From Sistotremastrum niveocremeum HHB9708 (lineage: Eukaryota; Basidiomycota; Agaricomycetes; Sistotremastrales; Sistotremastraceae): 64,000 nt of DNA. Shown here piece by piece: positions 1 through 64,000 of the stretch. The translations under genes and the position numbers were made by a program. The stretch lies in contig KV419394.1 in NCBI GenBank assembly GCA_001630475.1, positions 1,364,001 to 1,428,000 of the forward strand. Direction: 5' to 3'. Every line of letters starts with the position of its first letter. The stretch's first letter is position 1. Under the pieces are notes generated by a model. The model was not told the origin of the DNA and ran no database searches. It worked only from the letters and a program-made list of their open reading frames with translations.

Positions 1-160
1 CCGAGTGGTACCGGCTCTTCGCTAGATTCCATCGCCACCAGCTTCGGCGTCTCTCTATATCCGCTTCTTTGTTGTCCATCTCTGAGTCCCCAGTCCTTAT
101 AATCAACGGCGCTCTCATGCACCTCTCCACCCTCGTTCTCCCTCGCTCACACTCTCCCCC

Positions 161-1302
161 ATGCAGCCCAGACGACACAAGAAATGGCTCCCAGATGGCA
201 GTGGCGAGGTTTGGCCTGACCATGCCGAAGTTCACTTTATGCAAGGTAGGCCTCCTCTCCATCTCGGAACCTTTTTTTTCATTCGTGTTTCAGCCATCGA
301 CGAATACGAAAAGATCACTGCTTCCGGGTCTGCCTCCCACGGCGTCGAGGCTCCCAGCAGAAACATGTTCATCGTCCTCTACCTCAAGAAGAAGGGCATC
401 GAGCGCACCAAGCAGCAGGTCGCGAGTCACGTCCAGCAGCTCAAGAAAAAAGGTTATCACGACCAGAGTCAGTCACCTTACTTCTCCGTCGACTCTCTCT
501 CATCGTCTGTAGATGCACCGCTCCAGCACACGACCACCGAGCAGCGCTATGAATCAAAGCGCGAAGGCGTCCTCGGTCCATGGCGCAACAACAACAACGC
601 CGTCCCCACCCACCCCCACCGTCCCACATCCTCTCGCTCCCCTCGCATCTCCCCCGTATCCGGCATCTCCATCCACGTCGACGGCATGACTCCCTTCAAC
701 GTCCGCCTCCCTCCCCCAGGTCTTCAAAGCACCCAAGCAGACGCACTCGTCAACGCATCATGCAACGGCTCCTACGTCGTCAACATCAAACTTCTCGTTC
801 CAGCATACAACGATATCTGCGAACACATTATCACTGCTAAAGTCGGCTCGGCGATCAACCTTGCTCTCGATCAGGAACCTTGGGTTTTTGTATCGCATAA
901 ATTCTTTTATCAGGGGAGCATTATACATGGCGACAACGATCCTATATTCATACAGGGGAACCCCATATGGTGTCCTCTCCAAGTCCCCACTCAGCTTCGC
1001 GGATGGCCCGCAGCACCAGGTAGGCGCTCCCCACCACATCCTTTCAGCGCGCTGACAGTCGCACAGGGTCCTCGATGCTAGTCGAACAGAGTATCATTGG
1101 CAAGGTCGGCCATATCGCCACTGTCATCTATCATCTCGTCCAAGCACCCTTCCTTCCACCCTTGGACCTCACCCCCGCACACACTTACAACCTCAGCTTA
1201 TCCAGTCCGGTATGTTCTCTCGTCCCTCTCATCAATTCACTCGCCAATATTAAAATAGACCGATAGGACATCGGACTCCCCACTTTCGACGAGTTCTTCT
1301 AG
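161..1302 (+). CDS. TEA/ATTS-domain transcription factor
   Basis: Predicted DNA-binding regulator of the TEAD/AbaA/Tec1 family, which controls developmental genes and binds CATTCC-like sites. Proposed exons are 161-245, 294-1019, 1067-1209 and 1267-1302, giving 329 residues with consistent phases. The TEA domain occupies roughly residues 10-80: it begins with VWPDHAEVHF and ends with the recognition-helix signature RTKQQVASHVQQLKKKG, close to the family consensus RTRKQVSSHIQVLK. The rest is Ser/Pro-rich followed by a weakly conserved C-terminal part ending GLPTFDEFF. The start is uncertain: the ATG at 161 lies just before the domain, and an upstream exon could add an N-terminus. The C-terminal splices are inferred from frame continuity only. 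The class assignment is firm; targets and developmental role are unknown. Confidence 0.8.
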
Positions 1303-1418
1303 CTATTAGTTACTAACACACTCCTTCGCTTTCTATCTATTTTTATCTTAGCCTACCTTATACTTTTTTCGGACCTGTTGTACATTGGAATGGAATGTTG
1401 GAATCAATAAATGTATTA

Positions 1419-4203
1419 TCAACTCGAACTCGCTAATCTCAGCGCTTCCTTTCGAACGCGCGCATCGCAATGACTCGTACATAACATATGCAATTCATAA
1501 AATGAACTCGCGAACGCGTTCGATAGTTGGGGATCATCGACGAAGGGCCGATAAACGCCGTTACTCGCTCGATCGACTGTAGAAAGTAATGCATCGAGCG
1601 TTGTATGTTTCGCGAGAAGCACACGGATGGAATCGATGGCTCGTGCTGCTGATGCAGGGGGTAATGAGAGACTCGCTATCGCCAGCCGTTTCGCGAATGC
1701 TGCACAGCGCCATGACGGATGATTCGAATTCGAGGAACGGGAATGAAACATTAACGTCAGACAGCGGAAAAAAAGGTCTGCGCAACTCTGCGCTTGCGAA
1801 TTGACGCCACTCGTCTTCGTCCTCGTTTGGGATTGGGTTTGGGGACGGTCTTCGATCCCGATCGTGATGGAAAAGGGAATAATGAGCGTGTACAGGTGAT
1901 TCACAAAGTCGTCCAAGTCGATATTTAGTGCTTCCCCTATTCCCATTCAACCCCAAAATCAAACTTGGTAAGCACGAAAGAAAAAAAGATAGTGGCGCGT
2001 GGACTCGCCTTGGCCTGACAACAGCTCCGAAGCCGTAGCGACGCACAATAGCTGAAGTCGGAGTGCAGCCGTGTTATCGACATTTTCGGATTCGGATCCA
2101 TTCGTTTCCCGTTCGCGCAGACGCGTGATGATTTCGCGGAGAGTGGCTAGGAGGTCTTTGAAAAAGTCCACATTGACCAAATGGGCGAATTTCGATATAC
2201 CCTCTAGCGCTGGCGGAAGAAGCGTCAGGGTGGATTTCGGACTGTGGTTCTTCAAAATGCTGAAATAGAGCACGAATAATAACTTGAGTGTCTCAGTTTG
2301 CTGTTTTCGAATTCGAATTCCAAAAAAAGAAAATGAGCTTTATCCAAATTTGGAAATATGGCGGCTGCTTGGGACTTACGGTAGCCGCTCGCTCCTCCTT
2401 GTCGACTTCAGCCGCAGCCTCCCGCATCTCCTTTTCGATCTCCTTGTTCTCCTTCAGCGCCTTCTTTGCCTTTTTGCTTAAATGTGTCTTTGGGCCGTTC
2501 TTGCCTTTTCCGTGACGACGATCATTAACGTTGGAGTGGCCCGGCTTCTCGGAACCTGCTCCTGCTCCGGGTTTATCGGCATGTGACCGCGAGGCTCTCA
2601 CGGATAACTCGGACTTGAGCCGTAGGTGTAAGAGACAGGAGAGAACGTTCGGGTGGACGTTGAAATGCCGTTCTTTGATCATGCGGTTCAGAAGACGTAC
2701 TGCTTCGAGGGATGGAAGGCCTGTGAGGTCATTCTTGAAGACCGTGATTAAACTTTGTAAACAGAGTTCCGAGGACTGCCGTTCTCTCATGAGCTTCCAA
2801 TTGGAATGGAAACGAGAATGGAAACGGCTCACCTCGTCCCAGGACTTCTTGCTCAGTCGAGATACAACGCAACTCATGATATTGATCCGGAAATTAAAAT
2901 GTGTTGCTTCAACCAGAAGCGTGCACATGCACTGCAAGGCAACTTCGGCTAGCTCGCCTTTAGCTATTCGCGCGTTAGAATGGAAGGAGCATGAAAAGAG
3001 AGGCGTTGTCATGCCTTTTATTTCGGCTTCGAGGGAGCGCAGATAACTTTGATACACGCTCACGAGGCCTTGTTCCCACTCTCGCGTTCTGCTTACGAGT
3101 TGACTCACTTTTTCGGCCTTTTCTGCGTCTGTGAGACTTCGGACTCGGTAGCCTGGGATGATGTCTTTGAATACGGCCATCTGGGAGAGAAATGCAAGTT
3201 TTCGTATGATAATGTCGTTCGTCACTGGCTCAGGCTGAGTGGGAGTTGATATCTTGGGCAAGGAGAAGGTGTGAAGGCGGCGCAAGAGGCCCAACTAAGT
3301 AGAGGTCAGAGTCATTGGCTATCGAAGAGACAAGAGACGTACGCTGTTCTCGGGATCGCTGATGATGTCTTGACATATACTTCCCAGTTGGTCTTTGGCA
3401 GCTTGAACTCTGGCTTTTCGAGATGTGAGGCTAATGACGGAAATGACAGATGGTCTGCCAAAACGAGCACCAGTCGAGACGTCCTCAACAGGAGGAGGGG
3501 GTGTACTCGGTCCAGCTTCTTCGAATTCTTCTTCGCTTTCACTCGGAGAATTTTCGCGTGCGATTCGAATTTCTCCTACTTTCTGCAGACTGCCGTCTGC
3601 GAGCTTGATAGGAAGACGTTCTACGATGTCTGATTTGTCGGAATCCCATGAATCTCTTCGAGGTCGAGCTTTTGTCTCGTAGTCTTGTTCGACGTCGGAG
3701 TCGTGGTCTGATTCTGCAGAGGATACCGCCGAACTCCAAGAGTATTGGCTCTTCTCGTCGTCGTCTGAGTCGATAGAAGGTAATGAATCTGCACGATCGT
3801 TTGATTGTCGGATTGGTTTATGCAATGCGTGAAGACGAGCTTGTTCATTCTTAGACCTGTAATAGAATTGAACTTGTCTGTCTGGTAGCTGACGAGTAAA
3901 GGAATAATACGCACCTGGCTATCGCTGTCTTATCCAGGTTCTGAAGAAACTTGGTGGCACTCGTGTCCTCTGCAAAAAACTCGAGATCTTGCTCCGATAG
4001 ACCACTTTCATCGTCGTCCTCGGGAGCTTCGGGAATTGGGATAGTCTTTCGTTCCGACGCCTTGACTGGCTTGACTACTTTTGCTTTCTTGTTTTCTCGT
4101 TCGGAACGCTGAGGCGTCGTGATTCATGGCATAATAGATTCATGCAGAAGAGAAGTACCTTTTGAAACGAGGCTGGCCGCTTTCCGAGAACTTTGGACGG
4201 CAT
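1419..4203 (-). CDS. NOC3: Nucleolar complex protein 3 (NOC3 family)
   Basis: Pre-60S ribosome biogenesis factor; in yeast Noc3 pairs with Noc2 in nucleolar and nucleoplasmic pre-ribosomes and has also been linked to replication initiation. The N-terminus starts MPSKVLGKRPASFQK and is followed by basic and acidic stretches (SIDSDDDE, SPSESEEEFEEAG). The conserved NOC3 core is seen around 3300-2400, with the hallmark AVFKDIIPGYRVR and EKVSQLVSRTREWEQ. A lysine-rich segment (KKAKKALKENK) precedes the C-terminal CBF/Mak21-like repeats, which contain LFFRCLTLMF and AAFAKRLAIASLSLPP. There are at least six exons on the minus strand, with introns near 4160-4100, 3905-3850, 3350-3300, 2380-2280 and 2000-1930. 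The ATG at 4203 is preferred; in-frame ATGs lie a little upstream. The gene is divergent from APC5, with about 186 bases between starts. Confidence 0.9.
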
Positions 4204-4389
4204 GGCTGAAGAGCTGGCTGAAAGCAAAAAAGTTGGGCGTCTAAATAAAAAGCGCCCGTCGATCAACTCGTCTCCCGAACTTGAGCTTGCGTTCATTGCT
4301 AGACAGACCAGCCAGGTGTCATATCCTATTATCACTTGAACTTCACGCCCTTGAGCTCAAACTCACTCGCGAAGGCCGCGTTTGCATAG

Positions 4390-7192
4390 ATGTCCACTCA
4401 AAATGGCCCTCCTCCCGCCTCACCACATGTCTTGAAGCCACATCACGTCGTGCTACTATGTCTCATGCTCTACACCTTCACCGACTCAAAGACCTCTGCT
4501 TATCCTCCTGATGTCCAACTTCACTGCATGCGACTCCTCATCGACGAGGTCTCAGAGGTCCGTCAATTGTCCACAAGAGATCTACCCCTGTCCTTAGTAC
4601 TCAATCTTAGATGTCAGAGCCGAGAACTTTCAGTCAACTTCTGAAGGAAATCGTGGGAGATCATCCTAAAGGATCGCAGTTCCACGCGATGAGGGACGCG
4701 TTGGCTCAGTTGGTATGTACTGTCTTCGTCGACGCGACGATTAATGACCCGTACAACAGCCACGGTTGATTGATGATGACGACAGCGCGATCGTTAATAT
4801 ATTCAAAGGTATATCGTATCTTGGCTACGTCTGACTGAAGCCTAAACTTTCGCATTCAGATATGGAAGACCGTCTCGTTATGGAGCGCGATGAAATGGTA
4901 AGTGAGGTTGGGCAGCACACAATACTAGGTTCAACTTTCAACAGCCCGACAGATTGAGCTGTCGGTTTGAGCGACGATCACTGTTCGGGATGTTCTGTCG
5001 ACGATGTTTCCTTTCCTTCCGGAAACTATCGTTTCAAGGGGTGATACAGTTGAAGAACGACTTTTGTCGGTGGTGTGACGAAGGAAAAGGGCCGGGGCCG
5101 TCAAGAATTCGAAGTAAGCGCGATTATCATCTCGTCAGGAGTCTTCTGAGCTAGATAGAGGATTCGTTTTATCCGCCGACCGCAGATGAGAAGGAGTGGG
5201 CGAAACCAGAATACTTTGAACAGTGAGTATACCGCCATCCTCGGAGAACGTCTCTCACTGGAAGGAAATAGGTTTAAACGAGCGTCAGCGATCGGCGAAC
5301 AACATCGAGCTTTGGAGAACCTTCATCGTTTCTTTGAGCAACACTTCCCCGAGGGAGCAGAGCAGTGCGTCCCCGCCATCTTCGTTGATTATACTCTGCC
5401 TCCTAACGAGAATTAGATCCCTTCGACAGCATGCTCTGCTCCATTTGGCGCGGCATCACTTCAGCTGGGGCCAGCTAGGCGAGGCTCGGAACGTCTTGAA
5501 TGAAGCAATCGCTGTTGCGAGAACTTCTGGTGACTCTCTAGTCCTGCAGCATTGCATGAGGTTCGCCAGTTGTCGTGGATGGGCGGAAACTGTGATCTCA
5601 TCATGAATTTCCAGCCTTTTACGCCGTTTCCCGCCATCGGAAGACCAAGAGATCGCAGGACCCGTAACAATACCAATATCGCCACACCAAGATGTCTTGT
5701 GGGAGATTGATTCGCTTCTCAAATCAGTTCGTTGGCTGCAGATTTGGTGTTCGATACCTTACTCCCTCCTAGAAAGAGCCTATATCCTATGCATTTGAGA
5801 AGATCATAGAATCTCTTGGGTGCTACGACTATGCGACGCAAACGAACCCATCATTCCTAGCTCTTCCCCAGACTGAGCAGATGTCGCAACATGCAATACA
5901 GTCTATTCTGTGGCACTATTTGGGTGGGTACCGCCCGCAGACGGGAAGGATTATGTCATGGCTAACGTACTCTCGACATCGTGGCAGGATCTGAACGTTT
6001 AGCTAGTATCGAAGAGGATGCTGTGATTGCTCTGACTGATCCGGGCTCGGATGATGACCGTCGGTTCAAAGTGATAACCGCCAAAGCAAGACGGGTACGT
6101 GGCACCGATCCTGCAGATACATGAATTTCGTCTCAGGCTCATATTCAGGCTGCGCGACAAGGCAATGTCGAAACGGCTCTGTCGATAGCATTGGATCCCG
6201 ACACATGGAGAGGCCTTTCTCTCCTTCAATACAAAGAATGGGCGAGTACCATATGGAACATTCTTGTGTTGACGGCAACACGCAGGTAAATAACAACTGT
6301 CTATCGTCGAAGCAAGTATGATGCTCATTTTAACAGGAGCCAAGACCGATTGTACTTTGACTGCCTGGAGCCAAAAAACCCTTCCGGCAAATTGGATCTG
6401 AGCTACTATTATCACGACCAGGACGAGGAGCGCAGTGACGCAGAACATTTCGAACTCTATCGAGCAATGCAACTCCGGGTGCGTGAGCTGGGTCTGCTTC
6501 TTCGAAGACTCTTCTCAATAGGGAAACAGCGCGTTGGAGAAATCTCTGCTTCCATGAAACCACTGCTGAAAGAGCTATGGAGCACTGAATTCTCGGGCAA
6601 CTTCCAGAGGCATCGAACGGCATTGATAATGTACGCCGATCTCGCGTCAGAGCTTGGAATGGAGAAGAAGAGTATAGAAATACTGGAAGACTTGATGCCT
6701 CAGGTTGTGTCTTCGTTCTTTGTCGTCCTACCATTCTGATCCTCGTCTTAGCTCATCAGTGGTGATGACGATATCGAGCAAAGGGCATTTGCATGTCATA
6801 CCATGGCTCGATGCCTGGTTGCCGACGGCGAAGGGAGTGGTGAGCTTAACACTCTTACGGCTTTCATGGTGATATTATACTGACGAAGCTGAGGAATAGT
6901 CGAATCATGTCGATCAGCTCTTCAATACTTGGCAATTGCCGAGGAAGATTATACTACGTTACAGATCTCGGCTGCCCTTTCAGATGTCCAGTTCTATATG
7001 TCAGCCGTGCAGAACAAGCTGGGGAATATCCCGGAGCGAGATGATGCTGCTCGGCGCCATTTTAAAACCGTCGAAGACGCTCAGCAATGGAACAGAGAGG
7101 ATGCAAGTGCTGATATAGAGAAGGTGTGGGATGTGGTGAAGGCTGTAGGGGTCGCTATTGCAACCAAAGGACTGACAATACCAGAGGAGTGA
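4390..7192 (+). CDS. APC5: Anaphase-promoting complex subunit 5
   Basis: Scaffold subunit of the APC/C ubiquitin ligase that drives mitotic exit. The diagnostic Apc5 TPR-like block lies near 5420-5560, reading LRQHALLHLARHHFSWGQLG then ARNVLNEAIAVARTSGD and LQHCMRF, a close match to the Apc5 domain. A second helical block with KPLLKELWSTEF and ALIMYADLASELGMEKKSIE lies near 6540-6690. The last exons encode SCRSALQYLAIAEEDYTTLQ, then ISAALSDVQFYMSAVQNKLG, ending GLTIPEE. The gene contains numerous short introns, several N-terminal exons being under 100 bases. The ATG at 4390 is chosen because it is followed by a hydrophobic helix (HHVVLLCLMLYTF) expected at the Apc5 N-terminus. Exact exon borders in 4600-5200 are uncertain. 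Confidence 0.85.
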
Positions 7193-7586
7193 TTACTTCA
7201 AATTTTTGCCCAGTCTAGCGAGATGATAGTTGATTGTCGGTCGATGGGATCTAGTCTTAACCGGCTGTTTGAGGATACAATAAGCATGAGATAGTGACAG
7301 AGCATGCTGGAAGACATACTGCTGTTCGCATGCACTTGTGGAGGTTCTCTGCGTGTTCAGCACAAAGGCCAATTGAATTGATGTCACGAGATGAGGCCCA
7401 GCATCCCAGCATTAAAGCCAGCTCTTCGACGCAGGGCGTGAACGGCTTGTCTTGCGAGCAGGTGTCAGTATTAGACGGTTCTGAGAGGCTCGCATTACTC
7501 ACCTTTTCTAGGACGGACTTTGAGCTTTTTGATGTGCATCCCAAGCAGCGCGTACACAACACCAAACTTTGCCTTCACGTTTCGTC
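7193..7586. other. Intergenic, APC5 3' end to POLD2 promoter
   Basis: 394 bases between the APC5 stop and the proposed POLD2 start, both on the plus strand. It must hold the APC5 terminator region and the POLD2 promoter and 5' UTR. Open frames here are short, lack family signatures and do not continue into neighbours. I see no RNA gene or repeat. Confidence 0.6.
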
Positions 7587-9325
7587 ATGTCTACAACTAC
7601 ATTGTGAGTCTCAAGGCCTCCTACTTCATGAGCAGGTTTAACATCTATCAGATTGGAAGAGAGATTATATACGCGAAATCAGGCCACTTTTGTCGAGCCT
7701 CCGCCTTCATGTCGCACATTCGCCTTGGGTGAAACACACAGATCATACAAGCAGCAGTACTCCAAAATCTATTTTCATCGACTCCTGAACCTTCGACAAT
7801 TCGTGGAAGAGAGTGCTGCACGAAGGTGGCAGAGTGTCAAAGGTCAACTTCTGTTCATGAGTCTCTTTACCGGGGACCGATTTCTGTCACAGGCGGGCCT
7901 ACGATGGTGCCACGCGTTCTAGAGGTGGAAAAATCGAATATGTGCTGGATAGTCGGGACGGTCTTTCTCGACATGCCGATGAAGCCCGACGTCCTCGAAG
8001 AAATTGCTCGAGACCAATCACTACCCGCTCTCCCTCGTCCCGACAAAATATTCTCCCCTGCGGATGCCACAGTCCTGGAAGACGAATCTGGCCGCATCAA
8101 ATTGGTGGGGAAAATATTGCAAAAGCTAAATCTTGTCAGCGGCATCATTATGGCGGCTCTGGGCATGGAGACCGACGGAGGGGAATTCGAAGTTTTCGAC
8201 GCGTGCGTGGCGGGATATGCCCCTCAAGAACACGACGCCCCCTCGAAAATGCAGGTTGATAGTGATGGTGGTTGGTGACGCCAGAATGCTAGTTTTCCTC
8301 GGCTCTCACGCGACCCTCAACAGAAGAATGGATCGGATTGATCTCAGGCCTGGACATTGGTGAAACTGAAAATCCCGACTACAGGGGCGACCTTCGAAAT
8401 CAACTGTTGACCGAATATCTGGCTGCTGAAACTGGATCAGATGTGGATCAAGAACAGTCATCTGGAATATCGCGTCTCATTATAGCTGGCAATTCCTTAA
8501 TCCCCATCGACCCTTTGCGTGACGAGAAAGAGAATTTGTCTGGGGTTCCGGAGCACCAAAGACAAGGATACAAGCCTTCCGAAACTACTGCTGAACATCC
8601 TCTCGATCTTCTGGCCTCGTATCTGACGGACATTGTCGCCTCAATCCCAGTGCATGTGATGCCAGGAGCACATGACCCTGTGGGAGTGGCTCTGCCACAG
8701 CAGCCGCTTCCTAGAGCAATGTTTGGGAACCTCCGAACGTCCCCGCAACTCCTTACTGAGACGAATCCCTTGTGGCTCAAAATTGGTGACTGTTGGTCAG
8801 TACATTCGACACATGATCTGTTTGGATATATTCTGATTTCGACTTATGCTGCTAGCCTTCTGGGAAATTCCGGTCAACCACTGGAAGATATGTGTAAATA
8901 CTTACCAGATCCAGAGATTCCAGACCCGAACGCACGCGGCTCGTCACTCAGACTGCAACTCGCTCTAGCGACTTTAGAGTCGCGGCACTTTGCGCCCACG
9001 GCGCCAGATACAATTGACTGCTACCCGTACCAGGAAATTGAACCCTTTATCCTTCAACAGACCCCCGATCTCTACTTCTGCGGTAAGTTCCATGATATGT
9101 AGCTTGGTGAATCTTGAGCATCCATCTGGCTTGTCAGGCAATCAACCTCGATTTGAGACGACTCTGCTAGAACACAATGGTATCAAATGTCGAATAATCT
9201 GCATCCCTAAATTTTCAGAGACTGGGGAGCTGGTCTTATTCAATGTGCGGACGCTGGATGTCAAGGTAGTCAAATTTGACGCCGAGGGCATGGACAAACA
9301 AGAAATGGTTGATGCGGAAGCTTGA
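7587..9325 (+). CDS. POL31: DNA polymerase delta small (B) subunit
   Basis: Regulatory subunit of replicative DNA polymerase delta (POLD2/Pol31/Cdc1), bridging the catalytic subunit and Pol32. The first exon has only 17 bases (7587-7603, coding MSTTTL with the next base). The second exon (7652-7842) carries EERLYTRNQATFVEPPP and HRSYKQQYSKIYFHRL, the conserved B-subunit N-terminus. The OB-fold region follows (MCWIVGTVFLDMPMKPDVLE, then GRIKLVGKIL). The inactive calcineurin-like phosphoesterase domain includes GLISGLDIG, SRLIIAGNSL, VHVMPGAHDP and LFGNLRTSP-type text. The C-terminus ends DKQEMVDAEA after an intron near 9085-9136. The intron at about 8268-8323 has two possible donors. Only 67 bases separate the stop from the next gene on the same strand. 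Confidence 0.92.
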
Positions 9326-9392
9326 GACTAACAAACCCTGTACAACACTATACTATCCTTGACTTATATGTATTCGCGCAGTCTTTCGTCTT

Positions 9393-11027
9393 ATGATTGA
9401 TGATATACCATTGTCAAGTCTGAGAAGTCTCTCTGAGGTCCAAAAGGCTGCTCTTACCGCCGGTTTGTTAGTTCCTGCACGCGATATGTTCACCATTCTG
9501 AATTGACCCATCTGGGCACAGGAGGCGTGTTCACTCCCAAGGATCTTCTCTTGTCGAACGCGTCAATCGTCGCTCGACGCGTCAAACTATCTGTCACCGA
9601 TGTCAAAGCGATCGTACAGCTCGTCTGTCAAGAAGTGGCACCGAAACCACGACCCGCATCCGACGCAAAGCAAGCTGCCAGCGAGAGATTTACGACTGGA
9701 GACGATCGACTGGACGGTATCTTAGGCGGGGGCATCACCCCCAGTCTCATATGGGAGCTTTGTGGCGAATCGTATGTTATTCTTTCTGGTCACGGGCTGG
9801 GAGATTCTAAGTCTATATAGGGCTGCTGGAAAGTCCCAACTGGCCTTCCAACTGGCACTGACAGTACAGCTCCCTAAGAAGCTAGGCGGACTCGGAGGCT
9901 CATGCTGTTTCATCACAACAACAGCCACCCTGCCTACACACCGCATACTGCAGCTCATAGAGGAGCATCCTCTGCTCTCATCCACCACTGTCTCACTTGC
10001 CGACATTCATACCTTGAAGACGACAACGTTTGCTTCTTTTCTGTACGCCATCTCTCATCTCCTTCCCCCTCTCATCAAACGTCAGCGAACAACAGACGGG
10101 TCTAAACCTCTCCGACTTCTCGTTGTCGACGCCTTGACACCTCTGTTAAGGCCCGCAGACAAAGACGCGGCTGACAGTCAGTCAATTCGCTCCAAGAAGT
10201 TGTCAGAGATTGCTTCCGTCCTGCGCTCTGTTGCAGAGGACCATCGCATTGCTGTCGTTGTGATCAACGAAGTGACAGATGTCTTCTTCACAATAGTTCC
10301 AGAACAACATCGCCCTCGGGGAAACGAAGCTCTGTACAGTGACCAAATGCAATGGAGTAATATTGCGCACACCTATCCGGGCGAAGAGAAGAAGCAGGCC
10401 GCACTGGGCCTCGTTTGGACGGGTCAACTCAACGTCCGAATTATGATGTCTCGAACCAATAGACGTCGATATCTCGAAGGACCTGATCGACCCCCGAAAC
10501 GACGAAAACTAGATTCTTCTCAGACTTCTGAATCATCGTCCTCGCAGAGATCTGCAATGCAGGAACCCGAAGACCAAGCCTCGTTGATACGTCGTCTCAC
10601 AGTCATCTTTAGTACCGTTTCACGTCCTGCGTACCTCGACTACATTATATCCAATGTGGGTGTGTCGGTGGTTGCGCTGGACGTGCCCTTCGATGATGGC
10701 CCGATTCCTCCTCCTCGGCCACCAAATCCCCCGACAACAACCAAGCAACCATCCCCCCAAAAGGAGCGCAAAGAACCAAGCATTTCCCATACAGATGCCT
10801 CCCCTAACGTCCCTGATCCCAACGATGACAGTATATACTGGGATGACGACGACGACTTCGCTGCACTCGATGAGGAGGTAGCTCTCCCTGAAGTGCTCTC
10901 GATGTCTGACGCTCCACGAACTTCTGTTACGGTTCAAGATGAAGAACGGCTCTGGGAAAGTGTAGGAGACCCCGGTTTAGATGATGAGCCTGGAGAAGGA
11001 AAGCCACCAGAAATTGAGATCCCATAG
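9393..11027 (+). CDS. RAD57: RAD57/XRCC3-type RecA-family recombination protein
   Basis: RAD51 paralog expected to help load or stabilise Rad51 on single-stranded DNA during homologous recombination. Exons 9393-9462, 9522-9771 and 9821-11027 give 508 residues with a consistent reading frame. An N-terminal helical region (LLLSNASIVARRVKLSV) precedes the core start RFTTGDDRLDGILGGGI. Walker A is GESAAGKSQ, split by the second intron between GES and AAGKS. Walker B is LRLLVVDALTPLL, followed by the helix SEIASVLRSVAEDHRIAVVV and INEVTDVF. A long acidic, proline-rich C-terminal tail (from about residue 370, with PPPRPPNPP and YWDDDDDFAALDEE) is not part of the core fold. XRCC3 versus RAD57 naming follows family overlap; a different RAD51 paralog is less likely. 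Confidence 0.85.
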
Positions 11028-11280
11028 CTTGTTAAAGAGCCACTTCACCCAATCAGGCTTGAATTCTATCTTATCGTCCCGTGAATTTACCGAGCACTTG
11101 CACGTACTCTGAATCGATGACATCAACCCCATGGAATCAGACCCAACTAGACAAGAATGAAACATAGTACCATTCCATTGATGGGGACGTTTACAGTCCA
11201 TAAAATATACAAGGGCGAGATGGCGCTGGCTACTTGATTGCAAAAGAGAGAAGACCACAAAGATAACCCGTCCGAAACAC

Positions 11281-11870
<590 letters not shown>

Positions 11871-12318
11871 TATATCGCGCTGACGGGGAGGAATGTCAAG
11901 ATAAACAGACATGCTAAGAACAGAAGACGAACGCACTGTAGTGGTGGATGTTGATGAGGTGTTGGGCTCTGGCAGACGGGTGCAATGAGGCGTAGATATA
12001 GGGGAACTGACGCGTGCGCTACAAGGACAAACAGCTGAGCCTTCCCTTTTGGTCCCACTCCGATTGACTCATTTCCTTCCACATTTGGATAACTTTCTGT
12101 CAAATTCTACGCGCAGTTTTCGCGGGATTGACAAAGTTTCGCCACAATCTGTAAGAACGTGCCTGCCATAAATGGATTGCTGACTAACGAATGGGGCTGG
12201 CGGGTCATGCTGCCGGTCTGCCGTTTTGCAGAGCTTCCCTCTGTGCGTGATAAAGAAATAACCCGAGTCGGCACGCCATGGGTCCTCGCTGCTTTCTCTG
12301 GAGCCCTCAACGCCGTTC
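11871..12318. other. Divergent intergenic region, ATG8 / transporter
   Basis: 448 bases shared as upstream DNA of ATG8 (minus) and the DHA1 transporter (plus). Open frames inside are short and show no recognisable family. It is long for this window, so 5' UTR introns are possible. No RNA gene or repeat seen. Confidence 0.5.
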
Positions 12319-14636
12319 ATGGCCATGTCGTCGTCCCCGCAGTCTAATAGTAATATCCAAGTAGTGGCGGTATCGAATCATCAAACCTCGGGAATCCAAG
12401 ATGGGTGTGACTACGCCGGTTCCGGCTCTCGGGAAGATCCATTCATTGTGACTTGGGGTGCCAACGATCCGGGCAATCCACGAGATTGGAGTTTGACTAG
12501 GAAATGGATACTCACTTACCAGGTAGATAATTGGCTTATTTCTAGCACATTTATTTGACATGCTGCGTTAGCTTGCCATGGGCACCTTCACTGCCTCATT
12601 TGGTTCTAGCTGTTATTCGGCAGGGGTTAGTCACACGACAGTTGAACTGGGTATTTCGCAGCAGGTGGCAATTCTTGGGCTTTCATTGTATGTACTCGGA
12701 TTTGGTAGGTGCATTTATGCGGGTGTATTCCAAAGACTCGACGCTTATTTGTTCGCTAGGTTTGGGGTATATCACGTCTTCTCGCCATGATACTCGCTTT
12801 ACTTATTTTGTTTATTCAGGCCATTGGTGTTCGCACCTTTGAGCGAGGTCTGTGGGCCCAGTTATCTCTAAAACTTAATAACTTACTAAGCGATCAGATG
12901 TATGGGAGAGTACGTCGTTCACTACAACAGCTTCATTTGGAAGCAAATATTAGCTAATGCTTGTTGCAGCGCCCTGTTTTCTTGGCTACCTTTGGGCCGT
13001 TTACTCTGTTGCATTTGGGAGGCAGTCTCGGTCAGAATGCTCCAACCCTGATTATAACGAGACTACTTGCGGGCATGATGGGCTCATCACCTGTATGTTA
13101 CGATTAATCAAAGATCATTCACAACTCATTGAAGGTGTCAAGATGACCAATGCTGGTGGCGGCGTTGCAGACTTATGGAGTCCCAAAGACCGTGCTTTGG
13201 CTACCGCATTATATTCCATGGGACCTTTCTGTAAGTGAATCAAGCTGGATGTAAAGCCAACTCATAATCTGCATACAGTGGGACCTAGTAAGCCTTTCTG
13301 AGCCATAGTTACCTCTCGACTCAGTATGATAAAGCTCTCGGTCCGATCGTCGGAGGAGTGGTGGCTGACTCTAGACTAACCTGGCGTTTCAACTTCTGGC
13401 TAATGTTCATATTCTCGGGCACATTGTTCCTACTCGGACTCTTGAATATGAGAGAGACGGTAAGCGATAACATTAAACGGATTTCCAATACTCATCGGGT
13501 TCCAGTATGCTCCCGTATTACTGCGAAGACGTGCCAGAAAACTTCATAAGAATAGCAACTATGAAGTTTACTATGTTTCTGTTTATGATGCAGACCGGCC
13601 GCCGCTGCCTTTCCTTCAGACCATGTCCCTCAATCTCCAACGTCCGTTCAGTGAGTACCCCTCGAACGTCTGATTTTTCCAACTATTCATGAATCAAAAT
13701 AGTTATGCTTGCTAAGGAGCCCATCGTGACCGTTCTGGCCATATATGTGTCCATGGTTTATGCTACTTTGTATGCGTTCTTCGCCGCATTTCCCATCGTG
13801 TTTCAAGAACATAAGGGGTTCTCCACTGCCAAAGGTGGTCTTGCGTTCATCGGGATTGGTATCGGTAACATGGTAGCTGTCGGCGTGAATCCCATTACGC
13901 GAGCGCTCTATCGACGGTCCGCACGCAAGTCTCCAGATGGTGTTGCACCTCCAGAAGCGTATGTTGCAGACGTTGTTATAGATTTGTACGTTATTGACTT
14001 CCTTAGCCGGTTGATGATGGGTATGCTGGGCGGGATCGTGTACCCTGTTGGCCTTTTGTGGTTTGCATGGTAAGGCGATTTGTTACGCTTTGTTCGGTGA
14101 CGTCAACCTCTGTTAGGACGACGTTTCCATCCATTCCCGCCATTGTACCCATTATTGCTGGGTTCCCTTTTGGATTCGGGATGCTCCTTATCTTCAACTC
14201 CATCAGCTCGTATCTCATGGATGCTTACCCTATGTACGCATGTGTTGCTCTTGCGAAGATTAGTTGCTGTAACTTGATTAGATACTGTGCGAGCGCCCTT
14301 GCATCAACTGTGGTCCTCCGCTCTGTGCTAGCCGCTCTGTTCCCCTTCTTTACCACCCCGATGTACAAAGCCCTGGGTGACCAATGGGCAACGTCCGTTT
14401 TCGCCTTCGCATCAATACTGTGCATGCCTATGCCATTCCTGTTCTATGTAAGTTTTTCCCCCGCCGATTTTTCATGTCTGCTCATTCACTATCAGCGACA
14501 CGGCCCCTGGCTGCGGTCGAAATCTCCGTATGCCGGAGAAGGAAGTCAGAAAGAGACACTTTCTCAGGGTCCCCGCAGCGCAAATCAGGAAGAGAAACAA
14601 GACGAGAACTCCCCCGCATCTAAAGAGGAATCATGA
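12319..14636 (+). CDS. Major facilitator superfamily transporter, DHA1 drug/polyamine type
   Basis: Predicted 12-helix plasma-membrane H+ antiporter of the DHA1 group (relatives export drugs or polyamines; the substrate here is unknown). The cytosolic N-terminus contains GSREDPFIVTWGANDPGNPR. TM1 begins after an intron (LAMGTFTASFGSSCYSAG). The family signature GLGPLVFAPLSEMYGRRPVF is assembled from exons 12572-12704, 12760-12766 (7 bases), 12820-12847, 12898-12909 (12 bases) and 12970 onwards. A 9-base exon at 13279-13287 completes FLGPTLGPIVGG. Later helices include VTVLAIYVSMVYATLYAFFA and FGMLLIFNSISSYLMDAYP, and the C-terminus is charged (NQEEKQDENSPASKEES). Two introns appear to end in AAG (before 13143 and 13335). 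ATG 12319 and 12325 are both possible starts. Confidence 0.88.
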
Positions 14637-14824
14637 ATGAGATGGACGATGGAATATGAGAGGAAAATGGAGATGTTTGCTGAGATCCAACTTAGAGTTC
14701 ATTTGCTTCCGTCGCTTTCACACGCTTTGTTTAGTTCGAGTTCGTTTACTTTCCTTTATGGGAGCTTACATAATTACATCCTCCTCACCGACTCTCCCAT
14801 TCTTTTCAACCACAGATCAGCCAC

Positions 14825-15967
14825 ATGCTTAAACGACGCTCCTTCATTAGACACCCAGGAGGGTCGCTGGTCGATGTCCCCTCATCACTCCCTGCAGAAG
14901 AGTCGGACGACTCCCATTCATACACCAGCGCTTTCCCAACAGTTACCAGATCTATGCCGGACATTCTCGTCTGGGCACCCGACGACGAGAAAAAAGAACA
15001 TGCCCAGCCAATTTGTGCATTCGACGCACAGCGTGCTTCAGAGGAACTCGCTCTAGAGTTGGCACAAGAAGGGATCGACCATCATGCACGCGGATTTGAC
15101 GGTCGTGCAGTCAGCGGACAGAGCTTTGACGAAGTCGCCGACATCTTCTTCAGCGGTCCAGAGAGATCCACGTCGATGGACGATGCAGATTACATTCGGA
15201 CGAGCGAGGAGAATGCATGGGTTGGCATGATGATGCAGAACCAGCCACCACGACCAACTCCCACGACAAAAACTAAACCCAACAAAAATCGAGCGTTCAC
15301 GTTCGTGCTGCAGTCGCTACGTATTCTTCCCAAGACCCAGAAACAAAAGACCAAAGTGTCACAGCAGCAGGACGTCCCGCTGGATGTTCATGTCCAAACA
15401 GCGCTACACGGCGAAGACAGTCGTCGTACGATCGACACTGCGACTTTAGGACGCAGACAAACTCTTTCGACCCGAAAAAGAGCGACTCCGATAGCGGAAA
15501 GGGTGTCAATGGATGCCCCATGCTCTCCTTCCGCCAACAAAGAACCTCAGTCACATCCCCTCTCCAAATTGTCCAGATTAAATCGTTCGATGTCCAGCCT
15601 TTTTTCGAACACACCGCAAAGTCGATCTAAACCTCCTCCGGTTCCGCCTATGCCTACTATGCACCATAATCACTCACATCCAGAAACGATTCCACGACGA
15701 TCATTCACCCTGCGACGACGGAAATCTCAACTGCCACCTGCGACAGCGGGAGCAGTCACATCCCCAGACGGTCCCCTTAATCGACTGCCTCTGAAAAGAG
15801 AGACAGCGGATTCTCGCTCTCTTTCCAGCGATAGTCCGGACGATTCTCCCTCATCCCCGCAGACATCGGATTCATCAGAGCCCGAGACACCTTATGATAC
15901 CGACGCTTGTGCGGACATCTCTTTCCTCCCTTCGAAAAGTCTTACATCACTGCACGGCGATGTTTGA
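14825..15967 (+). CDS. Hypothetical Ser/Pro-rich protein, intronless
   Basis: A single uninterrupted frame of 380 codons, longer than any competing frame here, starting MLKRRSFIRHPGG. I do not recognise a family. The N-terminal third is mixed and possibly folded (RASEELALELAQEGIDHHA, then SFDEVADIFFSGPE). The rest is low complexity, rich in Ser, Thr, Pro, Arg and Lys, with basic patches (RRSFTLRRRKSQ) and a Ser/Asp-rich stretch (SSDSPDDSPSSPQTSDSSE). There is no signal peptide or membrane segment. It is likely disordered and perhaps phosphorylated. It lies between the transporter and the convergent glucosidase I gene. An upstream exon cannot be excluded. Confidence 0.6.
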   Translation: MLKRRSFIRHPGGSLVDVPSSLPAEESDDSHSYTSAFPTVTRSMPDILVWAPDDEKKEHAQPICAFDAQRASEELALELAQEGIDHHARGFDGRAVSGQSFDEVADIFFSGPERSTSMDDADYIRTSEENAWVGMMMQNQPPRPTPTTKTKPNKNRAFTFVLQSLRILPKTQKQKTKVSQQQDVPLDVHVQTALHGEDSRRTIDTATLGRRQTLSTRKRATPIAERVSMDAPCSPSANKEPQSHPLSKLSRLNRSMSSLFSNTPQSRSKPPPVPPMPTMHHNHSHPETIPRRSFTLRRRKSQLPPATAGAVTSPDGPLNRLPLKRETADSRSLSSDSPDDSPSSPQTSDSSEPETPYDTDACADISFLPSKSLTSLHGDV

Positions 15968-16139
15968 ATACGACTGCAGCCTGGATACCCTATTTTCTCC
16001 CTGTTCGGACTGCTTCCTTCTGTACTATACACACAGATTTTGTGTTTGATACCTGGACCTACTGGAATGGGACGTAACTTTATTTATCACTTCCATCCTT
16101 GTGTATCTTTTATTATAAATAGGTGTACATGGATTTATC

Positions 16140-19100
16140 TCAGTACTTTTCGGACATGACTGAACAAAATAAGTAATCGCCAACAGAGGTACGTTGATAG
16201 TCCACTTACTAAGCGAAAGTAGTGATGTCCAGCCAGTGAAAGGGTGGCTGACAAAATGTTTAAGGGTCGAACAATCGCGAAAGTCAATTGATGCATACCT
16301 CCTGCGGCCCTCGCCGGTTAATGCATCATATTGTTCCCAAACGTATCCTGTACGTTCATACTCTTTGAATGTATTATCTATAACGTTTTGTCTGAGTTCG
16401 GCGTAAATATCTCGGGCTTGTTCCTGATAAGGACCAGGCTCGGCGGCGTAGATCTATCAAAAATCTAGCGCGGAACCTCTGAGCCTCAAGTGAGCCCTCA
16501 CCTTATATAAAGAGCTCAGCGCGAGGTAATTCATCTGAATCCAGATGTTCCCCCTCCAATAGTTCTCGTCCTTTCCGAACAGAGGATGTTCTGCGGAAAG
16601 ACTGCGAATTCCATACGGAGACCATAGATGTGTTGGAGAGCGGACCAGATCCAAGATGTGACCAAGGTTGGGCGACGTGGGTGACACGAGCCCTAATAGG
16701 AAGGGAAACAAGGAAATATAGCCCTTATGACACTCATGGTAGGACTCATCTAGTACATTTTAGCAGGGGACACTCATGAAGGGAACAAACGAACCATTCA
16801 AATCTACTCCCACGTCGCAGTACATCTTTTCTGTTTCGCTCCAATGCAGGTCTATGATACACGTCAGTCGTTACGATGCCAACGAGTGCATGGCTCACCA
16901 TCGATGTTGGCCAATATGTCGCCTTCGATGCTTGCAAATCTCGTTGCGTCCTCTTCGTTGCCCATGAAACTCGCAATATCCTTCATTGTACGCGAGAAGA
17001 AGGCCATCCAAGAAATCAGGTCCACGTGAAGTTCTCCCGCATGAGGGGGAGCTCGAGGGTAGTCATCTAACCCACTGGTCAAGACATGAGTAGCAGATCT
17101 CCCGCGCCAGCGATAGGCTTCAGTTCGCGATTTAGCTTTACGAGCATATTGTTTAATTTGGCCGCGTTGAGTGCGATGGAACCATTCGTAATGCAGTTTC
17201 AATTGCGGATATATGGATCGCAGGTAGTCTTGCGCCAGCTGTGGAGAATCGATATATCGATTTCCCGGTTTGCCACTTCGAGGGATAGCGAGAGGTTCTT
17301 GCATGGAACCAACATTCAGGTCATTATCAAGCGAGTGGCTTGCTTCACGAAGTCGGCCAATCATAGCAGTAACTGCCATGGCCAAGGTCGGAGGGTTGGC
17401 ATGAGTTGGATATTGGGCTTGGAATTGAGGCGGCACCTAAACTGAAGTTCAGCGTGAATAGAAAGTACTGAGATGTTAAACGCACTCGACTGCGAGCCTC
17501 TTCACCAAGAATTTGTTCACGGCCAACCCAGCCATTGTCGTCAATAAGTTTAATCCAGTCACGCAGTATTTCCAGGCTACCTCGCTCATCAGCATCACCT
17601 CTCAAGCTCCTTCACTTGCGAAAGCTGACCTCAAGTCGTTGTCCCACGGTCCGATGTGCAGCAAATGGAATCCCTCATCCCTGCAACTCATGAGCGGCGA
17701 ATAAACGTGATTCAGGGATCTCACCAATAGAAACCTCTTGGGAAGAAGCTTCTACTTGGCGTGGCGGTCAGTAGTTCGCGAGGCGGCGCCCGAGTTGGCT
17801 CTCCGGTTCGAGAACCATCATTCATGCTCTCTTCATCCTCATCCCATTCTTCGACAAAAGCCTTGTCAAGAATTGAATCTCCGTAGAAATAACCAATCCC
17901 TCCAAGTAGATTTGCTGTAATGTCTTGGGAGAACGACCGATATGAAGAGTTAAATGCGCCGGATAAAGGAAAGGTCTCAGCGAAACGGCGGGTATAAGAC
18001 TCTTTGAAGGCCGGTATCCCTTCGGTAATTACAGAGGCTAGAACCATGTGAGTTTTATTCTTTTTTTGGTGCAATAAACCCACTGACAGTCAAGTTTCTG
18101 ACGAGCACTAGCACTATCGAAGAACACGTCGAACTGGAAAGGCCCTTCCAGCATTTTCTGGACAACATAAAGATTTGAGCCACTGTAGGTTTCGTCCGTC
18201 AGAAGGAGAGTGACAGATGGGTCAGGCGGTCCTGCTTGTGGATCCGAATAGGTTGGAATTATGGCCTGAGCAGACTCCAATATCTTCTGCAGGATAATCT
18301 CTTTTGCTCTCCATATACTGCCGGACTGGACTTTCAGCCCAAGATAATGCGTCTTTTCGAGTTTATTAGCAAAGTCTTGGAGATGATTACCCCTTGTGAT
18401 GTATTCGTTTCTGGGACCTGCATCGCTTGGTTGACGTTTTGGAAATTCACGTTACAATCTACGCACCATCCACAATTCTGACCGTGAAATCTCCAAGCTC
18501 TGGAGAGCTGCCCGAAAATCTCACTGGGCCTTCAAGTCCCTGTCCGCAGGTCAGAATATATGGGCACCTAGAAACGAGAGCTCAACGTCTTCTTCTTCAT
18601 CGTTGTCTAAGTCAACCGATCCCAGGCCCTCCATACCAAGGTACCAGAGCATCGAGATTCTAGAGGGCAGGTCTACGTATAGGGTTAGGTGATTGTACCT
18701 GAAGTATCGGCTTTCTGACCATCGTTCATAGGCTCTCCCTTGACACGAGCTGCCCAACTACCACCATGTTCTCCGCCGGGAATTTTGAGCCATTCGATGG
18801 TCAACTGAAGATTGTTCTTCCCATCTTTTAAGACTTGAACGCCGCCCTCACGGGGGTCATAGTGTGTCCACGTATAAGACTCCAAGCCATCGTCCTGATC
18901 ACAGGCGTGACGCGTTTCTGGTATTCAGGTCAGGAAAGCAAAGCGTAGGTTATCATATAACATACTCAGGAACGATTGATAATCATGGACGCCAAACCAC
19001 ATAAGACCACTTAACAAGGACTCCGGGAAACGCGGACGCAAGCCAAAATAAAGACCTGGGCGATAAGTGCCCCATATCAAGGATGTGTCAGGCTCATCAT

Positions 19101-19149
19101 TCGCCTCGACAAAGATGAACAGGGTCAATAGTAAGAACAGCAGACGCAT
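16140..19149 (-). CDS. CWH41: Mannosyl-oligosaccharide glucosidase (glucosidase I, GH63)
   Basis: ER enzyme that removes the outermost alpha-1,2-glucose from Glc3Man9GlcNAc2 on new N-glycoproteins. The N-terminus MRLLFLLLTLFIFVEA is a signal peptide or anchor. The mature protein opens with the GH63 hallmark LIWGTYRPGLYFGLRPRFP, then LLSGLMWFGVHDYQ. The catalytic (alpha/alpha) barrel region carries NGWVGREQILGEEARSRV, YISLFPFLLGLVSP-like text and HPLFGKDENYWRGNIWIQMN, then YLALSSLYK. The 3' end splices through GEGRR, then SHPFTGWTSLLSLI, to MSEKY and stop at 16142-16140, matching the usual family C-terminus. About 800 residues in many exons. The next gene upstream on the same strand is DHX35, 500 bases away. 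Confidence 0.92.
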
Positions 19150-19649
19150 TCTCTACTTCGTCCTGCTAACGCCAGGAAGACGTGGCTCAGAAAGCCGGGC
19201 GCTAAGCCGACGCGACGCATAGTAGCCGTCATGGTGCCGAGACGCGGCAGTATATTTTCCCCTCTTCGAGAGGCACAATATTAATGAACTATGGGGTATG
19301 TACAGTGGTAGTAAGAGTGTATCTTAACGCTGCTCGAGGAGGTGATATTAGTACCTCGTATACGCGTATACTGATATACTCAGTCGTTATCCTGAAGATG
19401 ATTAAAGGTGAAGAAAGAGCAGAATAGGCAGTGGATCGAGTAAGCCGACGACATCAACCCAAAAGATGATTCAATGGAACTCTCGGTTTGTGCCTACCTG
19501 CCTTCAAGCATCACAAACAGAAAGTTTCCCAACCCAGGCTCAGAATTGTTCCAAGAAAGACTTTCAATTGAGCGGAACAGTACAAATGCGACCCATTATC
19601 TTGCAACCGCTGCAGAGAACCTCGCAATGATCCGTGAGCCTCTCAGATA
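19150..19649. other. Intergenic, glucosidase I promoter / DHX35 3' end
   Basis: 500 bases between the glucosidase I start and the DHX35 stop, both minus strand. It should hold the DHX35 terminator and glucosidase I promoter. A plus-strand open frame running into DHX35 (19474-19983) is antisense to DHX35 exons and is not supported. A perfect 14-base palindrome lies at 19358-19371. No RNA gene seen. Confidence 0.5.
19358..19371. repeat. Perfect 14-base palindrome GTATACGCGTATAC
   Basis: Reads identically on both strands and lies about 209 bases upstream of the glucosidase I start. It could be a dimeric regulator site; no known factor is assigned, and chance is possible. Confidence 0.4.
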
Positions 19650-22420
<2,771 letters not shown>

Positions 22421-22504
22421 GTTGCCTCAGGATAATGATACTGTGCTGGGTTTCGAGCTCGATGTCATCTACCAAAGAACCCCCAACAACACCCGGCTTT
22501 GACA

Positions 22505-23547
22505 ATGAACGGCGCCGACAGTCAGACTTCGAGCATCCTCGATATCGGGGACCAGTGTGCTTTCATTGACTGCCATCAACATGACTTTCTTCCCATATCA
22601 TGTCCACATTGTCACGCCAAGTTCTGTTCAACTCACATTATACCAGACATCCATTCTTGCTCTGCAATAGCTCAACTGGAAGCCGGTCGCGATGAAGGCA
22701 GGGTTGGGCTTCCTCGAGAGCGCTGCGCACTCTCCGGATGCACAAATCCAAGCATGGAATCTGTGGTGATAGACAAGAGCACAGAAAACAGAGTGCCCGC
22801 TTTGTGCCCCCGATGTGGCATGGCCTTCTGCATAACGTTCGGGCGCTGCTTCTACTATGATGACCCTCACTTGCATCTTTCGACTTTCTAGACACCGTTT
22901 TCCCGAATCTCATCAATGTGACGGTAAACTGGCGGCAAAAGATCCAGAGAGGAAGGCCCGGGAGGACAACGCTCATCTACTTTTGGCCAAGAACTTCCCT
23001 AATCTTGGTCCTTCGGGATCCATTGTCAAGCCCTCGGTCGTTCGGAGTACAAAGATACCTACAGATCCAGTGAAACTGGGGAAATACAATGCAATCCAAC
23101 TGATGAAGATGAAGACTACTGCGTTACCGGCAGATCCCAAGGACAAAAGCGCATCGGTCTCCCCTCAGGATCGTACCTACGTAAAGATAACCACCGACCC
23201 AGCAGTGGATCCCGGCAAAGCATATTGGCTTCGCAGGGTGAGCGCGTACATGTAAGACTTCGCTATCTGAAATTTTGAACCCCTTTTGTAGAGTATCATC
23301 ACTGGTCGGGCCGTAGACCTGTTCGCCTCTCATACTAACCTGCGGACAAGCATCGCGGACGACTCGGTAAGGTTATTCTTTGATGAAGTAATGTGGTTAA
23401 CTAATTGATTTTCAGACTATTGTATTGATCCCTGTTTCATTAGCCGACTTATCACTCGGCCCTCCATTGCGAAACGATTTGACACTATCGGCTCAGGTTA
23501 CTGACGGCGCAACCTTGCTGCTTGCGCCTCTTACTTCATCGCCTTGA
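22505..23547 (+). CDS. CUZ1: AN1-type zinc finger protein, CUZ1/ZFAND1 family
   Basis: Cdc48- and proteasome-associated stress protein; yeast Cuz1 and human ZFAND1 act in arsenite response and stress-granule clearance. Two AN1 fingers are visible: CAFIDCHQHDFLPISC then CPHCHAKFCSTHIIPDIHSC, and CALSGCTNP to CPRCGMAFC, completed after an intron by RHRFPESHQCDG. A linker rich in Lys and Pro follows. The C-terminus is a ubiquitin-like segment (RTYVKITTDPAVDPGKAYWL, GRAVDLFA, TIVLIPVSLADLSLGPPLRN), as in Cuz1. The ATG at 22505 gives the expected short lead (MNGADSQTSSILDIGDQ). About 280 residues in four exons. Confidence 0.88.
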
Positions 23548-23737
23548 ATGAGCATGGCACAAGACTGGTGACGAGAAGAAGAAAAAACCCCCGTTGATTA
23601 GCTTGTACTTCGAAACTTGTTCTCCTACTGCCGTCATCTATGCTCTACGTAGCTACGTGTATCTGAAGGCCTAAATATCCAACTCTATATATGTCCACGG
23701 CCACTCCGGCCTATATACGGTTGTTCTAGATACTACT

Positions 23738-26700
23738 CTACAACCCGATCCACTCGAAGCCAACAGCAAGCTCGAACTTGGCGGCCAGCACCAAGTTCTC
23801 GCTTGAGGTACCAACATGAACCTCATACGAGCCCGGCTGAGCACGCCAGCGGCGAATCTCCGTGTCCCAGAATGAAACACTATACTTATCCAATGTGACT
23901 TTTGCGTTCCTGCTTTCACCAGGGGCAAGATCGTGCACTTTCGCGAGGCCTTTCAACTGATATTTCGGGGTTAGGGTGCCATTAGGAGGGTATGTCACGT
24001 AAACCTGGACAACTTCGGACCCAACGACCGAGCCGGTATTAGTAACTTTCACGGTGACCTGACGAACAAAATATTGGGCGTTTGGAGGCCTCTCTACTAC
24101 CAAATCGGACATGTCAAAGGTTGTGTAGGAGAGACCGTGCCTACAATGAAAATCAGCAACCAGGACTTGCAAGCTGTGGTGACGACGTACCCAAAGGGGA
24201 ACAGAGGCTTGATCTTGCGAGCCTGATAGTGCTTGTATCCGACAAAGATGTCTTCGCGATAGTGCACCTTTCCGTTCTCACTGCCGAAGGACAAGAAACT
24301 TGGGATGTCCTCATCTTGGGCAGGGAAAGTGATCGGAAGGCGGCCACTTGGGTTGACCTGGCCGTAAATCACGTCCGCAATGGCATTGCCCGTTTCATTA
24401 CCTGTGTGCCATGTTTGCAGAATCGAGGCGACGGACGAAGCCCAAGGCATCGATACCGCCGAACCCTATGCTTCTGTTAGCCCCGGGGTCAACGCCTGGA
24501 CACAAATACGTACAGCTTGAACCACCACGACTGTATTGGGGTTCGCTCTTGCGACGCTCTCGATGAGCTCATCCTGTTTCATCGGCAATTCTAGGGTCGG
24601 TCTGTCGAATCCTTCGCTTTCCCAATCCGAGTTCAATCCCACAACGACTATGGCAACGTCGCAATCGGCCGCGAGATCGGCAGCGGCTTTGATCGCTTTG
24701 GCCCTGTCGATTTTCTCTGCGCCTCCAAATCGCTTCAGTCGATGGAGAATCAGTGTCAATTAAACGCAGTATTGGGAGATTTTGACATACAAGTCCGCGC
24801 ATCAAAGCCGGTTGCATGTTGCTGCGAGGACCACCGTCCTCCGGTAAAGTGTTAGTGTATTCGACAGTGACTTTGACTCGCTGTCCAGCTATCATGTCGA
24901 CAATGGCTTTTTCCTCAGAGCTACCCTGCCTGTGGAAAGTTTTAACGTGATGCAGTTCCTAATGTTACAATCCACTTACCCATAGAAGAATTCTCCGGGA
25001 CGCTGTTTCTCCCACATATCTATAGCCAACTTATCATTGACCCAGAGCTTGGTTTTGCCAGCGACTGCCAGACCCAATTCGAGGGGCATCGTCTTGTCGA
25101 CTGTCAACCAGCCCCTCAGTCTTATCGTCCATGTTGGGGTCAATCCTTCAGGAAGGAAGTCATTCAGTTTTATGCTGGTATCATTCATGATCATAGACGT
25201 CAGTTCCTTGTCGAGCGGTTTGCCCTCGCTGTCGTGATTGTAGAATGATAGCACCCAGCCAGGCTTGCCGTCGGGACAGGTCAGTTTCGTTTCAATTGTT
25301 GGCAAAAACTTGTGTGCTACGAGCACAAAATCAGAGGGAAAAGTAGGAACAGCAATGAACCATACCATGACACCCGAGGGAGTACAGGATCTCGGTGTCC
25401 TTGGGCGCATTCTCCGTCAGCCCTTCCAGAGGAGTCACAACATAGCTTGGCTTCAGAGCAGCGCTGCCTCCTCCTGAAATCACACGAGCGGCAGCATTCG
25501 GCCCAATCACAGCGATCTTCTTGATGCCTTTCTTGATGGGAAGCACATGACGATCGTTTTTGAGGAGGACAATTCCTTCAGCAGCGACCATTCGACAGAA
25601 CAAGCGACCTTCCTTGGTGTCTTTTGTCCGTTCTTTCATGTCCCCGTAAACAATTTCGGGACTTGCACGAGCGACCTTTTGAATATATCTTAGGATATTT
25701 TCAACACGTTTGTCCAAAGTGCTGGGAAGAATCTTGCGTGCCCCGAGGCAAGCCATGACGAGAGTCTTTGTTCGCCATCGAGGAGGTCCGGGCATCTCCA
25801 GGTCGAGACCGGCGTTCAACGCTTCGGCAACAGAATAGGTCCCGAACCAATCTGACATGACCAGTCCATCGAATTTCCACTCATCCCGAAGAATACGCTG
25901 GAGCATAGCGGGATCTTCTGAACAGTGAAGTCCAGCGACCCGATTGTACCTGAGTGAAGTTCATTATGGATGGCTGAGCACACGGCCGTCGGATGATGCT
26001 CACGCGGTCATGTATGCCCAAGGCTGGGAAAGCTTTTGAGCCATCATAAAGCTATCGGCCGGAGCATGCTTGAGAACGAGGGGGACGACGAAGAAATGGG
26101 GTGCGATAGCGCTTACGGGTATAGGTAGACTTCACGAAGTGCTCTTTCAGAGAGCTCAGAGCTGACAGCGGTCCGTTCATGCTCCTGGTCATTGGCGACA
26201 AAGTGCTTTATCGTTGCGGACACGCCTTTAGATTGCACGCCGTTTACGTAGGCGGCGGCAAGCAGACCTGTGGGGTCGGTATCAGTCTGACAACAGATAA
26301 TCAACGCTAGCGCGGGAGCGTGCCTGAGAGAAAAGGGTCCTCAGAAAAGGACTCGAACGATCTGCCGCCCAACGGCGAGCGCTGGATGTTGCACGTAGGA
26401 GCAAGCAGCACCGTCGCAGATTTCACTCTTGCTTCGTCGCCCAGGAAGCGACCGACTTGATATACCAGATCAGGGTCGAAGGTCGAAGCGATGGAGGTCG
26501 CACACTGTCAGCAAGATAGTCAGTGGGTTGGGCAGCGTATATGCGGGGGACATGGGACATACAGGGAGGCATTGAGCTGGTGTTGCGCGAAGATGAGACG
26601 AGCCGCGAACGCCATTAGGACCATCGCTCATTCTGATGGCGGGGATGCCGAGTCTGGGGATAGCATTGGTGTTCCACCAGTTGGGAGCCCCGAGTAGCTC

Positions 26701-26775
26701 GATTTTTTCTTCGAGCTTGAGCTCACGGACGAGCTGAGGAATGTCAGCTTTGAGGAAGGGATGGGAGTGGGACAT
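23738..26775 (-). CDS. Beta-glucosidase, GH3, with PA14 insert; likely intracellular
   Basis: Hydrolyses terminal beta-glucosides such as cellobiose. The N-terminus [20 protein letters not shown] has no signal peptide, unlike secreted fungal GH3 enzymes. The (beta/alpha)8 domain includes [20 protein letters not shown], then [16 protein letters not shown]. The nucleophile segment is [20 protein letters not shown], with Asp of SDW as predicted nucleophile. The C-terminal sandwich starts near [19 protein letters not shown]14-like domain follows ([38 protein letters not shown]). The fibronectin-III-like end includes [20 protein letters not shown] and stops after [11 protein letters not shown]. 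About 860 residues. Divergent from the UPF0538 gene, 129 bases between starts. Confidence 0.92.
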
Positions 26776-26904
26776 GATGGTGGTTGGAGAGAGAGAGGAG
26801 TGGTCGTAGTATTTGGCCGTTTTTCGGACCGCAAAGAGAGTGAATCTAGTACTAAGTACGTATTGTGGGGATCATGCAAGTCCACCTCCGCCGGAGCAAC
26901 AGCC

Positions 26905-27644
26905 ATGGCGGAACAACTAACGAATCTCGCTCATCCAAAGACATCAGCCACCATCACAATCCGCGTCGTCAAATCGTTTGAATATCGCACAGAAAAAAGC
27001 CTCGTTCTGCACGACCTCGACCTCTTGACGACGTCCGTCGCCCAGCTCAAGCAGCGCGTCCTCGATGGTACAGCCGGCCCCTCCAGCCAATCGCCCTCTC
27101 TGCTCAGTATCTCCCAGTGATCCGTACACAGAGCGCATGGAAGCCCTATCGCACTGCCGTCCTTGGTGAGCAGCCTCAGGAAAAACCCCAGCTGCTTCGT
27201 CTAATGGCCCCTCTCTCCAAAGATACACTCAAGATCTATACAAAGGCCCACGGATCCAAGGTATCCGTTCTCTATTTCACCGTGCTTACCCCAATCAGTG
27301 AACCCCGTTTCACGATTAGACTTCAAACCTCATCATCAATCTAGACAATGACGATTGGATATTGAGTGACGATTCCGCAATGCTGGCTGATCTCGGCTTG
27401 GGTAAGTATATTTCCTCCAACCATAGCCCTTGTATGCGCTATTATGGCTCCCATGGCTCTTTTCTCGCACGTCGCTCCAATCACTAACACCGCTTGCTTG
27501 CCTTCTTGCAGAGAATGAAACCGAAGTTAGTTTCTTCAACAAGGATCTTTACGATAAATTTAAGGCCCATCCGGTCGTAAGCGCTGCCCTCTGCCGTGCT
27601 CCGTCGGCTCTCTTAAATTTATGTTTCAGACAAATTGGGAATAG
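26905..27644 (+). CDS. UPF0538 (C2orf76-like) protein
   Basis: Small conserved eukaryotic protein of unknown function. Exon 1 encodes ATITIRVVKSFEYRTEKSLV with LHDLDL, the family N-terminus. The next exon reads RTQSAWKPYRT; then DTLKIYTKAHGSK, TSNLIINLDNDDWILSDDS and NETEVSFFNKDLYDKFKAHP. The last splice (donor GTAAGC near 27576, acceptor before 27630) gives VTNWE and a stop at 27642-27644, matching the aromatic end seen in relatives. Reading through instead would give a longer, unconserved tail. About 130 residues in six exons. The fold is probably ubiquitin-like, but that is inference. Confidence 0.82.
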
Positions 27645-27839
27645 TTTCGTTTATCTTAGCGGGGTCCGGCCGTCCGTTTCATCATGGTCCGACGGGAGTT
27701 GGTAGGGGCAATAAAATTACTATCTTTTGCTCATAGCAATACTCTATGTCATGGAATGTATAATGCAGAGATGAGAAGAAACAAAGCGCGCATCAAAAAG
27801 TGAACAATGAAAGCAAAGCCACAAGCTACAGAAATTAGT

Positions 27840-29320
27840 TTATTGGTTAGCACACTGTACTCTTGGCTGGCCATCATCTTCGTCCATGGCATCAGGGTCC
27901 CGGCTCGCTTGCTCACGCTGCTGCCGAGCGTCGAGCTCGTGCATATTGACTTCCTCTAACAACACGGACTTGCCGAACTTGGGCAGTTTATTTCGAGGGG
28001 GCAGCGCAGCCTCGAGGTGGTGGACGACGGAGGGATCGATGTGGGAGGGGAATTTGACGGAGAGCTTAACGAAAAGATCGCCAGGCTCGTGATGTCTCAG
28101 GGAGGGCATGCCCTGGCCAATGATCACTCTCATATCGCCTGCCGACAGATGAGTCAGACTGAATACAATAATGCCGTTCTCGACTCACCATGCTTAATGA
28201 CTTCCCCAGGGACCATATTCACGACAAGTGCCCGGTCATCCAGGTGCTTAATCGCAAATTGACCGCCTCCCAGCGCAGAAAGGATGTCGACCTCCACTTC
28301 AGTGTAAAGGTCGTTCTCCGATCGCTTGAATCTTTCGTGAGGTTTCTCTTCCACAACGATGATGACATCGCCTGGTTCAACATCTGGTGCCTGGTCGCTC
28401 TCGCCCGCGAAGGTGATATGTTGGCCACTCTTCATCCCCTTATCGATGTGCACCTCAAGGAACTTCTTCTCGGAGACCACCTTCTTGCCCACGCAAGTTT
28501 TACACCTGTCCCGGGGGTTGATGATTTCGCCATTACCATCGCACTCGTTACAAGGCTGTTGCATTTGCTGGATCATAGGACCAAGCTGTCGGAGGATAGT
28601 CTTGACGCCCATGCCGTTACAGCCACCACACTTCCGCACAGCACCTTCCTTGCCGCCCTTGCCGTCACATTTGGAACAGATAACATGTCGAGTAAGAGCG
28701 AGCTTCGTAGTTTTGCCCTTGTAGAGGTCCTCGAGGGATACCTGAACTCGGTGGACGAGATCCTTGGTTTTGCGAGGCCGCTGTGCACGACCACCGCCAC
28801 CCCCGAAAAAGCCGCCGCCACCACCAAAGAGAGATGAGAAGAGATCTTGGGGATCCATGCCGCCCATGCCTCCGCCTTCTGAAAGTCCGGCTTCGCCACG
28901 GGCATCGTATCTGAGAACAATACAATCAGAGACTTCGTCCTGCCATTTTAGCTGAGAGGATTTCCTACAGGCTTCGCTTTTGAGGATCAGAGAGGACTTC
29001 GTATCTAGCAATCGACAATAATAAGCGTCCGTTTCGGTAGTGGCATCACCAGCCCACTCACGCATGCGTAACTTCCTTGAAGAGCTCGGGATCTCCACCT
29101 TTGTCGGGATGTAATCTCAAAGCTCTGGGAATGAAAGAAAATATCATTGAGTACGAGTGACTGGGATGTGGTCGGATTCGCCCACTTTTTACGGTAGGCT
29201 TTTTTCAGGTCGGCATCGGAGGCGTTAACATCGACCTCGAGGAGATCGTAGTATTTGCTGCACGGAAAAGTCAGGCTCTATGTCTCAAAATTGCGACAGA
29301 ACGTACGTTTCGGCAACCAT
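27840..29320 (-). CDS. YDJ1: Type I Hsp40 co-chaperone (YDJ1/DNAJA family)
   Basis: Cytosolic co-chaperone that stimulates Hsp70 ATPase. The N-terminus is MVAETKYYDLLEVDVNAS, and the J domain contains the HPD motif (LHPDKGGDPELFKEV). A Gly/Phe-rich linker (FGGGGGFFGGGGG) follows. The zinc-finger region has CSKCDGKGG, CGGCNGMG, CNECDGNG and a weaker fourth repeat, CKTCVGKK. The substrate-binding C-terminal domains include HIDKGMKSGQHITFAGESDQ. The protein ends CANQ, a CaaX box like that farnesylated in yeast Ydj1 (CASQ), suggesting membrane tethering. About 400 residues; five or more exons. Divergent from a 135-base gap leading to the amidase 3' end. Confidence 0.95.
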
Positions 29321-29454
29321 GGTGGAAGTTGAAAGGAGAGAGGATGGAGGGAGTGTTTGAGTGGTGGACGGTGGCGGTTCCCTATTTGACGCGCCGTAGA
29401 ACTTGGATGGAAGGACGCAGACTTTTTGCTGAGTAAGCAAGGAGAACATTCTAC

Positions 29455-30888
29455 TCATACAGCCACATTTGGGTACACATCAAATCTACGCTGCGTAGTT
29501 ACGGGAATCCCTCTCCTAGTGCTCTCGAATACCGACGGATCTGGAAAATCCCTTAGTCATTGCCTGGAATATTCTGAACTTTTTCATACCGATATCGGCA
29601 TACACAATCTCTTCGTCATGTCCGCTCTCGACGAGAACTTCGCCCCTGAAAAATACTCAATTTCTTACACAATCACGGCATCGCTGAGAACACTCACAGT
29701 GGGTCGACTACCAAAGAATGGCCCCACTGAAAGAGCTCGTTAGTGACTCAACTCAGGCGCAAATAAGGGCTCCCACAGCGTGATAGTCGGCTGTCAAATC
29801 TCTCGCAGGACTGCACATCCCTACAAAAATCTGATTATCGACGGCTCTGTGAATTCAGAGCGTCAGATAAACTGAAAGATCAACGATTATTCTCCGACTC
29901 GCCTCGCCTGTTGAAGGAGTTTCCAGTGCAACGGCCCAGTAGTCAAATTGAAGGCTCCAGGGTATATCATGGCATGACATCCTGGATTATATATAGCGGT
30001 GAGTTCGCTGTCCACGTAAAAAGGGCAATCCAGAAATTCACCTTTCCGAGCAGCAATCATGGCCATCTCAGGGAATCGTACATCGTAGCAAATGCCAAGG
30101 CCTATTCTGGCGAAGTCTGCAATTTCATCGTACCTTTGGCCTCATACACCAAAATAAAACGCAAACGAACCAGTATCAAACGTCGTCAAATGAGTTCCTC
30201 CCGACAAGGTCGTGCTTTCCTGACAATAATCAGGATCTGAGACGGAGGTTATGGCCCTCATGGCGCTTGGCGCTCACTTTGAAGGTGATCTTTCCCGGAA
30301 TCTCAATGTCAAAGAGATGAACCTTGCGATGGATCGCAATCAATTCCCCTAGCCCATTCTGAGTTGTTCGTCGAGTTGCAATAGGGGCGACAGACTGACC
30401 ATTGGGATTGTAGACCGTTGCGGTGTTGTAGAGCTTCCCATCATCGCGATCGTCGCGCTCAGGTATGGAGCCTGGTAAACGGAGCCGTTCAGTTGCAGCT
30501 TTGGTATCAAACATTGATGAATACCTCCAATGAGCCATATCCCGTGCTCTTTTGCTGCCGCAGAGAGTATCTTTACGCTCTCACTCTTGGAGGACTGGAC
30601 ATCATAAGGCTCTCCTTGCTTGAACTGTACAGACTCCGCATATTCTGGAAAGTATTTGTGCCCGTAGGGAGAATTGAAACATTCCTAAGATATCGTCTGG
30701 TCAGATCTCGCCAAATTTGCAAGCTGACCGTAAGCTACTGGGAGAACGATAAGATTCGGCGGTTTGCTTCCGCCACCACTTGCAGCTTTCTTGATCATTT
30801 CCTGTGCATGCTTCAGATTCTGAGACTTGTCATGTCCAATGTGGCCAAGTTGGATGAGTGCTATCCTGAATGGTCGTAGGGCAGCCAT
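29455..30888 (-). CDS. Carbon-nitrogen hydrolase, omega-amidase NIT2 type
   Basis: Nitrilase-superfamily enzyme expected to hydrolyse alpha-ketoglutaramate or related omega-amides (Nit2/Nit3). The start [20 protein letters not shown] opens the domain. Catalytic Glu lies in [13 protein letters not shown], Lys in [19 protein letters not shown], and Cys in [14 protein letters not shown]. Further signatures are [39 protein letters not shown] and [19 protein letters not shown]. The last exon encodes [12 protein letters not shown] followed by AV and stops at 29457-29455. About 310 residues in many short exons. An in-frame ATG at 30918 would add ten residues. The ATG of the divergent neighbour is only 33 bases away (3 if the upstream start is used). 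Confidence 0.88.
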
Positions 30889-30921
30889 GGAGTTTTGGGC
30901 GGTGAGATAAACAAGCACGAG

Positions 30922-32164
30922 ATGCTTCTCATATCGAACCCTGTTTGTGGGGACAAGTCAGGCCCTCAGTTCCTTGTCGAACAGGTCCTCCCGCTCATCT
31001 CATCATATCGCAAATCTGTCAAAGTTATAGAGACAACCCACACGGGACATGCAGGTGTTATCGCCCAAGAATATCTTGCAACGTTAGAGCCAGAGTCATC
31101 GGCCACGATCATCGTCAGCGGCGGCGACGGCACCCTTCACGAGATTGTCAATGCACTCTGCCTACCGTACATTGACAAGAACGGAGTAGTTGCCCCCATC
31201 CCCGCCGTTTCCTTCGCTCTGATACCTAGCGGAACGGCGAATGCGCTCTATTCGACTTTGTTTCCACCCTCTTCTCATGCAACCGATAATCCAGATTACA
31301 AACTCAAGTCCATTAGGTCTCTGATGGACAGTTCATCGTCGGTTCCCCTATCACTTCAGCACACTGTGATCCTGGACGGCGGAGGTGTCATGACTTCCCA
31401 AATCATTTCCGCCGTCGTCACCTCCACCTCATTGCATGCCGCTATTTTGCATACTGCGGAAGAGCTTCGTGGTCGCGAGGATTTGCCAGGCTTGATGCGT
31501 TTCAAAGCTGCTGCCCAGCAAAACATCTTGAACTGGTACAAAAGTCAGATAATGCTCATTGACCCCGTTGGAGGGAAAGTTGCTCAATATAACCCCAACA
31601 CTCATTCCTTCCAGTCCCCTGCTCAACCGACCTCGTCGCTTCCCGGGCCGTTCGAATACTTCCTATCTACAATAAACGTCGACAGGCTCGAACCCCATTT
31701 CCAGATCACTCCTCTGTTCTCCAAATTGCCCCCTACAGAAGCTTCGATGGACCTCGTCGTGGTCCGACCCAACCGAAACCCGCGCGTTCTATCAGACACT
31801 CTCGACGATCGTACTCGTTTTGTAGAAACGGCGACCACAGTCCTTCAATCTGCTTACAAGGAAGGCAAACATGTCGAGTTTCGGTATCAATCTGATGGAT
31901 CGTGCTCGGAGGAGGGCTCCGGGGAACCAGTCGTCGAATACTTTCGATGCGGTGGGTGGGAGTGGACACCGGTTCGTGATTTAGCGCTGTCTGCTCTGTC
32001 AGACCAATCTAAGAATCGTGCAGGAACCAACGGATGAATTGGCACAGCTTCTATGCGCTGATGGGGCTATCCTAAAAATCGGAGACGGCGGCAAAGCCTC
32101 TTGCCGTTTAGTGACATTCACGAATCCTGACATCCAATTCCGAGTTTTTTCACGCCGAGAATGA
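30922..32164 (+). CDS. Diacylglycerol/sphingoid-base kinase-like protein (DAGKc domain)
   Basis: Lipid kinase-like protein; the substrate is not determinable. It opens MLLISNPVCGDKSGPQFL. The nucleotide-binding signature is IIVSGGDGTLHEIVNAL, followed by FALIPSGTANALYSTLF. Later blocks are DAGK/sphingosine-kinase-like: HTVILDGGGVMTSQIISAVV, ITPLFSKLPPTEASMDLVVV and VVEYFRCGGWEWTP. The large exon reads on to a stop at 32035, but the clearly coding sequence EPTDELAQLLCADGAILKIG continues in another frame to a stop at 32162-32164. Joining exons 30922-31971 and 32003-32164 gives 403 residues, at the price of a 31-base intron. Convergent with UMP kinase, 60 bases apart. Confidence 0.8.
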
Positions 32165-32224
32165 CTGCTTTACAACGTTATTGGTGTAGAGTGTAGAGTG
32201 TTCGATGACTGAGGGAAGAATAGT

Positions 32225-33212
<988 letters not shown>

Positions 33213-33216
33213 GCTT

Positions 33217-33492
33217 TTATCTTCGTTCAGAGTTGGATGATTGACTTATCGAGCGCGATTGCTGTATCACTTGAGAGGCTGGAGAGGTAGCGGCGCGATG
33301 TCTAGTAATAGCAACGAACGATCCGATTGACAAGACAATTAATCCTCCTATCGCCAAGAAACTAGGCCTTTGGGACTTTCGGGCAGATGCACGAGTGCTG
33401 TGTGTACGAGTCGTGCTGAGGCGAGAAATGAAACGTAGTTGAGACTGAATGCGCGAAGCAGACAAGGGCATGCTTGTTCCAGACCCCCGCAT
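33217..33492 (-). CDS. Small single-pass membrane protein, possibly mitochondrial
   Basis: An uninterrupted 91-codon frame (84 codons from the ATG at 33471). The N-terminus is basic, Ser/Thr/Arg-rich and free of acidic residues (MPLSASRIQSQLRFISRLST), resembling a mitochondrial presequence. One hydrophobic helix follows (FLAIGGLIVLSIGSFVAI), then a short polar tail ending SSNSERR. The stop lies 4 bases before the UMP kinase ATG, so both are probably on one transcript. The GAL7 stop is only 63 bases upstream on the same strand. I do not recognise a family. It could alternatively be the N-terminus of the kinase, but I see no frame-compatible splice. Confidence 0.55.
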   Translation of the reverse strand: MRGSGTSMPLSASRIQSQLRFISRLSTTRTHSTRASARKSQRPSFLAIGGLIVLSIGSFVAITRHRAATSPASQVIQQSRSISQSSNSERR

Positions 33493-33555
33493 GCGTATTT
33501 CATTAAATATGCGACCTCCTTGGGATCAAGTGGGAGGTACGTTTTTAAGGCTAAT

Positions 33556-34884
33556 TTAACGGACATGGTCTGTCTTATTAAGATAATGCACATCGGAAAC
33601 AGCTCTCAATCTTTGAGCAGCCTGCTCTGGAGTCAAGTCTCTTTGTGGCTCAGCCATAAGCTCAAATCCGACGAGAAACTTCCGCACAGTGGCACTGCGC
33701 AGCAAAGGCGGAGTGAAGTGCAAATGAAGGTGAGCATCAGGATATTGATCGTCGCGGTTCACGTCCTTAGGCAAAGGAATCGGGCGCTGGTGGATGCCCA
33801 TCGAATATGCAAAAGAGGTCTCAAAGAGGTTGTCGTACTTGATGGTAAGTCGGGACAGCACGTCAGCAAAGGCATCAACTTCCTCTTCGGTTAGTTGGCA
33901 CAGAGAAGGGATGTGACGTCGGTAGGGAAGAACTAAGGAACATGAGTATCGGTAGGGCGAGCCTGAGTCTTTCCACTCACCCAACACCTCAAATGGCCAG
34001 ACTGCCCACCACGGTACAAGTGCCATCCAGTGGTCATTTAGTATTACGACACGTCTTTCATCTCCAGTAATACCCAGCTCGTAGAAAGCGTACTCGAGAA
34101 GCAGATTCGGACATCCATACGTTGTGAGAGGTGCCGCAGACGCAGGTGGGGAAGAAAGACGGTATTTGGTAAGGTTCATCAACTCTGTCGAAGGGATGCT
34201 TGGGACTTCAGACATAGACCACACTTGTCCATGTGGATGAGGGTTGGAGCAGCCCATAATACTTCCTTTGTTCTAGGACTATTCGTCATGCAACGGATCG
34301 TCGTAGGAAAACTAACCAACCTCGAAGATCTGGACGTATGCAATGCCTGGTTCGTCACCACGGGTGATATATATTCTCGTCCATTCGGCAATGACATGCT
34401 TGATGTGTGGGATGGACAGTCGGGAAATGCTTAGATCATGTCTCGGATGAAAGATGATTACATCACATTTTCCGTGAAGCGGTGCAGCTTGTAACAGTGG
34501 ATGGGGGGCCGCTGGAGGCACAGGAATGGGAGGAGACAACAAAGCTGGAAAATCGTTGGAAAATGTCTTCGAAACCATGTCAGCCCAGAGCGAGAAAAAT
34601 TGCTGATATAGGCTACATAAGTCGAGGAGTAACGTGGGTTTGTGTGGCCTCCAGAGCGGGTATTTCCAGGACAAAGATGACAGGCGGGGTCATGTTGAAG
34701 CAGGCTCGATGATTCAGATGCTTCACTCTGCCCATGCCATGGTCTCTTGGTCCGATGAGGCGAAACCAAGACATGCTCGCCGGTGAGAGGGTTATCTATA
34801 AGAGTGCTGAGGAGAACTATTGCAGCATATAGCGCTCGTCTTACAGCGACGATGAGGATGCTCGCTTGGATCAAACTCGCTCAT
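33556..34884 (-). CDS. GAL7: Galactose-1-phosphate uridylyltransferase
   Basis: Leloir pathway enzyme converting galactose-1-phosphate and UDP-glucose to UDP-galactose and glucose-1-phosphate. The first exon encodes [13 protein letters not shown] and splices (GTAAGA donor) to [20 protein letters not shown]. Zinc-site Cys residues appear in [13 protein letters not shown]. The active-site motif is [16 protein letters not shown], with His-Pro-His. The C-terminal half includes [28 protein letters not shown] and [20 protein letters not shown], then [20 protein letters not shown], ending at 33558-33556. About 380 residues in five or six exons. Divergent from DDX41 over 147 bases. No other GAL gene is in the window. 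Confidence 0.95.
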
Positions 34885-35001
34885 CTCGAAAGGCACTGCG
34901 CAAGAGCGAGCCGACCGCTTCCGGTAGCCGCTTACTCGAACCAACTCATCCTCTCGCCTGACTTATTTCCGCTCATATATCCACGTCCATCATCACATTA
35001 A

Positions 35002-37161
<2,160 letters not shown>

Positions 37162-37330
37162 GTTTCAGAGCTACGATACTTGTATGTAATGCAAGATTGA
37201 TAGCATGTATATCTGTAGCTGTTTGGGGCGAACTGTTGACCATCACACGAGTGGACAATCTTGAACCCGAGAAGAAAAGCATGCCACTGGAATTTGTGAG
37301 CTGACGAGACTCCAAAGAAGGAAAATCAAA

Positions 37331-37346
37331 GTGATCACGTGATCAC
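37331..37346. promoter_or_regulatory. 16-base palindrome centred on TCACGTGA (E-box)
   Basis: GTGATCACGTGATCAC is a perfect palindrome about 78 bases upstream of the RecQ start. The core CACGTG is the classical bHLH E-box. A half-matching GATCACGTG lies upstream of NUF2. Function is inferred from position and symmetry only. Confidence 0.45.
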
Positions 37347-37423
37347 ATGTGTTGGATTAAACTCCGATCAGTCTCGCGTTTGGTCTCGACCGCGTCGTCC
37401 ATTGGAATCTTGCTCCAGTCTTG

Positions 37424-40400
37424 ATGGCTTCATCAGGTCCACAGAACAACCTCGATGACCTGAGGCGAAAGATAGCCGGAGGCGCTATGCGTCCATCATC
37501 CGCGAACGGAGGCAACGCCAACAAGGTGAGCGACGATTCTCGCGCCATGAGTGGAACACCCTTGATGACATATTCCAGTTCAAATTCAAGCCAGCGAAAC
37601 CAGGATCTCCCGCAACCAAAGCCACAGATGCCAAAGGTGAAATATCCCCCTCTGAGAGCGAGCAGTACTTTCTCACTAACTGAGACAGCCACACATCTTT
37701 CATCGAGCACTAAGAATATACATAACAAAGAGAAGGAGAATGTCACCCCTATCGTTGCCTTCAGTTCCCAGCGATCCTCATCTCTCCCTCATTCATCTTC
37801 GTCCCCCCTTACGGCTGCGATTAAACGTAGTTCCTCTGGCTTAAGTTCAGAACAGGAGCCGAAGATCAAAAGACCTAGAACAGGCTTGATAAATATCCAA
37901 AACGAGAAAGAACCCAGCATTACTGTCGAAACCCCGAAGAAGGCACACCCAGTATATACTGGCCCTCCGCCTGAGCTTTCTCGGCTGCGTCAATCAACAC
38001 CAACAGCAGTGCGTGCAATGTTCCCACCGCTCTTGTTTTCTATTATCGGATTTACTTATGAGAATCGTCTAGGTAAACATCTCTCGTGCATCCAACAGCC
38101 CTTACCCCCCTACGCAAGCGAACAAGAAGAAATCGCTAACTACAACAAATACGGACCTTGCAGACGTGAGCACTGCTTCCCTAGACCTGACCCGTCCCTT
38201 TGACCTATTTGTAGAAATGCCCTGATGAGCTAAGACTCCTTCTCATCACAAACTATGCCAACAAGGACAAAACAATGGAAGCCATCATAGACCACTATGC
38301 CGGCCGCTCGCAAGGTCAAGACTTGTTTGTCTTGCAAAGCACCAAGTACCCATTCTCACCAAATAATGCGAAGTAGTACGACTAACTCTATGTTCAGAGA
38401 TCTTCTCGAGCAGAGGATTCAGCAAATAAGAGACGCGATTGAAGAAAGTATTCGCGGCGGGAACACCAACTTTTCAGATGGTGCACAAGTGACGACCGAT
38501 ACTATCCATAGTCTTCGCTCTCCCTTAAATTCTCATCACCGCACGAACTCAGGAGCTTCAGCCATGAACTATGATCATTACGAATCAAATTCATCATCAC
38601 GAACTCCTTCCCGACCTCACAGTGGCTTCGACACGAGCACACCCCTTTTCGAACACAACATTACCGATTCCGTGACTACCAGCAATGGTCGTACATCCAC
38701 TTCAATTACGCTTGTAGAGGCCAGCTCCGATGACGTAGTAATGCTCAAGAGCACAACGTCTTCTGAGGCTGAAGAAATCATCATTTCTAATCCACCACCG
38801 AAAACAAGTCACTCCGAACCTGGAGTAGCGAGCCGAGGGCTAAATGATGTGAAGCAAACATTCAGATCCGCTCAGTCGTCTTCTCGCGCTGCCAACGAGA
38901 TAGATCAAACCAAGTCTCCATACTACAAAGAGGCAATCCGCAAGCTTAAGGAAGTCTTCCAGCTAGATGACTTCCGTCAAAACCAGCTCAAGGCCATTAA
39001 TGCCACTTTGGATGCCAAAGATGCCTTCGTGTTGATGCCAACTGGAGGGGGCAAAAGTCTTTGTTATCAAGTGAGATGTTCCTTTTTGAACCAAACTTAA
39101 AATTTTGTTTACCGATTACTCTAGCTACCTGCAGTATGCACTGGGGGGAAAACTAAAGGGTTAACTGTGGTCGTTTCGCCTCTCATCGCATTAATGAACG
39201 ACCAGGTCCATCATCTTCAAGCCAAGGGCATTGATGTTGTGTCGTTCAACTCTGATCAAGGCGCTGAGGGGGCTCGTGTATCTCGAGCTCGATTGACCGG
39301 GTCTGGGAAGCGACCAGATATTCTCTATGTCACGCCGGAGAGGCTCGATAAGAGCACAGACCTCCGCTCAATTCTGGGCCGTCTCTACAAACAACGCGAG
39401 TTGGCCAGATTCGTGATCGATGAAGCTCACTGTGTGTCAACATGGGGCCGTGACTTCCGAGATTCTGTAAGAATTTCCGGTGCTCTTGGTCTTCCTCAAC
39501 CTGACGTTGTTTCCAGTACCAGAGTCTCAAATCGCTTCGTCTAGAATACCCTGGCATCCCCATCATGGCGCTTACAGCGACCGCAAATGAGCAAGTGATG
39601 AACGACGTTATAGATCAGCTGGGCATCTGTGGATGCGAGATGATCATGCAGTCTTTCAACCGACCTAACCTTTTCTATGACGTCCGCCCTAAACTCAAGA
39701 ACGTCATCAACGACATTGCCTCGTTCATTCAATTGCATAAAGGACAAACGGGAGTCATCTATTGTCTCAGTCGCAACAAATGCGAGGAAGTAGCAAAGGA
39801 GCTTCGCGATAAGTACAAACTGAAGGCGAAGCACTACCATGCGCAAATGAGCCCAGAGGATAAGCACAAGACACAAGCAGCATGGCAGAGCGGGGAATGT
39901 GAGATCATCGTTGCAACTGTGAGGTTCCTGTCAGATCCACACCGAGTCGGCATTGAATTTCGTATTAGATTGCATTCGGCATGGGTATTGACAAAGCAGG
40001 TCCGGCATTCAGCTAACTACTAAATGACTGTTTGGATTAACGATTTTTCCTTAGATGGTGGTTCAGCTTCGCTTTGGAAATGCTGCATGCTCACGTTCTC
40101 TTCGTAGTGCGATATGTTATACATCATTCTTTGCCTATGTCAATGGATGGGTACGTAAACGGAGCGAGATTGTAAAAGTGAGCTCACAATGACCTGTTCT
40201 AGGTATTATCAAGAGACCGGGAGAGCTGGCCGTGATGGAAAGGATGCCAAGTGTATCTTGTGTATGCCAGATCTTTTCGCTTTCTTACTGTTATTGAATT
40301 TCTTCCTCGTTAGATTATACATACGCCGACACCAAGATTCTTTACAAGCTCATCAAAGACAGCGAAAAAACATCCGAAGAAGAGAAAGAGCGACAATTGG

Positions 40401-41622
40401 AGGGCGTGCGTGCCGTGGTCAAATATTGCCAGAATGACGTGGATTGCCGTCGTGTTCAAGTTCTGCGATACTTTGGCCAAGGGTTTGACCCTCGCGAGTG
40501 TCACAAGGCTTGTAACAACTGTCTGGATGAACGAGAGCAGAAGACCGAGGACATGACAACAGCCGCTAAATCTCTTCTGAACCTTGTGCAAGCGCTGGGT
40601 CGCAAAGAACGGATGACCAAAGTTCAATGTCTCGACGTCTTCCGAGGAGCAAATGTAAAGACTATCCGAGACAAGGGCTACGATAGCAATCCGTATTTCG
40701 GTGCCGGAGCGAAACTGTCTCGTGAACATGCTGAACGTTTGATAGACCAACTTCTTGTTCTGGATGCTTTGCGCGAAGAATGTTTTACAAACCGATCAGG
40801 TTGGAATAACTCTTATGTACAGGTTGGTGGTTTCCGCTCATCTCTGACTTTATCGCCTCATAGTCTGTCTTAGCTAGGGTTGGCTGCCGATAACTATCTG
40901 TCAAAAGGCGAGCAAATATTGATGACGACCAAGATCAATGCAGAGAAGGCGTCTAAAACCAAAGCCACCCGGCGAAAGAGTCAAACGGTCGTCGCTGTGG
41001 CTGCCGTAGCCTCAACAAGCAAACGCGGTCTTGACTATTACGAAGATTTGGAAGAAAGCACCTTTGAAGAAAACACATTTGATATGGAAGCCGAAACTTG
41101 GGATGACGCAGATCCGATTGGTGACTACGATGACTTTCCTGATGTTAGAGTTGCCCCAGATCCTCCGGTGCTGAACTCAAACAAAGAGCCGGAAGACTAT
41201 GAGGCCATACTGGCAGCCGTTTCAGAGCTAGAAAGCGAAACGGACCCTGCTCAAAGATGCTATCGAAGCCTGAAGGCTCTCAGAGAGAAGGTATATTCTT
41301 CCTCAGACATGCATAACATATTGATTAATGAAGATTCCGCAGATCGCGAAAGAGTGTCACATAGAGAGTCTCGAAGATATCCTGGATGATCCAACTTTAG
41401 AACTAATGAGTGTCACCGTTCCTACCGGTCTGTCAGCCTATATCCCCATTCGGCAGATAACTTACCTCGCACTTAGACATGCATTCAATGAAAGCTCTTC
41501 TGCAGGACTGCATCGGCAATGATGAAGAGGTTGAGAAAAAATATCAAGACTTCGGGAGGCGCTTTCTGAGTACCTGTGTCACGCACAAAATGGAGGAGTC
41601 ATCGGAGAGAGTTCCTTCGTAA
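37424..41622 (+). CDS. SGS1: RecQ DNA helicase, BLM/SGS1 type
   Basis: 3'-5' DNA helicase for dissolving recombination intermediates. The long N-terminus (to about 38920) is disordered and Ser-rich, with a helical patch [16 protein letters not shown]. The helicase core begins [20 protein letters not shown]. Motif I is [12 protein letters not shown], Ia [72 protein letters not shown] and [19 protein letters not shown]. The zinc site includes [19 protein letters not shown], then HKACNNC; the winged helix includes [20 protein letters not shown]. Motif V requires a 3-base exon at 40055-40057. The aromatic-rich loop reads [12 protein letters not shown], with Arg instead of the usual His. The C-terminal tail is acidic and ends near SSERVPS. 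Confidence 0.92.
40055..40057 (+). other. Three-base microexon (ATG) of the RecQ gene
   Basis: The exon ending at 39999 finishes ...GMGIDKA plus one G; intron 40000-40054 (GT...TTAG, 55 bases) and intron 40058-40107 (GT...GTAG, 50 bases) flank ATG. Exon 40108-40150 continues with [14 protein letters not shown]. Including ATG supplies the invariant Asp and preserves phase; skipping it would also stay in frame but lose Asp. Confidence 0.7.
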
Positions 41623-41957
41623 GCGCGATGGATTGTCATGAGGAGAAAATTCCTTGATCACCTCCTCACAAGGACGCTCCGCACTCAAAGACTCGATACT
41701 GCACAGCTGCATGAGCAATTTGATTTCCATGCATAAGTTCAACATTGCCGAGTTCCCGTGTCAGATATTCTCGGCATTAGCTTCGCTGGTACATCGTCAT
41801 TATTATCTAGATGTGTATCTTATTTTGTATGTATGTATAAGAGTGAAGTTGAATGACGAAAGAAAGATATTGCAAGTGCAAGTGCAGCCGCAAGTGAAGA
41901 GCGTGACGGTGACCCAAACGCGATCACGTGCGCACTTCTAAGTTCGCGACTTCCAAC
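41623..41957. promoter_or_regulatory. Intergenic, RecQ 3' end and NUF2 promoter with E-box
   Basis: 335 bases between two plus-strand genes. A CACGTG E-box lies at 41925-41930, within GATCACGTG, about 28 bases before the NUF2 ATG. Short open frames have no family signature. No RNA gene seen. Confidence 0.45.
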
Positions 41958-43712
41958 ATGACGACTGGTGGTTATTCCTTCCCGAGTGCAGATCTGCCTG
42001 AAATCGTGTCGGTGGTTCAGGACTGGGGATTACAAGACGTGCACCAGTCACAGATAGCTGCATGCGATGTCCAAGTCATCCAGTCTATCTACGCGTTGGC
42101 TTTGGAGCGCGTCACTGGCATCACCACTGCTGCTCTTGACCAGGCAACTGAGAAGTCTCTCTTACCGATCGATGAGTATCCTGTGCGTGATTGGTTTTCT
42201 CATTTCTCAGGACTTTCACTGATGTACGTTCATCATGGTCAGGACATATGCGTCGGAGGTATTTCGATGAACTTCCTGCTATATCATATGTACATGCAAT
42301 TCAAATTCTTATGCTTTCGGATGATACCAATTGACAATCTGCAGCCAACGCATAGCTGGTGCTTCACGGCTCGAGGGCTTTTATCTCAAAGACCTGGCCC
42401 AACCAGAGAGAGCTCGCACTCTGAACAATCTTTCCGCTATTATCAACTTCGTCAAGTTTACGGAAGAGCAGATAGATTTTGTCGCTTCCCTCCAGGACAA
42501 TTCATACCAGGCATCTCTTGAGCGTGAACGACTACTGTCAGAGATTGAAGAAATGAGAAATCGTGTGCAAACGACGCGGTAATTTATCTTGATATTCTTT
42601 CATTGCTTGTCACTGATGGTTATTCAGAGCCCAAAGGGCCGCGGAACAACCGGAGTGTGAAAGACTTAGTGCGAAGATACAGGAGCTCACAGATAATCTG
42701 ATCTCTGTCAAAGACTCGCAGACGAAGGTCGTGGCTGAGGTAGATGAGCTCAGGCGACACAAGACAGCGCTGCTAGATCGCAAGGTAAGCCAGACGCAGC
42801 TGTCATTTTATCTACTCAAAACTAGTCCAGGCCGGTATGAGGAACGAGATTGCCTTAGCAATCGAGAAACGGGATAAACTACGATCCAGAATAGTTCAGG
42901 ATCCCGACCGTCTGAAACGCATACTTGAGAAAAAATCTCACATGGTTCAAGAGGAAAGAGCGTCGATAGCCAATGCTGAAGCCAAGCAACGCAATCTACA
43001 ATCGAAGGCAGAGTCCCTTGCCGCATATGAACAGGTACGTCAGGTTGATGGGCTTTGATGTGTCTCTTCATCCTCTGATGTTCTGCTTGACTAGGATATC
43101 CGCATCAGCGTCCAGCAGCTCAAGACCATCGAAACGGAGCAAAATCACCTTGATGTGACTCAACAGAAACTCAACGACCTGAAAGCAACATTAGATGAAA
43201 AGAACATTGAGCGATCCGAGTCCCAAACCAACCTTGAGGTACGCTGCGTTCCAGAGTGTCTTTTCTACTCCTGCTTACCTTTGTGAGGCAGCGTTGTCAA
43301 CTTCAAGTGGAGCACGCTAACCTCAAACTCGAAAGGGCGAATCAAGCTGCGGAGGAGCGGCGAATAACCTCTCAGGCCACTGTAGACCGACTCAGAAGGG
43401 ATTGGGAAGAAATGTCTTCTGGAAGACGAGACCATGATAGACAAGTAGAGGAGACAAGAAGGCAAATCGCAGAGATAGAACAGAAGGTAGCATTCTCCCC
43501 ACCAGCTCATGAACGTTGTTAACACAGGTCCAGATGCAATCACATTTAAGAGAACAGGAAACAGAGATGAATGAACTATTAGCGGAATACTTTCGGCTTC
43601 GGCATCAAATCGGTTCGTTCGCTCCTTCGAAGCGGTGTGTGACACTGACGATCACCCAGATGTGTACATGGAGACCCTATCCAATAAATTGGGCTTACGA
43701 TTGGAATCTTGA
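41958..43712 (+). CDS. NUF2: Kinetochore protein NUF2
   Basis: Ndc80-complex subunit that couples kinetochores to microtubules. The start MTTGGYSFPSADLPEIVSVV opens the calponin-homology domain (QIAACDVQVIQSIYALALER, then DEYP). The domain continues through GFYLKDLAQPERARTLNNLS, and AIINFVKFTEEQIDFV is the family signature before a long coiled coil (LERERLLSEIEEMRNRVQ, VEHANLKLERANQAAEERR). The C-terminus splices over an intron near 43613-43660 to DVYMETLSNKLGLRLES with stop at 43710-43712, matching the conserved Nuf2 end. About 450 residues in eight or more exons. Convergent with the ING gene, 50 bases apart. Confidence 0.92.
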
Positions 43713-43762
43713 GGATATTCTGTCTACGATCGTGAATTTTTATTGCTACAGTACTGTACATC

Positions 43763-45069
43763 TTATCTTCTCTTCCGTGCTTGCGCCGCAACCTCTGTAC
43801 AATCTGGACATATCCACTTGCCCTTCGGTGCTTCCGTAAGGCCAACACATTCATAGTGAAACTGAAGAAAAGTCAAGGGCGCTGGACCAACCGAGACGAA
43901 GGGCATACACACCCATTCTTTTTCGCACTTGGGATAGTCACATGCTACCATCTTGATTGAATGAGGTCAGCAGTTGTACATTCTCAGGGTGTTGTTGTGG
44001 ACCGACCTCTCCGAAGGACACTCTTTGGCAAAAGCAATATCGTGGTTCGTGTGGAACGACATCCATATCGAGGACGGGACCCGAAGTGGAAGGGGTGGGA
44101 TCTACGCTGGTCTGTTCTGTACCGGAGGCGGGTTTAGAGGCCGAGGAGCTAGCTAATTTTCGATTCCTAGAACCCGCAGGGCGACCGCGTGTCTTTCGTG
44201 AAACTTTAGAGCCCGGCTGTTCAGAGGGTGTAGGGGTGGCTTCGAGTTGTAGAGTCGCTGAGACTGGACTGCTTCCTTCCTTGACGTTTTGAGCATTCGA
44301 CGAAAGAGACGGTTCTCCTTGTTGTGCGGACGCAGGCTTGGAAATTGCACTATCATTGGACGACTGTTCAGGCATTTCGAGGTCCAGGGCACGGACATGC
44401 CGATCAACCTGAGTTCCAAGCTTTAGTTAACCACAAGTGATAAGGGTAGGACACGTACAGATGAATAGGCAGCTCGAGAAATACTCAATTTCTCATCAGT
44501 CGCTTGCAACCACGCTGTGGCAAGCCTAGCGATGCTCGAAAGCAGCTTTCTACTCGACTGGTTCGCCGGGGTTGGCACAGAGCTGCTACGAAGAACCGAC
44601 CCCTCAAGTGACGCAGATTGGTCGTCCGGATTGGGATTGGCAAGTGCATCTGCAGCACTTGTCTGAGACTGTCGCAGAGCTATGTATTTCCGCATGAGTT
44701 GAAGCAGCAAAGTTTGATATTCTATCAAAGAAATGAGTTCGGTTTGCGACGGATTAGTACACACGGACGTTGGGCATTCTGGTCGAGTTCGCGCATCAGA
44801 GAATACGACCTATAAAGATACAAAGGAAGTTGTTCAACAGCTGGTGGCTATCAGCCTCTGGCGCTATGGAGAGTTGATAAGGACCGACTTTCATGGTAAT
44901 CTTCCTTGAACGCCTCCCAAATTTCCTGCTCTCGCGTTTTGCTCTCGTCGCTTTCTTTCGCGTCTCCGCTTGATCCTGGCGCTGGTGGTGTGTCGTCCTG
45001 GTCAGGTTGATCTGCTTCTGGAGTGAAAGCCTCAGAATGTGGTCGTTTTCTCAGGTTTGGTCGAGGCAT
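43763..45069 (-). CDS. ING-family PHD-finger protein
   Basis: Chromatin reader, expected subunit of a histone acetyltransferase or deacetylase complex (yeast Yng1, Yng2 and Pho23 relatives). It starts MPRPNLRKRPHSEAF; an ATG at 45087 is an alternative. The N-terminal ING helices include VEQLPLYLYRSYSLMRELDQ, then LISLIEYQTLLLQLMRKYIA. The middle is Ser/Pro/Lys-rich and disordered (KVSRKTRGRPAGSRNRKLAS). The C-terminal PHD finger reads YCFCQRVSFGEV, GSMVACDYPKCEKEW, then after a clear intron FHYECVGLTEAPKGKWICPD, ending AARKRR-like basic residues at 43765-43763. The PHD predicts binding to trimethylated H3K4. Start is 83 bases from the divergent pseudokinase gene. Confidence 0.88.
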
Positions 45070-45152
45070 CCCGTCACAAACACGCACCGTCTGGAAACGA
45101 GCTATTAGCGCTGCGGGGCAAGGGCTGAGCGTTGATCTATGTTCTGGTTTCC

Positions 45153-47421
45153 ATGCACGTCCTTTTCCAAGATACTCTAAATGCGCTCACTATTGCCGGA
45201 ACATTCTCTGGTGTCCCGTTCGTTGGTTCTGGAGCCGCGATCTTGAACGTGATCTGTGTTTCCTACGATAACATCTCCATCTACAAGGCGAGTCGCTGTA
45301 GGTATCTGTTAACGAGTACAAATCTAATCCGACGATCTAGGACAGATGCAGACAACTCATCAGACGTTGCATCGAACATGAACTAGTGCTTTCGGAATCT
45401 GCCTCCAAGCTACAAGGAACGGCCCTTCAAGAGGCAGCGGACGAGTTCGAATAGTGCGTCACAGCCAGAGAATAACGCAGACTGTCAACGTTTCCTTCAG
45501 CTATCTGAAAAGCTTCAATTCCAAATTGAAGAAGTGGTCTAGCTATGGACGTGCGAAATCATACTGTTGGTCTCGTCTGTGCGACATACAGCTTCTGTGT
45601 ACAACTTGAAACGTATTCCACAGGGAAGCAGGAGGAGATATCCAAGGGCCTAAACGACTTGGATAACCAACTTGCGACAGTAACAACAACATTCAATGTA
45701 CGCCTGTTCGTCGTATGCTCGAGATGCTGACCATAACCTAGTGATCCCGATGTCAGATGCGTGCAAATATACAAATACATGCCCAAGTTACGGAGAATGG
45801 TCAAGCCGCACACCACCATTTTCAAGAAGTGAAGGAATTGTTGCAGCAAGTGTTGAGTAGTAGACAAGACATCTCCGAAATTGCCAGAATGGCCGTTGAA
45901 GAGCGCTTGCCGGTGGCAGAGCGCTTGATGTCTGATGGCCAACAAGTACCCATCTATCGTTGCTCCTCGAGTGCGCTCTGGCTGACCTCGGGCTCAGGAA
46001 ATGGATCTTCAACCCCGGGATAGCCAAAAATATCTAGATTATCAGCGTGGCTTGCTAAACCTCCATCAGTCTACCGGAGTTCTCCCTTCAGTACCGAACT
46101 TAAGCCAAGAGATTACTCGATCGGGGCAAAGAGCAGTAACAGGAGGTCATTATCCTATCTATCATGTTGCGCGTGTGTGCATTGAACCATCTCCGTCAGG
46201 GACATTCAGTGATGTTTGGATGGGTGAATGGCTGGGTGGCAAGAAAGTCGCTCTGAAGGGGCTCAGGGGTGTAGCTGTTTCGCCTAATGCTCAAAAGGTC
46301 AGTCTCGTCACACAAGGAAAATGCAGCTGAGTAAAGGTGCTTTCGGTCAGCGCTTTGAGCGGGAGATCGTGGTTTGGTCAAAATTGGATCACCCAAATAT
46401 TCTCCCGTTATTCGGCATAGTCACAAACATGGGGCCCCACATACACTTGGTAGGAAAAAATGAAACCTGTAGCATCATGTTCTCATCTAGCGCACAGGTA
46501 TCACCATGGCAGGATAATGGCAACGCATTGGAGTTAGTCCTGCCTTCCGATTGGGATATCTCAATCATTGATGGTGTTGTAGTTTCGTCAAATCCCATCC
46601 AGACGTCAACAGGTTGGCGCTAGTGTGTCTTTACAGTGTTAAGAAGATTGCTCTGGTCTAATTTGATCTAGTTAGCTGGTGCAGCCCGCGGGCTTGAATA
46701 TCTCCACTCACCTAGTGTAGGCGTAGTCCACGGAAACGGTGAGTCGTTTCAAAGAATCGCGCCACAAGTGCTAAAGCAATGGTGGGTCGGGCAGTGAAAT
46801 GTGTAGGTCGATTTACACCCAATGTGTGATTGTGTGATCATTGATGTGTAGCCCAGTCGAACATCTTGATATCCGATAAAGTGAGTGGCGACATTGAACG
46901 ATATCGATATAGTATTTGACAGCTTTTTCTAGGGTGTAGCCACTATCTGTGATTTTGGTTTGTCAATTCTCGTGGAAGAAGTAACAGAAGTTTCTGCGTC
47001 GGCCACGTTGACCGCCAGCGGAAGTGCGCGGTACGTGCGCCCGAAACATGTATCGGTTCCAACAAAATGACACATTTGTAGTTGGCTGGCGCCCGAGTTG
47101 ATAGAAGGGACTATCAATAGCCCCACGACATATACTGACATATACGGCTTCAGCATGGCCATTCTAGAATGCTGCACCCTGAAGCGCCCATTCGCGCATC
47201 GTAAGCGAGATGCAGCAGTCATCCGCGACGTGACGGTGGATCGTCTTCACCCGCCTAGGCCAGCGGACTCCGTGTGGATTACCGACGAGGTGTGGGCCAC
47301 GATGTGCAGGAGTTGGAGTAGTGAAGCTCACTTACGCCCCCTGATGTCTCATGTGGTGAAGGTTTTAGAGCGGAACTCGAATACGAGTTCAACGGTAGAA
47401 GACGATATGATGGAGGAATAA
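45153..47421 (+). CDS. MLKL-like four-helix-bundle protein with C-terminal pseudokinase domain
   Basis: Thirteen exons (45153-45287, 45341-45453, 45501-45565, 45624-45697, 45757-45945, 45998-46297, 46351-46449, 46498-46532, 46583-46622, 46672-46738, 46852-46880, 46933-47030, 47082-47421) join in phase to 527 residues. Residues 1 to about 130 resemble the MLKL-type N-terminal helical bundle common in Agaricomycetes: a hydrophobic helix with GTFSGVPFVGSGAAILNVI, then amphipathic helices (CRQLIRRC, EFEYLKSFNSKLKKW, EEISKGLNDLDNQLATVTTT). A tyrosine-kinase-like domain fills about 255-515: VALK with Lys279, Glu297 in RFEREIVVWSKL, DFG at 389-391, and WLAPEL. The catalytic loop reads HGN instead of HGD/HRD (Asn372) and is about one residue short; the Gly-rich loop is degenerate (SPSGTFSDVW). 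Probably catalytically weak or dead. Role inferred: regulated membrane-acting cell-death or signalling protein. The first intron appears to be GC-AG. Confidence 0.8.
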
Positions 47422-47834
47422 GGAACGACTGATCGTCTGGTACGGGATGACCATTAGGAATGGAATGCCCGCCGGGAGCCGCAGTGTAGTCTTCCCTCAA
47501 GAAACCTACTGGCATGTTCTGCCCAAATACGCCTGGATTTGTGGCAGAGTGTTCGTACGCGAAAGCTGTAGGTCGCTATAGCGGTCATCCCTTTTGTCAC
47601 CTCGTCAGAGAATTTCATAGTCAAGTTCATTTGTATGCGTTGAAGAGTAATACCATGATCATGATGAACCTGGGAAACGATTTTGCATTTATTTGGCCGG
47701 ATCGTAACACGCGAAAATACAACAAGAAAAATAAATGTGATCGAAATATGATAAACGTCCATCGTGCTCGTCAGTCCGTCAATACAATCGTTCAATAAGA
47801 AAAGTGAAAGGGGAAGTTTGAATGTCTATACTAG
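47422..47834. other. Convergent intergenic region
   Basis: 413 bases between the stops of the pseudokinase gene (plus) and the membrane-protein gene (minus). AT-rich near 47690-47760, as expected for 3' flanks. Open frames on both strands are short and unsupported. No RNA gene or repeat recognised. Confidence 0.5.
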
Positions 47835-48828
47835 CTATCTGTGAACCGGAACAGCGTTCACGCTAGGCACGTCGTCGTCGTAATCTTCACCTCCATATGC
47901 GAGGCCGATGGGTTCAGAATTATCCGAGTAGACGGAGGCGCTCGTTGCGGTCAGGAAGGATGTACGTGCTGGTTCTCCAATCGCTCTCTGCCCACGCGAC
48001 GCAGCCGATCTGGGAGCTGAGGCCGACTGGGAAGGCACGGATAGATGTGATTCAGAAATAGGCAGTCTGCCATTGCCATTGCGAGAAGGATTAGGGACAG
48101 TGTGAGTAGTGAGATCAGCTGAGGGGTGAGAGTTTGGAAGAGGTGGAGGAGACGAGCTATTCATGGCTGATAATGCCAGAGGACTCGGGCGTTGGGGTTG
48201 ATATGAACGACGCTGTTTTCCCAAGGGCTCGTCCGGAGACCCACCAGAGCCCTTGCGAAGCGTGGCAGGCTGTCCCGTTCCATCTCGCGGAGGAGACCGC
48301 TTGGCGGATAAGGGATCTGCTGGAGTCGAGGGGGGTGCAGAGGCGGGCTCGTGAGCGTCGGTGAGTTCGTTGGCTGCGGCAGCAAAAGATACCCTGCGCT
48401 CTGATGCGGTAGCCCAGGCAGGCGGGACAGGGGCGATAGGATTCAGAGGGAGCTTTGATGCTGAACCACGCGATGATGTGGAAGAGCGGCCATGCGTTAT
48501 GACAGGTCGAGCATAGGTTTGCTGATCCACGAGGAAAAGTACGGTGTGAGCTGTCGTTCAAGAAAGCGGCACAATTGACACTCACGCCCTTCAGCTGAGC
48601 TCTACGCTGCTGCTGCTGCCTTTTTATTGAACGACCCCACCAGATCCAGCAAAGAACGGCGATGACAGCAAGGGTTGCGCCAGCGACGGTGCCTCCAATG
48701 ATAGCACCCAGTGGGATGGGTGTGCCCGAGGATTGGGTGGGGGCAGTCTGCGATGGGCCCGTGAAGATGGTTGTGGTTACAACCTGGTTTTGCGGCGAGC
48801 GAGCCCTTAGATGCTCGACGATGGGCAT
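47835..48828 (-). CDS. Hypothetical single-pass membrane protein with long Ser/Pro-rich tail
   Basis: Two exons separated by an intron near 48587-48525 with a GTGAGT donor and CAG acceptor. The short N-terminal part (about 40 residues, rich in Thr, Ser, Gln, Pro; VTTTIFTGPSQTAPTQSSGT) is followed by one strong transmembrane helix (LGAIIGGTVAGATLAVIAVL, then CWIWWG) and a basic stop-transfer segment (RSIKRQQQQRRAQLKG). The cytosolic tail of over 200 residues is low complexity, with KLPLNPIAPVPPAW and SPSPLALSAMNSSSPPP-like runs, ending VPSVNAVPVHR. There is no cleavable signal peptide, so it is probably type III or anchored. The layout resembles fungal wall-sensor-like or Skg6/Mid2-like proteins, but the extracellular part is very short. 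Function unknown. Confidence 0.65.
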
Positions 48829-48980
48829 GGACGCGGGGGAGGGGAAGTAAAGGAAGGGGGAGGGGATAAGAGTGCGGCAGACCCCGGATCAAGCCATGTC
48901 TTAATACACGCGACCCGTGCCTTATCAACACAATACAATTATAATTTATTGTACACTCCTACCCAGTACTAAGTATAATA

Positions 48981-51808
<2,828 letters not shown>

Positions 51809-51882
51809 GGGAGTTGTTTGGTTGTGTTTGCACGGCAACTCAATGAATTAGAGACCGAGGTCGGGGACTCTGATGGGCTGCA

Positions 51883-51888
51883 CACGTG
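51883..51888. promoter_or_regulatory. E-box CACGTG in shared promoter of CDC5 and Zn2Cys6 gene
   Basis: The core sits in the 10-base palindrome CACACGTGTG (51881-51890), 73 bases upstream of the CDC5 start within the 216-base divergent gap. Function inferred from motif and location. Confidence 0.35.
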
Positions 51889-52024
51889 TGTTTTGGATGG
51901 GAAGCGGGCCAGCACTGATGTGGGTGGCGACCTGGGGCTAACCCGAAAGAAAACAGGGCGAGTCGAGTAGCAAAAGGCGTGGCGGGAGCGACTCGACCGG
52001 CGATCAAAGAGGGCCGGCTTGGAG

Positions 52025-54551
52025 ATGGATGCCGGGTTGAGCCGGGGAACAAACCGGGCAATCAGCCGTTGGTTGCCTCCCACAAGCCCTCGTCCATCGC
52101 CCATGGACTCGTCGTCGTCGCAGAAGGCGTCCGTCATCCGCGGCGCTCGTGCGTGCACTGTCTGTCGCGCCGCCAAGATGAAGTGCGTTGGCTCTGACGA
52201 TGGCCGGAAGCAGTGCCAGCGTTGTGAACGAGCCAACATCGACTGCATCTTCGAGAAACACCGCAGGGGCAGAAAGCCTGGCTCTCGTCTCTCAGAGGCG
52301 TCCAAGATGCTTCGTCGTCTCGAAAAGAACCTCAACTCGCAAAAGCAGAAGCACTCTCTGCACGACCCCCACGCCCCCCGCCAGGACCTCCGTCCGCCAT
52401 CGCCCATCAACAGAGACGACATCGAGGAGGAGGACACTGACGACGACGACGAAGACTCACATCGCATATTCCCCGCCAATATCATCCGTGCTGAGCAACG
52501 CCAGCCCTTCTTTCGCACCATCCTCAACTCGCCGTCGCCATCGCCACAGGTCCCCTCGTCTTCCTCGTCGTCTTCAACCGTCCCTCCCGTCCGCGAGCAC
52601 TCCCAGCCTGCCATTCCCCGTCACGTTTCGCCTCCCCCAGGATTTTCTGACCCCCTCACCTCCAAACTCATCACCCCAGAAAAAGCAGCTTCCCTTTTTG
52701 ATGCTCTCTTTCTCCGACTCAATCCTTTCATCAGCTTGTTCGACCCCGCCTTGCACTCTGTCGATTATGTTCGCTCTCAATCCCCTTTTCTTTTCTCTGT
52801 TCTCATCGCCGCTGCCTGTAAATATTGGCTCCCCGAACTCTATCTGCCCGCAAAAGCAATAGCTAGAAAGGGTGCCATTCGCGCCTTTGACGAAGCATGG
52901 AAGTCTGTCGAAGTCTGTCAGGCTTTTTCTTGCCTCACCTATTGGAAAGAACCAAACGAAACTTTCACATGGACATATATTGGATATGCATGCCGCATGG
53001 CAATCGAGCTCAAGCTCAATCGTTACCTTCCTACTCCTCCTCTGAACGAGTCAGAAATGCAGCGTCGTCAGAGACGCAACCATGAACGCACCTATCTCGT
53101 CCTCTGGGTCCACGACCGCTCCCTGAGCATGCAGACGGGAAGATTATGGATGCTGCCCGAGGACGATCTCGTCCGGAACAGTGACCGGTGGCATCTCCAG
53201 GGTATTGGCGCTCCTCGACCCGAAGATGTTACCGTTTCCGCATTCGTTGACCTCCGTCGCATAGCTGTTAGTACTTGCATCCACCATAAAGTATGCTCTG
53301 TTAACCTTCCTTCAGGCTGAGACGATCGACGGTTATTATCTCCATCGAAGTCAAGCCACCGCTTACAATGATATCCGCTATGACCATTTATTGCAAATTT
53401 GCAACACGAAACTTACCCAATGGATGGATCGTTGGTCGACAGAAATGCAACAAGGTCTGTTCCTCCTTCCCTTCCTATCCTTCTGCTCATCTGTCCTAGC
53501 CAACGGCGAGGATTTCAATTTCAAGTTTCTGAGCCTCTTCCGTCTATATGTTCGCCTCTTTATCAATAGTTTTGGACTGAAAGATTCTGTCAGTCCTCTA
53601 TATTATTGTTCACAATCAATCTGACGCTCTTGCCTTTTTCAGCAGTCCAGCGTGAATATCCAGCCCCTTTCTATCTGCTATACATCGGCTATAGAGTGCC
53701 TTGAGATAGTGACCGGAGCTTTTGCTTCGCTAAATGTCCTTGTGCGTTGTTCGTGTCGAGGAAATCTTCGTGAAAGCGCTGATCTCGTGTAATGAATGTC
53801 TTAGCAATATGGTCAAGACGTAATCACCGTTATGACTGCGTACGCAGCAGTGTTCTTGACACAGGTATGTTGTGAATCACTGGATTCGTTATCGTTATCT
53901 CACAACTATCAGCTGTTACGAAACTCAAACACTCGGTCTCAGCTGGTTGAGCATTATTCTGCTGACCGAGTGTACACTCTGATCAGCGACGCTGCCAAAG
54001 CTTATTCAGTGGCCGTTGTCCCTGGTCAAACGCTTAGCACTTCTGCTTCTCATGCTCGTTTCCTCTATAAGCTTGTAGCACAAGAGCGCCAGTTTGAGAA
54101 TCGGACGGCTGATCAAGACCGTCGCTGGCGCTCTGTGCATTCTGGAGGCCTTTCGACGCCCACTTCTCCGACGTACTCATCCGCCAATTCGTCCTCGATC
54201 GCTCCCACTTCTTCGATGCGAGGATCAGCGGCTTCAATGTCGCCGTCACATTCCATACCACCGTCCAACTTTGCCTCGAACGGCCAGCAAGAGCGGCAAT
54301 TCTCATTCAACTCGTCACCCACGAGTACCAGTCAGCATCCGCTTATGGGTGCCATGGAATACAGTGGCTTCAACAGCGAGCGCTATCCAGGGGCTCATCT
54401 CACTGCGGACGACCAGTATTGGCAGAACATGCATATCGAGCTGGGACTCGCTACACACGGAGGTCTCAGCGACGGCGTATTGAATCTTTCCCCAGAAGGC
54501 GGCCAATACAGATCATTTCATCAGTACGATCCTAATTCACGCCTTGGCTAG
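52025..54551 (+). CDS. Zn2Cys6 transcription factor with fungal-specific TF domain
   Basis: Fungal binuclear-cluster regulator. ATG at 52025 or 52103. The zinc cluster reads ACTVCRAAKMKCVG and CQRCERANIDCIFEKHRR, followed by GRKPGSRLSEASKMLRRLEK; this linker is typical of a large agaricomycete group that includes prtT-like regulators. An acidic and Ser/Pro-rich linker (EEEDTDDDDEDSH, SSSSSSST) follows. The middle homology region spans roughly residues 230-640: KAASLFDALFLRLNPFISLF, FLFSVLIAAACKYW, YIGYACRMAIELKLNRYLP and RTYLVLWVHDRSLSMQTGR. Introns lie near 53270-53316, 53455-53500, 53588-53640, 53742-53803 and 53863-53911. The C-terminus is Ser-rich and ends YDPNSRLG. About 740 residues. 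Target genes unknown. Confidence 0.9.
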
Positions 54552-54740
54552 ACACACGACATGGAAGATGAGGGAGCGTCCGATTTACATACTAATATCT
54601 TCGTCCATCTATGCTCTTTGCTATCGGTCTCTTGCTCTGTTGTATATCATCCATGTCCATTCCTTTCTATTCTTAGTTTTTGTTCCTGTTTTCCCCGTGT
54701 TTTAGTATTTACGGTCACGGTGTTGGGATGGAATCAGGAT

Positions 54741-56150
54741 TCATTGGCCCTCGTCGTCATACATGAGGTTTTCGCCGATAGCAGCGACGCAAACGCTTTG
54801 GCCTATAGCTACGACTACTCGGGGTGTCCCTCTGATGGTGGAACCTAACCAATCAAAATCGCTTACGCGATGAGGTCGAGGAAGAATGGTCAGAGTGGTT
54901 GGGGATGCTTGCAGGAATGCGGTATTGTAGATTCTCAACACTGCCCCTTCGTCGCTTTCGAGAGGGATGGTTGCAAAGAGATTTGTTTCGGTAGGACACC
55001 ATCTGAAGCACATGATTGAGCGTTCACGAACGATGAAACAAAGGATGTCGAACCTGAAACGATAAGAGCCACCCGGGAAACCAGAGCCAGTAAAGAGAGG
55101 CTTGCCACCACGCATCTGCCGCTGATCCCACAAGCACCAACGATCACCAAAACTCGCGCCTATACTATGAGAGGGGGGGGGGGGGAGGGAGCAATCAGAC
55201 CGGAATATAATGCACCAAATGTGAACGTACACGTTGAGATCATCCCTCTTCCAAGAAGCAGATCCCGACCAGGACTTCGAAAGCCCAATCCTCGCATCAC
55301 CAAGAGCCTTGGGATCCAAAAATTCCGCTACGACAGCATTTCGACCACGATCGTATCCAGGCACATCATAATCCGTCCTCCAATCAACCAAGAATACGGA
55401 TCCTTGACAATCTGATACTATGACCTCTGATGGGCTCTGTGGATGGAAAGCGACAGTGTTCAATGGGTGAGCGAAGAACTCAGTCCATGCGGTGGGTTGG
55501 AGACGCGATTCTTGGAATGATGTGAAGGAGGAGGGGACACGGATGGAGCGGTCAGATTCTGAGGGAGGATAGAGGTCCCAAACAGCAAGCATTTTGTCGT
55601 CTGGCAAGATGTTAGGACTTGAAAGGTGTGAGGGATAAGGGACGTGCCGCCGACTGAGGCAACGTATTTCCAGCCCATGTCGTCGCTTCCTCCACAGAAC
55701 GTGAGATCATTGATGGTTCGTTGATGGCCTGTCAATTGTCCACCAAAATTGAATATCTTTTCTTCATCATTGTGTAATTTGGTAAGAACGCGAATGTTCT
55801 TGTCGCGTCCCGCGGCAACGAGTCTGGAACAAAGTAAGAGTTGGATCTTCGGGAGACGCGTCTTGCGCTTACTCGATGAAGGAGTTCGATGAGGATTCAG
55901 GAGATGTTGCTCGGGGAGACCAGGCTATGGCGGTGACCTCGGCGCCGATGTGGAAATTCGCGACGACTTTGCATTCTTCAGCAGTCTGGCGGAGAGTGAG
56001 AGAAAACAATCACACGTTAACTATAATACGCACGCAAGATATGACTTGAACAGCCTGAATGCCGCCTATGGCAACCAGATCGAGTGCATCATCGTTCAGA
56101 CATGCTCGTACGACAAAGATTCGTGAACCATGGTTGTGCGTTATGTCCAT
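54741..56150 (-). CDS. NUP37: WD40 nucleoporin NUP37
   Basis: Peripheral subunit of the Nup107-160 (Y) complex. The N-terminus from ATG 56150 reads MDITHNHGSRIFVVRA; the next exon gives ECKVVANFHIGAEVTAIAWS, matching the Nup37 GxxVxxIAWSP segment. WD-like blades follow: LTGHQRTINDLTFCGG, ASVGDDKMLAVWDLYP, LNTVAFHPQSPSEVIVSDCQ, ASFGDRWCLWDQRQMRGGKP, FRWCPTETNLFATIPLESDE, ending VCVAAIGENLMYDDEGQ at 54743-54741. The WCLWD and FRWxxTExNLFAT blocks are Nup37-like. About 390 residues. One intron contains a 13-base C tract before its acceptor. Another beta-propeller protein remains possible but less likely. Confidence 0.75.
55173..55185. repeat. 13-base G homopolymer in a NUP37 intron
   Basis: On the coding (minus) strand this is a run of 13 C just before a TATAG acceptor, so it may act as the intron's polypyrimidine tract. 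Length is likely to vary between strains or to be miscalled. Confidence 0.8.
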
Positions 56151-57101
56151 CGTTGGTCATTACATAAGCCCTCTTTCATACGCAAAACTCTCTCCTGAGA
56201 CTGGCTTATGGCCTATTGAGTTCCTGACACCTGGATCTCACCGTATGCTGCATTCCAAGTCTAGCGGCTTCTTGTCTCAGCAGGATCTCAATTTCACTGA
56301 AGTACGCACCAGTACTCGGAAAAGGAATCAACGTCTTCATCGTAATATCAAGTTTGACTTAGCGCGAGCTTGTTTCGATTGCTCGTCGAAAGCCAATCTT
56401 GCCCATTCCCGGCCTTCAGAGTCATAGAATCCTCGCAGTGGAAGTCAAACCCACCCCGCAAAAAAGGGTTTAACCAGGCAAATCATCGACAATACAAAGC
56501 AAGCAAAGGCGAATACCTCCGGTCCCAGCCCCCCAATCATTCAAACGCATCCACACGTCCCGAGGGAAGCTCCCTCCATTCTAGACCTTTGGGTACCAGG
56601 TATTGAGGCCATCAAATATATCCATGGCCAGCTGTATCTCAAGAGATTCAACAGGACTTACCCTGACTTACCGGGAAAACGTCCAGTTCTGATCACCAAA
56701 GACTTGGACATATATCCAAAATCAAATTATGTGAGGGTGATTTGTGTTGAGCCGAACCACAAAGGTCCGTTGCTAATGTCTGACCGTGCTCATATGCCGA
56801 CCGGAACTGAGTGACTCAAAGAAGGATGAGCGATCGATCGAACTGATGACTCATGCATATCACATTAGTATTTGGTCCCGTCGCCGATGCATCGATGTGG
56901 ACGCATTCTAGAGGAGCTTGAGGTTATTAGTCTGCAATAACATAGCATAGGTTGAGAGCACCGAAACTTGGTCGAACCTTGAAAAGTACCGTCTACGGAT
57001 GTCAGCGAGGTTTTCTGATCATCGTCTATGATATCGTATAGCAAATCCATTACTAGGAAGCAACAAAGATAAAGGGTATGACATAAATACGACATGTACG
57101 T
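56151..57101. other. Gene-poor gap with unassigned open frames
   Basis: 951 bases between the NUP37 start and the class V myosin stop, the longest gap in the window. A plus-strand frame from 56428 to 56814 stays open for 128 codons without a usable ATG and has a non-repetitive composition (ILDLWVPGIEAIKYIHGQLY, KRPVLITKDLDIYPKSNYVR). Just upstream, another frame reads ILAVEVKPTP. These could be exons of a small gene, remnants of a decayed one, or chance. I cannot assign a family. The 3' part is the myosin terminator region. Confidence 0.35.
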
Positions 57102-60100
57102 TCATGAAACCAAAGCCGCTAGCCTCCTCAGATGAGAGACATTCAAATATGCCGGCACATATGTCTCTAGTATCTGAATTTCGCGAGGCAAAGGAAGTTC
57201 ATATGGTCCTACATCCTCCGTTTCGGGGGGTAAAAGGAGATGGTCATTTCGATCGTTAGGTTGCACGCGTGACGCAACGATTCGTAGAATTTCAGGAGAT
57301 ATGGGATGCTAGAATTTCCTCAGTATAACTCCAAAACAGAATCCAGGTGCGCTTACCTCATAATCAGCAACAAAATAATTTGTGCACATGCGTTGAATTT
57401 GGCTCGGACTCAACATCCAGCATACATCGTAAATGATTTCGATGTCAGATCGAGTCGCCTATCGATGACTTCAGTGCGGTCACGAGATTTATATCAGATA
57501 AACGAACCTTTTTAAGCTGAAGCAGTTTCGTGGCTTGCGTGAGATATTCGAGCTGAAGTCCGCCTTCCGGCAAGTCATGGGCTTTACACCATTCCTCCAC
57601 ACGTGTGATATTATACTGAATTTGCATGGCTAACAGCATGCCATTAGGGCTTTCCTGGAACAGTCAAAATCTGGGCTTACCTCTTTTCCAGGAACAGAAA
57701 TTTCGCCTCATCAAAAGGTCATTAAAACTAGTCGTCCCAATCATCCGCAATAACTCAATGATGACTTGGTGGACAACTGATTCTTCGACGTAATAGCTCT
57801 TGAGACTCTTCCAAACCTTACTCAACAAATTCAGGACGTCGTCCACGCTGAACGCCGGTGTGGAATTGGTATTGAGAAGCCTGTTGAAAAGCCGGCCCCC
57901 TCCACCGTCACTGGAAGTGAAGCCTGGTAACGACTGGCTTTCAATGAGCGCGGGAATCACGATCTTCGCCAGTCGTTTCTTGGTCTCGAGCATCCATGTA
58001 TGGTAGATGTTATACTCGAGACTGTCAAGGTCATGTTTAACGACTGACACCAATCGCTCGTAATCACCCCAGTCGAATTCACGACCAGCAGGGTCGCCCC
58101 CCGGGCCTATGCCCTGGAGCATGTCGGCTTCGGCAACGTGGATATAGGACAACATTTCATGAACATTGGAAAGCCAGAATATTCCGGGGACAATGGCTGC
58201 CTCGCCGTTGAAAGACTAAAGAATCTTTTATATAAGTGCAACCGCGGATAATTTCGAAGAATCGTACCATGACGTGCGACTGGATCGTTTGCATGATGCT
58301 TGCCAGGAAACGCTCACTTTCGGCGATCATGCCATACTTCCACATTTCGTTGGTGACTAGGCAGATCAGATTCGCCGGGAAGAGAATCTCTTTCATTGGC
58401 GACGCATTGCTTAGACTGGGCTCCGGGATTTTCAGACCCTTGATGAGCCCTTCCAACACATCCTGGTCTAATCGCTTGGAGTCCTCAAGAAGACGAATCT
58501 TTTCGTGGACGGGATCATCGTAAATGTCCGGCAGGCCATGTGGCTTGAAGCGGTGTAGGCTGTCTGCACCCGGGTATGCCATAGACACGGCGCGAGGATT
58601 GAACTGAGCACGCGTGGCGGTCGCTGGGAATGTATCAGCAATATCCCGATCGGCCGAGCTGTCCAATGTATAAACTCCAGTAGTGCTATGCCGTCTGTAA
58701 TGACCTTTGACTTCGTGCGCTGGTAAAGCAGCGGCGCCGTTGATAAGGGGACTGGGGTTCTCGACGCCCCTGAGAGCGGGGACAAACGTCGGGGAGAGGG
58801 GGGGATCTCCACGACCACCACGCGTAAGTGAATTTAGTGTGTTGGCCCGATTCAGCTGTTCGCGTAGACTGTTGATCTCGTTTTTTAAGCTGCTGATCAG
58901 ACTAGTGTCCTCGGTCACCCGTGATGGAGTCTGTGCCTGGACTTTCTGTTTGTTCTCCAGCTCCACGGCTTGGCGGGAGAGCTCATCAGAGAGTTTCTGG
59001 ATAAGCTCGTCTTTCTCAGCGACCCTGCCTGTCGCTTCGTTCACCTGTCGCTCAAGATCCTGCTTTTCAGCAAGGAGTCTTGTCCTCTCGGCAGACTCTG
59101 CCTGCAAGTCGCCAGAGAGTTGTTTGGCTTTGTTGTCAGAATCTTCATACTTGGACATCCAGGACTGAAGCTGTATCTCAAGGTCTCCTAGACGAATTTG
59201 AAGCTCCTTCTTCTCTGCCGTGCGCTTCTGCAAGGTCTGTGTTAATTCGACCACCTTGTTCTCAAGGCGATATGAAATTTCTTTAAGCTTCGAAGCAGAG
59301 CGAGCCTCTTCTTTAAGGGCTTTCAACTGTTTCTTTGCGATCCGACGACGCAGACAAGATTGCATCCAAACGACATGACCAACATCCGTTTTGAATCGTC
59401 GGCGTGATAGACTGGAGGCAATATGAACACTTTCTTTATAAAAATCCAGAACAGAAAACTCACATTCCACGCGACAAGCTCTGCAGAAGAGTCGCGGCGG
59501 AGTTGATTCGATTCTCCTTATATTCTTTACGAGCTCGAGCCCCTCGGAAACCTTGATACGAGGTCAATGCCCGTTCACAGAAACCCAAAAAAGTGCTCAC
59601 AGCTTTGAATGCCAATGATGGACTTCCGGACCAGCAAAAATCTCTTCCTCTGAACGAACGTACGGATGATGCACTGCAATCGACGCGCGATAGCCTCTTT
59701 GCGAATTTTCTGAACGAATTGTTTCGCCATCACCTGGCGCCACCAGGTTTGAATTTTAATGGCAGCCTTCCTCATCTCCTGGTATCTCTTCACAGCCATC
59801 TTACGACGCATATTCTTCTGTACCATTACCACCATGGAGTTGAGTTGATGAGTTCGGAGGGACTCCAGAGAAGCCAGGATACCGGCTCGGAAGAATATCT
59901 TGGTTAAGCCGGCCTGATATTTGCTCTCGTCGGGGATTGACGCCTTCAGAATTTCAGAACATAGTGGTTTGATTTCCATGGCCTTTATCATTGGACTCCA
60001 AGTCGCCGATTTGACGAGCATGTAGTACCTTATAGCCTGTGAATTTATTCCGAATTTAGAGTCCGCATAAATGTGCTTACCGTTCAACGAATTCTTCGTA

Positions 60101-62875
60101 CTTCCATCGTGAAGGATATCCCGCACAACTGATCCGAATTGTTTCCAGGACACCACATGCACGCAGCTGTCCAAGGACCTGCTGGGGAGCAAATTCCCAT
60201 GCACGCTTCTGTTCGTTTGGCTTGATGCACCGAATGTAGTGTACATTCGTGACGCTTAGAGTGTCCATGAGATTGATGAGTGAGCCCTTGAAAATAGAGC
60301 CCAGGGTGGGTTTTCGAGCTGTTGCGCCGGGCCTTCTGAGCCCGCCAGCGGGAGTCGAAGATCCAGAGGTAACCATAGACAGACGGCCTGGATCAGGGAT
60401 GACGGAAGAGCGCCTGGAACCGCCACTTCCGGAATCAGAGGCGGCAGGGGATGCAGGATGGGGACTCTCAGGCGGTTTCGTGGATGCAAGGGCCGCGTCC
60501 AGAACCTCCTTCAGGAAAGCGTTCTTGGTGCTGGCAAGTAAATCCAGATGCTCATCCGGGACAGTATCTCGATTCTTTTCGATGAAACCCTCTGCTTCGT
60601 AGGTCACGTCCAGCGCATAATGGGCGATGGTGAACGACGTGTTGCCGAACCGAGGCTTCTTGAAAACATCCTTGTTAGCCGGTTTAGCAAGTTGGGCGTA
60701 CAGTTTTGTTAAGAATGATGCATCAGTGCCAGAGGGTAACCGGGACTCTTCATCTAAAAGAGAGAGCACTCCTAATTTTCCTTCGATGACGTTGATGCAA
60801 GGCTGATTATCTGAGAAGTCAATGAAGGTCCAGTTGATCTTCTCTTTCACGTATTCTTCTTGCTCTAGTTTGAAGACATGTGCGTTAAACTAGAGACGTG
60901 CTAAGAGTCAGATCACGAACAGAGCATGATTCTCATACCTCTTGCTGCAATTTTTCATTGGCATAATTGATACAGAACTAGGAGAGACGGAGCATTAGAA
61001 CCCGAACGGCGCATCGAAGAGATTGGGCAAGTACCTGCTCGAAGCTGTTCTTGGCAAAATGCTGTTTGTGACGGTGAGAAAGTGTTCAGACCAGTGGAGA
61101 GAGAAAAAAATTACTTCAAAACCGTAGATACTTCAGAGCGTCAGATTTCCATCTCCTTGAAAAAAAAGATAAACGACGTACTCCAACACACCGATGAACA
61201 TCTCGGCTTTGGTTGCGGCTTCCCCATTCTCGCCCGCTAAACTTTCGTTTACAATGGCAACCAGCCATTCAAATATACAAGCATAGATGAATTTGGCCAC
61301 GCTGTCTCGGACGATGGATGCTTGAGGGCCACTGAGTGAAGTCACGATCTTCTCTGAACGGGTCGTGATCTGCTTTTTGACAGTCCATTTTCTGAAATCA
61401 GCAACTGGGATACCAAGGAAACGCGTCGCGAGAAGCAAGGCCGGATCGTCATCTGCAATCATTGCGTCTGTTCTTGACTGTGTGATTTTGATATTGCCCA
61501 GATGCAACAGTGCTGCAAGTAGTTTGAAAACAGCCCATTGCTTCTCCACACTGATACCAACGGTAGAGAGAGCTGTCTGGGTAGCTCGGAATTCCTCAGC
61601 GTCGTCAACACCGGGTATGGGGGTCGAATTAGGGCCGCCTTGTCGCAGATAGTGAAATTTAGTGATGTCGATATCAAGGCCAAGGTCTTTCCGTTCCTTG
61701 AGAGGAGCACCAGCACAGAGCTGGTAGAATATATGATAGTTCCTCTCAATTTCCGGCTGGTAGTTTAACCGTGATCGCTCTAGGAGGTAGGTTCTTATTC
61801 TTGCTCCAACAATTTGCTGCTTCCCATCGAACAAAATCTGAAAGAAACGCATGAAGAAACGAAAATCAATTGGACCAATTAATTCACCTGAATATACTTC
61901 CCGAAGCGAGAGGAGTTATCATTTCGAGTAGTTTTGGCGTTGCCGAAGGCCTCGAGGATGGGATTAGTGGCGAGGATTTGGCGTTCAACTTCACTCGACT
62001 CGTCCAGGGAAAGCTTGGTCCGGCCTTTGGCGGAGTCGGGTGGATTTACGGACGCCAGAAAACGCATGATGAGTTTGGCCTGAATTGTGAATCAGCTAAG
62101 ATACAAAGGCTAGGCTTGAGAAGGACACACAGATTCTGTCTTTCCTGCGCCACTATTTCCCTAATGTCAGAATGTGCCTTAACTCGCGAAGAGAGAGCCA
62201 CTTACGACTCGCCGGAAACAATGATGGTTTGCCCCTCGCCGTCATGCTGCATGCGAGTGTATGCATCTTCAGCGATAGCAAAGAGATGGGGTTCGAGTTC
62301 CTCTTTCTTCCGTCCGCTGTATGCTTGGATGATTTCGGGCCCATACATGGCCACCCTCTGGAATGGGTTGACAGCAATAAGAACAATTCCACTGTATGTA
62401 TAGATACTGTGTTGAGCATATCGATTTCGAATGGTGTGAAGTACTGTGATACATTCAGAAAGGACAAAGGGCGCCGAAGAGTACGAGACGCACCTGATGG
62501 CTCATTCAAATGGGAGAGGGTTGCCAAGTCGTCTGCGGTCTCTAGCAAGGGCGGGTTTCGTAATGGTGGAAGGTCTCCTTTCCCATCTCTGATATCGGAC
62601 AGCTTTGTGTTTATTTCGATGGCCTGAGGGGAATGAGATAATGAGGATAAAATTCATGATTCTGGCTGGAAAAGCGGCGACCTTTCCTCGCTCATCGACA
62701 AACGTGAGTTTGATAGACTCTCCCTCTGCTGGAGTTACAGCGGTCACTTCAGCAGATATCCATCCCTGCTCCTTATCAGGGAACCTGTAGTTTCATGTTC
62801 AAAACACGAGCAGGACGCGAAGTGAGGGACACCCTACCATACGCCGGTTCCCTTCGAATATATGTTGTCGGACAT
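57102..62875 (-). CDS. MYO2: Class V myosin heavy chain
   Basis: Actin motor for polarised transport of vesicles and organelles. The start [13 protein letters not shown] splices to [20 protein letters not shown], the N-terminal SH3-like region. The P-loop is GESGAGKT, split by an intron near 62160-62205. Motor elements include [20 protein letters not shown] and [40 protein letters not shown], and [19 protein letters not shown]. The neck has several IQ-type repeats ([36 protein letters not shown]). A coiled coil follows ([20 protein letters not shown]). The C-terminal DIL cargo domain includes [20 protein letters not shown] and [16 protein letters not shown], ending in [20 protein letters not shown], then [11 protein letters not shown] at 57104-57102. 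About 1,600 residues, many exons. Confidence 0.95.
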
Positions 62876-63249
62876 GGCAAAAGACCGTCAGCTCGTGTCA
62901 ACTGCGTGAAGTCGTGGCGGGCGGATTTACAGAAAGGATGGGAGGGGAGATGGAGGGGGTGGACAGGCTACAAGCCTTAGTTCCAGGAGCGGAACAGCCC
63001 TAAGTGATCGTGTTTGCGGAAAACAAAGATTTGCTGATGCCCAGCCCCAACCCTAACCTCGTACACAACGCTTGATCGGATGGGTCACATTTCTATCGCC
63101 TGAAAATCATTCGTATATGTAGGCTACTACTTTTATTCACAGTCTGCTTTGCACCACCACAACGCAGCGTAGCAACGGTGCGTGACCGCGTCAGTCACCG
63201 TCTTCGGCGCCCAGTCACCGTCATCTCGCCCTCACATCCTCAAGCGACC
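62876..63249. promoter_or_regulatory. Divergent promoter region, myosin V / VPS2
   Basis: 374 bases upstream of both genes. The sequence CAGTCACCGTC occurs twice, at about 63193-63203 and 63212-63222, close to the VPS2 start. No gene or RNA is visible. Confidence 0.45.
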
Positions 63250-64000
63250 ATGAATATTATTGTCGGTTCATATGCCATTCGTTCAGCTAAATACGTCTTA
63301 TCAAGCTCTAGGATACCCTCTTCGGCCGAACTGTCACTCCGGCGGAACGCCTCAGGCAGCATCAGCGAGCTCTCGCAAAGGCGCAGCGCGAGCTGGACAG
63401 AGAGCGCACCAAGCTTGAACAGCAAGAGAAGAAGCTGATCATGGACATCAAGAAGTCAGCTAAGGCAGGACAGATGGTGCATAATTACTTCCACTCCTCC
63501 TCTGCCGAGTAACACCAGCTTGCTATCTGTCAGAACGCTTGCAAAGTTATGGCCAAGGATCTTGTCCGCACTCGACGATACGTACAAAAATTCTACCAAA
63601 TGCGTACCCAACTTCAAGCAGTCGGCCTGAGAATTCAAACTCTCCGAAGCAATCAGCAGATGGCCGACGCCATGCGAGGAGCTACACGGGTCACTGAGTT
63701 CTCTGTCGGTCATTCGGCTATATGACTGACTAGAGACAAACAGGCTATGGCTTCCATGAACAGAGGTCTCAACCTGCCATCGATCCAGCGAATCATGAAC
63801 GAATTTGAGAAGGAAAGCGCTACCATGGACATGAAAGAGGAGATGATGTCCGATGCCGTAGACGACGTCATGGATGATGAGGCCGAGGACGAGGAAGAGG
63901 AGGGGGATAAGATTGTCAAAGAAATCTTGGACGAGATTGGCGTTAGCGTTCAGCAGCAGGTATGATATGCACTTATGCCCCGATGCATCCATTTGCTCAT
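63250..64000 (+). CDS. VPS2: ESCRT-III subunit VPS2/CHMP2, 3' end outside window
   Basis: Membrane-remodelling ESCRT-III protein acting at endosomes. A 12-base first exon (MNII) splices at a GTCGGT donor to DTLFGRTVTPAERLRQHQRA, the conserved Vps2 N-terminus. The basic helix pair continues LAKAQRELDRERTKLEQQEK and KLIMDIKKSAKAGQM, then NACKVMAKDLVRTRRYVQKF and YQMRTQLQAVGLRIQTLRSN. A later exon has AMASMNRGLNLPSIQRIMNE and the acidic stretch SDAVDDVMDDEAEDEEEEGD, then IVKEILDEIGVSVQQQ before a GTATGA donor at the edge. The C-terminal MIT-interacting motif would lie beyond 64000. Confidence 0.92.

Follow-up and report, generated by a model that had tools for sequence, protein, structure and literature searches.

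A probable MLKL-type N-terminal region joined to a kinase-like domain with Asn at the catalytic Asp position in Sistotremastrum niveocremeum

The window analysed in this work is a stretch of 64 000 nt from Sistotremastrum niveocremeum HHB9708 (C1:1364001–1428000), and comparisons between loci were made within this single fungal genome (34.7 Mb, 111 contigs). A multi-exon gene is present on the forward strand of the window at 45153–47421; when it was spliced by hand all phases closed and there were no in-frame stops. Hand splicing gave 13 exons, the same number and the identical span as in the original prediction, with residue numbers that were 3 higher; the junctions of the two 13-exon models are therefore not all identical and differ somewhere upstream of the kinase motifs. 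Eleven of the 12 introns in the hand-spliced model were 47–59 nt in length, the remaining one being 113 nt. The span, the open frame and the phases of the earlier 13-exon model were thus confirmed, but its intron 46739–46851 is better split by a microexon. The resulting 14-exon model encodes a protein of 531 residues that ends at a TAA stop codon (47419–47421) and contains 13 introns, all of them GT–AG with the exception of intron 1 (45288–45340), which was read from its splice sites as GC–AG (GCGAGT). By eye, a GT–AG alternative is possible for intron 1, which would be one residue longer and would keep the frame; it gave a poorer match, also judged by eye, to the way K-x-x-C is spaced in the BaMLKL domains discussed below.

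Exons 1–4 (45153–45287, 45341–45453, 45501–45574 and 45624–45697) encode the N-terminal helical region (residues 1–132), a probable bundle of the MLKL_NTD/BaMLKL type that includes the hydrophobic segment FSGVPFVGSGAAILNVICV. Residues 133–261, encoded by exon 5 and the start of exon 6 (45757–46195), form a putative helical linker or brace-like region connecting to the kinase, and the protein kinase domain (PF07714; 46196–47367) is encoded by exons 6–14. Of these, exons 6–10 are located at 45998–46297, 46351–46449, 46498–46532, 46583–46622 and 46672–46738, and exons 12–14 at 46857–46880, 46933–47030 and 47082–47421, exon 11 being the microexon (TGAAATGT; 46795–46802).

The microexon was identified with a small gene finder employing consensus splice sites, which replaced the 113-nt intron with two introns of 56 and 54 nt flanking an 8-nt exon. 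Intron 10 (46739–46794; GTGAGT..GGGCAG) corresponds to the first half of the former 113-nt intron, and intron 11 (46803–46856; GTAGGT..GCCCAG) is in phase 0. Together with one base of exon 10 the microexon encodes V-K-C and is the source of the catalytic-loop Lys, so that the loop reads HGNVKCSNILI, with canonical spacing, Lys at +2 and Asn at +5. The gene finder was otherwise poor (even with the known exons it gave the CDS a negative hexamer score, training having been partly on spurious long frames), and its hexamer score is no evidence for coding, the microexon being its sole useful output.

Inclusion of the microexon raised the PF07714 score from 109.8 to 117.3 bits (+7.5) and the PF00069 score from 88.0 to 100.6 bits (+12.6). 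A motif scan of the fetched sibling kinase loci, to which only motif-fitting loops are visible, revealed 14 distinct catalytic loops; judged by eye, 12 of the 14 contained an intron within the loop, in 11 cases in phase 0 between D+3 and D+4, which is exactly where intron 11 falls. Among 100 000 shuffles of the intron, only 1579 contained an 8-nt exon that gave Lys or Arg at +2 with both introns at least 45 nt in length. Because of the normal loop spacing, the higher scores for both families, the conserved intron position and the rarity of such an exon in shuffles, the 113-nt intron is more plausibly a pair of ordinary introns flanking an 8-nt microexon, and the single intron 46739–46851 was rejected. 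The original prediction had described a catalytic loop that was one residue short (HGN-AQSN); this was most likely a splicing mistake, the microexon giving a loop of normal length (HGN-VKC-SN). It had also named a splice restoring HGD-x-K/R-x-x-N as a finding that would speak against it, and of this pattern x-K-x-x-N was restored but the D was not. As a general lesson, an 8-nt microexon in the catalytic loop can make a kinase seem more degenerate than it really is.

The kinase domain matched PF07714 in Pfam with an E value of 1e-30 (residues 262–513 of the 13-exon protein), and the 117.3 bits of the 14-exon protein are above the curated cut-off of 23.1 for this family; in NCBIfam, 13 of 14 matches fell within the kinase domain. 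Outside the gene, the top kinase match was on contig C23, with 35 % identity over the C-lobe; shorter exon matches reached 49 %, and the genome search turned up no close paralogue. The 14-exon model retains the VALK Lys282, Glu300, the loop Lys and Asn (HGNVKCSN), DFG and APE, which agrees with the earlier description of Lys, Glu, DFG and APE as kept, at Lys and Glu numbers that were 3 lower. The catalytic-loop Asp was absent, as had been predicted, its position being occupied by Asn375 (codon AAC, 46735–46737) in both splice models. The earlier observation that the Gly-rich loop keeps one of its three Gly also held; since Gly loops of the siblings, for example KCGGQADIY and DAGGYSDIY, likewise retain few of them, the reduced loop is an ordinary feature among these kinases. 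As the other motifs are kept and only the Asp is changed, the pseudokinase call hangs on a single residue, Asn375. Replacement of the catalytic Asp by Asn usually cripples catalysis; with the remaining motifs kept, it could leave some kinase activity.

The 14 sibling loops began with HGD in 10 cases, HAD in two, HRD in one and HGN in one. When the genome was searched at the DNA level, the pattern HGD-x-KG gave 39 matches against four in the backward control, and HGN-x-KG gave two matches, a number at chance level against four in its control, although one of them is the kinase loop on contig C49 that the motif scan had also listed; the window gene itself is invisible to these patterns, its loop being split by introns. 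These counts suggest that HGN is uncommon in the genome yet not unique. At another locus (C49:122964–126185, reverse strand) two catalytic loops were observed in tandem, HAD followed by HGN, possibly a tandem kinase–pseudokinase.

The N-terminal region did not match known families directly. No match to MLKL_N (PF22215) was detected in Pfam with residues 1–171 at E values up to 10 or with the whole protein at E values up to 1, the N-terminus had no HeLo match in Pfam, and phmmer found no match to MLKL in the PDB. Profile searches with both parts of the protein were thus strong for the kinase (PF07714) but left MLKL_N unmatched. No Pfam family reached its cut-off in the N-terminus; the best was UBR4 (E 0.0095, below that family's cut-off), which was set aside as weak together with HBM (0.026), Lit (0.11), PUB10_N (0.21) and SOK (0.27), as was an NCBIfam nucleotidyltransferase model (E 0.011, residues 77–214). 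A regular-expression scan for helix-1 motifs produced noise. When the genome was searched for a second gene with the same N-terminus, all five matches with E values up to 10 were to the window gene itself, and none of 4169 reading-frame pieces around the sibling kinases was convincing, the highest profile score being 6.8 bits.

Residues 45–196 of the protein displayed amphipathic helical periodicity, with a mean 100-degree moment of 0.320 that was reached by four of 2000 shuffles, and runs of at least 12 residues free of Gly and Pro were present at 1–15, 28–70, 72–98, 100–115, 117–146 and 148–183. These runs and the helical moment are compatible with a helical bundle followed by a linker, and a helical bundle fold of the N-terminus is considered likely. 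The first helix was similar in hydrophobicity to three BaMLKL domains, but this level was also reached by 260 of 5000 shuffles.

MLKL_NTD-like (BaMLKL) domains are present elsewhere in this genome. A search with a single query domain (L046) identified 100 pieces, many of them in arrays on contigs C65 and C12. Three joined BaMLKL domains matched Pfam MLKL_N with E values of 4.3e-10, 3.5e-8 and 6.5e-7, and a profile of six BaMLKL domains from the genome matched human MLKL N-terminal structures, the best being 2msv (E 2.6e-6). Residues 1–140 of the window protein scored 12.5 bits against the six-domain profile. In the equal-length shuffle test, which is the one to rely on (earlier tests having set 140-residue shuffles against at least 200 residues of real sequence), this score was reached by none of 5000 plain shuffles (maximum 9.3) and by one of 5000 shuffles preserving hydrophobic class (maximum 16.2). 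The real score was reached by five of 5000 class-preserving shuffles for residues 1–136 and by three of 5000 for residues 1–200; when the best single stretch was scored, between two and 12 of 5000 reached it. In the earlier tests of unequal length, 14.9 bits were obtained from two stretches (10.5 + 2.6) against a maximum of 9.5 in 5000 shorter shuffles, and the 200-residue N-terminus scored 14.1 bits against maxima of 13.4 for shorter class-preserving shuffles and 13.6 for circular permutations. Among controls run against the same profile, the reversed sequence scored 5.9 bits and the highest of 2019 real frames 5.1 bits. The N-terminus thus seems to be related to the MLKL-like domains of the genome, at a level that is weak but exceeds most nulls. 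Since class-preserving shuffles rose to 16.2 bits against a real score of 12.5, much of the profile signal is hydrophobic pattern.

Alignment of the N-terminus with BaMLKL by hhalign was colinear over 117 columns (P 0.0044), but with a probability of only 7.8 %. Intron 2 of the window gene (45454–45500; 47 nt, phase 2) agreed in phase with BaMLKL intron 2 and, in HMMER and MAFFT alignments in which the column was judged by eye, shared a column with the intron of four BaMLKL domains (L069, L072, L073 and L074). This represents four of the nine joined BaMLKL models, the joins of the other five being poor; hhalign places its gaps differently at intron 2 and did not reproduce the shared column. 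The first BaMLKL intron was not common to the window gene. Considered together, the profile, colinearity and intron comparisons make homology of the BaMLKL type probable for the N-terminus. The MLKL-type bundle of the original prediction accordingly gains a weak link through the BaMLKL domains of the genome, but has no direct match to MLKL_N or to MLKL in the PDB.

Arrays of MLKL_NTD-like genes were found on C65, C12 and other contigs, and these genes may have an MLKL-like layout as well. At two of the loci (L046 and L069+L075) a similar stretch follows the bundle, and by eye it looks like a degenerate kinase N-lobe (AVILRRFE..FKSEI..L.H.NFARM.G); a kinase-like stretch behind BaMLKL was nevertheless unsupported, the L046 stretch matching no Pfam families and a stretch on contig C35 giving no PDB matches. 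A further locus (C58:38347–41676) has a weak match to MLKL_N (E 6e-5, below the cut-off) followed by a long frame that by eye resembles an NLR nucleotide-binding region, with frames of TPR-like appearance upstream. Around the window gene itself, ten neighbouring frames were scanned, of which six matched families (three helicase-domain frames, Nuf2, Myb_Cef and Myb) and four had no match. None of the ten contained an NLR or HET domain, although intron-split genes may have escaped the scan.

The window protein resembles animal MLKL in that an N-terminal helical bundle (predicted here) is followed by a helical linker and then by a kinase-like domain that lacks the catalytic Asp. It differs in that its N-terminus does not match MLKL directly by sequence, and in that no RIPK3 counterpart or phosphosite is known for it. 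Animal MLKL lacks DFG and, according to the original prediction, has HGK in the loop, whereas the window protein keeps DFG together with the loop Lys and Asn; the lesions are therefore different. The earlier comparison with animal MLKL thus stands as to the absent Asp and, probably, the layout.

Several fungal and plant systems offer closer or more distant parallels, as far as these are covered in the parts of the papers that were consulted. With the BaMLKL domains of NLRs (PMC9815663) the window protein shares a hydrophobic segment preceded by a short stretch at the N-terminus, the K-x-x-C motif and colinear helices, as well as the phase-2 intron found in four domains of this genome; its sequence is far diverged, and it is fused to a kinase domain instead of an NLR NOD. 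BaMLKL domains have been described with an extra N-terminal helix (PMC9815663), which the window protein may also have, and fungal HeLo/HELL domains depend on a helix at the N-terminus that has transmembrane propensity (PMC10197012). Fungal HELL domains joined with kinase or pseudokinase domains exist according to one sentence in PMC12881547; compared by this description only, their overall layout is like that of the window protein. The kind is therefore already known in print from these fusions, and the window protein is a diverged new member. The FslK kinase lineage is expanded in Agaricomycetes, and most of its members are described as keeping the catalytic residues and carrying no further domain, additional domains being present in 16 of 241 (PMC3937382). 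By description, FslK kinases are similar in their tyrosine/TKL-like kinase domain, fungal host and many siblings, and differ from the window protein in its Asn for Asp and its N-terminal domain. Wheat Pm13, a plant MLKL by its authors' naming (PMC10951266), is alike, by description only, in having an N-terminal and a kinase-like domain, and belongs to another kingdom. In titles and abstract openings of open-licence papers, no study of a fungal (agaricomycete) pseudokinase was found.

A balanced reading of this sequence evidence, with about as much in favour as against, is that in the 531-residue protein a helical linker connects a BaMLKL-type bundle to a TKL-type kinase domain whose loop is HGN and which acts as a dead or weakened switch. 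The kinase domain would be catalytically dead or strongly weakened, possibly with Mg-ATP binding retained. Its task would be to restrain the bundle until a signal arrives from upstream, which could be phosphorylation by an HGD sibling kinase or a partner, and the released bundle would oligomerize and act at the membrane. By analogy of layout with MLKL, the kinase-like domain would read the signal and the bundle would act on membranes, conceivably with a role in cell death or allorecognition.

A less probable but serious alternative is that the gene encodes an ordinary TKL-family kinase or one with weak activity, the helical N-terminus serving as an oligomerization or adaptor scaffold and not as a membrane killer, with the D-to-N change lowering signalling without abolishing it, or being strain-specific or a sequence error. 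With the microexon included none of the other catalytic motifs is damaged, AAC and GAC are one base apart, and the N-terminus has no direct MLKL_N match and a BaMLKL similarity that is partly hydrophobic pattern, all of which suit such a kinase. However, HGN in only one of 14 sibling loops is not the family norm, the BaMLKL similarity is above most nulls and is accompanied by an intron in common, and the first helix is hydrophobic like that of BaMLKL, the 260 equal shuffles notwithstanding. It is unlikely that the gene is instead decaying, as a kinase that has lost its catalytic Asp on the way to becoming a pseudogene. FslK kinases have expanded in individual species and degenerated following recent duplications, in the part of PMC3937382 consulted, and the CDS hexamer score was negative in the crude model; yet that model was trained on partly spurious frames, the frame stays open for 531 codons over 13 introns whose splice sites are usable, and all checked motifs but one are kept in a domain with a strong PF07714 score. 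Restoration of the Asp by unseen splicing, giving an active kinase, is conceivable at a locus that apparently already uses an 8-nt microexon, but is highly improbable since the Asn codon is part of exon 10, immediately upstream of the GTGAGT donor, and, by reading alone, no alternative donor or acceptor replacing AAC in frame was found.

Under the preferred reading, of a bundle joined to a dead or weakened kinase switch, a relay from kinase to pseudokinase of the RIPK3–MLKL kind can be envisaged, in which some of the HGD siblings would phosphorylate bundle–pseudokinases such as the window protein and the bundle would breach membranes in allorecognition or antiviral death, the protein itself including no amyloid or NLR step; this is put forward as a speculative and rather doubtful extension. 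If the combination of bundle and dead kinase is true, the window gene would provide a tangible fungal example of the complete MLKL layout, to be set alongside HeLo/HELL and NLR-fused forms, which are better known, and it would be a test case for kinase-triggered, necroptosis-like death in basidiomycetes.
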